Assembly (NCBI GenBank): GCA_963575745.1
Contig: CAUYUJ010014360.1
Coordinates: 277,028-341,027 of the forward strand
DNA length: 64,000 bases
From: Prorocentrum cordatum
Lineage: Eukaryota > Sar > Dinophyceae > Prorocentrales > Prorocentraceae
Direction of reading: 5' to 3'
In this document: positions 1-64,000 of the stretch, piece by piece
Layout of the letters: every line of letters starts with the position of its first letter
Position numbering within the stretch: the first letter of the stretch is position 1
Notes under the pieces: model-generated
Database searches by the model: none
The model's input: the letters and a program-made list of their open reading frames with translations, nothing else
Told to the model about the DNA's origin: nothing
Program-made: the position numbers and the translations under genes

Positions 1-118
1 CACTAGGGCGGCGGGGGCAAGCAGTGCACGCGGGGGGGGGGTTCGTGCACTCCTCGCTCTGCTCTCCCCTCCACCTGAGCCTTTCGCTCCCGCGACACCA
101 CATTATCCCTCCCGTCCT

Positions 119-143
119 TCGTCCCTCTCTCTTTCTCTCGCTC

Positions 144-174
<31 letters not shown>

Positions 175-232
175 ATGTCGCACTCTCTCTCTCTCTCTCT
201 TTTCTTTTTCTCTCTCTCTCTCTCTCGCCTAC
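119..232. repeat. (CT)n microsatellite
   Basis: Uninterrupted CT/CTT dinucleotide tract with short TTTCTTTC interruptions. Long open frames across it are low-complexity Ser/Leu runs in every phase and are not genes. Bases 1-118 upstream hold no recognisable feature. Confidence 0.9.
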
Positions 233-292
233 ATTACTCCGACCGTTTCCCGATGTATCCTTCACCCTCGCCCCTCCCCCTTTCTTCCTCTC

Positions 293-790
293 CTCTCGTC
301 CTATCCCTCTTTTCCTCCTCCTCCTCCTGCTCCTCCTCCTCGTCCTCCACCTGCTACTGCTGCTTCACTTATTCTCCTCGTTGTGCTGCTGCTTCTTCCC
401 TCCAGCTCTTGCCCCTGGTGTCCTACCATGTGCCTCGGCAGTCTTGGGGAGGCACCGGAGCCCACGGGGCCAAGAGGAACGCTCGGAGGCTCGGGATGGG
501 GGGGGGGAGGATGCGGGAAGAATCCCCCGTGACCTTCACGCTTCTTTCTCCGCCTCCTCCTCCTTTCCCTCCTCCTCCTCCCCCTCCTCCTCCTCCTCCT
601 CCTCCTCCTCCTCCTTTCCCTCCTCCTCCTCTCATGGCCTTCGTCCGCCTGTTCACCTTCATTCTCGCCCTTCTCCACCTCTTCTTCTTCTTCTTCTTCC
701 TCCTCCTCCTCCTCCTCCAACTACCACTCTTCTTCTTCTTCTTCTTCCTCCTCCTCCTCCTCCTCGAACGACCACTCTCTCTCCTCCACC
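293..790. repeat. Polypyrimidine (CCT/CTT)n tract
   Basis: CCT and CTT triplet runs, densest at 543-625 and 675-775, broken by a mixed-sequence island at about 410-530. Open frames here encode only Leu, Ser or Pro homopolymers on plus and Glu/Arg/Gly on minus, so I call no gene. Confidence 0.85.
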
Positions 791-1267
791 TCTGGCTCAT
801 GCTCATCCTTGTCCTCTTCGTGGAGCTCCGAGGCCAATGCGCCCTGCATTCTCGGCGTGCCGTGGCCAGTGACCCCTCTTGCGCTCCCTGGCCAACGCCC
901 CAGCCGCAGGGGACTTCGCCCGGGGCCGAGGGCGATCGTGTGGAAATGCTCGAGGACACCCGGGGGGGGGTAGTCCGCTGGGGCAAGCGGGGTCCTCGGG
1001 ATGTCGGGCGGCGGCTCAACTGCTCAAAGGAGCGCATACCCTGCAACACACTCTGACATGGTCTCTATCCTCCCCTCTCGATGGGCAGCCTGCTCCTCTT
1101 TGCCCAGGCTCTTCCCCTCCCAGGCCTCGCCAACCCGTGTGCTGTGGGGACTGCTGCCTGCCCAGAGCGGCGCCCAGCCAGCGCCCAGTCCACGCCCAGA
1201 CCAGAACGAAACCGATGGGGAAGTGCACGCAGTCCACGACGGTACCCATCGGTCGGCCGACGTAGGT
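791..1267. other. GC-rich unassigned stretch
   Basis: No repeat or coding region could be supported. Several short overlapping open frames exist on both strands, as expected from GC-rich DNA with few stop codons, and none has a recognisable motif. Confidence 0.5.
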
Positions 1268-1343
1268 AGAAACATGAAGTAGGAAGGCGCTGGAAGTAGG
1301 TTGGGTTCCGCCCGCCCCCTGAAGAGGACGGAAAAGGTGAAGC

Positions 1344-1428
1344 CACTCGATCGTTGAAGTAGGAAGGCGCTTAACATAGATTGGAACCTGGGACTCCCAA
1401 AATACCTACTTTCAACGACCGATGGGTA
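1344..1428. repeat. Small inverted repeat, ATCGTTGAAGTAGG type
   Basis: ATCGTTGAAGTAGG at about 1350 faces its reverse complement, CCTACTTTCAACGACCGAT, ending near 1425. Related ATGAAGTAGGAAGGCGC or ATGAAGTAGGAACGCGC sequence lies at 1273 and 11076, so the arm belongs to a dispersed repeat. Confidence 0.5.
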
Positions 1429-1599
1429 TTGGGGCTGAGGCGAGGTTGGAGTGCCCTCACCAGGCCACACCCGGCCTCCCTCAACGAGCTCGGGGCGGCC
1501 TGCCGACGGCCCGCTCTCAACGTCTCGGCGGGCTGATCGAGCCCACCGGCACCGGTACCGTAGTGCTGCACGACGCTTCTTCGTCGAAGCCTCGCAGAT

Positions 1600-1735
1600 C
1601 CACTGGGCCCACTGTTGGTAGGACGTGGAAGTAAGCGGTAATAGGCAAGCGAACGAGAGACGCATGTCCACTGGACCCACTGTTGGGAGGACGTGGAAGT
1701 AAGCGGTAATAGGCAAGCGAACGAGAGACGCGGAT
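1600..1735. repeat. 68-bp tandem duplication
   Basis: Two head-to-tail copies, from 1600 and 1668, share the block GGACGTGGAAGTAAGCGG and the following 30 bases almost without change. Period is 68 bp. No coding sense is apparent. Bases 1736-2000 hold nothing recognisable. Confidence 0.9.
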
Positions 1736-2000
1736 CTGCCGACCACTGATCTCATTGATCTGGGCTGCGCGCTCGGCGGGCCTTCCCAGTGCAGCTCAAA
1801 CATGATGCACGTGGGTATGATTAAAAACATGACGGTGATGAAGGACCGCAGCGCAATCCCCTGTATCGGGACCTAGAGTCGAAGACGACTGCGAGCGCTG
1901 CGCAATGAGGAACTCTGCCCAGTGCCAGCGCGCATCAGCTCGACCATCCTAGAGGTCTGGCTTAATATCCGCCAGTGCCGCGACGCGCTAGGTGGAATGT

Positions 2001-2131
2001 CCTTAGCTTTGGGTCGGGCGTGTCCCCCTACATGCGGATTTTGAGCGAAAAATTAGAAATACTCCCCAGACCATTGTTTTACTATTTGTGAATACTCCTC
2101 CTGTAGAGGGACAGGCCCGATTTAACCTTAG
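2001..2131. mobile_element. Short terminal-inverted-repeat element, family A copy 1
   Basis: Element body 2007-2125 has ends TTTGGGTCGGGCGTGTCCCC (from 2008) and GAGGGACAGGCCCGATTTAA (to 2125), inverted repeats of each other. CCTTAG at 2001-2006 and 2126-2131 is the probable target-site duplication. The AT-rich interior contrasts with GC-rich flanks. It matches copies at 16136-16307 and 17777-17940 in both termini and, with the 16136 copy, in an inner CCCCAGAC block. No coding capacity, so nonautonomous. Confidence 0.8.
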
Positions 2132-2268
2132 ATCCTCAAGAACCCTCAACGTTGAGAAGGACCCTCGGACCCCCAACTCGCTGGACTCCTGGACGCTCCG
2201 GGCCACCCGGCGGACTGGACCCGATCCGCCCGCTGTCCACGCGAGTCCAGGCTCCAAAGGCTCCCAAC

Positions 2269-2297
2269 TTCGCGCTTCGCGCTGCGCGAAGCGCGAA
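2269..2297. repeat. Perfect 29-bp palindrome
   Basis: TTCGCGCTTCGCGC is followed, across one centre base, by its exact reverse complement. Related CCGCGAAGCGCGAA sequence with a downstream TCGCGCCCTCGAGGG block recurs near 2373 and 15921, so it is part of a dispersed repeat. The rest of 2132-2730 has nothing further I can name. Confidence 0.7.
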
Positions 2298-2730
2298 ATG
2301 TGAATCACTTCGCGCTCTTGCGCCGCCTCACAGGGGAGAAGAGGAGGATGAGGAGGAGTCGGAGCCGAACCGCGAAGCGCGAATAACTTCGCGCCCTCGA
2401 GGGCGCCCTTGAGACTCCCCTGTGGGCTTTGGGCTTCCATGCGTTTCCAAAGGAGTCCGATCCCACCGGATCTCAAGGTGGGTCCCGCCCCGTCTGCCCG
2501 CAGGCATTGGACTCAGGGGCACTTCGGAGGTACCAAGCCTGACTGTACCATTTCCCGATGCCTGGGGGCGTGGTTTAGAGTCCAACCTTCCAGCATACCC
2601 GCTCGCATTGTCTCAGGGGCCCGCCCACGGACTCTCTCGGTGGGCCTTTCGGGCCATCTTGGAGCATGTCGGGGCCGGCCCAGGAGGCCAGCATCGCTGA
2701 GAAGCCAGGAAGTTATGTCGTGAACTTCTG

Positions 2731-2807
2731 TGTGATTCCACCACAACCGCCTGTTCGGTCTCAAGAGCGCCCAAAACGGCTCAGTTGGTCCAAGATTACG
2801 CCAAGAC
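2731..2807. repeat. 77-bp direct repeat, copy 1
   Basis: GTGTGATTCCACCACAACCG followed by CGGTCTCAAGAGCGCCC and a CCAAGATTACGCCAAGA end. It recurs with few changes at 3830-3906. The two copies bracket about 1.0 kb that contains the 300-bp tandem repeat. Confidence 0.8.
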
Positions 2808-2879
2808 GGCCCCCGAGGCTTCAGACAGGAACACGAAATGCCTCCAAGACGGCCCTACAAGTCTCGTCAAAAATAAACT

Positions 2880-3250
2880 GGCACGCAACTCAATATCGGA
2901 ACGCTTGATAATACGGACACTTATCAGAAAACGCATTTTTCAATGCTGTGAGGGTATTGCCGGATTTCGGAAATCCTTGGGTCTGTGCGAGAGATTTGTT
3001 AGACAAACTATTGTGTTGCTTTTCAGTATTGAAAGTTGAAGCAATTTCCAAACTATTTGTTAGATGCGCCATCGTTGTGCTTTTCAACAGTTGACAAGTT
3101 GAAGCAGTTTTTATGATTGAAAGCGGATTGAACCCAACCTGTAGAGATTGAAAGTTCAATCCTGGACTCTTGGGATTCAAAGATTGAACATCGAACATTT
3201 CAATCTGGAACTTTTCAGATTGAAAGATGCATCTCTGAACATTCCAATCT
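2880..3250. other. AT-richer stretch with GATTGAA/TTCAATC repeats
   Basis: Short, irregularly spaced GATTGAAAG and TTCAATCTGG words in both orientations from about 3115 to 3250. No coding sense. Possibly the degenerate edge of the neighbouring tandem repeat. Confidence 0.4.
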
Positions 3251-3263
3251 GGTACCCGGCTCC

Positions 3264-3829
3264 TTCTGGATTCAAACATCAAAGGAGAGAGCCGTGGGGC
3301 TCTCAACTTCTCAAGGCTTCAGTTCTCGACCCTTGGCCCTCCGAGGTGGAATATTCAAAAGTACAATCAAAAATCCCAAAAAGGACGCGCGGTAAGGACA
3401 CAAGACCCTTGGAAACCGAAGTTGGGATTTTTGGGGCGGCGGACGACCTGGGCAAGGGTACCCCGAGCAAGGACGCAAGGGTACCCTGAGCAAACTCGCG
3501 CGTCCTCATTCGGGTTTTTGACTGTACGGTGCTTTTTGTTCAATCTGCCATTCTCCCGGCACCTTCTGGATTCAAACATCAAAGGAGAGAACCATGAGGC
3601 TCTCAACTTTTCAAGGCCTCAGTTCTCGACCCTTGGCCATCCGAGGTGGAATATTCAAAAGTACAATCAAAAATCCCAAAAAGGACGCGCGGTAAGGACA
3701 CAAGACCCTTGGAAACCGAAGTTGGGATTCGTGGGGCGGCGGACGACCTGGGTAAGGGTACCCCGAGCAAGGACGCAAGGGTACCCTGAGCAAAGTCGCG
3801 CGTCCTCATTAGGGTTTTTTGACTGTACT
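3264..3829. repeat. 300-bp tandem repeat (about 1.9 copies)
   Basis: Sequence from TTCTGGATTCAAACATCAAA (3264) recurs exactly 300 bp later (3564) and the copies stay aligned to about 3829. Shared landmarks include CAAAAATCCCAAAAAGGACG and GGTACCCCGAGCAAGGACGC. A third partial copy, starting AGGAGAGAACCATG, resumes near 3905-3965. The open frames in it repeat with the unit and have no motif. Confidence 0.9.
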
Positions 3830-3906
3830 GTGTGATTCTACCACAGCCGCCTTTTCGGTCTCAAGAGCGCCCAAAACGGCTCAGCTGGTCTAAGATTACG
3901 CCAAGA
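3830..3906. repeat. 77-bp direct repeat, copy 2
   Basis: Second copy of the 2731-2807 unit, joined directly to the end of the 300-bp array and to the partial third copy. Bases 3966-4250 hold no recognisable gene. Confidence 0.8.
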
Positions 3907-4254
3907 GGAGAGAACCATGGGGCTTCCAACTTTCCAAGGCTTCGATTCTCGACCCTTGGCCCTCTGAGGTGGCATATTGAAAAAGCACGATGCTGTTTTC
4001 AATCCGCCCATTCTTGGGAACCCCCAAACCGGGTGGTGAGATACCAGGTGGCGACCTGGAATCCCCAAAAAGGTCACCGCTGGATTTGGGGACACGGGGT
4101 CACCACCGGGTTTTGTGACTCCTGGACCCACCAGTGTTCGGGACATCGGAAAACCGCACGAGTCCCAAAACTGGGCGGTGACACCAAATCGCCCGAGACT
4201 CACCGCCAGGTGTTGTCCACCACGTTTGGGGATTACCGAATGCAGCGGCAGCGG

Positions 4255-4575
4255 CTTCCGGAAATCCATCCGACCGATAAACCGATCAACCGATAAAAAC
4301 TAATCGGTTGAACGGTTTGCAAACCGATCAACCGAAAAAACGATATAATTTGATCGGTTTATCGGTGGATCGGTCGCTCAACCGAAAAAACGATAATCTT
4401 CGTATGCGAACATAGAGGCGATTGCTGGCGCGCCCCCCTCTCTTCGTCGGTTTATCGGTTTATCGGTTTATCGGTTCATCGGTTGACTGGCTGGTCTGAG
4501 ACCGCTGGGGGGGAACCTGTGGAGGCGATCCTTGTGCCGCATATCGGTTTATCGGTTTATCGGGTTATCGGCTGG
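4255..4575. repeat. TTTATCGG-type minisatellite, array 1
   Basis: Words CCGATAAACCGATCAACCG and TCGGTTTATCGGTTTATCGG alternate in both orientations, with a short unrelated break at about 4400-4440 and 4495-4540. The same family returns at 8366-8622. Mixed orientation makes the array rich in dyads. It does not match the TTTAGGG plant-type telomere repeat. Confidence 0.85.
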
Positions 4576-4789
4576 TTGTCAGTCCCCCGCCGCGACGACG
4601 ACGGCGACGGCGACGGCGTGAGTTTTGTGTTTGGCTCTGGCGCGGGCGGCGCACCCCGCTCTGGGGCGGCTCGGCTTGATCAGCCTGAATCTCTGGCGCG
4701 GACGGAGTCCCGCACGGGTCCGAGCATCTCCCGCCGCGCGCGATGCTTTGCGCGGGTAGCGCAGGGCCTGCGAGGGTCTCAGGCGACAG

Positions 4790-5205
4790 TGGCCGAACCA
4801 ACTTGGGGCAGGGCATATGCGAGGTCGTTGTCTCAGACGAAAGTGGCCTGAAGAGGTCAGCTATAGGCGTCTCGGAAGCCGCTGTTGCGAGGATGTCGCA
4901 GGCGAAAGTGGTCGGACCGCCATGGGGTAGGGCACCTCCGAAGTCAGAAGTGCGAGGGCGCCCCGGGCGAAAATTGTCTGAACATCGCATCCCGGGGCAG
5001 ATCGGGGGTCAGACTATTCCAAGGCTGGGCGCATCCCCCCCAGGTGAACGAGGCGAGTTTCTGCGCGGGCGGAAATGGCCAGCACAAATTGGGGCAGGGC
5101 ATATCAGAGGTCAGCGTTGCGAGGATGTCTTAAGATGAGGAACGGGAAGGTCATGCTGATGGCAATGATGGCGATGGCGGCAGCCGCGCGGGAGGCAGTC
5201 TGGAT
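4790..5205. repeat. Duplicated segment, copy 1
   Basis: About 400 bp that recurs at 6765-7150. Shared landmarks are GGTCGGACCGCCATGGGGTAG (here split by single changes), GGGCACCTCCGAAGTCAGA, AGATCGGGGGTCAGACTA and GATGGCGATGGCGGCAGCCG. Inside are several copies of a short module close to GAGGATGTCTCAGGCGAAAG. No stop-free frame is conserved between the copies, so I do not call it coding. Confidence 0.85.
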
Positions 5206-5309
5206 CACATTGTACGAAAGGACGGACGGCGATCGGCTCCAGGAGCAGAGCCTCGACAAGACTCCACGAGGAGCAGAGCCCCGACAAGACTCCGCGAGAG
5301 GGGAAAGAG

Positions 5310-5480
5310 AGGGAGGAAGGGGAAGAGGAGAGGGGAAATGCGAAACCCCTAAAGCGCAATGAAGGAGGGGGAGGGGGAGAAGGAGCCCCCCCCCCACCCC
5401 GCCTAAGCACGGTAGAAACCGACAACATCCTAGCCCGAAGTGCCCCGCCAGATGTCGCTTCCCGCAAGACCGCCTGCGCG
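5310..5480. repeat. Duplicated segment, copy 1, second part
   Basis: GAGAGGGGAAATGCGA to CCCGCCAGATGTCGCTTCCC recurs with small changes at 7405-7545. With the preceding entry it shows that about 700 bp was duplicated and then diverged in the middle (5206-5309 versus 7151-7404). Confidence 0.8.
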
Positions 5481-5708
5481 CGGAGCATCTGCAAATCACA
5501 GGTCGGCAGGGGGCAAATGTACCACAGGACGGCTGGTGCCACCGACCACTCTCTCCTCTGGCCACCCCTCTGGCCACCCCCCGCCACCGACCACTCTCTC
5601 CTCTCCCTCGTCACCCGTCACCCCCCTCCAAGTCATCCACGTGTGTCCTCGACGGCGACGGCGACGATGGCAGGGAGCGACGCGCGTCATATTTGATAGG
5701 GCGCGACA

Positions 5709-6300
5709 CTACCCCTGCAGATGCGCCCGCCTCTCCGCGCGCGTCGGCTGGCCACGTCGGCGCGCCGACGCGTCCTTCCGAAGCTTCTTGCTCCGGTTGC
5801 GTCGGCGCGTCGCCGCCTCCTCGCGGAGCTTCGCGAGGAGCTCCTGGGAGGCCGCGTCGCCGGCCGCGTCGGCGTCGCGCGGCAGCCAGATGCACGCGGC
5901 GCCAGGCGCGCCGGCCGCGCCGCCAGCGACCTCGTCCAGCACATGCTCGGCGCCATCGCTGCCGCGCTCGCGGGCCGCGCGCAGCAGCGCGCGGAGCAGC
6001 TCCCTTCGCCAGAGCGCGCGGGCGGCGCAGCGCTCGGATCAGGCTGCGCCGCCGCCTGCGGCCCCGCCTCGTCCTCGAGGTCCAGGTCGCTCGCGCGGGG
6101 GCTCGGTGGCGTCGACTCGCCGCCTCCTCCCTCGTCCTGGTGCTGCTCGGCCGGGGCAGAGGGTCCCGCGCTGGCGGGGCCTGCTGCTCGGCCGGGGCGG
6201 GGCCTGCTGCTCGGCTGGGGCGGATGGCCCCGCGCTGCCGAGGCCGCCCCCCTTCGTTGGCTGGGGCGTGGTCGGGCCCTGCTCTCCACTCGGCTCAGGC
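5709..6300 (-). CDS. Candidate 3' part of a protein-coding gene, function unknown
   Basis: On the minus strand, a frame ending at TAG 5709-5711 reads upstream to about 6030 with strongly GC-biased third positions and a helical, charged composition: LLRALLRAAREREG-like, then CIWLPRDADAAGDAA, ELLAKLREEAATRRR and a basic tail ending RRAHLQG. Just upstream in another phase is an acidic stretch (SDLDLEDEAGPQ, about 6060-6100) that also looks coding, so an intron, frameshift or assembly error separates them. The start is not determined. I recognise no family; the basic C-terminus could be a nucleic-acid or nuclear-targeting tail, which is inference only. Confidence 0.4.
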
Positions 6301-6519
6301 TCCTCTCGGGCTGGCCTTCCCCTGGGGATCGAGACCTCGATGGTGCTGCGGGCGGCGCCCGCAACAGGTGCGGCGGCGGGGGGCCGCCTGGGGGCCTCGG
6401 CCCGCGCTGCGACGCAGCGCGCGCTAAGTGCGGCGGCGGGTGCCCGATAGGGGGCACGCGCGCGCGGCGGCGCATCCGCGCGGCCGCCCAACGAAACTGC
6501 TTGACCCAAAACCGCAACA

Positions 6520-6764
6520 ACAACGCTCCACGAGGGCCTCTGAGCGAGTGCCCTTGGAGCTGTCGCGAAGCCCTGGGAAGGGCCCCGGAGGGCTCAATCA
6601 GAACCGAGAAATCCCTCTTCGGTCGTCTTGGGGCTCTCTTAGGCTTTCCCTAGTGCCATCGGAGAGGCCCAGGACGGCTCCAGGACAGCTTCAACAGGGC
6701 CGCCGGAGGGACACAATTAGGATCACCCGGGAGGCTTCTGCCAGGTGATCTTGCGGCGGGAGAC
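6520..6764. other. Unassigned stretch
   Basis: No repeat or gene identified. It contains a few GGCTCCAGGACAGCTTC-like words that resemble the degenerate CCAAGAGG family found elsewhere in the window, but too few to call an array. Confidence 0.4.
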
Positions 6765-7150
6765 CGAGAGTTATGAGGGCGTCTCATGCGAAAGTGGCCT
6801 GAACAGGTCAGCTCTACGCGTCTCGGAAGCCACTGTTTCGAGGGCGTCGCAGGCGACAGTGGCCGGACCGCCGTGGGGCAGGGCACCTCCGAAGTCAGAG
6901 GTGCGAGGGCGTCTCGGGCGCAAGTGGCCTGAACGCCGCATCTCGGGGAAGATCGGGGGTCAGACTACGTGAGGGCAGGGCGCGCCCCACGTCAACGCTG
7001 CGAGTTTTTGTGTAGGCGGAACTGGCCAGCACAATTTGGGGCAGGGAAGAATATCAGAGGTGAGCGTTGCGAGGATGTCTCAGGATGAGGATGAGGAAGG
7101 TCATGCTGATGATAATGATGGCGATGGCGGCAGCCGCGCGGGAGGCAACA
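6765..7150. repeat. Duplicated segment, copy 2
   Basis: Second copy of the 4790-5205 segment, carrying the same order of landmarks, including GGGCACCTCCGAAGTCAGA and GATGGCGATGGCGGCAGCCG. Confidence 0.85.
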
Positions 7151-7404
7151 TCTGGCCGCGCTGACACAATCCCTCACATGGGTGGCCCAGCATGGCTTCC
7201 CGACTCGCCGGTCGCACAAAGAGCAGACGATGACGTCCCGTTGGTTTAAAGGCCCGGGTGGTTTATCATACGGGCCGCCGCGCATGGCTGAGAGTTGCGC
7301 CCGGATCCGCAATAGGACACGTGACGCCAGCAGCTTTCGCCGCAGCTCGCGCTACAGTGATAACCTGATACGGCTAAGACCGAGGGGGGGAGGAGAAGGA
7401 GGAT

Positions 7405-7545
7405 GGGGGAGGAGGAGAGGGGAAATGCGACCCCCCAAAGCCCAGAGAAGGAGAGGAAGGGGGAGCTGGAGGCACCCCCGCCAAAGCGCTGTAGAAACCG
7501 AAAACGTCCTAGCCCGAAATGCCCCGCCAGATTTTGCTTCCCACG
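7405..7545. repeat. Duplicated segment, copy 2, second part
   Basis: Counterpart of 5310-5480, with GAGAGGGGAAATGCGA followed by the TAGAAACCG and CCTAGCCCGAA landmarks. Bases 7151-7404, between the two parts, are unique and without a recognisable gene. Confidence 0.8.
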
Positions 7546-8330
7546 AACCCCGCCCTCCCCCCGCCACTCCTCCCTCCACCCCTCCTTCCCAACTCCAATC
7601 CCCCTCCCCCATCCCTATTCCCTCCACCCCTCCATCCCCTCTTTTCTCAAATGCCCCTTCCCGAATCGAATCCAACCCTCCCTCCCTCCATCTCTCCTTC
7701 CCGCCCTCCCCCCTTTCCAGTTTTTCTTTCTGGATGGGCCTGGGCGCTGGGCCTGGGAGAGGAGGAGACAGGAAATTCGAAATTCCCCAATCCGAAAGAG
7801 GGATGGGAGGGGAACAAGGGAGGGGAATGGGGGACGGATGTGAGAGTGTGGGCAGGAGGGGAAGAGGGAGGGAGGACGAGCTCCCCAGGAATGGTGGTCA
7901 GCTGGAACGCCGAGAAGGGGCTCACGGGGGCCGCGGCCCTGTGCGCGCAGAACCATGGGCGTCGGGGCCAGTGAGGGAGGGAGGGAGGAGAGGGAGGGAG
8001 GGAGGATCGGAACGGAGGAGGGAGGAGGAGGAGGAGGAGGAGGAGGAGGAGGGAGGAGGAGGAGGAGGAGGCGGAGGCGGAGGAGGACTAGGAGGAAGAG
8101 GAAGGGGAGGCGGAGGAGACTAGGAGGAAGAGGGGGAGGGAGGACTAGGAGAACCATGGGCGTCGGGGCCAGTGAGGGAGGGAGGGAGGAGAGGGAGGGA
8201 GGGAGGGAGGATCGGAACGGAGGAGGGAGGAGGAGGAGGAGAGGGAGGAGGAGGAGGAGGAGGAGGCGGAGGCGGAGGAGGACTAGGAGGAAGAGGAAGG
8301 GGAGGACTAGGAGGAAGAGGAGAGATAATT
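7546..8330. repeat. Polypyrimidine then polypurine tracts with a 201-bp tandem duplication
   Basis: CCCTCC-rich DNA (7546-7735) gives way to GGA-rich DNA (7975-8330). Within the latter, ACCATGGGCGTCGGGGCCAG recurs 201 bp apart (about 7952 and 8153) and each copy runs into a GGA/GGC expansion. Open frames are Pro/Ser/Leu or Gly/Arg/Glu homopolymers. Confidence 0.85.
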
Positions 8331-8365
8331 TCGAAGGATTACCCATTGGACAACCACGACAACGC

Positions 8366-8622
8366 CGGGCCGATAAACCGATCAACCGATCAACCGATAA
8401 ACTGAAACATCCGATATACCGATAAACCGATAAACTGATAAAGCCAAGCTGTGCTGAGATTCGGGCACGCATGCGATGAGTCGGTTTAGTGGTTGATCGG
8501 TTTATCGGCAGATCGACCGATAAACCGATATAATCATATCGGTTTATCGGTCGATCTGCCGATAAACCGATCAACCGAAATAGTTTATCGGTTGATCCGT
8601 TCATCGGTTTATCGGTTTTATG
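8366..8622. repeat. TTTATCGG-type minisatellite, array 2
   Basis: Same family as 4255-4575, again with units in both orientations. It contains the perfect palindrome listed separately. Confidence 0.85.
8491..8576. repeat. Perfect 86-bp palindrome (41-bp arms, 4-nt centre)
   Basis: Left arm 8491-8531 starts GGTTGATCGGTTTATCGG and ends CCGATAAACCGATAT. The centre is AATC (8532-8535). The right arm 8536-8576 is its exact reverse complement; I compared the arms base by base. It could extrude as a long hairpin. Confidence 0.95.
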
Positions 8623-8699
8623 TTCGTGTCCTGCGGCTGCAATCGGATTACCAACATTCCCACTCCGAGGGCTCTCCCCGTGGCTCTCTCCGGAGCCTC

Positions 8700-9150
8700 C
8701 CTTGGCGGGCCGGAGCGCGGCGGGCGCCCTTGGCGAGGAGGCCCTTGCCGGGTCGGCCGACGGCGCTCGGGGCGGAGAGGCCTCGACAGGGACCTTCCGC
8801 TGTTCCACAAGGGGGGGCCGGAGACAGTGCGCACGCCATGCGCGGCGGGCGCCCGGGCGAGAAGGCCCTTGTCGGGTCGGCCGAAGGCGTTCGGGGCGGA
8901 GAGGCCTCAAAAGGGACCTTCAGATATTCCACAATGGGGGGCCAGAGACAGTGCGCACGCCATCAGGTGGGAAAGGAGAACGGTACTCATGATGCACAAG
9001 ACGTTGAAGGCACTGATTGAGTGGAGAGGCCTTTAAAGGAACCTTCAGATATTCCACAAGGGGGGCCAGCGACAGTGCGCACGCCATCAGGTGGGAAAGG
9101 AGAACGGTACTCATGATGCACAAGGCATTGAAGGCACTGATTGGGTAAGG
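8700..9150. repeat. Tandem repeat of about 125 bp (four diverged units)
   Basis: Units end in GACAGTGCGCACGCCAT. The first two share GCGCGGCGGGCGCCC and AGGCCTCGACAGGGACCTTC-like text. The last two share GGTGGGAAAGGAGAACGG, spaced 124 bp apart. Successive units have turned over part of their sequence. Confidence 0.8.
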
Positions 9151-9329
9151 AACCATCGGATGAGGAATCCAGGGTCTGGAAGCCGGTGGGACTCCAATCG
9201 TGGATTGGCCGTGGGTATCGCCGCCGCCCTCGTCAGATAAGGAATCCTCCAGGGCCGGAAGCCTCATCCGCGCTATCCTTAACGAACGCCACCGCCGTAA
9301 TGCAGGAGGAAGGGGAAAACAAAAAGGGA

Positions 9330-9955
9330 GGACGGAGGGCGAAATGGGGAAGAGGGACATCGCATAGAGGGTGGATGGGTTCATGATGCGTGCCCGAAGC
9401 TACCTAGGATCCCGTGCAAGGATCCAGCTTGAATCGCGGGGGGGATGGAGAACGACGAATAGGCAAACGCCACTGAAACCGCGAGAGGGAGGGGGGACGA
9501 GGACGGAGGGAGCGCCACTTGGATCGAGAGAGGGCGGGAACACCACTGGGATCGCGAGAGGGAGGGCGCACGAGGAGGGAGGGCGCACCACTGGCATCGC
9601 GATAGGGAGGGGGGGCGAGGAGGGAGGGAGCACCACTGGAATCGAGGGAGGGAGGGAGGGAGGGCACGAGGAGGGAGGGAGCATCACTGGAACGCGACGG
9701 GGAGGGGAGCACCACTGGAATCGCGAGGGGTGCGGCGCACGAGGGTAGAGCGACGGCACGAGGAGGGAGAAGCACCACTGGCATCGCGAGAGGGAGGGAG
9801 GGAGGGCACGAGGAGGGAAGGGCGCCACTGGAGCACGAGGAGGGAGAAAGCAAGAGGAGGGAAGAGCACCACTCGAACACGAGGAGGGAGGAAGCACGAG
9901 GACGGAGGAACACCACTTGAGCACGGGGAGGGTAAGCACCACTGGAGACCGTGTG
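9330..9955. repeat. GGGAGGGAGCACCACTGG minisatellite
   Basis: Irregular 30-45 bp units built from CACGAGGAGGGAGGGAG, CACCACTGGAATCGCGAG and GAGGGAGG. Period varies because of internal GGGAGG slippage. Bases 9151-9329 upstream hold nothing recognisable. Confidence 0.85.
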
Positions 9956-10084
9956 GGCCAAACCCATGGGAAAGCCGCTGGCCAAAGGCTCCCGCCCCTG
10001 CCGTGAGGATGGAAGGGGGAGGGCGTAGAGGAGGACACCGACGTGAGGGATCATGGCGATGGGGGCGCTGGGTTGTGCAGAGCC

Positions 10085-10580
10085 CTGGGGCCACTTGAAC
10101 ATCCCACCCGTCCGACCCGCCTCGTCTGTTGGACTCGCTCCGCCCGGCCACGCTCAAGAGGGCCCTGCAGTCGAATGTCCCGCTCGCCCGACCCACCTCG
10201 CTCGCTGGACCCGCTCCGCCTGGCCACGCACGAGGAGAGCCCTGCACTGTCCCGCCCGCCGGGCCCGCCTCGTTCCCTGGACCCGCACCGCTCGGCCACG
10301 CTCGAGCAAGCCCTGCGACTTGATGCCCCGCCCGCCCGAACCCGCCTCGTTTGTTGTGCCCGACACCCCCAACTGCATATGCGAGAGTCTTGCGCTTTCA
10401 TGTCCCGTCCTCTCGGCCCGCATCGTTCATCAGCCCCGACCCCCCACAACTACGTGAGAGAGAGGGAGAGAGAGAGAGAGAGAGAGAGAGAACAAAAAAA
10501 AGAGAGAGAGCCCTGCACTTTTACGCCCCGCCCGCTCGACCCGCCTCGTTCGATGGCCCCGTCCCCCACAACTACGTGAG

Positions 10581-10619
<39 letters not shown>

Positions 10620-10850
10620 AAAAAAGAGAGAGAAAGAGAGAGAGAGAGAGCCCTGCACTTCTACGCCCCGCCCGATCGACCCGCCTCCTCCGTTGGCCCC
10701 GACCCGCCCAACCACGCTCGGGACAGCCCTGCCGTTGCTTGCCCCGCCCCAACCCGCCTTGCCCCCCGTGGGCCCTGCTGCGCGGGGAGCCCATTGCCCG
10801 CCCCACCTCGCCCGACCGCGCTCGAGAGAGAGAGAGAGCCTTGGCAGACC
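10085..10850. repeat. About 70-75-bp minisatellite with (GA)n expansions
   Basis: Units read CCCGCCCGACCCGCCTCG, then GGACCCGCTCCGCCC, then CACGCTCGAGAGAGCCCTGC. In the units near 10455-10500, 10577-10650 and 10821-10838 the GAGAG word has expanded into long (GA)n with A-runs. The core is conserved enough to read about ten copies. Confidence 0.85.
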
Positions 10851-11059
10851 ACTCCTTCCTGCTCCGCCCACCCGACCCGCTTCGGACGGCCAGCTCCGCG
10901 CCGCCTGTCCGCGCGCGGCAAACAAAGGGCCGCGCAGGAGCCGCTTCAGCTGGTGTCCCGCCCGCCCGGCCCCTCTCCGCGTGGCTGGACGAGCCTCTCC
11001 GTAGGGCTGCATGCCCTGATGCCCCGCTCGCCCCATGGGCCGCCCTCCCCCCCCCGACC

Positions 11060-11460
11060 CGCTCCAGAAGAAGACATGAAGTAGGAACGCGCCGAAATTT
11101 AATATCGAGTGCAGGCCCCACATGATATGAAGATCAACCCAGACCGCCCCGGATTGAATGACTGTCAATTTCGAACTTTTTTTCAATGTTTCAAACATAT
11201 ATCTCTTTTCCAAGCGTTCAATATGTCAATCCGCGGCCGCAAGATTGGGATCCTTCGGTTTTCAGTTTTAAATCCGCAAGCCCAGGATTAACTGTTTGCA
11301 ATGTTTGAATCCGACGGTCACGTCTTTCATGTTTCCCATTTCTCAATGTTCAGTCCCGGGCCGAAGCAGTAAACCAATCCACTAACAAAGATTTCGTGCC
11401 AGCATTGAAATAGCGCCGAACACACAAGCACCGCAACACTGTCCGTCAGTTTATTATCTT
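11060..11460. other. AT-richer unassigned stretch
   Basis: Begins with an ATGAAGTAGGAACGCGCC word related to the repeat at 1273, then 370 bp of mixed sequence with TTTCAATGTTT-like words. No gene or repeat array supported. Confidence 0.4.
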
Positions 11461-12060
11461 GCACAAGGTGTCCAGAGCTCCGACCACTTTATTCGAGTCG
11501 CACCCCCCCCCCGCGTCCTCAGCGCCAGAGTGGGACCCCCGCGCCGTGGCTCTCTGCCCCGAGCCCCCCCGCGTCCCCAGTGCCCCAGCGGGAGCCCCGC
11601 CCACTGCCCCATCCGCCACGAACGCTTTATTCGGCGTCGCGACGCACACCACCTCCCCCACCTCCCTCCCCGCGTCCCCAGCACCCAAATGGGGACTCCG
11701 CCCCGTGCCCCCTCCGCCCCGACAATTATATCCCGTGTCGCGACGCACACCACCCCCCCCCCTCCCCCCCCTGTCCCCAGCGCCCCAGTTGGACACCCCC
11801 GCCCCGTGGCCCACTGCCCCAAACCCTGCCCAGTGCCCCCTCCGCCCCGACCATTTCATTCCGCGTCGCGACGCACACCACCTCCCCCCCTCCTCTCCCC
11901 GCTCCCAGCGCCCCAGTGGGACCTCCGCCCCGTGCCCCCTCCGCTCCGAGCACCTTGTTCCGCGTCGCGACGCACACCACCTCCCCCCCTCCCCATCTGG
12001 GATTTTGGGCCCCTTGCTGGGCCCCGAGGGGCGATGTCTTGCCCCCTCTTCCCCCCTCCT
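11460..12060. repeat. About 100-bp C-rich minisatellite
   Basis: The core CGTCGCGACGCACACCACC recurs near 11634, 11735, 11864 and 11964, each followed by a C-run and CCCCAGCGCCCCAGTGGGAC-like text. Spacing is about 100-128 bp. It reads as open frames on both strands but only because of composition. Confidence 0.85.
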
Positions 12061-12189
12061 CCTCCGCCTCCTCCTCCCCCCCTCTTCCTTTTTGCGCAAG
12101 AGCCATGGCACACGCGCCACTTGTTTTTGACGAATCCTATTAGAGAGGTCCCAGGGAGGCGCCATCGCCAGACCGCTGGAAGCCTCCCA

Positions 12190-12320
12190 TCCAAGGTGGA
12201 CCCAGTAGCCCCCAGAGGCCCCGAAGAAGCTCCCCAAGAGGCCTCCAAGAGGCCTCCAAGAGGTTCCCAAGAGGCTCTTAAGAGGCTCGCAGGAGGCCCC
12301 GCGAGGCCACAAACAGACCC
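12190..12320. repeat. Degenerate CCCCAAGAGGCCTCC array
   Basis: Short units such as GGCCTCCAAGAGG and GTTCCCAAGAGGCTC. It belongs to a window-wide family found also at 18700-19030, 34560-35165, 38570-38960, 39840-39995, 41040-41430 and 51990-52150. Bases 12321-12900 have no further feature I can support. Confidence 0.7.
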
Positions 12321-12923
12321 CGAAAATAATCCCAACTATCCCACATCGGATGAGACCACGATACTTCCGACAATGTTCCCATTACGCTTCGGACCCGCAG
12401 ACAAGACAAAACGGCGGGATGGGCCGAAGGCCTCTGGAAAATCGGTCAACGGCTCGTTTCCCTCCACTTCTTGCGAGTGGGACGATAACAACCTCCCTAT
12501 GCAGTCGCACTCAACTGCTTCAACGCAGTGCGGCCTAATCGGCCCTCTGCCACGACGCACCTGTTCCTAATATCCAAAAGGGGACGCCCCGCCTCACTGA
12601 CAGAAGCGGGGGGGGGGAGTTGCCTCTCCTCTGCGCCTTGCCCTGCTCTTGCGGGGTCCCCCCCCAGGCCCCTTGGCCCTGGAGTCCCTCCCCGGGTGCA
12701 CCGAAGAGCGGTTGCCAAGAAGAGGAGTGCTAGCGCACCGTGGCCCCGGGCATGTGCGCAGACGAGGAGGGGTATGGGGGATGCATACGAAGAAGATGGC
12801 CCTTGCAACCCGGGAGATTTCGTGGCCCAGGCCATGGTATCCACACACCTCTGCGCCCCCGACCTTCCAACCAGCCCCCCAAGCCTCAAGTCAGTCAGGC
12901 ACTGGCGGCTAAGCTGAGCTGCC

Positions 12924-15900
12924 TCAGGACGCCTTGCTTCCGTTGCCTAGCAACGCTTTCCGCAAGCCGCTCCGGCACGCCAGCTTGGAGTGCGAGGCCC
13001 CGTACGCGACGTACGCCAGGGAGCACACCAGCACGAACGCAACCACGTTCACCAGCGGCCCCAGCCCGAGGGACAGTGCTACGTAACAATTCGCGGCGAT
13101 GGACACGAGGGGCACGACCGGCACAGCCGGGCACAGGAACTGCGCGCCCGCCGTTGTACCTGCACCACACTTTGCCCAAATGAGGCCGAACATACCAGCG
13201 GAAACAGCTGCCAAGGAAACACACATCCACGTCGCCATGGCGTAGCCTTGATGAGATGCCAAAGATCCGATAAACACACTACCAGTGTAAACTGGCAAAG
13301 CGATGTCGAACATGCTCTCGTATACCCGGCTTGTGTCGAACACGTTTGAATAACGAATGCGCAGCAGGCCGACGCCAACAAATACATATACCAACAGGAT
13401 GCCACAAGACACTGTCATGGCCAGAGTGGAGAAGTCTGCAATGCCGGAACATAAAGCTGTGAACCCACCGACAAATGCAGTACCCCACAGCGGCGTCTTC
13501 GTGGTGGGATCAATCTTCTTGAACGGGGAAGGGATAAGTCCATCCTTTGCAACAGCGTACAGCAGGCGGGGCTGCGCCATGATCGAAGCAAAAGAACTTG
13601 CCCAACAATTCAGCACGGCTGAAAACGTAATCATGTAGAAAGCCCACGATATACCTTTCATTACGAACGCATGGGCGAAAGGTGCGACATCATCCAGCTG
13701 GCTGTAGTGCACCATTCCTGTGAGGGCAAAACCGATGCCAACGTACGCCACTGTAACAATCGCGAGGGATCCCAGCAGCCCCCGGGGCACCAACTTTTCA
13801 GGATTAGGGATCTCCTCTGCTAGCGTACCGACTGCGTCGAAACCATTGAACGCATAAAAGATCACCGACGAGCCCGACAGCACACCGGCGGCACCGTTTG
13901 GGCAGAAGTCGTCAGTCCAATTGCTCGTGTCAGAGTTCATGAGGCCAACAACTATGAATATGACGATCATGATGACATTAGCCGTTGCCACGATGTTCCC
14001 GAATGCTGTCGACATGTTGGTGCCCCTCATGATTATCATTGTCAGCAAGATTGACTGGAGTGGAGCGAGGAGGCTCAAGTTGATGCCCTGGGATATTGGG
14101 ATATCCAACAGAAAGCCTGTGGGGAACGGAAGCGTACGAACACGACGACCAAGAGACGGACTAAATCTAGTTGTTCGGAACTGTCCGCTTCGGAGAGAGA
14201 CGTTTCAGACTGTCCTCCGCTCTCAATTCGGTAAATATCTGGCAGATTCTGGTATCCCGAATGGCTAGAAGCCTCATATGGCATCAAGACATCAGGACTC
14301 CCGCAGACGCGAATAGGAGTGAGACACTACCCTGGGTTCGAGAAGCCGAGATGCACGCAACAGGCGACGATCTTTCCCAAATTAGGCTTTGCTTGTTGAC
14401 TTGTTGTGCAAGAAGGCCGTTGGCGTCCATATGGGACATGCCCCGGGCCCCCCAGGGTTAATTCTGGGGCTCCGTGGGGTCCCCAGGGGTTCCTCGGGCT
14501 GTCATGCCATGCAGCGGTTTGCTTCGCTATGCCATGCTATGCAGTGTAATGATACGCTGCGCACAGCTATACCACTCTACGCCAAGACATGCCATGCAAT
14601 GCAATGCAATGCTACGTGCTGGTTTTCTTGGCCATCCGATAGAAGGTCTCTCTATGCTAGGCCATCCCGTACGATGCAATGCAACACTATGCAATGCCGT
14701 TCACGGCCATCCAGGATTTTGCAGTACTCCCTTAGGCATGCAATAATAGTGGCACCATGCCATGCAATGTAGCGTTATACCGTACTGTACTGTGTACTGC
14801 TATGGTATGCGATGTAATGCTCAACGATGGTTCACTACGCGTTGCCGTGCTATCATACGCTATGCACTGCTATAAACTGATATGTGCTGTGTTGCGCCGT
14901 TCCCGATGCCACGTGAACGACACTATGCTCGTTTTTGTTCAATGCGATGATACGCTATGCTGGCACGGTGCGCTGTGCTATGCGATGCAATGCTATGGGC
15001 TGCTTGGAAATGTCATCATATGTTGAGTTGCGCAGCACTACGCAACGATCTTCACAATATGAAGCCTCTCCAACGCTATGTCGGTCTATGCTGTGTTGAG
15101 TATGTCGCGGGCGGCTGATCTGGCGGGGTATCATACCGTCGTGACGGGTGGCCGTGCACACTCTGCCTGTCGTTTGAGCCATCAATTCCCTCTTGTTAAA
15201 AAACTTCGCCGCAAGTTCACTCTTAGTGGAAGGAATTGGCCGTCAACGCTCTCTTGACGGGCTCCGTCCGAATTGACGGACGTTGTTGATGGCCTCACTC
15301 CGGTTTGACGAGCCCCCTTGACGGCCTTGCCTCGACTTGACGAGCCCCCTCACAACACAGCGTAGCGTGTCTACGCTGTGCTGTGACAAACTATGCCATT
15401 GTATGGTCTGCTTTGTCATGCTATCCAGTGGCACGTGTTTCTGCCATCGCATCATCTGCTCGGCGGCGAGCCCCCTCACAACACAGCGTAGCAGTTCTAC
15501 GCTGTGCTGCGACAAACTATGCCATTGTATGGTCTGCTATGTCATGCTATCCAGTGGCACGTGTTTCTGCCATCGCATCAGCTGCTCGGTGGTGCCATGC
15601 TGGGCGTTGCTGTGATGTGCAATGAGCGCTTCACACTATTTAGAATTCAATAGTTTGCCTTGCATTGCATCGCATGGCGACGAATTGTACTGCTCGTGCC
15701 TACATAGAAATGCCCCATGAAGTGAAGATGTTCCGCCGAAGACGCAACTTTTCGTGCAATCGTGGGCCCCTGGCCGCCCCGGCTGCTCTGGTTCGAAGAC
15801 GTCAGCCCCAGAAGCCCGCCGTCAGTGCCGACTGCCGCTGTCGGCGGCGAGCGAGGGGGGGAGGAGCGAGGACGAGGAGGACGAAAAGGAGGACGGGGAG

Positions 15901-18331
15901 GACGAGAAGGAGGAGCGAGGACCGCGAAGCGCGAACAACCTCGCGCCCTCGAGGGAGCCCCTGTCTCCTGGGCCCTCCCCGAAGACGCGCACGGGGCTCC
16001 CGGAGAAGGAGAAGGGCTTCTCGGAGGGCGGCGGGACCTCTCAGAGGCCCCCGCGCCTCTCCGGAGAGGCTTTTGCGGTCCTCGGGGAGGGCGCAGACAC
16101 CTCCTCGGGAGGCCGGGGCACTTCCGAGGCTCGTGTTAGGTCGAGCATGTCCCTCGACAGGCGGGCTTTGTGCGCCGATAAACACACTCCAAGAATTGTC
16201 AGAACTATGCGAAGCAGACCAACAAATCGTCCCCAGACTATGTTTGGACTGTTCTGCTTTGGACTGTTTTTGAGCATTCCTCCTGTAGAGGGACAGGCCC
16301 GACTCAAGGCTTGTGAGAAGGCCCCGCCCCTTCTCGCTTCACCCCCTCGCTCGCCGCCGACGTTGCTCTCGTCGCTGCGCTTCTCGTGCGCCCCCTGCGG
16401 AATCGCCATGTGGCCCCCCGGGCGGGCTCGGCGATGCATCCGCGATGCACCGGCGCTGCATCGGCGACGCCAGCGTGGAGACCATCGGGCTCCGCACGGA
16501 GCCGCATCGCCGATGCATCGGCGATGCGGCGCGATCCTTCGACCCCAGCTACTCCGACCCCATCCATGAGGCCTGAACCCACGGCCCCCCCCACCCCTGG
16601 TCCCCACGACGCCGCGCACCCTCCAGGCCAGGCGCCCCCGCCTCCCCGCGTGGCCCGGGGGAGGCGAAGAGGACCGCACTTGAGACGCCTGCAGGCCCCG
16701 AGCCGGCCGCTTCGCGGCGCCTTTGAGGCGGGTTCGCGGCCTTGTCTTGGCGGCGAGCGAGGGGGGGAAGTGAGAAGGAGAAGGCCTTCCATGAAGGCTT
16801 GGAGGTCCCCGGCCCTCTGAGAAATGTTCCAAGCCTTCCCCGAAGACGCAGCAGCCTTCTGAGAAGGCGCGAGGGCTTCTGAGAGGTCCCGCCGCCCTCT
16901 GCGAGAAGGCCTTCCCCTTCTCAGCTTGCCCCCCTCGCTCGCCGCCGCTCCGCGGGGACACGCGGACCCGGGTCAGCGTCAGCCACGGCCCGTTCGCGCC
17001 GCGAGGCCGGCCGCCGAGCAGCTCCCCCAAGCCGGGCCAGCGGAGCGCCGACCACGGGGGCCATCGGCCCCGCGCGGCTCCCGACCAGGGGGTGTTGGCC
17101 GACCTCCGTCAGCGCCGGCCCCCGGCGCGTGAGCCCCCCCGCCGCCCCCTGCGTGCGGGGAACACCGTCCGGGCGGACCCCGCGGGAGGGCGGGCCTCGC
17201 GCTCCGCAGCGCGGCGCGGCACGTCTCCGGGCCGACCAAGGGGGGCACGAGGCGACGCTCCAGCCGTCGGGGCCCCGACGGCCACGCGAAGGCAGCAGGG
17301 GCCCGAGCCGCCTTGCGCTCACGAGGTGCCCACGGGGGCGGCCCCCTGCCATCGCTCGGACGTCCTTTCCCTGTGTTTTTCTCGGTTTCGTGCGTGGTTT
17401 TCTCGCCAAATGGTCAAGGATGCTCCTCGATGGTCCTCGCCGAAGGAAAAATGCACACGTCCGAGCGATGCCAAGGCCCTGGATGACCCCACGGGGGCAT
17501 TCAGAGCATGGCGCTGCGCCGCACCGTGCCTCCGCCCAGCCGCTTCGCTCGGGCGCTCTGGGGTGCCCTTGCTGCTCCCCGGGGCCTGGCAGGGGCAGCC
17601 CGACCGAGGTGCAGAAGTGCACGATGTAGTTGGCCGCCGCGCGGCAGCCGCCCGAGGCCACGCCGAAGTACTGCAGCGACATCAGGGCGGCGACCACAAA
17701 GGCCGGCAGCTCGCCTCCGCGGCAGCACCAGCAGCACACCAGCGCCCGACCCGTCTGGGGCCCTGGCGGACCCAGGTTTAAGTCGGGCTGGTCCCTCCAC
17801 AGGAGGAACATTCGAAAAAAGTTAAAAAAATAAGATGGGGCTGATTTTTCGATCATTTGTTGACTATTTTGGGGGCATTTTTTGGATATTCTTATTTTGT
17901 CCTCCAAAATCCGCCTGCAGGGGGACACGCCCGACTTAAAACCCAGGATTGGTACGCACGTCTCCGGGGCCATGCTGGGAGGGCGTGCGCACGAATCCCG
18001 GGGGCAGCCAGCCAGGGCAGCTCCGGGGCTGGTGCGCGGCTGGGCCCTCCGCATCGCCCAGCGAGCTGTACACATAGGCGTAGGCCCCACCCGCGGACGG
18101 TATGCGCGCCCCGAACTCGCAGTACACCAGCCCCGCGCACACGCAGAGCGCGGCTGCGCCCACGAAGGACAGGGCGATGGCAGGCCCAGCATACACCTTC
18201 GCCGCCAGGCCTGTGGTCACGAAGATCCCGGGCCCGATGATGCTGCCAATCTCGAAGCCGATCAGGTCCCATATGCTCAGGGTCCGCTCCATCTTTTCCG
18301 ACGTGCTGCTGATGTTCCTGGAGAACGGCAT
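12924..18331 (-). CDS. APC-superfamily amino-acid permease, cationic amino-acid transporter-like (three exons)
   Basis: Membrane transporter, probably moving amino acids. Exons on the minus strand: 18331-18058, 17714-17586 and 14116-12924 (274+129+1193 nt = 532 codons, 531 aa), with no internal stop once joined. Both introns read GC...AG and each junction keeps phase. Residues 25-38 carry the APC first-helix motif GFEIGSIIGPGIFV; exon 3 carries GFDAVGTLAEEIPNP, the conserved E-E-x-x-N-P loop of the CAT/YfnA group, and roughly nine further hydrophobic helices. Length suits the family (about 470-600 aa). The start is the ATG at 18331; an ATG at residue 14 and an in-frame upstream extension to about 18480 are alternatives. 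The C-terminus is short and basic (ending GNGSKAS). Substrate cannot be read from sequence. Confidence 0.88.
14480..15060. repeat. Degenerate ATGCAATGCTATGC array (inside intron 2)
   Basis: Irregular ATGCAATGC, GCTATGC and CCATGC words for nearly 600 bp. The open frames are rich in Met, Cys and Ala purely from the repeat. Confidence 0.7.
15243..15345. repeat. TTGACGGGC/TTGACGAGCCCCC short repeats
   Basis: Five or six units of about 20-25 bp beginning TTGACG, running directly into the 126-bp tandem repeat, whose AGCCCCCTC start is shared. Confidence 0.6.
15343..15596. repeat. 126-bp tandem duplication with a hairpin
   Basis: AGCCCCCTCACAACACAGCG starts at 15343 and again at 15469. Each copy has CACAGCGTAG facing CTACGCTGTG across a short loop (a 10-bp stem). 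The two copies are almost identical, so the duplication looks recent. Confidence 0.9.
15841..16360. mobile_element. G-rich foldback element, family B copy 1, interrupted by a family A element
   Basis: Ends TCGGCGGCGAGCGAGGGG and CCCCTCGCTCGCCGCCGA are inverted repeats. A possible 5-bp target duplication is CGCTG/CGTTG. A family A element (16136-16307) sits inside, so it inserted later. Without it, family B copy 1 is about 340 bp, longer than its relatives. Confidence 0.7.
16128..16315. mobile_element. Terminal-inverted-repeat element, family A copy 2 (nested)
   Basis: Body 16136-16307 (172 bp), starting TTAGGTCGAGC and ending GAGGGACAGGCCCGACTCAA. GGCTCGTG (16128-16135) and GGCTTGTG (16308-16315) are the target-site duplication, one mismatch in eight. 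It lies within family B copy 1 in intron 2 of the permease gene. Confidence 0.8.
16395..16577. mobile_element. GATGCATCGGCGATGC element, family E copy 1 (partial)
   Basis: Shares the GCATCGCCGATGCATCGGCG core and the right end CTACTCCGACCCCATC with the element at 28728-28950. The left terminus is not recognisable here, so this copy looks truncated or chimeric. Confidence 0.55.
16746..16945. mobile_element. G-rich foldback element, family B copy 2
   Basis: TTGGCGGCGAGCGAGGGGGG at the left faces CCCCCTCGCTCGCCGCCG at the right. Interior is rich in GAGAAGGC/GCCTTCTC words, giving further self-complementarity. I see no clear target-site duplication. Confidence 0.65.
17715..18057 (-). other. Intron 1 of the permease gene (GC-AG, 343 nt)
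   Basis: Donor GCGATG after codon 91 plus one base, acceptor GCGGAG before GCGAGCTGCC. Joining gives SSLG then ELPAFVVAAL, which continues the family alignment smoothly. Nearly half of the intron is the inverted-repeat element at 17777-17940. GC donors are known to be common in dinoflagellate introns. Confidence 0.8.
17770..17947. mobile_element. Terminal-inverted-repeat element, family A copy 3 (in intron 1)
   Basis: Body 17777-17940 (164 bp) starts TTTAAGTCGGGC and ends GCCCGACTTAAA. Exact 7-bp target-site duplication ACCCAGG at 17770-17776 and 17941-17947. Inverted repeats extend about 30 bp. Interior is AT-rich, with no coding capacity. Confidence 0.92.
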
Positions 18332-18690
18332 GTCTCGGTCAAACTCGAGCAGGTAGCCCGGCTCCAGCGCCGGCGCCAGGGGAGTGGCCGTCTGGGGACT
18401 GCATTCAGAGCCGCTGGGCCTGAGGCAAGGGTGCTCGAGATCACAGTGCGGACACCTTGGTGAACACCACCACCACCACTAACCCCCCCTGAACACTCGA
18501 ATGCAAATTCCAATACCTTTGGGAATCTCCCTGGTGCGCTCAGCTGCAACCGACTCCATTACCATCACCACTGCCACCGCTCCGCCACTCAGACATCCAC
18601 CCACCTAACCGTTCACCCATGCACCCGCCCACACGCCCGCGCGCTCACCCAACCGTCCACAAGACAGCCCTGGTTGGCGGCTCAAGAAAC
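18332..18690. other. Region upstream of the permease start
   Basis: Contains an in-frame extension of the permease frame back to a TAG near 18480, after which a (GGT)n run follows. A leader exon or 5' untranslated sequence is plausible. Bases 18545-18690 show short CCACCCAC words only. No promoter motif could be recognised. Confidence 0.35.
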
Positions 18691-19030
18691 CTAAGATGGT
18701 ACGAGACGGTCCAAACATGTCCCAGGATAGCCTGAGAGGTTCCCAAGGCACCCCAAGAGGGCTCCAAGAGAGTGGCACCCCCAGGCGGGATCGAGACGCC
18801 CCAGACGGCCCCCAGGAGGGCTCCAAGACGGCTCCAAGATGGCCCCAAGACAGCCCAAGGGAGGTTCACCCCACCAACGACTTAAACTGGTCGGAAGAGG
18901 CGGACCAGAGGGGCCCGCAATGTGGCCTCCGAAGGCGTCAGACGACCAAAGAGCGCCCTAAGACGGCCCAAGGGAGCTCCAAGCTGGCCCGAGCGGCCCA
19001 AGGAGCCCCCCAAGAATATCCGACATGCCC
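18690..19030. repeat. Degenerate GGCCCCAAGACGGCC array
   Basis: Words such as GGCTCCAAGACGG, GGCCCCAAGACAGCCC and CCCAAGGAGCCCCCC repeat at about 12-30 bp. Same family as 12190-12320, same orientation. Confidence 0.75.
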
Positions 19031-19677
19031 GAAAAGAACGCGGCTATGACTCCAATACAGCCCGTTTCCCCCAGACCAGCGGCTGGGAGAACGCTGAATC
19101 CACTAGCGTGGCCGCGCTTTCGCTTGACGTTTCACGACGGAAGCAATTCCAAAAGGCAGGGGGCGGCGGTGACTCGCCGCAAACATCTTCGATGATCAAC
19201 TCGCCACCATCGCCACCACCACCCGCCTGATCCTCTTGGGGCAAATGCTATGTACGTTTCGATGGCTGTCCTTGGCCGCCTGATCGGCTTCTTCCGGAAC
19301 AGGTCCCAGTGCGCCATTGGCGCACTCTGCCCAACGACCATCAGCAATGACTATCCCCTCTCATGGCCAAACTTGAGCCAAATTAAATGCAGAGGGACAC
19401 GGGATCGCCTTGTCACAGTCCTAGCCGCTGACCGTGTGATGACAAAAAAAAAACGTCGGTCACTTTGAATTCTCAGCGCAAGTTAACTGAGATATCCCCC
19501 CTCGCAAGAGATTTCCAGACATGCGATGCTGTGTTTTTTCAATGCGGGGACCCCGGAAATCCTGACCCATTCTTCTGGGCCCGCTTTTGATCGCGAATCG
19601 TTTTCTGACGGTCCTGGGGCCCGTCGAAGGCCCCAGAGGCCGTACACGGCCAACAACTTCCCGTTTTGTTATGTTCT
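19031..19677. other. Unassigned stretch
   Basis: No repeat or gene supported. An 11-nt match to the reverse complement of DinoSL (CTTGAGCCAAA, 19372-19382) is too short to be meaningful. Confidence 0.4.
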
Positions 19678-19722
19678 GTGTTTGTTTGTTTGTTTGTTTG
19701 TTTGTTTGTTTGTTTTCTTTGT
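19678..19722. repeat. (TTTG)n microsatellite
   Basis: About ten TTTG units, followed by a TATACATG-rich stretch to about 19770. Confidence 0.95.
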
Positions 19723-19862
19723 TAATATTTATATACACATGTATGTATATACATAAATGCATATATGCGACGCGATCATGTCTGGGTTGATGCCTGCTTT
19801 CATTTTGGCAGTTGGGTCCTCTGGTGCTGAAGATGTTTGCGGTCGGTCTGTGGACACCCGTC

Positions 19863-20334
19863 TCACGATGTGTGCAGGGAGGCACTTGTATCAATGCTGG
19901 CGGGGACCGGCCTCTCGTCTACGACAGGGAGATCTCGCACAACCTGGGCCACCCGCGAACGTTCTGTCCGTAAGGTCGGTTCGAAGACAGACAGCAGTTT
20001 GCCTCGACCAGACCGTGCTATGTCTCGAGCGAGGCGACGCGAACGCCGGAGTCGTGCGCGATCCACTAGGGAGCCCGCCCGTGCTCATCGGGGCACGGCG
20101 TGGAGGCAATGGCCTCGAGCATGTGAGCGCGCCTGCCCGTCGCTTCCGCGAGGCGCGCCTCCTGGTGCTGAGTCTCAAGCTCTCGCTCAATGAGGTTTTG
20201 GCAGCAGCGGAGATGGCGCTGGACCCATTCACATTCGTCCAACACTTCGATGAGAGCCTCTTTCTCGCCAAAGGGGGGCCGCCGCAGACGACAGCGCACG
20301 GCACATTCGGCTTCTCGCGAAGACCGGCGGCCTA
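19863..20334 (-). CDS. Exon-like segment(s), function unknown
   Basis: On the minus strand a frame from about 20334 to a TAG at 20066 reads as an amphipathic, charged helix (FGEKEALIEVLDECEWVQ, then LIERELETQHQEARLAEATG). A second phase from about 20062 to a TGA at 19863 reads VFEPTLRTERSRVAQVVRD and ends SASLHTS. The join between phases is unresolved, so intron, frameshift or pseudogene are all possible. Sequence around 20030-20075 (HGRAP... HDSGVR) recurs at 23960-24010, pointing to duplicated exons. No family recognised. Confidence 0.35.
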
Positions 20335-20552
20335 GACCGCAAGGATACTGAACCCCGTAGAAGAACCGGGGGAGGGGGGGGGTTGGTGGGGAAAAGGGGG
20401 TGGCTACGAGGAGGATGCTGAACACCATTCTTTTGGGTACACGTGGACTGAACCTTTTACTGAATCGTAAGCCGCGCAAGTCGGGCAAGGACGCGCCAAG
20501 CTCCTCAAACGGGGACGGACGGCCTCCCCTCCTCGGATGGAACCTCCCATCG

Positions 20553-20672
20553 TCACCGCCCCGCCTTGAGCAGCGCGTCGGCCTCCCTCTTCACCTCGGC
20601 GGTCGCGCGCCGCACGGGCGCCGTGAAGTCCAAGCGAGCAAGGTGAGACCTGCGCGAACGCAGCGGGTGCTC
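20553..20672 (-). CDS. Exon-like C-terminal segment, function unknown
   Basis: Minus-strand frame ending at a stop at 20553-20555 reads SHLARLDFTAPVRRATAEVK and ends ADALLKAGR. It lies directly downstream, in the gene's sense, of a (GGA)n tract that could be intronic. Composition and third-position bias suit a dinoflagellate exon. Which upstream exon it joins is not determined. Confidence 0.4.
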   Translation of the reverse strand, partial: EHPLRSRRSHLARLDFTAPVRRATAEVKREADALLKAGR

Positions 20673-20679
20673 CTTCACT

Positions 20680-20760
20680 AGCTCCTCCTCCTCCTCCTCC
20701 TCCTCCTCCTCCTCCTCCTCCTCCTCCTCCTCCTCCTCCTCCTCTCCTCCTCTCCTCTTC
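20680..20760. repeat. (CTC)n tract
   Basis: About 22 uninterrupted CTC units, then CTCCTCTCC. Lies between two exon-like minus-strand segments, so it may be intronic. Confidence 0.9.
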
Positions 20761-20903
20761 CTGGCTCCCATCTGCCAAGCCGCCCGTCAGATACGCCGTC
20801 GTGCAATTCATCGCGTTCAACATCTCCGACTTCCCCTGGACGCATCATCCTCGAGTCCACTCATGCATTGGCTGGGTGGCAATATCCATACACCCCTGCT
20901 TCG

Positions 20904-20958
20904 AATTAAGAACATTCGAAGCTAAGAAAATAGGCTACACTTCGAAATGTTCTTAATT
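20904..20958. repeat. Hairpin, AATTAAGAACATTCGAA
   Basis: AATTAAGAACATTCGAA (20904-20920) faces TTCGAAATGTTCTTAATT (20941-20958), a 17-bp stem with one bulged base and a 20-nt loop. Bases 20959-21140 show nothing else. Confidence 0.8.
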
Positions 20959-21140
20959 ACTAGTCCAGGTCCAGATGCACGAACATTCCACAACCACGAA
21001 GAGGATACAAGACAACACCCAAGGCCCAGCCCAGATTCTGGATCTCTTAATCGAAATCTGAAGTCCACGAAAATGGCAGTTTTTCCGTAAGACCTCTGAT
21101 GGGTGTAAGCAACGGAGGCGCTGGTGACTAAGTGTCAGCC

Positions 21141-21327
21141 CAGATTCGGCGGCGAGCGAGGGGTGGAAGTGAGAAGGGGAAGGCCTTCTCAAAAGACGGC
21201 AGGACTTCCCAAAGCCCTCGCGCCTTCTGGAAAATTTCCTGCGTCTTCGGGGAAGCCGGGGGACTTCCGAGCCTACTGAGAAGGCCCGCCCCTTCTCACT
21301 TCCCCCCCTCGCTCGCAGCCGACAGAT
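21141..21327. mobile_element. G-rich foldback element, family B copy 3
   Basis: Body 21146-21322 (177 bp) starts TCGGCGGCGAGCGAGGGG and ends CCCTCGCTCGCAGCCGA. A 5-bp target-site duplication CAGAT lies at 21141-21145 and 21323-21327. Interior shares GAAGGCCTTCTC-type words with copies 1 and 2. Confidence 0.85.
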
Positions 21328-22800
21328 CGGCAATCGAGCAGACAGGTGGGGTGGGGGTACCGGCGGGTGGGCGCGTGGGCGCAGACGTGTCGGCGTGCGG
21401 ACGTGCAGACGCGGGCGCGTGGTCTGCTGGACGCGCGGGCCAGTGGGCGTTCGTGCCGGCGCGGCCGTGCGCGTGCACGCGGGCGCGGGAGGGGTGGGGG
21501 AGCAGAATCGGCGGCGACGATAAGGGCGAATAGCCCACGGGCGGGCATTACACGCATTCGCCCGGGAGCCTCGCCGAAGATATGGATCATCCGCGCCCCT
21601 GGATACATGGACGTATTGCTCCTGCCCGGGGCTCTTCGCTCCTATCGTCGCCTCTGGCAGAAGGCTAGGGGATACATTTTTCCACAGAAAACAACACGAA
21701 AAGGCAGATCAACACATCAGCTGCCCCTCGGGAGGGCTACCCCAATCGCCCGATGCACGTACAAAGGAGCCCAGCGAGACGTGCCTCAAACGAGCCCAGC
21801 GAGACACATGCTCGTGCGCTGCGCGCACATGTCAAGTTGTGCGCAAGTGTCGATGGCAGCTGGCTCAGTCTGGCTCCCGCTGGCGAGGATGCGGGCGGCG
21901 TGCCTCAACCTTTCATCGGTGATCATCAAACCGACGTGTCTTCACTCAGTGCAAGGCTGCGGCACCAATCAAGGCGCACTGTCTGCGGTTATTGGCGCGA
22001 ACTGCGCATGCCGAGAAGAAATGCACCGAAAACAGAAAACGGAATTGGACTGCAGATTCCCGTGCCTTGCCTGCCGTTGCATTCGGCTTAGAGCTTGGCT
22101 GAACTCCATCAACTTTTAAACACGTCTTTGGCTAAGCCTTTGCTCTGGCATTGGGTCAGCCTTGAGCCTCAGCTTGGGATTAAGCTAAGCCACAGTCTGC
22201 GACTTCTAGCTCCGTTTGGTTTTGCCCCTGGCTCAACAGTGTTCCCATGGCAACGCTTACGTATCGATGCGACTTTTCCACGCCGCCCACCCTAGAATCT
22301 ACGCATCGCCTTCGGAGCCTGCTCGCATCCAGCGCCACTCAAACCAATACCATTCCCATCTGTGTGCACATCTCCCAGGGCGTGGAATTCAGGGCGATGG
22401 ATTCACAATGCAAGCAACGTTGTTTACTACCGCCGCCCCATACTTACCCACTCCAACGTCATAGCCAAGTCTACAGTTGACGCTACGGCTGGGTGCACTG
22501 GCCACGGTTGGGCGGATGACTGCAGCTGGGTGGGTGGGCGGGTGGCCAATGGGAGGCCGCGATGCCTGTGGTGGGTGGGGGAACTACGCTGGCGCAGGTG
22601 CTGGACGTGCTCCCAGCGCTGGCAGAGGAGGGAGGGGACGGGGCTGGAGGGCTCCAGCAGGGGTTGGGGCAGAGGGGTACGGCCCAACCCCCTCCGCTCG
22701 AGGTCAGCATGCGCTCGAGCCCTCGAACCACAGACCTGAGCGCAAGTGGTGGCGCTCAACCCTTTGCGCGCCGACAGCCTTTGAAACCCTCCGGGGTGGG
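21328..22800. other. Unassigned stretch
   Basis: About 1.5 kb of mixed sequence with (GTGGGCG)-like words at 21340-21440 and no repeat array. Short open frames on both strands lack motifs. I could not support a gene. Confidence 0.4.
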
Positions 22801-23105
22801 GGGTGGGTTGGGGGGAACGAAAGGGGAGAGGGAGGAGATGGGGGGAGGGAGAAGGAGGGAAGGAAGAGGGACGGAGGAGGGAGGAGGGAGGAGGGAGAAG
22901 AGGAGGGGGTGGAGGAAGGAAGAGGGAAGAAGAGGAGGGAGGGGGGAGGAGGGAGGAGGAGGAGGAGGGAGGGGGGAGAAGGAGGAGGAGGATGGGGATG
23001 GCGGAGGATGAGGGCGAGGAGGAAGAGGAGGAGGAGGAGGAGGAGGAGGAGGAGGAGGAGGAGGAGGAGGAGGAGGAGGAGGAGGGAGGAGGAGGAGGAG
23101 GGGGA
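22800..23105. repeat. Polypurine (GGA/GAG)n tract
   Basis: GGGAGGA-rich DNA passing into about 25 near-perfect GGA units at 23015-23100. Open frames on either strand are Glu/Gly/Arg or Ser/Leu/Pro homopolymers. Confidence 0.9.
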
Positions 23106-23559
23106 CAGCAAAGGGTAGGGTGGAGAATCGGCTCACGCAGCCGATTCTCCCAGCGCCTCCTCCGGCGCCTGGAGGCGCCCACGTGTCGAGGAATGGGCCC
23201 GGGGGCGGGGCCGAAACCAGCTGCATGCAGCAGACTTCATACCCCCCTTGCCCTATCCCCCCCTTTCTCGGGGTCCCCCTAAGGGGGGGGTGGACCCTGA
23301 GGGGGGGGGGGTGAATTTGATCTGCTGGTGCATCGAATTTCCGAACAGCGATGCCACCCGCGCGCCCCAATTGTCGACACCTCTCGGGTTCCGGCGGCGG
23401 CCGGAGACCTCGTTCTGCATCCGCTGTTCTGCGGTTTGATGCGCCGCGGACCGAAGCCCCCCCCCCCCCCCCCTGCCCCCCCCCCTGTGGCGCCCCCCCC
23501 TTCCCTTTCCCCCTCTTTCGTTCGGCCCGAGTGGGGTGGGGCGGGGGCAGAACGCCCCC

Positions 23560-23700
23560 TGCAGGAGCTGGCGGCCGGGCGCGCGCGCGCCTCGCCACCA
23601 GGGCCTGCGCGGCCTGCCACCAGCCGCGGCGGACGAGCTCCTCGACCTGACCGGCACAGGAGGGGGGCTGGCCGACCGAGAGGTCCACGGAGCCCCAAGG
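23560..23700 (-). CDS. Exon-like segment, function unknown
   Basis: Minus-strand phase reads GSVDLSVGQPPSC, then AGQVEELVRRGWWQAAQALV and a basic tail, with strong GC third-position bias. It follows, in the gene's sense, a long (GGA)n tract (23708-23925) that would be intronic. Exact splice sites not resolved. No family recognised. Confidence 0.4.
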
Positions 23701-23707
23701 AGGAGAG

Positions 23708-23925
23708 GCAGATCCTCCTCCTCCTCCTCCTCGTCCTCCTCCTGCTTCTCCTCTTCCTCCTCGCCGTCCTCCTCCTCCTCTTCCTCCTCCCTCTCTTCCT
23801 CCTCGCCCTCCTCCTCCTCCGCCATCCCCTCCTCCTCCTCCTCCTCCTCCTCCTCCTCCTCCTCCTCCTCCTCCTCCTCCTCCTCCTCCTCCTCCTCCTC
23901 CTCCTCCCCCCTCCCTCCTCCTCCG
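23708..23925. repeat. (CTC)n tract
   Basis: CTC/CTT triplets with about 28 perfect units at 23830-23905. Confidence 0.95.
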
Positions 23926-23954
23926 CTTTTCTCCCGTGAGGAGGGGCAGATGGG

Positions 23955-24145
23955 AACGAACGAACGAACGAACGCCGGAGTCGTGCGTGCTCCTCTGGGG
24001 AGCTCGCCCGTGCCCATGAAGGCATTGCATGGAGGCCGTGGCCTCGGCAGGAAGAGCTACTATTCGAACTTGTGAGGCGTATGCCCGCTCATGTGATGAC
24101 CACCACTCTGTGCACACAGCGGCCAGGATCCATCGTAGGTCATTC
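23955..24145 (-). CDS. Exon-like segment, function unknown
   Basis: Minus-strand phase reads ILAAVCTEWWSSHERAYASQ, VRIVALPAEATAS and GHGRAPQRSTHDSGVR. The last part resembles the segment at 20030-20110, so the two are probably duplicated exons. A (CGTT)n slip lies at its end near 23960. Confidence 0.35.
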
Positions 24146-24335
24146 GTGTTGTTGTGCTCGCAGGGAGGAGAGGCAGATGGGAGAGGGTGTGGAGGTGGAC
24201 GAAAGAAGAACCACCTTCATCATACGCGCCCCTACAAGCGAAGCTCTTTGGCAAACATGCCCGAGGAAAACATCGAACAAGGCAGGACGGTTCAGGGAAC
24301 GGCTTCGGCTGTTCAGCATCCGCAGATCAGAGAGA
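24140..24335 (-). CDS. Exon-like segment, function unknown
   Basis: Minus-strand phase reads RPALFDVFLGHVCQRASLVG then ARMMKVVLLSST before running into Ser/Pro sequence and a stop at 24140. ASLVG-x-x-M-K/R-V is shared with 28400-28460, the clearest sign that this block of the window contains duplicated gene copies. The competing plus-strand frame (24029-24895) has no such paralogue. Confidence 0.4.
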
Positions 24336-24855
24336 GCCGGGGTGTTTTTTGTCCCTTGAGGCGGGGAATGGGGGAGTGCAGCGCGGAGGCAAGGCTCTCC
24401 CTCTGGATTGCAGCCGTGAGCACCCCGTCCTCTTCCTCCGAGCTGCCCTGGACCCTTGCGGAACCAACCAGCGCGTCTCCAGCACCAAGGTCCAGCCGCG
24501 CAGCCTCGCTGGTCGCATCGCGTGAGGCAGGGTCAGGACTGGACGTCTCGTGCGCGGGGGGTCGCTCTTATTGCAACCGGCAGGTTCCTCAACAGTCGAC
24601 GCCGAAGCCTAGGGAGGGGTCGACGCACGGAGGCGCTGCGCGAGGGCCGAACGCTGCAAGCCTCGCACGCTACCCAGATCATATATTGTCGTTCCTTGTG
24701 GAGGAGCATCGGTCCCCGCCTTGGGAGACCCCCTCTACCAACAATATCAAACTGCCGAATGGAGAGTCGTACAGGAAACTTGTGCCTGGTATGGCTTGGC
24801 ACGGCTTCTTGCGAAGGCGAGGGTTCGATTCTGCCCCTGCTGGGTCCTCCTCCAC

Positions 24856-25041
24856 GGCCGCGAAGCCTTGCGAGGAGAGTGTCACGGAAGAGTGAGCGGA
24901 AGGAGTCGGGCTCAAGAAACGATACAGAGGTCCGCGAGAGGTCGAGAACACGATCGCCTAGCACAGTGCAGAACTGGATGATGGCGGCAGCCTTCACATC
25001 CTGCTTCCAAGATCTAGGGAAGGCACTCAGGGTAACCAGCT
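24856..25041 (-). CDS. Exon-like segment downstream of the foldback element
   Basis: Minus-strand phase from the foldback element reads LVTLSAFPRSWKQDVKAAAI, then QFCTVLGDRVLDLSRTS and FLEPDSFRSLFRDTLLARL. It is in phase with the segment at 25244-25385 once the 199-bp element plus one 5-bp duplication is removed. No protein family recognised; the 3' limit is not fixed. Confidence 0.5.
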
Positions 25042-25245
25042 TAGGGGAACAAAAAGTGACAAACACATAAAAACTCTGAGGTCCGCGCGGATTTCTCGGA
25101 TCGGTGCTGGACCCCCCTCCCTGGCGCGCGGGGCGCGCCAGGGTGGCGCCGGAGGCGCCGCCAGGGGGGTCCAGCGCGGATCCGAGAAATCCGCGTGGAC
25201 CTCCGAGTTTTTTATGTTTATGCCACTGTTTGTTCCCCTACAGCT
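25037..25245. mobile_element. 199-bp foldback element interrupting a reading frame (family C copy 1, introner-like)
   Basis: Body 25042-25240 starts TAGGGGAACAAAAAGTG and ends CACTGTTTGTTCCCCTA. Inverted arms continue inward through GATTTCTCGGATC/GATCCGAGAAATC and the GGACCCCCC/GGGGGGTCC pair, so almost the whole element folds back. Exact 5-bp target duplication CAGCT at 25037-25041 and 25241-25245. Deleting body plus one copy restores an open minus-strand frame (GAG GCC CAG CTG GTT ACC). Within the 5-bp ambiguity no GT-AG or GC-AG pair fits; CT-AG, GC-AA or GT-CT would be needed. Confidence 0.85.
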
Positions 25246-25385
25246 GGGCCTCACAATCGCTGGGATCTTGGGAGGCCAGGGGGAGGCCCTGGAGCTCATG
25301 GCGGGTCTCACTGGCGGCCTCCCACATGAGCTGCTTAGCGTATTTCCAGCGTGAAGCAGCTGGGAGATGGTCAATGTCAGCTGCA
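25244..25385 (-). CDS. Exon-like segment upstream of the foldback element
   Basis: Minus-strand phase reads AADIDHLPAASRWKYAKQLM, then WEAASETRHELQGLPLASQD and PSDCEAQ. A CCCAG acceptor lies at 25386-25390. With a GC donor at 25791 the preceding segment joins in phase (PERAV-R-AADID). It continues past the foldback element into 25041-24856. No family recognised. Confidence 0.5.
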
Positions 25386-25791
25386 CTGGGCAGGGTGGAA
25401 GAGGAGGGAGGAAGAGGAGGAGGAGGAGGAGGAGGAGGAGGAGTAGGAGGAAGGAGGATGAGGAGAGGAGGAAGAGGAGGAGGAGGAGGAGAGGAGGAGG
25501 AGGGGATGGCGGAGGAGGCGGAGGAGGATGGGACGGGAGGAGGGGAGGAGGAGGAGGAGGAGGTAGGAGGGAGGAGAGGAGGAGAGAGGAGTAGGAGGAG
25601 GGAGGAGGAGTAGGAGAGGAGAGATGAGGAGGAGGAGGAGGAGGAGCAGGAGGAGAAACAGGAGGAGGAGGAGGAGGAGGAGGAGGAGGAGGAGGAGGAG
25701 GAGGAGGAGGAGGAGGAGAATCAGGAGGAGAAGCAGGAGGAGGAGGAGGAGGAGGAGGAGGAGGAGGAGGATGAAGAGGGCGGCAGGGCGC
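25386..25791 (-). other. Probable intron made of (GGA/CTC)n
   Basis: GCGCCC donor at 25791 and CCCAG acceptor at 25386 frame 406 nt that are almost entirely triplet repeat. The sense strand here is CTC-rich. Confidence 0.4.
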
Positions 25792-26009
25792 CGCACTGCC
25801 CGCTCAGGCGGGCCGGCGGCCTCCGGGAAGGGGATGCCCCGCAGCTCGGCCGGGTCCGCCGCCTTCAGGTTGGCCACCTCGGCGGGCCGGGCCGGGCACG
25901 GAGTGGCTTCCCCCCCCGCGGGGCTGCGGAGGGGGCCCGTCGGCACGGCCGATCGCACGGCAGATTCCAGTGTGCAGGCGTCAGAGGTCGGGCCCGCGCC
26001 GTGGTACTC
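25792..26009 (-). CDS. Exon-like segment, function unknown
   Basis: After an acceptor CGGCCCAG at 26010, the minus strand reads EYHGAGPTSDACTLESAV, then CPARPAEVANLKAADPAELR and GIPFPEAAGPPERAV. Third positions are overwhelmingly G or C. It joins in phase to 25385. No family recognised. Confidence 0.45.
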
Positions 26010-26138
26010 CTGGGCCGAGGGCCACGGGGAGCTGGAGGAGGAGGTGGAGGAGGAGGCGGAGGAGGAGCAGGCGGAGGTGGCGCAGGGGGAGGGCGACGGC
26101 TCGGCTCGGCTCGGCTCCTCTGCACGGCGAGGTCGTGA

Positions 26139-26212
26139 CTGCGACAGCTGCGTGGGATCTCTGGCAGACATGGCTAGCGCATACAACCACGCGTGGGTGG
26201 GCGCTTCGCAAC
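26139..26212 (-). CDS. Exon-like segment, function unknown
   Basis: After an acceptor CCTGGCAG at 26213, the minus strand reads CEAPTHAWLYALAMSARDPT then QLSQ. A Ser-rich low-complexity stretch follows before 26009, coding or intronic. Bases 26213-26400 show no feature. Confidence 0.4.
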
Positions 26213-26404
26213 CTGCCAGGAGGGGCGGGGGGGGGGGGAACGGGGCGGGGCCAGATCAAGACGAAGGATTAGCATGGGGGAAGCAGGCCCTCTGGACTCT
26301 GGGGCCTTCCCCCAGGACCCGCTCTACCTCCCGAGCCGGTTCCTGACGGCCCCGGGGCCCGTAGGGGGGCCCCGGGAGCCCGGGAACGGCGGAACACTTC
26401 AGGA

Positions 26405-26590
26405 CCCGTTGCCCTCAGGACCCGCCCCCTCCTCCTCCCCCCTCCTCCTTCCTCCTCCTCCTCCTCCTCCTCCTCCTCCTCCTCCTCCTCCTCCTCCTCC
26501 TCCTCCTCCTCCTCCTCCTCCTCCTTCCTCCTTCCTCCTCTCCTCTCCTCTCCCTCCCCTCCTCCTCCCCCCCCCCCCTCCCCCCCACGG
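26405..26590. repeat. (CTC)n tract with C-runs
   Basis: About 30 CTC units followed by CTTCCTCC and C homopolymers. Confidence 0.95.
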
Positions 26591-26739
26591 CGAGGACGAG
26601 GGGGCGGGGCCAGGCCTGGCTGCCGGCCGCGCCTCTGCGCCGCGGCGCTGGACGCTCCGAGAGGTCACCGTGCGGGGTGGGCTGGCCGCTCGCACGGCCG
26701 TGCGGGGAGGGCGAGGACAGGAAAGGAGAGGACAGGCAG

Positions 26740-26890
26740 GGAGGGCCATACGCCCCAAGGCGCGTCGGCGCGGCTCAAGAGCAGGACAGACTTGTCCATC
26801 TCGAACAGCGCGTGGATAGAATTGCGTTGCCCAGTCTAACCAGGGTGGCCAAGTTTTCCGAACGTGCATGTCGTTCACTGGCGTCAAGGT
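26740..26890 (-). CDS. Exon-like segment with an apparent frameshift, function unknown
   Basis: Minus strand after an AAAG acceptor (26891) reads LDASERHARSENLATLVRLG NAI to about 26819; a second phase from 26817 reads IHALFEMDKSVLLLSRADAP WG. The two would form one continuous helix-rich segment if about 5 nt were removed. This may be a frameshift in a decayed copy or an assembly error. A plus-strand frame (about 26870-27005) also looks acceptable, so strand is not certain. Confidence 0.3.
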
Positions 26891-27089
26891 CTTTGGGACG
26901 AGGATGAGGGGGCGGAAGAGGCGAGTGGAATGGGAGGATGTGGAGGATAAGGGAAGAACAACTACTACATATAACACAGACGCTTTCGACGACCTCCTCC
27001 TACAACGGCCCTGGAGGGCCCCAAGACGGCCCCACAAGCCTCCAAGCGAACCCGAACACTATCGGAAGCGTCCCGGATCGGCGGCACTG

Positions 27090-27235
27090 GCATCGCACGA
27101 ACTTCTTGGATCTGCGCTGGAGCCCCCTCCCTGGCGCGCGGAGCTCGCCAAGGGCGGCGCCGGAGGCGACGCCAGGGGCTCAAACGCAGATCTTAGAACT
27201 CCGCGCGGAGCTCTGAAGGTTTATGTTTACGCCGT
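27090..27235. mobile_element. Foldback element, family C copy 2 (diverged)
   Basis: CTTGGATCTGCGCTGGAGCC, CCCTCCCTGGCGCGCGG, GGCGCCGGAGGCG and the right part TCCGCGCGGAGCTCTG then GTTTATGTTTACGCC parallel copy 1 in order. Outer termini are lost or too diverged for a target duplication to be seen. Confidence 0.7.
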
Positions 27236-27254
27236 TATTCCTCCTTCTTCTTCT

Positions 27255-27735
27255 TCTTCGAGAGGAGGAGGAGGAGGAGGAGGAGGAGGAGGAGGAGGAG
27301 GAGGAGGAGGAGGAGGAGGAGAGTGGAGGAGCAGGAGGAGAGAGCAGGAGGAGGAGGAGGGAGGAGGGGAGGAACGATGGGGAGTAGGAGGAGGAGGAGG
27401 AGAAGATGAGAGAGGAGAAGGCGGACGAGGAGGAGGAGGCAGAGGGACAAAAGAGAGAGAGGAGGAGGATCAGGGCAGGAGGAGCAGGAAGGGAGGATGA
27501 GCAGAGGAGGATGAGGAGGAGGATAAGGAGGATACGCAGGAGCAAGGAGAGGAGAAGAGGAGGAGAAGAAGGAGGAGGATAAGCAGGAGGAGAATGAGGA
27601 GGACAGGAGAGGATGAGGAGGAGGAGGCCGGAGAGGAGCAACAGGAGAGGAGCAGGAGGATGGAAGGAGGGAGGCAGGAGGGAGGAGGAGGAGGAGGAGG
27701 AGGAGCAGGAGCAGGAGCAGGGGCAGGAGGAGGAC
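27255..27735. repeat. Polypurine (GGA/GAG)n tract
   Basis: GGA and GAG triplets with GCAGGA interruptions over nearly 500 bp. Confidence 0.9.
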
Positions 27736-27744
27736 ACACACCTG

Positions 27745-27892
27745 TGCCCCAGACCTCCAGGGTTGTCGCCACGTCCAGGCTGGGCTTGTCGAAGACCAGA
27801 TCCTTGCCAGCAGGTCGCATGCAACTGCCCATCGGCTGCCAGAGCCTCCGGCGCGACCTGCCCTTGCCGCATGTCTTTGTCCCGCCTGTGCC
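27745..27892 (-). CDS. Exon-like segment, function unknown
   Basis: Minus strand after an AG at 27893 reads GTGGTKTCGKGRSRRRLWQP then MGSCMRPAGKDLVFDKPSLD and VATTLEVWGT before entering the purine/pyrimidine tract. GC-biased third positions. No family recognised. Confidence 0.4.
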
Positions 27893-27894
27893 CT

Positions 27895-28145
27895 ATGGTC
27901 GCCTCCTCCTCCCTCCTCCCGCCGCCCCTCCTCCCTCCTACCTACTAACCTAAATCCGTCAGTCCTCCCTCCTTTCCTTCTCCTCCCCTCTCCTTTCCTC
28001 CCTTCCCCGTCCTACCGTCCCTCTCTCCTCATCCTCCTCGCTCCCTCCCTCCCTCCAGTCCTCTTTCGCTTCAACCTCCATTCCTTCCCCTCCTCCTCCC
28101 TCCTCCTCCTCCTCCTCCTCCTCCTCCTCCTCCTCCTCGTCTGAC
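27895..28145. repeat. CCT-rich tract ending in (CTC)n
   Basis: CCTCCTCC-type DNA with about 15 CTC units at 28097-28138. Confidence 0.85.
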
Positions 28146-28159
28146 TTGACCTGACCTGT

Positions 28160-28459
28160 TCCCCCAAAACCTGAGCCCTCAAAGAGCTCGGCAGCGGCGC
28201 GCTCCCGAGACGGCTCAGGAGGGCGTCCTGGCAGCCACTGGGCGGCGCCCAGCCAGCCCTGGGGCGGACATTGGTAGGGACTGCAGTTGCTGAACCAAGC
28301 TCTGGCGAACATGATCGAAACGAGTCTCGGGCCCAACAGGACATGATGTGATCGCACTATTCTGGCAGTAGCCTTCGTCCAGGGAAGAGGCATGGATTGT
28401 CGGAGAGTAGAGAACAGAACGTCCACCCTCATAACAACCACCCCGACAAGCGAAGCCGT
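28160..28459 (-). CDS. Exon-like segment, paralogous to 24140-24335
   Basis: Minus strand reads ASLVGVVVMRVDVLFSTLRQ, then SHHVLLGPRLVSIMFARAW, CSPYQCPPQGWLGAAQWLPG and RERAAAELFEGSGFGG, open throughout. The ASLVG...M(K/R)V start matches the 24.2-kb segment. Alternative phases (for example DHVRQSLVQQLQSLPMSAPG) are also stop-free locally, so the exact frame is uncertain. Confidence 0.35.
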
Positions 28460-28727
28460 AGTGGACGTGCTGGATCGCCGGCGGAGCGGCCGGGGCGGCA
28501 CGGCGCGGAATGCCGCTGCCCACTTGAGCGCAGCGCGCCACAAGCACCGGACTATCCGCCGTTTCCCGTCATTGCTAGCGACGATCTCCACGTTTCTGTC
28601 GCAGTCGGGATAGGTTATGATGGGGGGGGGGGGGGGGGGCGGGGGGCCCTCTCGACGCTGCAGCGCGTTCGCCCGCGTTCCTCGACGGTCGCTCTATGGG
28701 GCTGCAAGAAGATACCCATACTTCTGG

Positions 28728-28950
28728 GCCTCCCGGATGGGGTCCGAGTAGATGGGGTCGGAAGATCGCACGGCATCGGCCATGCCATGCATCGAGGATG
28801 CACTGGCGATGTCGGCGATGCATGGGCGCCGTCGGCGTGAGGAAAATCGGGCTCCACATCGATGGCTCCACGTCTAGCCGCATCGCCGATGCATCGGCGA
28901 TGCGGCGGGATCGTCCGACCCCGCCTACTCCGACACCATCTGAGAGGCCC
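28728..28950. mobile_element. GATGCATCGGCGATGC inverted-repeat element, family E copy 2
   Basis: Left end GGGCCTCCCGGATGGGGTCC, then GAGTAGATGGGGTCGGA; right end TCCGACCCCGCCTACTCCG, then ACACCATCTGAGAGGCCC. Inverted repeats extend about 45-60 bp. Core contains GCATCGCCGATGCATCGGCG, itself nearly palindromic. No convincing target-site duplication. Confidence 0.75.
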
Positions 28951-29469
28951 CACTGCACGGACCTCCCCCCCTGGGGATCGTTCTGCCCAAGATCTCCAGG
29001 CGAATCCAGCCGTGGCGACGAGGGAACGGCAGCGGTGCCAATGTCCTTTGCTCCTCTGGCTCTAGCTCGCCGGGGAGCCCGAGACTGGCAGCGACGACGA
29101 ACCAAAAGCGGAAGCGGAGGCGGCCAGCGGAGCGGCAGCCACCAAGAACGACGAGATGCAGGACATCTCCGACGAGGAAGGCGCCAAGGGACAGAAACGC
29201 TAGTGGACAAAAACCGGCGAGGACGACGCCAGAGTGGACAGCACAAGGAGAAACATGGGACCCTCTGGCTCCAGCGAGCGCAGCTCGTGTCGAGCTGAGC
29301 TGGGGCCGCGAGGCCACCTCGGCCGCGGCGTCGTGCCAGTCGCAGACCGGGCGCAGACCCTCGCCGACGAGGCGGCGAGCGAGCAAGCGAGCAAGTCGGA
29401 CAGCCTCGCCCGCTCTTCCGCCGTCCGCTCGCCAGTGGGGGGCCCGTCTGCTCAGCCCCAGGGCCCTGT
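28951..29469. other. Unassigned stretch
   Basis: Open frames exist on both strands over 500 bp (for example minus 28575-29486), but with no motif, no repeat and no clear splice sites. I cannot tell coding from GC-rich background here. Confidence 0.35.
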
Positions 29470-29670
29470 GCATCGGTGGCGGCCAAGAGGGGGGGCGTCT
29501 AAGAGGGGGGGGCGCAAATCATGGCCGGCGGCATGTGCGCGGCCCCGGGGGGGGGGGAGCCAGGGACGTGATGGAAGAAGAAGAAGAGGCGCCATGAGAT
29601 CTGGGGAAACATCATGGCCCACGCCGTGATATCCACCCTCCCCCTAGTCGTCACCCCCCTCTCTGCCACC
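29470..29670. repeat. About 200-bp dispersed duplicate, copy 1
   Basis: GCGGCCAAGAGGGGGG, then GCAAATCATGGCCGGCGGCA, GGCGCCATGAGATCTG and ATGATATCC-type text recurs at 32725-32930 in the same order. Confidence 0.8.
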
Positions 29671-29943
29671 CCCGAGCGTATAGACAGCCCTCCGCTTCGA
29701 GGCAACACCCCTCGGCGAAGCGGGCGGCACCAGACCCGACTGCGCGGGGTCCCGCGGTCCGTGGCTCCGTGGCCTTTCCCGAACTCCTCCTCGTCCCTCG
29801 GCCTCCTTCTCGAAGCTTTGCGTGGAACACCCCAATGGTCCACCCCAAGGACGACTCCCGGAGCAAGCCTCCCAGAATTTTGCGGAGCAGGCCCGGCGTC
29901 GGCTCCTGGGGATGCCGTCGCCCTGGGCTCGGCACGCCTGAAG

Positions 29944-30102
29944 TCCTAAAGGGCCTCAGGGGCACATACACGCAAATAGACACGAATGCCAGGACTCCCC
30001 ATATTTTCACATGTTGTCTGGAGTTTCGTCTTCCCCTCCCAAACTTTCAGAATTTCGGGGGGATCGACGCTCATTTGTGTCTGCGTGCTCTTTCCATTCT
30101 GA
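29944..30102. mobile_element. TCAAGGGGCCC-type inverted-repeat element, family D copy 1 (diverged)
   Basis: Left part GGGCCTCAGGGGCACATACA, interior TTTCGTCTTCCCCTCCC and GGGGGATCGACGCTCATTTG match copies at 33160-33324 and 40390-40540. Ends are diverged and no target duplication is clear. Confidence 0.6.
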
Positions 30103-30296
30103 AAATCTTTCGGCCCAATCGATTGGGAAAAGAAAAAGACCGGATTACAACTGCGGCTGTGGCTGCGACCCGCAGTGCGCACCATGCAGGCGCCGCGGGT
30201 TGGGGCCGAAGAAGCGCTCGCTCATGTCGGCGCGTCTGACGAAACATTGGCTCCAGACTGCTCCAAAGATGGGGCAATGCCAAGGGGGTCTCTAGA

Positions 30297-30362
30297 AGGA
30301 GGAGGAGGAGGAGGAGGAGGCGGAGGAGGCGGAGGAGGAGGAGGCGGAAGAGGAGGAGGGGG
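30297..30362. repeat. (GGA)n tract
   Basis: GGAGGAGGAGGCGGA units, about 65 bp, next to the first unit of the diverged tandem array. Confidence 0.9.
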
Positions 30363-30397
30363 TCTCCACTGCAGCCGTTCCCCGATTCCGCTTCACA

Positions 30398-31137
30398 TTT
30401 CGACGCTGCGGGGCCCCAGCAGGGCACCGCGCACGCGCGCGCGCAGAGGGAATCAAGTCCTGGGGGACACCCCCCAACGCTGGGATCCCCTGGTCGCCCC
30501 CAACTAATCATCATGTAGCAAGTATGTGGCGGGGCCCCGCAGCATCCCGACGCAAAACGCAGTGGGTTCCGACAGCCCGCGCCACTGGGCAGAGGGACCC
30601 GCCAGGCCCCGCGCCCCGCAGGCGCCGCGAAGCTCTCGGAGCGCCGGTGGGGCCCCCCGTCGACGCTGTCGTCGTCCTCCCAGACGTTGCCCGTCATCTC
30701 TGTTGTTCCGTTGTCGTGGGCTCTGGCACACGGGCAAGCTGCCGCGGTCGCGCCGCCCTTGCGCGAAAGGGATGGCGCCCGCGGCCGACCGGGCGAAGCT
30801 GGCCCTGGAACGCCTGGGCCTCAGCGCGACGTCCAGGCGGGCCAGGACACCTCGAAGACTTCGCGGGGCTTGGGTCGGGGGTTATGTCTAGGCCCCCGCT
30901 GCGAAGGCCCTAGCATGGTCTCGACGCACGCCAAGACTTTTGAACGACTTCCACGGACCCACGCCTGCTGGATGTTGAGGCCTGGGCTTGAAAGCCCCAG
31001 CGTCGCCTCCATGTTGGCCGAGGCTCCTCGACGACAGCGGGGGCCTTGTCATCACCTGCAACATGGGCCTGCACATTAACATCTGAGATAAGAAAGCGGC
31101 TGGCCAGTCGTCTGCCTATGCAACTTTAAACTTCAAA
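30398..31137. repeat. Diverged large tandem repeat, unit 1
   Basis: Unit order: GACGCTGCGGGGCCCCAGCA, GCACCGCGCACGCGCGC, CGTCGACGCTGTCGTCG, GGCAAGCTGCCGCGGTCGC, GCGCGACGTCCAGGCGGGCC, CTTGAAAGCCCCAGCGTCGC and CGACGACAGCGGGGGCC. The same order recurs in units 2-4. Open frames change between units, so it is treated as non-coding or long-dead coding sequence. Confidence 0.8.
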
Positions 31138-31382
31138 ATGGGCTGCGGGGCCTCAGCAAAGCACCGCGCCCGCGCGCGCAAACGGAATTCATGTCTGGGA
31201 GATCCCCCAACGCAACCAACGCCCCCCCCCCCGCACTCCGCAAGAGGGTCGAATCCCGACGCGCCATGCAATAAAGTAACATCCCGTGCCATTGCGAGGA
31301 GGTCCCGCAAAGTCCAGAGCGTCGCATCGCGTCGTCACGAAGCCTTCGGAGGCCCGGGTGGGGGGCCCATCGTCGACGCTCT

Positions 31383-31395
31383 CATCATCATCATC

Positions 31396-31485
<90 letters not shown>
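31383..31485. repeat. (ATC)n microsatellite, about 33 units
   Basis: Near-perfect ATC/CAT triplets. Units 1 and 3 have only TGTCGTCGTCC and TCACCACCATCC at the same place, so the run expanded within unit 2. Confidence 0.95.
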
Positions 31486-31630
31486 CCGACATTGGCCATC
31501 ATCCCTGTTGTTACATTGCCGCGAGCTCTTGCCCTCAAGTGCAAGCTGCCACGACTGCGTCGCCCTTGCTCGCAAGGATGGTCGCCGGACTGGGGGTCGG
31601 CGCGACGTCCAGGCGGGCCGGGGCACCTCT

Positions 31631-31816
31631 AGGACTGACTACCTACCAGACCACCCCAACCCAACCCGAAGGCCCGAATTCGACCCGAATTTCGGGTTGG
31701 GGGGGGTACGGATCCCATGTGTTTTTTCGATGTTCCCCGACCCCCCCCCACTGGAAATCGAGGATAAATTCGGGCCTTCGGGTTGGGTTGGGGTGGTTTG
31801 GTGGGTGGTGAAGGAC
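31631..31816. mobile_element. ACCACCCCAACCCAACCC inverted-repeat element, family F
   Basis: Body 31636-31811 (176 bp). CACCCCAACCCAACCCGAAG, then GCCCGAATT on the left is matched by its inverted copy on the right (AATTCGGGC, then CTTCGGGTTGGGTTGGGGTG). AGGAC at 31631-31635 and 31812-31816 is the target-site duplication. Removing the body and one AGGAC gives CACCTCTAGGACGTTGTGGG, which lines up with CACCTCGAAGACTTCGCGGG of unit 1 and CACCTCGAGAACGCTGCGGG of unit 3: a paralogous empty site. Confidence 0.92.
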
Positions 31817-32519
31817 GTTGTGGGACTCGCGTCAAGGGGATGTCCGTGTTCCCGCTGCGAAAACCCTAGCGTGGTCGAGACGCGAGCCAGGATTCTTGAA
31901 TGACTTCTACGGGCTCACGCTGGGCGGATGTTCAAGCCCAGACTTGAGAGCCCCAGCAAAGCCTCCACGCTGGCCGAGGCTCCTCGACGACAACGGGGGC
32001 CCTTTCATCACCTGTAGCATGCGTCTGTGAATTATCAGCAGGAATAGTAAAGCGACTGGCCAGCTGTTTTCCGATGCAGGTCAGAATTTAGACGTGGACT
32101 GCGGGGCCGGCACCGCGCCCGCGCGAGCAGAGGGGATCATGGTGTTGGGGATCTCCCAACGCAACCAACGCCCACCCGCACCTCGATTTAGAGTCCTAAA
32201 AAAGGATCGGTGCGTGGGGTCTTGGGATCCCGGGATCGTCTTCAAGTAAAAATATTATATTTGAAACGGGTTCCCGCAAAATCCCCGACGCACAGCGCAG
32301 TGAATGTCAAAATCCCGCGCCATTGCGCAGAGGTCCCGCAGAGTCCCGAGCCCCACATCGCGTCGCCACGAAGCCTTCGGAGGCCCGGGTGGGGGGCCCA
32401 TCGTCGACGCCCTCGTCACCACCATCCCCGACATTGGCCATCATCCCTGTTGTTACGTTGCCGCGAGCTCTTGCCCTCAAATGCGAGCTGCCACGACTGC
32501 GCCGCCCTTGCTCGCAAGG

Positions 32520-32946
32520 GTCGGGGACTCACTGACCCGGGTCAATGCAAATCCAGGTTAGTTACCAGGCCTTGCAGAAGCCTGACACAAATCCTGCAAG
32601 ATCCTGCGCCCAAACCCGGGTCAGTGCGAAGGATCCTGCAACATCCTGCAGGATCCTGCGCCCAAGCCCGAGTGCATGCGACCCTGCAATATCCAACACT
32701 CTGGCGGACCCCCGTTTGCATCGACCCCCGTCTCTGGCGGGAGCGGCCAAGAGGGGGGTGTCCAAGAGGGGGGGGTGCAAATCATGACCGGCGGCATGCG
32801 CGCGGCCCAGCGGGGGGGCTAGGGACGCAATGGAATCAGAAGCGGCGCCATGAAATCTGAGGAAATACCATGGCCCCCGCCATGATATCCCCCCCACTCC
32901 CGAGTCATCACCCCCCTCTTTGCCGCTCCCGTCTCTGGAGCCCCGA
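32520..32946. mobile_element. Composite insertion in unit 3
   Basis: Interrupts the continuous text CTTGCTCGCAAGG...GGATGGCGCC seen in the other units. Left half (to about 32720) has GGGTCAATGCAAA facing TTTGCATCGACCCCC and several GGATCCTGCA words, matching 57365-57525. Right half (32725-32930) is the duplicate of 29470-29670. GCAAGG/GAAAGG at the edges may be a target duplication. Confidence 0.6.
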
Positions 32947-33154
32947 AAGGATGGCGCCTGCGCTTGGCCGGGCGACTCGGGCCCTCGAGCGCGGCGGCGC
33001 GACGTCCAGGCAGGCAGGGACACCTCGAGAACGCTGCGGGGCGCACGTCATGGGAGGACGGCCAGGCCCCCTGCGGCGAGGGCCGCCCAAGCATGGTCGA
33101 GGCGTGCGCCGAGGCCCGCGAATGACTTCTGCGACTCGCGCGCGCTGGGTGGAT

Positions 33155-33329
33155 GTCGATCAAGGGGCCCAAGGACACACGCAAACAAATGCACACATAT
33201 CCCAGGATTCCCCCACACTCTCCCACCTTCTCGGGGTTTTCGTCTTCCCCCCCGCTTCCCACATTTTCCCATGTCTTCCTGGGAGTCGACGATTAATGGT
33301 GTCCGTGTGTTGTTTCCCTCCTGAGTTGA
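33155..33329. mobile_element. TCAAGGGGCCC inverted-repeat element, family D copy 2
   Basis: Body 33160-33324 (165 bp) starts TCAAGGGGCCCAAGGACACA and ends CCCTCCTGA. GTCGA (33155-33159) and GTTGA (33325-33329) flank it. Removing it gives GGATGTTGAGCCTCGGACTT, matching GGATGTTGAGGCCTGGGCTT in unit 1, again a paralogous empty site. Confidence 0.88.
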
Positions 33330-33842
33330 GCCTCGGACTTGAGAGCCCCGACGCAGCCTCCATGCTGGCCGAGGCGGACCGACGACAGCGGGGGCCCTGT
33401 CATCCCCTGCATCACGGGCCTGTAAACTCAAAGCCAGAATCGCGAAGCGGCTGGCGAGCCGTATCCTTACTTCGGCGGGACGAAAAGTTCGTCGGAAATG
33501 CGAAGGGCCGAAATCATCTACAGCCGAAATGGGTAGTAGCCTGGGATACATGATTCGAGTGTGAGAACCACTGGGGATTTTGAGGCCTGGATCTGGGAGA
33601 CGGTGAGATAAATCTTTGCCACGTCAAAAGCCATGGGATCATTTCGGTCCCGGATCTAATTATAATTCAAATAGCAGCCCAGGGCCCTGGTGTCGAATTA
33701 TCCCGCCCATGGCAGGGGCCCCAACAAGCTCTTCTTGATCATGTTCTACGGGGGGGAAGGGGGCCGATGCCCTTTTGGCAGGTCTACGGCCCCTTGAAAT
33801 TGAAGGTGAAATGTGGTTCCGCCTTTGTGTGCAGCACAAACT

Positions 33843-34140
33843 TTCGACGTGGGCTGCGGGGCCCCAGCAGGGCACCGCGCCCGCTCGCGCAAAGGGAATC
33901 CATTTGTAGGAGGCACAAAGCAGCCAACGCCCCCACCTCCCGCACTCCCCTGGAATCCTGGAACAAGAGGATCGGTGCGCGAGGCACTGGGATCCCAGGA
34001 TCGTCCCCAATGAATAATGCTATACTTGTGCAGTGTCTAAACGCGGTCCCGCAAAATCCCGACGCTTCGTTGCCGCCTCGTGCGATGGGCGGGTCCGACG
34101 AGGCTTCGCCGTGTTGCCGCCACGTTGCCGGCGAGGTGTC
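33843..34140. repeat. Diverged large tandem repeat, unit 4 (partial)
   Basis: Begins CGACGTGGGCTGCGGGGCCC and follows the unit order through the CACCGCGCCCGCTCGCGC and GCCAACGCCCCC landmarks, then ends. Bases 33546-33842 between units 3 and 4 have no recognisable feature. Confidence 0.7.
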
Positions 34141-34344
34141 GACTCTAGCTGGCACCACGTACGCTGCACCACACGGTTTGCACAACGCAGCTTGCACCAC
34201 GTAGCTGACACATCCACAGTGAAACAACTTACTTCTTGGGGCCAGCGCTGGCTAACATTCGTATCCATATGATTCAATCGCTTCGCTCATTCCGCCGGCC
34301 CATGTTGCATGATCGCTACTGCTTAGCCGTGGGCCCAGGGCCAT

Positions 34345-34490
34345 TGTGGCGCCACCGAGGAGGAGGAAGATGAGGATGGGGAAGGGGAGGGGAGGAGGAG
34401 AAGAGGATGAGAAGGAGAGGAGGAGGATGAAGATAAATATGAGGAGGAGGAGGAGGAGGAGCAGGAAGAGAAAAGGGCGGAGGAGGAAGC
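34345..34490. repeat. (GGA/GAAGA)n tract
   Basis: Purine-rich triplets GGAGGAGGAAGATGAGG and similar, about 145 bp. Bases 34141-34344 hold nothing I can support. Confidence 0.85.
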
Positions 34491-34559
34491 CTCTCGATGG
34501 CATCTTGCGGCGCTCTTGGGGCCAAACAGGGCCGTCGTCCAGATGCTTCTTTGGGAGGC

Positions 34560-35165
34560 CCTGGGGTCTGTTGAGAGGCCGTTCGGGGGCGCCTGGGAGA
34601 CATTTTTGAAGCCTTGTAGGGTCTCTTTTGAGCCTCCTTCGAGCCTCCTGGGGTCTCTTGGGGGTTGTTGGCGGCATCTTGGGCCATCTTGGGGGCCTCT
34701 CGGGGCGTCCTGGGGCCCTCTTGGGGCGGAAGGCTTGAGGTTTCGGTTCGTGGTCCCCATCTTGGGCCCCTCTTGGGGCCGTCTTGGGGCTCTCTGGGGC
34801 CGTCTTGGGCGTCTCTTGGGCCGTCTCGGGGCCCGTTTGGGCTCTCTGAGGGCCTTCTTGGGCGCCTCTTGAGCCGTCTTCGTGCGCTCTTGGGGGCCTC
34901 TTGGGCCGTCTTGTAGCATCGGAAAGCCGAAAATGCGACAAGGCCAAAATCCTTCCAAAACCATCGTAAAATTGATGATTTTGGCCTCTCGGGGCGCTCT
35001 TGTGAGGCCTCTTGGAGGCCACTTGGAGCGTCTTGGCGGCTTCTTGGGCCGTCTTGGGATCATCTTCGGTGTTTTGGAGCGTCCTTTGGGCGTCTCGGGG
35101 GCCTCTTGGGCAGTCTTGGGGGCCTCTTGGGGCCCTTTTGGCGCGCTCTGGGGGGCCTGAGAGGC
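34560..35165. repeat. Degenerate GGGGCCTCTTGGGGCCGTC array
   Basis: Words GGCCTCTTGGGG, GCCGTCTTGGGGC and GCGCTCTTGGGGG at 10-30 bp spacing for 600 bp, interrupted near 34920-34985. This is the reverse complement of the CCCCAAGAGGCC family at 18690-19030. Confidence 0.85.
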
Positions 35166-35277
35166 CGTACCCAGGAGGAAAACCATCTCTGATCCGACCC
35201 TGCCGGGGATCGCCCGGGGTACTTTTCGTCCGGGGACCCCCAGGGGCCGCCCCGCGCGCGCGAACTAGAAATATGAT

Positions 35278-35796
35278 TTAGCAGTTACCGGAGATCTTAG
35301 CACGCCTCTGGCCCGTTGGGCCGGCGAATTCTTTCTCCCGGCGCTGCGACAAGAGGAGAGAAGGAGGGGAAGGAGGGAGGGAGGGGGGGCGCTGGCCTCC
35401 TCGGTGGGCCGTGTCGGACTTCGGGGGAATGGGGGCGCGGTGCTTCGCCGGAGGATGCTCGGCAACGGTGCCCCAGCCCTGTGGGGGCATTGCGACGGAA
35501 GTAGCAACCGAGAGGCAACTGCGGACAGGGGCGCAACGGTGGAAGCAAGGGGCCCCGAGAAACCAGCGAGGCCTCGAGCTGCTGACGGCATCCCCCCCCT
35601 TCTTCCCATCCCACGCGTGATCGAGAGCGCCCTCTCGGCCCTCGAACGCCAACTCCAGCCTCGTGGCTGGGCCTGGGATCAGAAGCCCGGCCGATACCAA
35701 CGCTGCTGTGACGCTCCGGGGGGGGGCCTGACCGCCAGCTGCTCCTCCTTCTTCTCCATCCCTGAGAGAACACGATCGTTGGGGGCGCGCAAACAT
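35278..35796 (-). CDS. Weak candidate coding stretch
   Basis: A minus-strand frame stays open for about 170 codons, including LVSAGLLIPGPATRLELAFE and GREGALDHAWDGKKGGDAV, with mixed composition rather than a homopolymer. No splice sites, start or family could be assigned, and overlapping frames are also open. Treat as a low-confidence exon candidate. Confidence 0.2.
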   Translation of the reverse strand: MFARPQRSCSLRDGEEGGAAGGQAPPRSVTAALVSAGLLIPGPATRLELAFEGREGALDHAWDGKKGGDAVSSSRPRWFLGAPCFHRCAPVRSCLSVATSVAMPPQGWGTVAEHPPAKHRAPIPPKSDTAHRGGQRPPSLPPSPPSLLLSQRREKEFAGPTGQRRAKISGNC

Positions 35797-35803
35797 GGAT
35801 TAG

Positions 35804-35845
35804 CGATCCATGGATTTGGCGCGCGGTCGCCAAATCCATGGATCG
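35804..35845. repeat. Perfect 18-bp hairpin
   Basis: CGATCCATGGATTTGGCG at 35804-35821 faces its exact reverse complement at 35828-35845 across CGCGGT. Each arm contains the self-complementary word ATCCATGGAT. Confidence 0.95.
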
Positions 35846-36294
35846 GGGGAGGCGCCCTCCCCAAAATGCGACCGGCGCCGCGTCGCTCGGCGGCGGAACT
35901 CCGCGCTTTCCCATGGAAGCAGGGCCCGCCGCCAATCCACGCCCCTTGATCCATGCTTGCCGTCGCCTGTCCCCCTAGCGTTGCCCCTGCCTCCCCCTCC
36001 CGTTGGGCGTGGCTGAACGGGGGGGTCATAGATGGGGGGGTCGGAAACGGTCCCCTTTCCTGCCCCTTTCGGGCCCCTCCGGAGCCCCAGGGGGCTCGTT
36101 TGGGTACCGCTTGGGGTACCTTTTTCGGACCACCCTCGCCCCCGCCCCCCCCTTCCCCCCCCTATGTATGACCTCCACATTACGCGACGCCCCCTCCCGT
36201 CTCCCTCCCCGTCCTCCGGGTCTGGGGGCCGCTGGGACCCCAAGTCCTGGCCGCCTCCCGAGCCCGCCGCGCTGCTCCCTCGTGGCACGTCCGG

Positions 36295-36500
36295 CTCCCG
36301 CCCCCCCCCCCCCCCATCCTCGCGCCTCGCTCCTCCTCGCTCCTCCTCGCTCCTTCTCCTCCTCCTCTTCCTCCTCCTCCTCCTCCTCCTCCTCCTCCTC
36401 GCTGCTCGCTGCTCGCTGCTCTTTGCTCGCTGCTCGCTGCTCGCTGCTCGCTCCTCGCTCCTCCTCCTCCTCCTCCTCCTCCTCCTCCTCCTCCTTCGCG
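36295..36500. repeat. (CTC)n and GCTGCTC tract
   Basis: C-run, then CTC triplets, then about ten GCTGCTC/GCTCCTC units, then CTC again. Bases 35846-36294 show no gene I can support. Confidence 0.9.
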
Positions 36501-37069
36501 CCTCGTGTCGGCATCGTCGTCGTCGCCGACGTCGTCATCAACGTCGGCGTCGTTACCGTCGGCATCCTCGGCATCGTGTGCATCGCCGTCGTTGGCGTTC
36601 CCACGCGTGGACCCCTGGATGTCTCGACCCGCTCCCTGGGGCCAGCCCGTCATCCCGAGTCGAACCCTTCCCTCGTGACTTCCCCCCTCGCCCGAGTCGC
36701 TCTTTGACGGTCTCGGGGGCGAAGGGCCCCCCAAGGCCGCAAGCGGTCAAACACCGGCCGTCGTGATTTTCTCGTGGCGCAGACATTTCTGGGCCCCTCG
36801 CCGTGGCCAAGACGCAACGGTGACGTCGATTCGCTGCTGAGATCCTAGGAACCGTGATCTGGCACAATTTCGTATCTCAAAACGCAGCAGTCACGTGGAT
36901 TCGCGGCGTTGGTGTCGCAAGCCTTCTGCTTTGGCACGATTGGAAATATTCAAGCGGGTTGTTTTCAGTGGGACACTTCCCGCAGTGAGTATATTCTGGT
37001 GGGGACCTCTAACGAAGAAGCTTGGAGGGTCTCTTGCAGCATCGTTGACGCGTCTTGGGTTTACAGTGG

Positions 37070-37690
37070 TCCTCCTGCTCCTACTCCTGCTCCTGCTCCT
37101 GCTCCTGCTCCTCCTCCTCCTCCTCCTCCTGCTCCTCGCCAATGGGGCTCGGGGCTCGGCGAGGGCCCCCAGAGGCCGCAAGCGGCCAAAAATCTTATCA
37201 GGATTCCGTGGCTCTGCCAGCGACTCAGCTCGGGCTGAGAGGTCACCCAGAAGGGTGCGACTTTGCCTCGGCGTCGGACTGAACGCTCAGGGACCGCTCC
37301 TCCTCCTCCTCCTCTCTCCTCCTCCTCCTCCTCCTCCTCCTCCTCCTCCTCTCCTCCTCCTCCTCCTCCTCCTCCTCCTTCCTCCCCCTCCTCCTCCCCT
37401 CCTCCTCCTCCTCCTCCTCCTCCTCCTCCTCCTCTTCCTCCTCCTCCTCCCTCCCCTCCTCCTCCTCCTCCTCCTCCTCCTCCTCCTCCTCCTCCTCCTC
37501 CTCCTCCTCTTCCTCCTCCCTCCTCCCTCCTCCCTCCTCCTTCTCGAGGCCTTCTCCTCCTCCTCTCCTCCTCCTCCTCCTCCTCCTCTCCTCCTCCTCC
37601 TCCATCTCGAGGCCTTCTCCTCCTCCCTCCTCCTCCTCCTCCTCCTCCTCCTCCTCTCCTCCTCCTCCTCCTCCTCCTCCTCCTCCTCCC
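37070..37690. repeat. Long polypyrimidine (CTC)n tract
   Basis: Begins with CCTGCTC units (37073-37135), breaks for about 160 bp of mixed sequence, then runs as CTC with CCC/CTT variants from 37296 to 37690. One of the longest triplet tracts in the window. Confidence 0.95.
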
Positions 37691-37816
37691 CTCCGCCCCT
37701 GGCCGGAGCTGCCTAGCACCACGTCGGCCGCGGCGAGGCCCGGCGCCGAGGCAGGGCCCGCGCTGGCGGACAGGTGCGCCGCGGCCAGGGCGGACAGCAG
37801 GAGTCGTCCCGCCATG
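37690..37816 (-). CDS. Candidate first exon with a signal peptide
   Basis: Minus-strand ATG at 37814-37816 opens MAGRLLLSALAAAHLSASAG, then PASAPGLAAADVVLGSSGQG, before the (GGA)n tract. The hydrophobic core and small residues (A-x-A) suit a secretory signal peptide. The rest of the gene would lie beyond the tract at lower coordinates and I could not join it. Confidence 0.35.
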
Positions 37817-38194
37817 GCGGCGGCGAGGGGGGGGGGGGGGGCGCGAGGGGATGGAGGGAGGGGGAGGGGGGGGGGGGACGCGAGGGGGGGCAAGGAAGAG
37901 CTCCTGAGGCCGCGATCCCTCGCACGACACCACTGGAACCGCGCCCCGCCACGGTAGCGGCAGGGGGGGGGGCGGGCGCGAGTGGGCGGGGGGCACGACT
38001 TAGATCTCCGACGATGTGACGTTTGCAGTCCCGGCGTGCTTCCTCGATTGCGGCCTCTGGGGCCCGTTGCTGGGCCCCTGGGGCTGTTATAAATGAAGCC
38101 GGGGCGAAGAACTACCCCGGGCGAAGCGGTCGGGATCTCTGGGGCCGCGGATTGCCACCATCATATCGGCAGATGTTAGGGCACCCAGAGGGGG

Positions 38195-38425
38195 AGGGAC
38201 AGGGGAGGTGGGGGGAAGCGAGTGGTGGAGGAGGAGGGGAGGGGAGGGGACGGGAGGGGGCCACGAGGAGGGGGGGAGGGGAAGCGGAGGGGAAGGGGAG
38301 GGAGGAAGACGCGAGTGGTTGGGGGTGGGGGGAAGGAAAGGCGAGGAGGGGGCACGTAAAAGGATGAGGGAGAGGGGGAGGGGGGGGACGCGAGGGGCGG
38401 GGGGGAAGCTGGAGAAGGAAGGAAG
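38195..38425. repeat. GGGAGGGG-rich tract
   Basis: Irregular GGGGAGGGGAGG-type purine DNA with ACGCGAGTGG/GACGCGAGGGG interruptions. Bases 37817-38194 are mixed G-rich sequence with no gene call. Confidence 0.85.
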
Positions 38426-38569
38426 GGGACTACTGAGGCCACGATCCCTCGTAAAAAACAATGGGATCGCGCTCCCGAGGCCACGATCTCTCGTTAAAAG
38501 CGATAGATCCGCGTCCCGAGCTTCCAAGCGTCCCGAGCTTCCAAGACGGCTCATGCAGGCAAACCGGGT

Positions 38570-38960
38570 TCCCAAAATGGCCCAACATGCACCGAACACG
38601 GGCCAAGATGACCCAAAGCCGGCCGAATATGGTCTCAAGGCGGCCCAAGATGCCTCCAAGAGGGCCCAACAGGGCCACAAGAAGACCTCCAACAGGGCCA
38701 GAAGACGCCAACATAAGTGACTCTTCTTGGGCTTTTGCCTGATTTTAGCACTCTCGCCTTTTCGGGCTTCCGTCAGCTCAAAACGAAGCCTGCGCGATGG
38801 CCCCAAGACGACCCAAGAGGCTCACACGAGGTTCCAAAGATGGCCCAATGGGACCTCACGAGGGCCCTGGAGGCACCCAGGACGGCCCCAGGACGGCCCA
38901 AGAGAGCCTCCCGTGGGACCCAAGACGGCGATAGAAGGCCCTTCGGCTGGCCAAGGCGAC
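38570..38960. repeat. Degenerate GGCCCAAGATGCCTCC array
   Basis: GGCCCAAGATG, GGCCCAACAGGGCC, GGCCCCAGGACGG and CCCAAGAGAGCC words at 12-30 bp spacing. Same family and orientation as 18690-19030. Confidence 0.75.
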
Positions 38961-38974
38961 TACAAGACGGACGC

Positions 38975-39395
38975 GAGGGGACGGGGGAGGGGGAGGGGAG
39001 GGGAAGAGAGAGGGGATGGGGAGGGAGGGGTGGGGGAGGGAGAGGGGAGGGGCGGGGGAGGGAGAGGGGAGGGAGAGGGGGGGGGAGAGGAGGGGAGGGG
39101 AAGAGAGAGGGGAGGGGGAAGAAGGGGTGGGGGAGGGCAGGGGAAGAGAGGGGAGATGGGAGGCCGGCGCCGCCCCCGGCGAGCGCGGGCTGGATCCGAG
39201 AGTGTGGACGCTCAGGGGCGGTCGTCGGGGCGAGGGGGCTCCTCCATCCTTCTCCTGCCGCCTTCTCTGCCTCCTCTTCCTCCTTCTCCTCCTCTTCCTG
39301 AGTCCACTCTCCTCCTGCCAATCATCCCTCATTCTCCTCCTCCTCCTCCTCCTCCTCCTCCTCCTCCTCCTCCTCCTCCTCCTCCTCCACCGCCT
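38975..39395. repeat. GGGGAGGG tract followed by (CTC)n tract
   Basis: GAGGGGAGGGGAAGAGAG-type purine DNA (38975-39165), an 80-bp mixed island, then CTC triplets (39240-39390, 17 perfect units at 39335-39388). The strand bias flips within 200 bp. Bases 39396-39840 are G-rich then mixed, with no gene call. Confidence 0.85.
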
Positions 39396-39839
39396 CCTCC
39401 CCAGCTGGGCGGCAAGGCGGACGGGGCGAGGGACGCACGGGCGGAGGGCGTGCGGAGTGGGGCGCGGATGGGGATGCGGAGGGGGACGGGGAGAAGGGGC
39501 AACGAGAGGGCGGGCGAACGGGGGGAGGAGGCGGGTCAGGGGGAAGGGAGACCACCAAGGGGGGAGGGGGCGGGGGGGGGGGGCGCTCTGCGCGAGCACG
39601 AACGCGCCCTGCAGAGGCCACTACCACCGACATACCAAGATCCTGTCCAACGGCACCCCTTCAGCACCACGAGTCGCCGCCAACACCACCACTACTACTG
39701 CCGTCCCCGAAAGAACCACCGCCCTCCCAGGCGCCACGCTGACGTCAGCCATCCATGCAAACTTTGGTGCATGCCGTCCATCCCTCCTGTGTTGAAGTTC
39801 TCGCTTGGATAAAACGTTGCTGCGCGCCCAGAACTCGAG

Positions 39840-39995
39840 GGACACCCAAACTCCTCGGGAGCTCTCATCCCAGGATGGCCCTGGAGACCGCCAGGATGCC
39901 CCCAAGATGCCCCCAAAACAGCCCTCATAAGACCTCAAGATGCTCTTAAGAGACCGCGAAGAGGCCCCGAGGAAGCACTCCAGGTGACCCCAAGA
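39840..39995. repeat. Degenerate CCCCCAAGATGCC array
   Basis: GGATGCCCCCAAGATGCCCC, ACCTCAAGATGCTC and AGAGGCCCCGAGGAAGC words. Member of the CCAAGA family. Confidence 0.6.
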
Positions 39996-40074
39996 AGCCT
40001 CCACGAACCTTCTTGTCCACGAAAGCCAGCTCGGTAGCGGGATGGGGCGAAAACCACTCGCTGTCGGTGCCATG

Positions 40075-40165
40075 ACAGGTGCATGTGTCTGCACGCATGC
40101 GCATGAGCACGCACACACACGTGCACACATACGTTTCCAGAGTCACAGTTCACTTCACATGTGCG
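40075..40165. repeat. (CA)-rich GTGCATG/CACACACG stretch
   Basis: Alternating purine-pyrimidine words such as GCACGCACACACACGTGCAC. Confidence 0.7.
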
Positions 40166-40169
40166 TGCA

Positions 40170-40348
40170 GGTGCACGTGCGACCGTGCAGTCATAATTAC
40201 GCAGGTGCCGGTGCAAGGCATACCTGGCGCCCTGGTGACCCTCAGCCTGACCGGACGAGCGCGGTGCTCGGGCCAAGGGCGGCTTCTCCTCCACGCACCC
40301 CAGCCCTTGGTTCTCGCAGCACCACTTCTTCTTGTCGTCCGACCAGGC
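40170..40348 (-). CDS. Exon-like segment with a Cys-rich WS-K-K-WCC module
   Basis: Minus strand after a GAGCCAG acceptor (40349) reads AWSDDKKKWCCENQGLGCVE then EKPPLARAPRSS and, further on, RNYDCTVA. Modules of the form W-S-x-x-K-x-x-W-C-C-x5-G-C recur, to my recollection, in many predicted dinoflagellate proteins; I have not verified this. A related module lies at 58005-58080. Flanking exons were not found. Confidence 0.45.
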
Positions 40349-40384
40349 CTGGCTCCGATTGAACGAGGATGGGGCAACACTGCC

Positions 40385-40545
40385 TATGCTCAAGGGGCCC
40401 AGGGACACACAAGTAAATACACACAAATCCCAGGCTTCCCCCATATTTTCTGGGTTTTTGTCTTCCTCCCCAGTGCCCATATCTTCCCATATTTTCCTGG
40501 GAATCGACGATTAATTGTCTGTGTGTTTTTCCCCTCCTGATGTGC
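40385..40545. mobile_element. TCAAGGGGCCC inverted-repeat element, family D copy 3
   Basis: Body 40390-40540 (151 bp) starts TCAAGGGGCCCAGGGACACA and ends CCCCTCCTGA. TATGC (40385-40389) and TGTGC (40541-40545) are the probable target duplication. Interior ATCGACGATTAATTGTC matches copy 2. Confidence 0.85.
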
Positions 40546-40779
40546 ACTGAACACCTCCCTCGCTTCCCCTTTCTCGGTCTTGCGCAGCTGTTCGACAAGC
40601 CTGGGATCCCAGTAGAACCTTGCCGGCCTGACGACGGGATCCCGCCCATGGGGCATTGTGGCGCACGGGTTCACCACGCATAGAGGAGAACTGTTCAGCC
40701 AACCTGATCGGACAAGCACGGGAAGCGCCGCTCTAGTCACGTGGGCTCATTGCGCGAAGGAAAAGAAAAAGGACGGCGA

Positions 40780-40940
40780 GGGCGACGAGAGGGCGATGAC
40801 GAGGACGACGTGGAGAACGTGAGGATAGCGAGGAGGAGCATGAGGACAACGAGGAGGAAGAGAAGCACAAGGACGAGGACGAAGAGAACGAGGGCGAGTA
40901 CGAGGAGGAATGCGGAGGACGATGACGACGACGACGACGA

Positions 40941-40987
<47 letters not shown>

Positions 40988-40990
40988 GAG
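40780..40990. repeat. (GAC/GAGGAC)n tract
   Basis: GACGAGGACGACG words passing into perfect GAC/GAT triplets at 40918-40985. Open frames encode only Asp/Glu/Arg runs. Confidence 0.9.
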
Positions 40991-41039
40991 GACAGTAAGA
41001 GGCAAGTGGAGAAGGATGTTGAATCATGAGAGGGTCCTG

Positions 41040-41430
41040 GTGACCCTATCGGGCTACCCTGGGGGCTCCTGGCGCCGCGCGGGTTGTTTTGGGGCCTGTT
41101 GGGGGCTCCTTGGGAGCATCTTGGGTCCTTCTGTGGGCTTCTGGGGTCTTCTTGGGCTGTCTGGGCGCGTCGGGGGGTTCTTTGGGAGCTTTCTTGGGCC
41201 GCCTCGGCGCCATCCTGGGCCGTCGTGGGGCTTTCTTGGGCCGTTTGGGGGGCTCTAGGGGCGCCCCGCGGAAGTCTCTTGGGGCCCTCTTGGCCCGTCT
41301 TGGGCCGTGCTGGTGCTCTTGTGAGCTGCCTGTTTGCCGCCTAGACCGCTCTTGGAGGTCTCTCGGGGACTTCTTGGGGCGCTCTCGGGCGCTCCTGAGG
41401 CCCTCCAGGGCTTCTTTTGGGCCGCTGGAG
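41040..41430. repeat. Degenerate GGGCTTTCTTGGGCCG array
   Basis: GGGGCTCCTTGGGAGC, TTCTTGGGCCGTTTGGGG and GCCCTCTTGGCCCG words. Same family and orientation as 34560-35165. Confidence 0.8.
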
Positions 41431-41699
41431 AGCCCTCTAGGAGCGATTCGAATCCCTTCCGGGGCCGATTGTTCGAGGACGTCTTGAACGAAACGGCCAT
41501 TTCTCAACAACCTGACCGGACAAGAACGGGAAGCGTCGCTGTTGTCCACTAGGTATGTGAAATATGCTCTTTTGTTGGTCTGCCGCGCAGACATGTCGTG
41601 GCGTGCGTGCGTTTGCGAATGCGTGCGCGGTGGTCTGCGGCACTGCTGAATTATGCCGTGCTGCTCTGCCGTGCTCCTGCGGTCTGCGTGAACGTATGT

Positions 41700-41800
41700 T
41701 GGCTCTGTGTGTGTGTGTGTGAGTGTGTGTGCGTGTATGTATATGTGTGTGCGTGTGCGTGTGCGTGGGTGTGTGCCAGTGTGCGTGTGCCTACGTGCGT
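41700..41800. repeat. (GT)n-rich stretch
   Basis: GTGTGTGTGTGTGAGTGTG with GCGTGTGC variants. Confidence 0.9.
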
Positions 41801-41839
41801 GTGCCTGTTGGTGCGGCTGTGTGAATTCGGTGTGCTCTG

Positions 41840-42264
41840 CCGTGCTCCTGCGTGTTCTGCCGTGCTCCTGTGTGTTCTGTCATGATCCTGTGTATTCTGC
41901 CATGGTCCTGCTCTGCCGTGCTTCTATGTGTTCTGCCGTGCTCCTGTGTGTACTGTCGTGCTGCTTGCTGCTTGTTCTGCCGTGCTCCTATGTGTTTTGT
42001 GTAATCCGCCGCGCTCCTGTGTGTTCTGCCATGCTCCTGTGTGTTCTGCCGTGCTCCTATGTACTCTGTGTGTTATGCCGTGCTCCTCGTGATCCTGCGT
42101 GTTCTGCCGTGCTCCTATGTGTTCTGCCGTCAATTCTGCCGTGCACATGTGTGTTCTGCCGTGCTCCTGTGTGTACTGCCGTGCTGCTATGTGTTCTGCC
42201 GCGCTCCTGCTTGTTTTGCCGTGCTCCTATGTGTTTTGTGTGTTCTGTCGTGTTCCTGCGAATT
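41840..42264. repeat. TGTTCTGCCGTGCTCC minisatellite, left block
   Basis: Units of 22-24 bp: TGTTCTGCCGTGCTCCTGTG with TATGTG and TGCTTG variants, about 18 copies. Continues on the far side of the retrocopy at 43664, same orientation, so one array was split. Confidence 0.9.
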
Positions 42265-42455
42265 AAAGTTAAAGTTAAAGACGGGGCCTTCAAGGCAAGC
42301 GGTGGCCAGAACGCAGACAGAGGAGGCCGCCTTGGGCCCCCTCCCAGACACGTGCAGCACAGACAGAAGGCGAATCCTCTGGTATATACTACACAAGACA
42401 CTCGCAACTGCACTGATCCATTCACCCACTGCGTGTTCTGCGGGGCCTATACGAG

Positions 42456-43598
42456 TTACAGTCCTCCGCACAACCTGAGAAGGCGATCGATCTCTCTGGC
42501 GCGCTCAACAGACATCCCAGGCGGAAGGGCTTCAACCAGACGAGGCCCGACCGCGAACCTCGCCCTATGATGCAGCGGCCTCCGCGTGGGAGGAATCCTG
42601 AGGCCAAAGGAGCCGCCCTGGACCAAGTGCATGAGGTCAACGGCCTTTGCGTGGCGCGTCCAGGCGGGGCCCAGAAACCCTGGCGCGCTCCCCCGCCGAA
42701 GAATACCACGCAGGCCCGAGCAGCTCCCAATCTCGAAAACTTGCGGGGCATCTGCAAAGCGGACTCTCCGCGCCCGCAGCGCGCCGCCCGCAGCCTCGGG
42801 GACGGCGTCCTCGTCCAGCGAAGGCTCCAGCCAGGCTCTGGCGACTGCCGCGCGCGCCAGCCGCCAGCCAGGGGCGCGACGAGATGCCCCACTGCCAGGC
42901 TGCGAAACTGGCACGGCGCCCTGCGGCGGGCCCGCGGCCCCACTCACCCCCTCAGAGCCGTCGACCAGGGCGAGGGGGGCGCCCCTGGTCGGAAACTCAG
43001 CAGCAGCCGCCTCGCCACACGGAGAGTCCTCGTCGCCGTGATCCTCGAACACCTCCTCCGCAAAGAGCTGCGGCGGGGAGCGCGACGACTAGCACGTCGC
43101 GCCGCGCGTGCAGAGGCGGCCGCAGCCGTCCAGCGGCACCCAGCAGCCCGAGCTCGGGACGAAAGGGGGCGCGTCACGACGGAGCCCGCTCTCGGCCTCG
43201 AGGGGCGGGGGGCCCTGCAACAGCATGTGAGCCGCGGGCTGGGTGTCCGCCCTCCTCGCCTCGAGCCTACGCGCGTGCTTCCGGGCCCTGCGCAGTTCGG
43301 CATGGCCAGCTGAGACCAGAGACGCGCCGCAGGGCCCCTCGGAGTGGAGCGCCACGTTGCGCCGCAGGATGTCCAGCGCCTCAGGCCGCTCGCCCGCGAG
43401 GAGGGACGCGAGGGCAGGAAGAATACAGGCGACCCTCTCCGCAACCTCCGCGTCGCCGAAGAGGTGCAGCAGCGCAGACTCGAAGGCGAGAGCCTTGCGG
43501 TCAGCGGCCTCCGGCCTGTTCTTCAGCTTGAAAACGAGCCGGTCGGCGGACGCGCGCGCGCCGGCTACCCCGCGGAGGGGCTCTCCCGCAGCCGCCAT
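42456..43598 (-). pseudogene. Intronless retrocopied reading frame, one in-frame stop, function unknown
   Basis: ATG at 43598-43596, 28 nt after the older leader relic, opens MAAAGEPLRGVAGARASADR. The frame runs 380 codons to a stop at 42456-42458 with one interruption, TAG at 43089-43091 (codon 170). N-terminal part is helical (EALDILRRNVALHSEG). The C-terminal part holds RVRFADAPQVFEI near residue 278, an RVxF-like pattern of the kind seen in protein phosphatase 1 partners; that reading is inference. C-terminus ends REIDRLLRLCGGL. About 190 nt of 3' untranslated sequence follow. Readthrough, or a stop gained after retrocopying, are both possible. Confidence 0.75.
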
Positions 43599-43626
43599 GC
43601 CGAGCTCAGGGGGCCCCGCGTGGAGC

Positions 43627-43641
43627 CTTGAGCCAGCATGG
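43627..43641 (-). other. Older, truncated DinoSL relic
   Basis: CCATGCTGGCTCAAG follows the complete DinoSL directly. It matches the last 15 nt of the leader with two changes (TT to GC). A second, decayed leader implies the transcript had already been retrocopied and trans-spliced once before. Confidence 0.88.
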
Positions 43642-43663
43642 CTTGAGCCAAAATGGCTACGGA
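43642..43663 (-). other. Complete DinoSL relic
   Basis: All 22 positions match the dinoflagellate spliced leader (first base T, allowed by the consensus D); core CCATTTTGGCTCAAG. It abuts the target-site duplication with no extra base. No GT donor follows, so this is a cDNA relic, not an SL RNA gene. Confidence 0.97.
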
Positions 43664-44085
43664 TGTGTTCCTGTGAATTCTGCCATGCCCTTGCGTGTTC
43701 TGCCGCGCTCCGGCTTGTTCTGCCATGCTCTGCCGTGCTCCTTCTGCTCCTGTGTTCTGCCGTGCTCCTGCGTGTTCTGCCGTGATCCTATGTGTTCTGC
43801 CGTGTTCCTGTGTGTTCTGTGTGTTATGCCGTGCACCTGCGTGTTCTGCCGTGCTCCTGTCTGTTCTGCCGTGCTCCTGTATGTTCAGTGTGTTCTGCCG
43901 TGCTCCCCGTTCTCCTGTGTGTTCTGCCGTGTTCCTGTACGTTCTGGTGCGCTCCTGTTTGTTCTGCCGTGCTCCTGTGTGTTCTTTTTATTATGCTGTG
44001 CACCTGTGTGTTCTGCCGTGTTCATGCATGTTCTGTCGTGCTCCCGCGCGTTCTGCCGTGCTTATGTGTGCTGGTCTGCGGTAGT
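43664..44085. repeat. TGTTCTGCCGTGCTCC minisatellite, right block
   Basis: Same 22-24 bp units and orientation as 41840-42264, about 17 copies, with CCCCGTTCTCC and TTTTATTATGC variants. Confidence 0.9.
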
Positions 44086-44089
44086 CCTG

Positions 44090-45015
44090 CCCATTTTCAC
44101 AAGATGTCCCCGGCGAAAAGCTCAGTTTTAACACGTGTGGCCTTACATCCACCTTTTCAACATTTCATGTGTTCGAAGCTGTCTCACGCGATCGCACCAT
44201 TTCTATCGGTTGGTTAAATTCGCGACCTTCATTTTCTGGTGGATGTCTCGGGCGAAACGCTTGTTTCTGTTAAAGACGATGTTGCGGACAACTTGTGTTT
44301 GTGAGGATGTCTCCGGCGAAATCCACATTTTGAGGAATATCGAGGGCGCTCTTGGGGTCATATTGAGCCTCGTTTGGGGCTCGTTTGAGGCAGTCTCGAT
44401 GCCATCAAACATGATGCCAGTGCGACGTCACACACATCTCTTTTTGATGCGGTCCCTAGCGACATCGCCATGTTTTAAAAGCCTGGCTTGAACCGTTTGG
44501 AAGCCTTTTGAATAGCCATTCCAAGACGATGTTATAACACCCAGTTTTAAAACGATGCTGTTGTAGGCCTTCATTTGTTTGAGGACTTCCCTGGCGGAAG
44601 CGTCATTTTCGGCAGTCTTCAGGGCGCTCTTTGAGCCATCTTGGTGTCCTTTTTGGGCTGGCTCTATTGAAGCACTTCAAGAACGATGTCGAAGTGATGT
44701 TGAACACATCTCAGTGTGTTGAGGATATCCCCAAATAGCTGCAACTTTTCGGCCGTGTTATTTTTTCTGGTCCGCCGTGCTGCCGATCATGTCTGAGGAC
44801 GCCCCTAGTGAAAGCGTAGTTTTCAACAGAAGAGGTAGGAACAAACCCAGTCGACATCTCATGCTGGCTACTTCTCAAGCAAAACGCCAATGTTCTCATA
44901 TTCGTGAATTGCGCAGCGATGGGGTTGTCGAGGAAGTCTCCAGTGAAACGCTGCTATTTTGTTAAACGCGATGTCGCGAATCTATCATTTGTTGTGAGGA
45001 TGCCCTCAGGCGAAA
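44090..45015. repeat. Degenerate GAGGATGTCTCCGGCGAAA repeats
   Basis: Modules near 44103, 44241, 44303, 44580, 44719, 44793, 44929 and 44997 share GAGGA(T/A)GTCTCCGGCGAAA-like text, often followed by GTTTTGTTAAACGCGATG-like text. Spacing 60-280 bp. Related cores occur at 4790-5205, 6765-7150 and 52640-53725. Bases 45016-45289 hold the downstream flank of the LINE and no other feature. Confidence 0.65.
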
Positions 45016-45301
45016 TCGCTGTTTGGGGGGGGGTCCGCTAACGAACGATCGCGTGCGATCCGCCACCACATACTAGTGCGATGTTTTAAATATGTTGCAT
45101 ATTCAGCCACAACGTCCAGCTCGCTTCTCGCACCTCGAAGACGTCAGCACAAAGCGAAACATGGTGAGCCCAACCCGTCACGAACAATCAAAAACGACAG
45201 CGCGGCAGCATGCTATAGAGACAGGCTGGCACGCAGTGCAAGATAGGAGACTCACCGAGGGGGTCTGCCCAGCATTTGTTTCAAGATCACTTCTTCTTTC
45301 C

Positions 45302-45955
45302 CTATGCCTTGGCCTGTGGCTTGAATGCCAGTTCCTCGACTTGTTTGGCGGCCTTGGATCGAGGAGCACGATCGCCCTCGATCTGAATGCCTGCCAGCTT
45401 CCGCCACTTCGACGCCGTGCGGAGGGCGCGAATGGATTCGATCAGCTCTCGGTGGCGGTCGGCCGCTAAGATCCATCGGACCTTGCCCTCATTCTCGCTG
45501 TTCCGGCATTCCACGACGAAGCAGCGCGACGCCTGGAACGAGTGCTTCTTGGGGGCCTTCTCGCTGGCAGCGATCACCGCCGTCGAGGCCATCAGGACCT
45601 GCTGCTGTTCCCCTTCGGTCATGTCCTCCTCCAGTGCGGCTCCGTGCTCTCGAAGTGCCAACTGTAGGTGGTGCAGAACCGCGCGAAACAGTGCGTCGGG
45701 GCGTTTGCCCTGTGGGTGCCCCTTGTGCACCTCGTCTGCCTCCGCTGCCGCTGCCTTGGCGGTCTTGGCCTCGGAATCGTGAGACTCCATCGCGCAGTCC
45801 ATGCTCAGCTTCATCCTGGCCTTGCTCTCGAGTTCTAGGACCACGTTGTTGTCGCGGTAGGTGGCGCGGTGACTGTCCTCGTGTTGGAGAACGAGTTTGG
45901 CCATCTCTTTCAGCAACGCCCTCTGTGCTGGACATGGGCGGGCCTGAGTCCCCAC
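45302..45955 (-). pseudogene. LINE copy 1: C-terminal domain
   Basis: Reads QHEDSHRATYRDNNVVLELE, later KKHSFQASRCFVVECR and RHRELIESIRALRTASKWRK, ending KQVEELAFKPQAKA. The FQASRC...RHR-x-LIES-I...ASKW block is repeated in LINE copy 2 at 50709-50880, which confirms it as part of the element. Confidence 0.7.
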
Positions 45956-46698
45956 CGCCGTTCGCCTCCGTGCCCTCGGACCTCCGTCGTTTGGCTGGCT
46001 TGGCTAGAGCTCCCCCGGACGCTTACTGGAACATCGGGAGGCAGGCCGAGCGGTGGGGACGGTGGTGGGGGTTTAGGTTGGTCACCCGAGTCAGTTTGAG
46101 CATTGACTGCGGCGGCAACGCGGCAATGACCCCGCACATGTTTCTTGAGGGAGTCAATTCTTGTGGACTGGGCCCCGCACCTGGCCCGCTGCAGCGAGGG
46201 GGTCTGCATCGGGGCCACTCCCGTCATATGCTCATGATGTTGACGTCCTAAGTGAATGTTGAGAGCGCGGCTGTTCTGGAACTCGAGAGTGCACATGTGG
46301 CATCTATGACGAACCTCATCAGAACCTCCCACAACAACATGATCTCCATCTCCTCCGGCACCTTCTCCACCCACGGACCCCCCTGGGACGGCCGCGCGAT
46401 AGTGTTTACGTCGATCTTCAACCGTAGAATTGAAATTGCGAACCGCAGCTCGCCGCGCCATGGGGGGCCCGATGAACCAGCGGAAAAGGCCGGGGGACAG
46501 CGATTCCAAGAAGACAGGCTGACATCTGATTTCTGGCGAAAGGGCAACGCGCAGGCGCGCCAGGTCAGTAGGCAACTGTCGTTGGCGGTCGGTCGCTCCG
46601 CCCGCCCGCTCAAAGGATGAAGTGCCCAGCAAACGCGTTCTTACGGCTACCGGGGCATCGGAAGGGGCAGCCGTAGGCTCGTTGACGGGTGGGAGCAT
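45910..46698 (-). pseudogene. LINE copy 1: zinc-finger region
   Basis: HRCHMCTLEFQNSRALNIHL then GRQHH gives a C-x2-C-x12-H-x4-H finger (about 46233-46303). A second, incomplete finger is CGAQSTRIDSLKKHVRGHC. Such fingers after the reverse transcriptase are common in LINE ORF2 proteins and may bind RNA or target DNA. Confidence 0.7.
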
Positions 46699-48328
46699 GC
46701 CACGCCGCCGCCAAGACGAGGGCAGCGCAAATCAGACTGGATAGTGTGCACTTTGAGGCGACGGCGCACCTCCTCATTCGTAGTCGCCGTCATGTGTACC
46801 CGGAGCTTCGCCGCGCTGCGGAGCTTCGTGGCCTGCCGCCGTTCCAGGTGGGTCAGGGCCCCATCGCTCAGGATACACGCCTCCAATCCGGACAGAGCGA
46901 TCGCACGGGCCAATGTCAGCCACAGTGGGGCGCGAAATTGGATAGGAATGAAACCGTTGCGAAAGACTTTGGGGGCGTGGTGAGCGTGGGCAGCGCTGGC
47001 CTTCCGCGCGCGGACCTCCGCCGTCGCGCCGCTCCGGCCAGTGGCTGAAATCTGGAGTCCCCAGTGCTGTGCCGCATCCAGTGGGTGAAGAGGGCGTCCG
47101 TCACACATTGCACGAATCGATCGTGTAGCGGTGTCCTTGTTAAGACGGCGAAGACCACGTTCAGTGGCCACTGCGATGACTTCTGTCTTAGGCACATTCA
47201 CGTGGTAGTCCTTGTCCCTCAGCACGTGCGCGACGAAGGCAGCGAAATCGGCGACCTCCGTCCAGCGCTCGAAGATAGCAAACGCACTCAAGTCATCAAC
47301 GAAGCACGCGCGGGATTCATCTAGGCACGCGGTGACGTCCTCTAAATCCAGGGTAGCCGTAATAGATGGGATGGCGCGCTCATCCTAGGCAGCGCGTAGC
47401 GCCGTGAGCACAACATTGCGCGCCATGATGAAGAGGATCGGCCCATGGACCGACCCCTGGCGAACGCCCAACTGAACTGCCAACTTCGCCACCATTTTAT
47501 TTGATTTCGGGCCATTAAACCAGTGGCAAGTGGCGTTGTATAGTTCAGGGCACAGGAAAGAGATAACCCAGCAGACTCGACCAGGCGGTGCACCTCAGCC
47601 CAGATGGCATCCCTGGGGGGAAGGTCGAAGGCCTTCTCCAGGTCAGCCAGGACGCCCACCATGATCTTACTCTTCTTAGCGTGTCTGGCCCCGATCTGGA
47701 AACGGCGAAAGATGTCCTCTATCATCGCAGTGGCATATCTAGCGGCGCGCTTCGCCGTAGTCCCGAGCTGGGCGGGCTCTATTCTGGAGGTAGCCAGTCC
47801 AGTGAAAGGCCGAGCCATGAGCTTGGATACGCCCTTGCCGAGATGGTCGAAGATGTTCAGTGTCCTGTTGTGATCACGGGCGTTGGTGCCGTCACCTTCG
47901 GGCTTGCGTAGCTGCGCAGTGGCCCCATCTTTGAACTGCGCGGGAATCGCGGCGCTGTTGGCAATGCCCGTGATCAACGCCTGCGCCGCAGTAGTAGCTT
48001 GAGGGCCCGTCATCTTCCAGAGCTCCGCCACCGCACCGCGAGGTCGGGGGTGCCCACCTGGCTGCGTGTCTATGGAGGGGGTGGGGGGTGGGGGGTGGGC
48101 GGCCTTATGGCTGGGCAAGAGGCCGATAATTTGTTACACTTCGTGGGCGGTGAAGTGGCGCAGATGCTGGAGTGGTTGGGCGTCCGATGTCGTCGGTGGT
48201 GGCGCTGCTGGTGGCGGGCGTGAGGTGAATGGGATCTCGTCGCGCTTGAAGATGTTCATCAGCGCCTGCTTGCGTACCTGAGTCTCTATAGTCGCGCCCA
48301 TGCAAGGTATGCCGTCGGGTCCCGCCAC
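46647..48328 (-). pseudogene. LINE copy 1: reverse transcriptase region
   Basis: AGPDGIPCMG (48320s), GVLADLEKAFDLPPRDAIW (motif A with its Asp), VRQGSVHGPILFIMARN (motif B, other phase, near 47455) and ACFVDDLSAF (motif C, F-V-D-D, near 47305) appear in order. Stops occur at about 48134 and 47385, and a frameshift lies near 47500. The thumb region LRDKDYHVNVPKTEVIAVA follows. Confidence 0.8.
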
Positions 48329-49983
48329 TGTAACAGACGCTGGTGACGGTTTGGGGGCGATCCGACTGATTGTCTTGTAGCACTTCCTGGGTCTTTGAGG
48401 CGGGCCGCCGCGGCGGCCTCGTCGGCCAGATCGGTTGCGGCCTGACGTCGTTCAGCGCGGGTGGCACGTTTGGCAGCAAAGGACAAAAGTCGGGCTCTTG
48501 TTTCCGCCGTGAGAAGCGCGCCCGTAAAAACACGTTGGTCGGCGAGCCAGGTGGCCCATCTGATGGCCTCCTGCTTCATTTTGATCATGCGGACCGTGTC
48601 AGCGGAGAAGGCAGAGAACTGGCGCTCCGTCTTGGGCGCGAGAAAGTCGCCAGCGGCAGAGGCCGCCGCCAGCTCCAGGAAGTCGTGGTAATCGGTCGGA
48701 GAGGTCTGCGCGAATTCCCGGTCCAGGGAGGTGATGGCATGGTGCGCGCGGTCCTGGAATCGCAGGGCGTCGCTGATGCCGGTGGTCACTGGCGCCTCTG
48801 GCTCAGCCGTGGACCAGCGCTGCCACGCCTGTAGGGGGCTCAGTATTTGTTGTCGGTGCCACGTCGGGGTCGGAGTCTTGGGGGGTCTCTCGGCGAAGTG
48901 TCTGCCCGCCCTAACCGAGGCCTCGACGATCATATGGTCCCGAGAAGGGCCCGGGGCCAGCGGGGTCTCTCGAATGGCACTCGCGAAATCCTGGGGGCCC
49001 ATGCTGCGCGGGGTGGCGATGTAGTCGATCCGTGTCTCTCCCTGGCCATCGGGGTTCCGCCATGCACTGCCGCGCCTTGCTCCTAGTCCGAAAGTGTTGA
49101 GGGCACGCGTGCCATATTGGGAGAGGATGTCACGCAGGCGACGTCCACTGTCGGCCCGCTGTGGTCGGCACTTGCTCTGGGAGCTGGCGAGCCCCATTTC
49201 GGGCAATGACGGCGCCGTGCTGCCGTTGCCGCCCGAAGCCAATATCACTGCGCAACGAGAGGGAATGCAGCCCATGGCACGATTCACACTGTCGAAGAAG
49301 TCGTTCTTGTCGCGACGGCATGCTGCGCGGGCAGCCGCTGCGATGGGCCGCGCTCGGGGCTTGTCGGCGGGTGCGTGGCCGCGGGGGACGTGGAAGTTGA
49401 TGCGTGGTTTGCGTTTTTCACGCGTGCCCGCAAGTCGACCCAACTGTCATCTGCGAGTGACTATGATCTCGTTCCGCGAAGCAATCCCCTGGGCAACTGC
49501 AATGGCTGCGCCGTCCTCCAGGGGGCGAGCCGAGGGTGGAGTAGGCGTGATAAGGCAGTCGGGGCTCTCCCACTGGTGCTTGGCGGAGAGCGCGGTGCCC
49601 TGCAGGGCGAGGACGTCGACGCGAGCGGCCGCCGCGTGGCGGGGGACTTCGCCCAGGCGTCCCGGCATGCGCAAAGTCCCGGCGTTGTGAAACCACATCT
49701 TGACATGTCCTGCCGCGGGATACTGCGGGTCGGCGAGGAAAGAGGGGGCGGGGGCGCCGCGCCGCACTGCGCCGCCAGTCTGCGTAGCTTTGTCACTGCG
49801 TCCTGGCCTTCGCGCAGGGCCCCCCTGAATCGCGCTCGCCCTCTGGCGAGCATGGCTCGGCGGGCGCGGTGATGGCTCCTTCTGCTGTGCGCTGGTTCGC
49901 TCCAATCCCCGGCGACTGTCGATGGCGCGGAGCTCCGCGGCGATCGTGCCGTCGCCGAACGCTCGGCCCTCCAGCGCGGGCAA
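48286..49983 (-). pseudogene. LINE copy 1: endonuclease and linker region
   Basis: One phase with a single TGA near 49444-49446. HNAGTLRMPGRL and RVDVLALQGTAL are the start of an endonuclease/exonuclease/phosphatase fold; the catalytic Glu expected in L-x-L-Q-E-T is Gly here. Downstream, RIDYIATP and PSRDHMIVEAS match the conserved R-x-D-Y-I and S-D-H motifs. A helical linker follows. Confidence 0.75.
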
Positions 49984-50240
49984 CTTCGGCTAGCAATGGC
50001 GCGAAGAAGAAGGAGGGAGAAGACGCGCGCCGCCATCAACTGCGCGCGTGCCGCGCGGGGGCCTGCGACCCCGCCGACGCGCGAGAAACGCCGATAATCG
50101 CTCGAGCCAGGGCCTTCGAAGACGCCCCCCGTCATCCGCCAGCGCGGGCGCGCGGCGCAGTCCGTCGCCAAAATAAACATTTGCACCGCCGACGAGCGGT
50201 CCGCGCCAGGGGCGCTCTTTCGAAGACGCAACCCCAACAC

Positions 50241-50649
50241 TTAGGTCTCGCGAGCATTCGCAGAGTCAACCGCAAGGTCGGCCCGCGCGCGCACGCGTCC
50301 GCGGACGCGACGCATGAATCTTACCACCCTCTGGTGGGAAACCCGCGCGTCAGCGCGCTGACCCTCTGGCCACGGGCTGGCGGCGAGCAATGTTTTTCAA
50401 GCGGCGCGGCGCATCGTGCGCAGGAGAAGTATGGCACGGCATAGCAGGCGCCGCCGTTACCAGCAATGCGAAGTCGGCAACGCCCCAGGCCACGCAAAAG
50501 CAGGGCTGCGGGCCGAGCCAAACTCAAAGTCACCAACGCAGCGGGCCAAGAAGGAATGAGGGCGGACGAGGAGGCACAAGCGTTGGAGGAGGAAAAAACG
50601 CAACAACTAAACCAGGCGCCTGCGGCAGGTTTTATCGAATAAATGAGCG
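50241..50649. other. Boundary between the two LINE copies
   Basis: Copy 1 upstream sequence and the copy 2 tail meet here. No independent gene or repeat could be assigned, and the exact junction is not visible by eye. Confidence 0.4.
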
Positions 50650-51630
50650 CTGGTGCATGCAACCTGGTGGACTCACCTGAAGTATACCCAGCATCCGAGT
50701 CGACTACTTCACTTCCTTGAGCTCGCGGCGTGGTGCGAGGAGCATGGGTCGTCGTCGATCATGAATCCCGCAAACTCCTGCCACTTCGACGCCCCGCGGG
50801 GTTGTGGGATGGATTCGATCAGCACACGGTGGCGACCAGTCGCTCCGATCCAGCAGCGCGACGCCTGGAACGGGTTCTTCTGAAAAAGGGCCTTCTCGCT
50901 GGCTGCGGACGCCGCCTGGGGTGCCGCAGGGGCCTGCACCAAGATGCTCTCGGCCACGTCCTCCTCCACGGCGGCGACGGCGGACAGACGGGTTTTCTCC
51001 TCCACGCAAGCCGCGGAGAAATACTGCATACGTATGCCCACTAGTTGTCCCAGCTGCCATCATTGTGTAACTGTGATACCTTCCCGTAAAACAATCCGTG
51101 TGGACTCTAGCCGCGGGGAAGGCGTGATGATGTAGCCGGGGCGATCCCAGGTCCGAGCTTCAGGCGAATAAACTGTGTCGCCGTCTGAAGTAACCACATA
51201 GCTGGAGTGTGTCGCAACGTCCTGGCCTTCCTGAAAGTCGACCTCAGGCCACACCCGCCCTCTGGCGAGCATAGCGCGGTAGGCGCGGTGATAGCTCCAT
51301 GTGCTGTGCACTGGCTCGCCCCCGTCATCATAGTCATCCTGCGACACGGAGCTCCACGGTGGTCGTGCCGCCACCGAACGCTCGGCCCTCCAGCGTAATG
51401 AATTTCGGCGAGCGGTGGCGCGCATATTAGAAACGAAACACAACAAGTCCCGCCATCGACTGATGATCATGCTGTGCGGGGGCTTGCGGTTCCGCAGACA
51501 CTAGAACAAATGCCAGAATCGCTCGAGCCAGGGCCTTGCCACGGGCGCTTCCCGTCATCCGCCACCGTCCCCCCTGGCACGTTGGGTCGCGGCAGGATGC
51601 CAAGTGATATCTGGTAGGAGCTTCTGTCAT
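50650..51630 (-). mobile_element. LINE copy 2, internally deleted, tandem to copy 1
   Basis: Minus strand: a 5' part (about 51470-51060) resembling copy 1 (WRAERSVAARPPWSS; AMLARGRVWPEVDF; YIITPSPRLESTRIVLRE) passes directly into the C-terminal part (EKALFQKNPFQASRCWIG; RHRVLIESIPQPRGASKW) ending near 50704. Most of the endonuclease and all of the reverse transcriptase are missing. GACTCACC and CCCAGCAT words after both C-termini show the shared 3' end. Confidence 0.75.
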
Positions 51631-51989
51631 CTTCTACAACCCACCCCCCTCTCCCGATACCTTCCTGCATGCACCACACCGTTACGCAGCGGCTTGGAAC
51701 GTGCCCGTCCTGTGGAGGACGCCACGCACAAGAAACGGGACAAGGCGTGGGACAGTATCCGAAGACAGGCATCACTCCTCTGAAGGCGCCTCGATCACAG
51801 CTTCACTCGAAGGAGGAAGCCTCCCCCTCCAGAGGGTTTCTGGGCCGGCCTGCCGCCTCCCCTGAACTCTCCAAGGCTCTCCGAGGCTTCGGCGACGGCC
51901 AAGAGGGGCCATCCAGGCCGCCGAGATGGCCCAACGCTGTCCCAAGGGGCGCACAAGGGCTCCCGAGAAACGCCCCAAAAAAGTTTTAG

Positions 51990-52150
51990 CCTCCTGGGGG
52001 CCTCTTGTGAGCCTCTTGGGGGCCTCTTGGGGCCGTCTTGGGACCATCTTGGGCTTCCTCGGGCGGTCTGGAGGCAATCTGGGGCCGGCTGGGCGCACCC
52101 CAGGGCCGTCTTGTGGCCCTCCGGGGCCGCCTGAAGCCACCTGGGACGGT
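51990..52150. repeat. Degenerate GGGGGCCTCTTGGGGCCGTC array
   Basis: GCCTCTTGTGAGCCTCTTGG, GGGCCGTCTTGGGACC and GGGCCGTCTTGTGGCC words. Same family and orientation as 34560-35165. Bases 51631-51989 have no further feature. Confidence 0.75.
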
Positions 52151-52217
52151 CCCAGGGGCCCCGGTCCACCCATAGAAAGTTTGGGCAGCTGCTGTTGGCC
52201 CCAGGAACGTCTATGCC

Positions 52218-52241
52218 TTCTTCTTCTTATTATTATTATCA

Positions 52242-52284
<43 letters not shown>

Positions 52285-52350
52285 TCTCATCATCATCATT
52301 ATTATTATGATGATGATGATTATTAGTATTATTATTTTTATCATCATTAA
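52218..52350. repeat. (TTA/ATC)n microsatellite
   Basis: TTA triplets (52225-52283) then CATCATC and GATGATG, then TTATTA again. Confidence 0.95.
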
Positions 52351-52444
52351 CATTATTCCCCCCATCCAAAGTGGGGTTCTTGTTTTCTCTGCACACCCCG
52401 CGCAGGAGCCCTCACCCCACCCCCTCTTCTCCTCTGCCTTCGCA

Positions 52445-52630
52445 CACTCACTCACTCACTCATCATCATCACCACTCACTCACACGCACACTCACTCACA
52501 CTCTCTCATCATCAACATCAGCATCATCACTCGCGCTCTCTCACACGCTCAGTCACTCACATACTCATCATCATCATCATCATCATCATCACTCGCACTC
52601 TGTCACACGCTCACTCATTCACATACTCAC
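52445..52630. repeat. CACTCACTCA / (ATC)n mixed microsatellite
   Basis: CACTCACTCACTCATCATCA alternating with CTCTCTCACACGCTCAGTC, then (ATC)n at 52565-52590. Confidence 0.9.
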
Positions 52631-52634
52631 CTGG

Positions 52635-53725
52635 AGGAAGTCTCAGGCGGGAGCTTCGTCTGTGAGTGAATTGTGAGGAAGTCTCAGGCGGGAGCCCCGT
52701 CCCTATGGAGCCCGCACTTCATGTTGGTAATCCGAGCGGGTCATCCGAAACGTGTAACTGTCGTCACTTTTGGGCTCTTGAGGCCTGAGTATGGAGGAAG
52801 TCTCGAGCGGGAACCTCGTCTGTGAGTGAATTGCGAGGAAGTCTCAGGCGGGAACCCCCTCCCTATGGGGCCCGCGCTTCTCCGAGCGGGTCATGTGGTC
52901 GTCACCTCGAGCCTCGTCCATTCTCCCGCGCTTCATGTTGGTAATCCGAGCGGGTCATCCGAAACGTGTGTCGTCACTTTTGGGCTCTTGAGGCCTGAAT
53001 ATGGAGAAGCTCGAGCGGGAGCCTCGTCTGTGAGTGAATTGCGAGGAAGTCTCAGGCGGGAGCCCCCTCCCTATGGGGCCCGCACTTCATGTTAATCCGA
53101 GCGGGTCATCCGAAACGTGTAACTGTCGTCACTTTTGGGCTCTTGAGACCTGAATATGGAGGAAGTCTCGAGCGGGAGCTCGTCTGTGAGTGAATTGCGA
53201 GGAAGTCTCAGGCGGGAGCCCCCTCCCTATGGGGCCCGCGCTTCATGTTGGTAATCCGAGCGGGTCATCCGAAACGTGTAACTGTCGTCACTTTTGGGCT
53301 CTTGAGGCTGAATATGGAAGAAAGCTCGAGCGGGAGCCTCGTCTGTGAGTGAATTGCGAAGAAGTCTCAGGCGGGAGCCCCCTCCCTATGGGGCCCGCAC
53401 TTCATGTTCGAATCCGAGCGGGTCATCCGAAACGTGTAACTGTCGTCACTTTTGGGCTCTTGAGGCCTGAATATGGAGGAAGTCTCGAGCGGGAGCCTCG
53501 TCTGTCAGTGAATTGCGAGGAAGTCTCAGGCGGGAGCCCCCTCCCTATGGGGCCCGCGCTTCATGTTGGTAATCCGAGCGGGTCATCCGCAACGTGCAAC
53601 TGTCGTCACCTTTGGGCTCTTGAGACCTGAATATGGAGGAAGTCTCGAGCGGGAGCCTCGTCTGTGAGTGAATTGCGAGGAAGTCTCAGGCGGGAGCCCC
53701 CTCCCTATGGGGCCCGCTTCCCGAG
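52635..53725. repeat. About 160-bp tandem repeat, seven copies
   Basis: Starts of GAGGAAGTCTCAGGCGGGA recur near 52675, 52846, 53043, 53200, 53358, 53517 and 53678. Each unit has CCTATGGGGCCCGC, CTTCATGTTGGTAATCCGAG, CGGGTCATCCGAAACGTG and CACTTTTGGGCTCTTGAGGC. A second GGAAGTCTCGAGCGGGA lies late in each unit, so the unit arose from two half-units. High identity suggests recent homogenisation. Confidence 0.95.
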
Positions 53726-53849
53726 GCGCTGGCCGAGGCTGCGACGGCGCTGAGGAAAATGGATTTGCTTGCTCCGACGAGGGGGAAGGGGAGGTGCACA
53801 TGGAGAAAAGGCAGGCGGATGAGGAGGGAAGGGGCATGGGGGAGGCCGA

Positions 53850-53935
53850 CGACGAGGAGGAGGTGGCGCGAGAGGAGGAGGAGGAGGAGGAGGAGGAGGA
53901 GGAGGAGGAGGAGAAAGAAGAGGAGGAAGAGAAAT
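53850..53935. repeat. (GGA)n tract
   Basis: About 17 GAG/GGA units then AAAGAAGAGG. Follows the last copy of the 160-bp array. Confidence 0.9.
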
Positions 53936-54039
53936 AAAAGGGGGAAGAGAGGGCAGTGCAGGGGGCGAGAGGAGAGGGTGTCCGCCAGGGGGAGGAGGAA
54001 AGGGCAAAGGGTAAGCTAAACATATTCTCATGTGGGGTC

Positions 54040-54180
54040 CTACCGTCGGAGTATGTTTTATATTGCTAGTTATGTATACGTATAGATGTAAATATAGACA
54101 TGTGCAAACATATACACATATACATACACATATATACATCTACATATAATACACGTATACATGTGTACATAGGTGTCCGT
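54040..54180. repeat. TATACACATA-rich microsatellite
   Basis: AT-rich CATATACACATATACATACA words. Bases 54181-54790 contain no supported gene. Confidence 0.85.
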
Positions 54181-54794
54181 ATCACGTGTGGGCAGCGACG
54201 ACCCAGTGATCTCTAGACGGCATGGCGTGCGAAATGTCCTCAGCCTATATTCACACACATGCACGCCCATCTGCGCTTGGAAGGCCCAAGCGCTGACACA
54301 TTTCGACAAACCCGTGCAGGAGAAAACCCCTGTACGACTTTGCCCACAAGTTCATCCCCGAGAAGTCCTGCTTCTACAGCGCAAGAACAACACGAACGTG
54401 AGCTCAAACATCCCACAGCAAATGATTGACTCAACAGGTGCACTGTGCTGGGGACCAAGTTAGCTTCACAGCACCGCGCCAGCCAGACGCGCTGATCGAC
54501 CCTGCACCCACCACTGGACTGAAATGCGCTATAACCCTGCGCGCAGTCGGCACTGGCGAGCAACCAGAGCAGCCACGCAATCTCACGATACACTTCGATC
54601 CCCCTTTTCTCATCTCCCGCCCCCCATCCGCTCCCGCCCCCTCCCTTCCGGTCCCCTCCCCTCTTCGCCTCATCTTTCCCTCTACTCCTCCCGTCCCTCG
54701 GCCTTATCTTCCCTCTTGGCCTCGTGGGTCCAGTGAAATATTTGGTAGGCTCCTACTGGCGGGAGAGCTGGTGTGGTGCGCTTATTCATTAGAA

Positions 54795-54970
54795 AGGGGT
54801 GCGGTCCTGCTGCCAGGTGCTGAAAGCGGCCACGCAGTTGAACTCGAATTCCGTGGTTGTCGCCGCGCAGCCTACCTGCGGAGATGAGAAGGCAACGGTC
54901 TCGGCAAACGTTAGGGCTTCGAGGTGCTCTTGCCAACTTGGGTCTTCATTATGGAAGCGACAGGACAGGA
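54795..54970 (-). CDS. Weak exon candidate
   Basis: Minus strand reads FHNEDPSWQEHLEALTFAET, then VAFSSPQVGCAATTTEFEF and NCVAAFSTWQQDRTPF. Balanced composition, not repeat-derived, but no splice sites or family assigned. A GGTCTTCATTATGG word recurs at 54940 and 55089. Confidence 0.25.
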
Positions 54971-55099
54971 AGAAGCCGCGCCTAGACGGCGCACCGGCAC
55001 ACACACACACACACTGACAAGAAAACGAAGGCCAGAACATGTGCAGAAAAGTATGCCGAATGCACGTGCGCCGTGCGCGAGCGCGCGGTCTTCATTATG

Positions 55100-57360
55100 G
55101 CGGCAGCGCAACAAGGCGAGGATGATGATCTAGCAGGTCAGTCGCAGGCAGGCAAGCACGGAGACACATAGATAGACGAACGAGGCAATACGGGACAAGT
55201 TGAGACAGACTTAGTAGACTAGGGCCCAGACCGTGACTGGGACGGGGAGCGAGAACTAGCCAGTCTCCCTCAACCTGCACCCCTCAAGACTTCTAGCCCT
55301 GGATGGAAATAGCGTTCGACGATGCACCGAACAGAGGTGCGACGACGTGTCCAATCGACGAAGCATGCAACTCAGGGAGCAGCGGTGAGGCAGGCTACGG
55401 CCGGATCGGCGGCGCGCGCGGGCCACCAGCACGCGTGGCGTTGGGCGCCAGCACGCGGCACGCATGCCCCCGCTCTTGACTGAGAAAGGGGGGGGATCCA
55501 GCAACGGGCGCCGAGCAACGACGCAGCGAACGGACGAGCGGGCTGCGTGGGCAGAAGACCGGGGCCTGCTGCGCGTGAAGGTCGCTGGCTGCGGCGGGCG
55601 GATGCTGAAATCGGGGCGTCGGGGCGGAGGGCGCGTGCGGGACGGCGGCGGAGAAGGAGCGGGGCCGGCGGCGGGGGAGGAGGAACGGTGGTGGCTGCCA
55701 CGGTGCCACGCCCGTGCGGTGTGGTCTGCGCTCGGGACACACGGCGCAAGATCGTACAACAGCGACTGGTGCAGACTGGGCGCAAGGGATCACTTAGGGG
55801 GAGAGGAGGTGGTGCGGGGCGCCAGGACGCAAGAGGCTGGTGGTGGGTGGGGCGCGGTGCCGCGCGCGCCGTGCTAGAATTTGTCACCGTGCTTGCAGCG
55901 GTTGGTGTGCGTGCGTGAGTGCGTGCGTGCGTGCGTGAGTGCGTGTGTGTGTGTGTGTGTGTGTGTGTATGTCGGGCATTGCGTCGGCCTGCTTCATTCC
56001 TTGCGGGACAATAACAAGGGCCTCTCGCTTGCGCATGAGTCCCCACATGCGCTCATGCTTCGAACCGCAACCTGCTCTGGGAGACGACGGAGGGAAGCAC
56101 GTGAGCTCATTTTTGCTGGCCGAGTCTGCGCGTTTTTTGAGGCCTTCTGCGCGGGAAGCGGCGCAGAGACAGAAGTCGGGATCGAACGTTTCGTGGCTCC
56201 CCCTGGCGCCTCCCCTCCCAGCCTCCCCCCTCCCCCTGGTGCTCGCTCGAGCGCGGTGTCGGATTCGCACAGCAGCGCAGCTGGGTAAACGGAGCGGGGC
56301 GGAGACGGCGCGGGTGCGCGCCTGGCTCAGAGCTGCGGTGCCGCGCGCGCTGTGCGACACGAAAGCGATCAGGGCGGTGAGGGCGCTGGAGCTCCCACGG
56401 TGGACGCTAATGCTGGGGCGCGGGGAAAGCTAGGGCCTGGACCAGGTGCCGCGAGCGCTGTTCGGACAGGAAGGGATCAGGCCGGCCTCCATGGTGCAGT
56501 GCTGCTTGCCGACACAACATCACATCTGGGCGGACACGGAACGATGGCTGTGCCATGCGCGCCGTGGGAACAAGAACGAATCGGAGCGCACAAGACTCGG
56601 AGGGGGCCACGGGTAAGACATGTCCAGGGGCGTAGGCAAATTGGGCTGGGGCCTGGCGCCGTGTGAAGCTGCCGCGCGCGCGCGGTGCGAACGTGTCCAA
56701 TGATGGGGATTGAACAGGCGCCGGGGCTCCCCATAACGCCTCGCGGCGGTGGTGTCGCGCGTGCCGTGCAAACATGAAAAACCAGGGCGGCAAGGGCGCG
56801 GGGGCTCCCAGGCGCGGCGCCTACGGCGGCGCCGTGGGGATGGGGCGCAGCGCCGTCGCTTGTGTCTGCGGAAATTCAGGGATCGGGGGCAGAGAGGGCT
56901 CGGGGTTTTGATAGGTGAAAGCCGTGCTCGGGCGCAGAGAGGAGTTGGCTGGGTTGCGGTTCTGCGCGGCGTTGCCACGCGTGCTGAGCGAAGATCAGTG
57001 CGGAACGGGGCGCGCCGCGGGGGTCCCCACGGAGCCGCGCGGCGGTGTCGTGTGCGCCGTTTGGAAATGCAGGGGTCGGGGGCGGACAAAGCGCGGGGGC
57101 GTCCATGGGGGGCGCAGGAGCTCTCATTTGGGACAAAATGCGCTTGTGCGGCACGAAGCATGGATCTGGGGCGTGGTGGTGCGTGGGCGCGAGGGGAGGA
57201 TTTGGGCTGGGGCGCGGTGGCGGTGCAGCGCGTGCCGCGCGAAAGTAAAACAGATTAGGGCGAAGAAGTGGCGCGGGGATTCCCAGCTGAGAAAGGAAAG
57301 TGATGGGTCTAGGGTCTCGGGGCAATGTCGATCTGGGGCGCGGAGGCAAGCGGAGCTGGG
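55100..57360. other. GC-rich region with GCGCGTGCCGTGCGAAA-type words
   Basis: From about 56280 to 57300, degenerate words near GGGCGCGGGGGCTCCCA, GCGCGTGCCGTGCAAACATG and GGGATCGGGGGC recur at about 150-200 bp, hinting at an old tandem repeat. A (GTGC)n/(GT)n run lies at 55905-55970. Open frames on both strands carry no motif. Confidence 0.4.
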
Positions 57361-57364
57361 TCGG

Positions 57365-57525
57365 GGGTCTGCTGACCTGAGTCAATGCAAAACCCGAGTC
57401 AGTCGGGCTTTGCAGGATCCTACAAAATCCTACAGGATCCTCGCCTGGATCAATGCACCCCTGACTCTGCAAGATCCTGCAAGGTCCGGCGCTCTGGCTG
57501 ACCCCATTTGCATTGACCCCCGCCC
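57365..57525. mobile_element. GGGTCAATGCAAA-type element, copy 2
   Basis: GAGTCAATGCAAAACCC near the left and CCATTTGCATTGACCCCCG at the right, with GGATCCTACA/GGATCCTGCA words between. Homologous to the left half of 32520-32946. No target duplication seen. Confidence 0.6.
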
Positions 57526-57739
57526 CAAGACTCCCGACCAGGGAGCAATACCGTGCACCCAGTTTCGCGCGTGCCGTGCAGTGGCCGGAGCTCTAGACAG
57601 AGGGTGCAATACAATCACCCTGCTGGTCTTGGGGAGGGCATAGCTGGAACGAGCATGGCCTGCAGGGCCGAGGCGTAACCGCTCGGCCGAAGTCGCACTT
57701 TCTGCCCTCCCTGAAATTGGGTGCTCTGCTTGACGCATG

Positions 57740-57936
57740 GCAGGCTCCGAGAGCTCTGGGCCCCCAAAATGGGCATCTCTTGGGTGGGCAGCTTGAACCG
57801 CCGCTGGCTTCCGCCGGCGGAGCCGCCCCCGTGTTGCGTCCGCCGCCTTCCGTCGACCATCCGCCGCCTTCCACCGAGGAGGAGATGCCAACTCCTTCAT
57901 TTCCTCGAAGGCGAGGCCCGTTCTGGAACGCGCCAC
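57740..57936 (-). CDS. Weak exon candidate downstream of the WCC module
   Basis: Minus strand reads RTGLAFEEMKELASPPRWKA then ADGRRKAADATRG. It could follow the 58005-58080 segment through a GC-AG intron (CAG/GCGAGA to TTCCAG/AACGGG), but phase was not proven. Confidence 0.25.
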
Positions 57937-58004
57937 ATCAGATCAGACGGTATCCAAGCGGCTTGCCTGGCGTCTCGCGCGTGCGCAGTGCGTCTGTGGG
58001 CGCG

Positions 58005-58080
58005 GCGGTCTCGCCTGCTTGTGCTCGCAGCACCACTCCTTCTGCTTCGAGTCCCAATCCTTGACACCACAGCGGCAGGA
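58005..58080 (-). CDS. Exon-like segment with a Cys-rich WCC module
   Basis: Minus strand reads CRCGVKDWDSKQKEWCCEHK, then Q before a possible GC donor. It parallels AWSDDKKKWCCENQ at 40348: Trp, two to three Lys, and the W-C-C core. Confidence 0.4.
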
Positions 58081-58254
58081 TCTAAGAAGCGAGAAGGCAA
58101 CACACATGTGGCCGACAAACAGAACCAAACAATGATGCGATTTTGACCAAACGATACGTCTCAACACAATGTCGGACCTCGACTCCTTTCTCCAGGGGGG
58201 CTGAGCACACCATCATCTATAGACCCGAGAACGCAAAGGACGTAAGAAGAGCAG

Positions 58255-58430
58255 TGAAGAGGACGAGAGAGAGAGATAGATATGGAAACTCACACATATA
58301 TATATACATACATACATAGAGAGAGAGGGACAGCGAGAGGTGCACGTGTGTATGTATATGTGTATATAACTATGTGCATGCGCACAAACTTAGTTTCAGT
58401 GTATATATATATATACATACAGATGTGTAT
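58255..58430. repeat. TATATACATACATA / GAGAGA microsatellites
   Basis: GAGAGAGAGATAGATA, TATATATATACATACATACA and TATATATATATACATACA runs. Confidence 0.9.
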
Positions 58431-58484
58431 ATCTAGATGTGCTCTCCCGTAAAACCAAATCATGATATATAGAGAGAACGAGCA

Positions 58485-58488
58485 AGGC

Positions 58489-58524
<36 letters not shown>

Positions 58525-58622
58525 AGGCAGAGAGGAGAGCGAACGAGAGAGAGAGAGAGAGTGCGAGAGAGGGACGGAGAGACTGAGAGAGGGAACGGGA
58601 GAGAGAGAGAGAGAGAGCGAGT
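58485..58622. repeat. (GA)n microsatellite
   Basis: Long GAGAGA with GGAGGCAGAGAGG interruptions. Confidence 0.95.
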
Positions 58623-58717
58623 GCATTATTTCCTCCTCTTTCCACCTCCTCAAACTTATTCATCCTTCCTCGTCCTTCCTGGTATTCCCTGCAGTTGGAA
58701 ACCATGCGGATTGTGTT

Positions 58718-58905
58718 TGTTCTCTCTCTCTCTCTCTCCCTCCCTTTCTGAATGAGACTTTCGGGATCCGTAAGGACAGGAACGTCTCCTTCGCCCCCGC
58801 TCTCTTGTTTGTGTTCTCTCTCTCTCTCTCTCTCTTTGTGTTGCTCCCTCCCTCCCTCCCTCCCTCCCTATTTCTCTCTCTCTCTCTCCCTCTCTCCCTC
58901 CGAAG
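58718..58905. repeat. (CT)n microsatellite with CCCTC runs
   Basis: Two CTCTCTCTC blocks around CCTCCCTCCCTCCCTCC. Opposite strand bias to 58485-58622, 100 bp away. Confidence 0.95.
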
Positions 58906-58994
58906 AACTAACTCAGATACTGCACCACGGAGGATCATTCTTACTTAGTCTGGCGAAGGAGCCAACCACATGCAATTGTGAATACTGCAATTGT

Positions 58995-60215
58995 GGGTAT
59001 CGTTTTCCGTGGAGCCCCCTTCTGAGGCCACGAAACGCTGTACTGGGCAGGGGAGCAGCATGCGAGTTCCGCCAGTGGGACCTACGGTGAAGCTCCCTCT
59101 GGAGAGCAACGAAACGCTGTATTGGGCGGGGGAACCGCATGCGAATTCCGCCCTCGATTGAGCTCCCTATGGTGCCCATAAACGCTGTGCTGGCCGGGGG
59201 GGGCGCATACGAGTTCCGCCACTGGGACCTTCGGCGGAGCTCCCTATGGGGCTACGAAGCGCTGTACTGGGTGGGGAAACCCCATGCGAGTTCCGCCACT
59301 GGGACGTTCGGTGGAGCTCCTTCTGGGGCCACGAAACGCTGTACTGGGTGCGGAAGGCGCATGCGCACTGCGCCACTGGGACCGTCAGTGGAGTTCCCTC
59401 TGGGACCACGAAACGCTGTACTGGGTAATAGGGACTCATGCAAACTGCGCCACTGTGACCTTCGGTGGAACTCCCTCTGGGACAACGAAACGCTGTACTG
59501 GGAGAACGAGACGTATGCGAACTGCGCAACTGGGACCTCAGGTGGAGCTCCCTCTGGGACAGCGAAACGTTGTACTCGGTGGGGGGGCCGCATGCGGACT
59601 GCGCCTCTGGGACCTTCGGGCTCCCTCTGGGGCCACGGAATGCTGTACTGGGAGCGAGAATCGCATGCGGACTGCGCCACTGGGACCTTCGGTGACGCTC
59701 CCTCTGGGGCCACGAACCGTTGTACTGGGTGGGGGGACCGCATGCGGGCTACGCCTCTGGGACCTTCGGACCTTTGGTGGAACTCCCTCTGGTGCCACAA
59801 TGCGCTGTTCTGGGTGGAGGAACCGCATGCGGGCTGCGCCTCTGGGACCTTCGGTGGAGCTCCCTGGGTCCACGAAACGTTGTGCTGGGTGGGGGAACCG
59901 CATGCGGACTACGCCACTGGGTCCTTCAATGGTGCTCCCTCTGGTGCCACAATGCGCTGTACTGGGCGGGGGAACTGCATGCGGACTGCGCCACTGGGAC
60001 CTTAGGTGGAGCTCCCTCTGGGGCCACGGAACGCTGTGCTGCTTGGGCGAGCCGTATGCGGACTGCGCCACTGGAACCTTCGGTGGAGCTCCCTATGAAG
60101 CCACGAAGCGCTGTACTGGGTGAGGGAACCGCATGCGAATTGCGCCACTGGGACCGTCGTTGGAGCCCCCTCTGGGGCCACGAAACGCTGTACTGGGCGG
60201 CGGGGACGCATGCGA
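58995..60215. repeat. 77-bp minisatellite, about 16 copies
   Basis: Consensus words: GGAGCTCCCTCTGGGGCCAC, GAAACGCTGTACTGGGTGGG, GGAACCGCATGCGGACTGCG and CCACTGGGACCTTCGG. Since 77 is not a multiple of three, each plus frame cycles through all three readings of the unit, yet all three plus frames stay open for 250-290 codons. The resulting peptides repeat as PSGATKRCTG, GPRNAVLG and WDLRWSSLW. I treat it as non-coding. Confidence 0.9.
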
Positions 60216-60221
60216 ACTGCA

Positions 60222-60335
60222 GAGGGGGGGAGGAGGGAGGTGGGGTAGGAGGAGGAGGAGGAGGAGGAGGAGGAGGAGGAGGAGGAGAGGAGGAGGAGGA
60301 GGAGGAGGAGGAGGAGGAGGAGGAGAGGAGAGCAA
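60222..60335. repeat. (GGA)n tract
   Basis: About 30 GGA units with two GAGAGG breaks. Confidence 0.95.
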
Positions 60336-60604
60336 CGCGGGGCGCTGTCTCCTCAAGCCGAGGACCCAACACCACAGGATGGTTGGGAAAAACAACCAGA
60401 GGATTGAGCCATAATCCCAATACATCAACATACGATATTGCTTTGCGTCTCGCATCTAGACTCTAGAGGTTTGGGTGTTCAAGGCCTTCCTCCCTCCTTT
60501 TCCCGCCTCTTCTCTCAGCCTCCCTTCCTCCTGCCTCCTCTTCCCCGACCCCTCCTCAGCCATGCCTCCTTCCACTCCCTGTCGCCTTTTTTTCCTTACA
60601 TCTA

Positions 60605-60705
60605 GGCACACAACAAAGAAAGGGAGAAAGAGAGCGACAGAGCGAGAGAGAGAGAGAGAGAAAGAAACCATGAGAGAGAGGGAGAGAGCATGAGAACAAC
60701 GCAAA
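60605..60705. repeat. (GA)n with AAAG words
   Basis: AAAGAAAGGGAGAAAGAG then GAGAGAGAGAGAGAG. Bases 60336-60604 contain no supported gene. Confidence 0.85.
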
Positions 60706-60784
60706 GAAAGGGATCTATACCTATACGACCACCCTTCGGGTGATAAGGAGGTTGTGGGACAGGAGAGGGGGGGAACCAACATCT

Positions 60785-61425
60785 GACTCAATCGATCTCA
60801 CTATCGATCTCTCTCAACGGGACACCACGGGACACCACAGGACACTTTTCGACCTCACTATCGATCTCACCATCGATCTCTCTCGACGGGACACCACGGG
60901 ACACCACGGGACACCTCTCGTTCTCACTATCGGTCTCACTATCGATCTCACTATCGATCTCACTCAACGGGACATCGTAGGACACCACGGGACACCTCGG
61001 GACACCACATAGATATCACTATCGATCTCACTATCGATCTCACTGTCGATCTTAGTCAAGGGGACGCCACGGGACACCACGGGACACAACGAGCCACCTG
61101 TCGATCTCAGTATCGATTTCACTTGTTGGGACGCCACGGGACACCACGGGACACCTTGGGGCACCACATCGATCTCAGTATCGATCTCAGTATCGATCTC
61201 ACTATCGATCTCACGATCGATCTCTCTCAACGGGACACCACGGGACACCACGGGACACCGCGGGACACCACGGGACACCGCGGGACACCGCGAGCCACCG
61301 CCAGACGGGCGGGAGGGGGAGAATCATTTGTCTTGATTTCGCCCTAGCAGCGGCGGGCACCATGGGACACCGCGGGACACCGCGGGACACCGCGGGACAC
61401 CGCGGGCCACCGCCGGACGGATGGA
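60785..61425. repeat. Compound minisatellite: 12-bp and 10-bp units
   Basis: Blocks of CACTATCGATCT (12 bp; four or five per block) alternate with blocks of CACGGGACAC (10 bp; two to six per block), in the order repeated five times from 60785 to about 61300, then a pure 10-bp block after a 45-bp break. Confidence 0.9.
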
Positions 61426-61617
61426 CGGACGGACGGGGGGGCAACATTTGTCTTGACTTCGCCCTGGGTTCATTCCTCTCGCGCGCCCACGCAGCTTCGC
61501 CTCGCCCGCGCGCACGACACACACGAAACGACACGATTTCCTGGTTGGGCGTCTCCTTGCCACTGCGATCTCACACCCTAACCTCCGATACATATGTATA
61601 TACACATATCTCTAGAG

Positions 61618-61720
61618 AGAGAAGGGGCTATATATATAGAGAGAGAGAGAGAGAAAAAGAGAGAGACGGAGAGAGAAAGAGAGATGGAGAAAGAGAGAGA
61701 GAGAGAGAGAGAGAACGTGC
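61618..61720. repeat. TATATA / (GA)n microsatellite
   Basis: GGCTATATATATAGAGAGAG passing into GAGAGAAAGAGAG. Confidence 0.9.
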
Positions 61721-62129
61721 TTTTTTTCCTCCTTCCTGCGTCTCGCCAAGATCACTCTTTCTCCTCGTTCCTCATCTTCCTTTCCGGCTCCTCCTTTCGA
61801 TTGGGGGAAGGGGTGACCGGGGAGAGGAGGGGGGGGAAGTGAGGAGAGACTGATGGAGTACGGGGGGAGGGAGGATGGATCGAGAGGGAGAGAGGAGACG
61901 GAGGAGTCTCCGCGTATGGTCCTTCCAGAACGGATATTTCATCCTACGAGATGTTCTGTCGGGCGCATGCTGTATTTCATACGTGGCACCCCACAGTTGC
62001 GGATAAGAGTGAAGGGGCGGCGGGGACGTCGGCAGTCTGCGAGACTCTGAAGAAGCCCGCCGAAGGCGCTTAATTTGTACAAATTATGGAACGAGCTCGC
62101 CGCAGGCGCCGATTGTTTCGTTAAAGCAA

Positions 62130-62232
62130 TGTGGGTGGATCGCGGGTCTGGTCGCGGGTGGGTCGCGGGTGGGTCGCGGGCGGATCGCGGGGTGGGTCGC
62201 GGATGTGTCGCGGGTGGGTCGTGGGGTCCCAC
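62130..62232. repeat. GGGTGGGTCGC minisatellite
   Basis: Eight to nine units of about 11 bp, GGGTGGGTCGC with GGGCGGATCGC variants. Confidence 0.85.
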
Positions 62233-62660
62233 TACAGCTCCTTCTACATATGGTCCAACATATATGATTGCAACTCCTACTAGAATACCCTTGCACAACA
62301 AACTATCAAAATCCCATTGCAGCTCGTACTAGAGGCAAAAACAGTTTTCGTTTCAACTCTCACTACAACCTCCGTGCTTCTGTTCCCAGAGAAGATCATG
62401 CTCCATCCGCGGCTACAGCCAGTAGCACAGCGCCCCCACAGCTCTCACTACACTTCCTACACCAGCTCCTGCGACAGCTTCTACTATGATTTCTGCGACT
62501 GGTGGTGGTGCAGTGTCCAGTACAGTTCATACTGGTGCTACTTCTGTCGCCCATGTTCCAGCCAGTATTACATCTCCCGCGGAACTCACTACAGCTTATG
62601 GCACAACCTGGTTCCAGTTTCTATAGCAGCTCCTTCTACAACGCTACAGTGCGGGCGCGG
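62232..62660. repeat. Degenerate CTACAGCTCCTTCTAC words
   Basis: CTCCTTCTACA, CAGCTCTCACTACA, CAGCTTCTACTATG and similar at about 15-30 bp spacing. Weak periodicity; frames over it are Ser/Tyr/Thr-rich. Confidence 0.45.
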
Positions 62661-63210
62661 TCGCAAGAAACCCTCGCAAGAAACCCAACCCTGAAAATCC
62701 GCGCGCGAGGTGCAACCGAAGGGAAACCTGGAGCACCCCGAACGCAGCAGCTCCTTCAACGGCCGCGGGAAGTCACCGCGCATCGCGCGGAGCGAAGAAA
62801 CCCAGGGGACCCTGATGAAAAGTAGATGATTTCTTGAGGCGCCCCCACTGTACTACATAATAAATACTGTCGTCGTCATCCTCATCCTCTTCATGCTCCT
62901 ATCCCTTCTTTCCTCATCGTCGGCTGTTCAGCTTTGCCAATCGACTGATCAAGGTCTGCTGTGCAGGACTAGACGCAGAGGGATCCATGATTAGGTTGCC
63001 CGAAAGGCGGAGGCGGAAGAGGAGGATAATGATCAGGAGAGCAGGAGCAAGCAGGACCATGAGCAGGAACAAGCAGACAGGGAGGAGGGAGGAGAGGGAG
63101 GAGCGGCGTAAGCGTCACAGAGCTCCAAAGTGGAACCGTCTGGCAAGCGCACCGTGGGCGGCCTTGCAAGAGGATTTCCTTTTGAGAGCCAGCAGAGGGG
63201 CTGTCTTCGG
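62661..63210. other. Unassigned stretch
   Basis: Mixed sequence with a short (GTC)/(ATCCTC) run near 62870-62890. No gene or repeat family supported. Confidence 0.4.
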
Positions 63211-63214
63211 AAGG

Positions 63215-63900
63215 GGCATTTTTGAAAACACCTGGGTTCCACATGTGCTTCAAGGTTTTCGTAAGGAGGCGCTGTGACAACACAGACACACAAACGCACA
63301 CACACACACTCACACACACACACACGCGCGCGCACACAGACATCTGTCGCATAGGTTTCAAGGTTGTGGTAAGAAAGCCAGGTGGAAACACATCTATTCC
63401 ACATATCTTAAAATCTTATGTATTTGGGCGCCCCTCTTCTTCCCTGCTCCTTCTCCTCCTCTTCAATGGCTTCAGGGACAATGCGCGAGACGACAAATGG
63501 GTGAACCACATGTATTCCATATATGTTCAAGGTTTTGGCTCGGAAACCCGTTGGGAACACAGGTATCCCATACATCGTTGTAGGTTTTGTGAAGAACACA
63601 ATTATCCCAGCTAGTTTCAAGATTTTGGTAATGACATCATGTGGCAACGCAGATATTACAGATTCGAAGTTCTCTGTACACGGGCGCTCCTCCTCCACCT
63701 GCTCCTTCTCCTCCACGCCCTCCAGGGACAATGCACCAAGCATGCAAATCGGTGCAACCACACGTATTCCACATATGCTGACCAAGCATGCAAATCGGTG
63801 CAACCACACGTATTCCACATATGCTGAGGGTGTTGGCCTGGAAACCCAATCGACACACAGTTATGCCATGTATACGGCTATATTTTTTGCAAGGGAGCCT
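63215..63900. repeat. Degenerate TTTCAAGGTTTTGGTAAG repeats, with a 46-bp tandem duplication
   Basis: TTTCAAGGTTGTGGTAAG, TTCAAGGTTTTGGCTCGGAA and TTTCAAGATTTTGGTAATG are each followed by GGGAACACA...ATTCCACATAT-like text, spacing 65-180 bp. Within the array ACCAAGCATGCAAATCGGTG is duplicated exactly 46 bp apart (63735 and 63781). (CA)n lies at 63283-63335. Confidence 0.7.
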
Positions 63901-64000
63901 TGAGACAACACAGTTGTCACGTCTGGTTCCCCTGCCAAGACACCTGTCTGGTGAGCACTCGCGGTCTCATGTCTGGGGAGCCCCTGCCCAGAACATGTCA

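Follow-up and report, generated by a model that had tools for sequence, protein, structure and literature searches.

How did an intronless reading frame headed by a spliced leader come to lie inside a minisatellite of the dinoflagellate Prorocentrum cordatum, and how often had it been copied from RNA before it arrived there? In the 64,000-nucleotide stretch of DNA analysed here (the window; contig CAUYUJ010014360.1), a preliminary description had recognized an mRNA retrocopy on the minus strand, carrying two generations of leader and flanked by a target duplication. It had taken this for an unusually clean case of a single gene. Trans-splicing of leaders onto mRNAs is established dinoflagellate biology. 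Leader relics, including several in series, are established signs of retroposition in these organisms according to the pertinent passages of PMC3229502, PMC12014239, PMC7245778 and PMC6050394. The observation at this locus proved largely real. At one key point its reading gives way to a more informative one, in which leader-capped retroelements whose 3' portion is LINE-like form a family.

The element begins with an exact, full-length DinoSL of 22 nucleotides (43642..43663, minus strand). The 21-mer at 43642-43662 matches with 0 mismatches, 100 shuffles gave 0 matches, and the T at 43663, the first letter of TCCGTAG, completes the leader at its 5' end. Directly 3' of this outer leader is a 15-nucleotide relic, CCATGCTGGCTCAAG (43627..43641, minus strand), which starts with CCAT, the truncation falling at the AG that follows nucleotide 7 of the leader, and which has 2 mismatches, both common to the family described below. 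From the relic to the ATG there are 28 nucleotides (43599..43626, minus strand). All of this agrees with the preliminary description, as do the roughly 190 nucleotides of 3' sequence after the stop codon. The 380-codon intronless frame it reported is present as an ORF of 381 codons including the stop (42456..43598, minus strand; type I hereafter), but it is not clean: an in-frame TAG interrupts it at codon 170 (43089-43091), where the paralogue P0001 has a tyrosine. The 3' untranslated stretch of about 160 nucleotides (42297..42455, minus strand), recognized from an alignment of 13 copies, lacks about 95 nucleotides at 42400/42401 that all 12 other aligned copies have kept. A spliced intron was considered for this gap and rejected, as neither possible boundary, placed by eye, is GT-AG; we read the gap as a deletion unique to the window copy among the 13 aligned.

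The 3' end has features that went unmentioned in the preliminary description. A 16-nucleotide hairpin motif, GCCTTGAAGGCCCCGT (42281..42296, minus strand; predicted fold -3.7 kcal/mol), is common to unrelated bodies. It is followed by a (CTTTAA)3 tail (42263..42280, minus strand) in place of poly(A), which is absent. The two copies of the target duplication are AATTCACAGGAACACA on the 5' side (43664..43679, minus strand) and AATTCGCAGGAACACG on the 3' side (42249..42264, minus strand), the AA of the latter overlapping the last AA of the tail. A minisatellite with a period of about 20 bp encloses the element on both sides, at 41830..42235 beside its 3' end and at 43665..44070 beside its 5' end (Tandem Repeats Finder).

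The protein of the window ORF matched no Pfam domain at E<=1. Eight of its nine database relatives at E<=10 are from P. cordatum, and wider protein searches returned 8 matches (the query included) and 14, P. cordatum being the source wherever one was named. Three of the relatives, P0004, P0009 and P0010, start with PFWLK, which translates CCATTTTGGCTCAAG and gave a first indication that they too may bear leader remnants. No tRNA gene or Rfam match was found within the window, and the head is a DinoSL rather than one of SINE type (tRNA-, 5S- or 7SL-derived, with a pol III promoter). Elsewhere in the window, an open frame at 12927-14204 (minus strand) has strong amino-acid permease domains (PF13520, E 2.6e-29), and no other of the 20 window frames scanned gave a clear Pfam family; five 159-bp tandem units with a 93% match (Tandem Repeats Finder) lie at 52925-53717, outside the element.

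The window copy is one of many. A family search of the 4.13-Gb P. cordatum assembly, with 40 of 646 candidates scored, gave at least 49 matching pieces, many of them nearly full length, at 85-95% identity. Twenty loci were excised (L002-L021, with L002 the window copy), and 18 of them had a readable head. The outer leader is exact in nine of these heads, and the relic carries the same two changes (GC) in all 18; the relic must therefore have been mutated already in the source and not at the window locus. From that source, the window copy attests to a single retrocopy event. That an earlier leader underlies the relic is supported. Additional generations do occur, since three leaders stand in series in L008 (the same place in L023), namely TCCGTAGCCTTTTTGGCTCAAG, CCATTCTGGCTCAAG and CCATGCTGGCTCAAG, and an extra relic is also present in a longer element of another type, L026 (8056). 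L008 has the sole three-leader head among the 18.

In pairwise comparison, 19 copies differ by 4.9% on average, and the tree is nearly a star, with terminal branches of 0.2-4.7%, mostly above 1%, so the family stems from one or a few sources that already had the leader and the mutated relic. The 380-codon frame is open in 6 of 16 copies, with a dN/dS of 0.73 (ratio of means over the 120 pairs of 16 copies). The displayed 3' region of the aligned copies contains no intron, and no intron-containing parent was found among the 40 scored of the 646 candidates. L018, which starts inside the ORF, is the one clear case of a 5'-truncated copy.

In the main form a copy closes with GCCTTGAAGGCCCCGT followed by two to four CTTTAA units, of which some have variant bases, and poly(A) is absent from these ends. 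The motif is fixed in the 13 aligned copies. A genome-wide count gave 124 exact occurrences of the string GCCTTGAAGGCCCCGTCTTTAACTTTAA and 0 of its reversed control. We typed the first 30 of the 124 exact motifs, in contig order, by the longest sense ORF within 1.5 kb upstream of the motif; three of the 30 (L047, L051 and L061) are the tails of the window-family loci L018, L003 and L004. The type I ORF lies upstream of the motif in 13 loci (12 by BLASTP clustering and L047 by TBLASTN), a longer, polyprotein-like ORF (type II) in 16, and neither group in L059. Proteins of the two types have no BLASTP link at E 1e-5. A stem-loop with short tandem repeats at the 3' end is common to both element types.

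Type II relatives may be very numerous: a loose first look gave 60,060 candidates, and the 78 of them that were scored yielded at least 86 matches. A leader with 0-2 mismatches heads five of the seven type II stretches examined: it is exact in L022 (3.7 kb) and L066, has 1 mismatch in L025 (3.1 kb) and L063, and 2 in L062. No leader was found in L064 at <=4 mismatches, and L065 offers nothing closer than a leader-like string, at 3 mismatches. Measured by coordinates on one contig, from the exact leader of L066 (C6213:507715) to the tail of L052 (512528), a type II element is about 4.8 kb long.

There is also a second class of 3' end. L013, L014, L016 and L017 terminate in GCCTTTATAGGCCCCGC, GCCTTTAATAGGCCCCGC or GCCTTCATAGGCCCCGC, with a similar hairpin and without hexamers; repeats resembling (ACAGAC)n surround three of these copies, and the DNA around the fourth seems non-repetitive. 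In the tree they cluster with L011, which has the usual tail. The occurrence of the other end in four copies means that the hexamer tail and the minisatellite are not obligatory, and the 3' end seems exchangeable, one body being joined to different 3' ends. By a separate observation, L029, L030, L014 and L017 have the same body and another 3' end such as GCCTTTATAGGCCCCGC, again lacking hexamers, and they lie in repeats of the (ACAGAC)n kind or in DNA that seems non-repetitive.

In the window, the 16-mers at 43664-43679 and 42249-42264 agree at 14 of 16 positions, as the preliminary description had stated. By itself this agreement is weak evidence: when random cut pairs are drawn from the flanking minisatellite, 31% do equally well if the edges are flexible, and in a fixed register 1.3% of them reach 14/16. 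It is convincing only through a family-wide test, in which the sequence before the leader was compared with that after the tail in own and in swapped pairs, with minisatellite composition retained. The test comprised 17 elements with both ends detected by script; L004 (10/13 by eye) was left out, as were the four copies with the second class of 3' end (L013, L014, L016 and L017). Own ends scored 9.8 on average and swapped ends 0.25 (sd 5.1), and the observed sum was reached in 0 of 20,000 permutations. The own partner ranked first for nine elements, second for six, fifth for L025 and twelfth for L007; the latter scored -1, probably because the script ended its tail too early. The window pair scored 11 (15 bp with 1 mismatch). 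Target duplications are thus real across the family, and the flanking duplication of the window is upheld as a genuine one.

The duplications vary in length from 10 to 17 bp. In 11 of the 17 elements the best duplication begins with an AA that overlaps the last AA of the tail, and in 10 of those 11 the AA is preceded by CAG (by eye). L012 has a 13/13 duplication unlike the minisatellite, with a degenerate unit upstream, and L029 has a perfect one (14/14, 14 bp) in DNA that looks non-repetitive by eye. In 24 of the same first 30 loci, the 300 nucleotides that follow the tail contain two or more minisatellite units, and the corresponding controls gave 1 of 30 at 900-1200 nucleotides from the tail and 0 of 204 window bins; six of the 30 tails have fewer than two units downstream. 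The same minisatellite lies immediately upstream in 14 of 20 loci (by eye). At L022, L023, L025 and L026, different leader-headed elements were seen in series within one minisatellite, several of them within 10 kb.

We consider it very probable that the insertion represents a type I retroelement present in many copies, itself probably non-autonomous and made by LINE-type 3'-end copying of a trans-spliced RNA. The presence of the host leader at the 5' end implies trans-splicing of the RNA that was copied, and where the leader is full, copying went as far as the cap. LINE-type, target-primed insertion with a recognition end common to both element types is indicated by four features together: the target duplications, the invariant 3' end, the 5' truncation and the shared hairpin-repeat tail. 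In the proposed cycle, a source copy would be transcribed, and trans-splicing would add a fresh 22-nucleotide DinoSL 5' of the old relic, a fixed feature of the family, giving the heads observed. The RNA would be picked through the 3' hairpin, GCCTTGAAGGC, and the (CTTTAA)n tail that it has in common with type II. A LINE-type reverse transcriptase from type II or a relative may then copy it where the target has been nicked, frequently at CAG^AA within the GGCAGAACACACAGGAGCAC minisatellite. Copying would run to the cap and leave a duplication of 10-17 bp, matching the ends, duplications and target preference seen in the genome. The type II pieces, in which several frames are broken and most elements are partial, gave no Pfam match to a reverse transcriptase (RVT) or endonuclease; the sole Pfam hint in type II was an RNase_H in L058 at E 0.013, below the cut-off, and one type II piece had no solved-structure match at E<=10. 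Reverse-transcriptase and endonuclease strings had at one stage been read in the type II ORFs, a claim that Pfam did not confirm and that we dropped.

The claim that the insertion is an mRNA retrocopy with a leader is therefore right as to its origin from RNA with a trans-spliced leader, but what was copied belongs to a repeat family. The earlier caveat, that the leader match might be part of a repeated family unrelated to mRNAs, is likewise half borne out: the family is repeated, but it is one of leader-capped transcripts. The supposition of an unusually clean single-gene case is likewise not supported.

One could still regard these copies as ordinary mRNA retrocopies of a highly expressed host gene family that was repeatedly retroposed, the shared 3' end being simply its own 3' UTR. 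Leader-tagged retrogenes are common in dinoflagellates, as the relevant portions of PMC6050394 and PMC12014239 indicate, and a frame open in 6 of 16 copies with a dN/dS of 0.73 would suit a weakly constrained host gene family. However, one 3' UTR is insufficient to explain a motif that stands behind two unlinked protein groups (13 and 16 of 30 loci), and a target preference of 24/30 would be unexpected for casual retrocopies, so we regard this explanation as unlikely. Still less probable is spread at the level of DNA, in which the element travelled within minisatellite blocks that underwent duplication or conversion, and what look like target duplications are minisatellite units. The minisatellite found by eye just upstream in 14 of 20 loci would fit such spread, as would the weak result of the single-copy test in the window (31%). 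It is already disfavoured, since own ends outscore swapped ends taken from the same minisatellites, and the duplications of L012 (13/13) and L029 (14/14) are not minisatellite units.

The history proposed in the preliminary description, a single gene with two private retrocopy rounds whose inner leader decayed in place at the window, fares no better, and we give it hardly any credence. A leader followed by a truncated relic is a known signature in the sections of PMC3229502 and PMC12014239 that treat retroposition, and the third leader in L008/L023 is in keeping with repeated rounds. Yet the same two relic changes in all 18 readable heads are not local. The two-generation history holds for the source of the family only; as a private history of the window copy it is refuted.

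The copy of a LINE-type, leader-capped retroelement that we favour has partial counterparts among known systems. DinoSL-relic retrogenes were reportedly described by Slamovits and Keeling in 2008. In the relevant parts of PMC3229502, PMC6050394 and PMC12014239, these have a genomic leader, a relic cut after nucleotide 7 and an intronless frame downstream, and several relics mean several rounds; a repeat family, a 3' end common to other bodies, duplications and a preferred target, all seen here, are not met with in those parts. The present element likewise has a DinoSL and relic directly upstream of a frame in genomic DNA. Stringent LINE/SINE pairs (UnaL2) are characterized by a short tandem-repeat tail shared with a non-autonomous partner, by target duplications and by 5' truncation of LINE copies. 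Such elements also have a 3' stem-loop, which in the LINEs is recognized by the element's own protein, and the portion of PMC4176376 on ZfL2, a zebrafish LINE of the L2 clade, describes this recognition as strict. The elements studied here differ in having a host spliced leader for a 5' end and a putative partner enzyme, and in that the proposed non-autonomous member has a 380-codon ORF and no detected tRNA-like head. Site-preferring non-LTR elements such as R1/R2 and SLACS/CZAR resemble them in inserting repeatedly into one repeated target, but the 20-bp minisatellite that serves as target here is not an obligatory one. The Symbiodinium LINEs with a DNMT ORF1, as presented in the pertinent sections of PMC5890265, are dinoflagellate LINEs with an upstream ORF, whereas the frames scanned here yielded no DNMT domain; 'spliced leader' occurs 0 times in that paper and 'trans-splic' once. 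A literature search at title and abstract level, mostly within openly available work, found no description of repeat families that are headed by a leader and share a 3' tail or target minisatellites.

 No relatives of P0001 or of the type II ORF were confirmed in IMG/VR. An AT-rich contig filed there as viral, IMGVR_UViG_3300045993_001077 (L001:1936-2913), has two exact DinoSLs 147 nucleotides apart, the second of them 45 nucleotides before a G+C-richer ORF of 254 amino acids, and a neighbouring ORF with glycosyltransferase domains. It looks like either a dinoflagellate leader-bearing cDNA that a large DNA virus has picked up or a host contig filed in the wrong place.

The review PMC6050394, in its passages on the matter, gives the type of retroelement behind dinoflagellate retroposition as unknown and favours LTR elements of the Ty1/copia group, to which the corresponding part of PMC3942190 also points. 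At least for the window family, the duplications, the hairpin and hexamer tail, the 5' truncation and the lack of poly(A) point to LINE-type target-primed insertion and not to LTR elements. Under the name P. minimum, which according to an excerpt of PMC10449503 P. cordatum formerly bore, the relevant section of PMC12014239 lists 477 retrogenes, from transcripts; the exact 21-nucleotide DinoSLs in the assembly are far more numerous, at 14,218 (reversed control 0). The word 'relic' occurs 0 times in the P. cordatum multi-omics study PMC10666404. A genomic DinoSL can head a mobile repeat, and this matters for retrogene counts made from leader relics alone. A broader and more doubtful suggestion, which we offer tentatively, is that any transcript gaining a GCCTTGAAGGCCCCGT(CTTTAA)n end might turn mobile by means of a LINE-type enzyme, with trans-splicing rebuilding its 5' end in each cycle. 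Much leader-tagged retroposition in P. cordatum would then be 3'-end-directed and not casual, and the 14,218 leaders could largely be the heads of such elements and of sister types. The family described here provides a concrete clue to how bloom-forming dinoflagellates copy mRNAs back into the genome.
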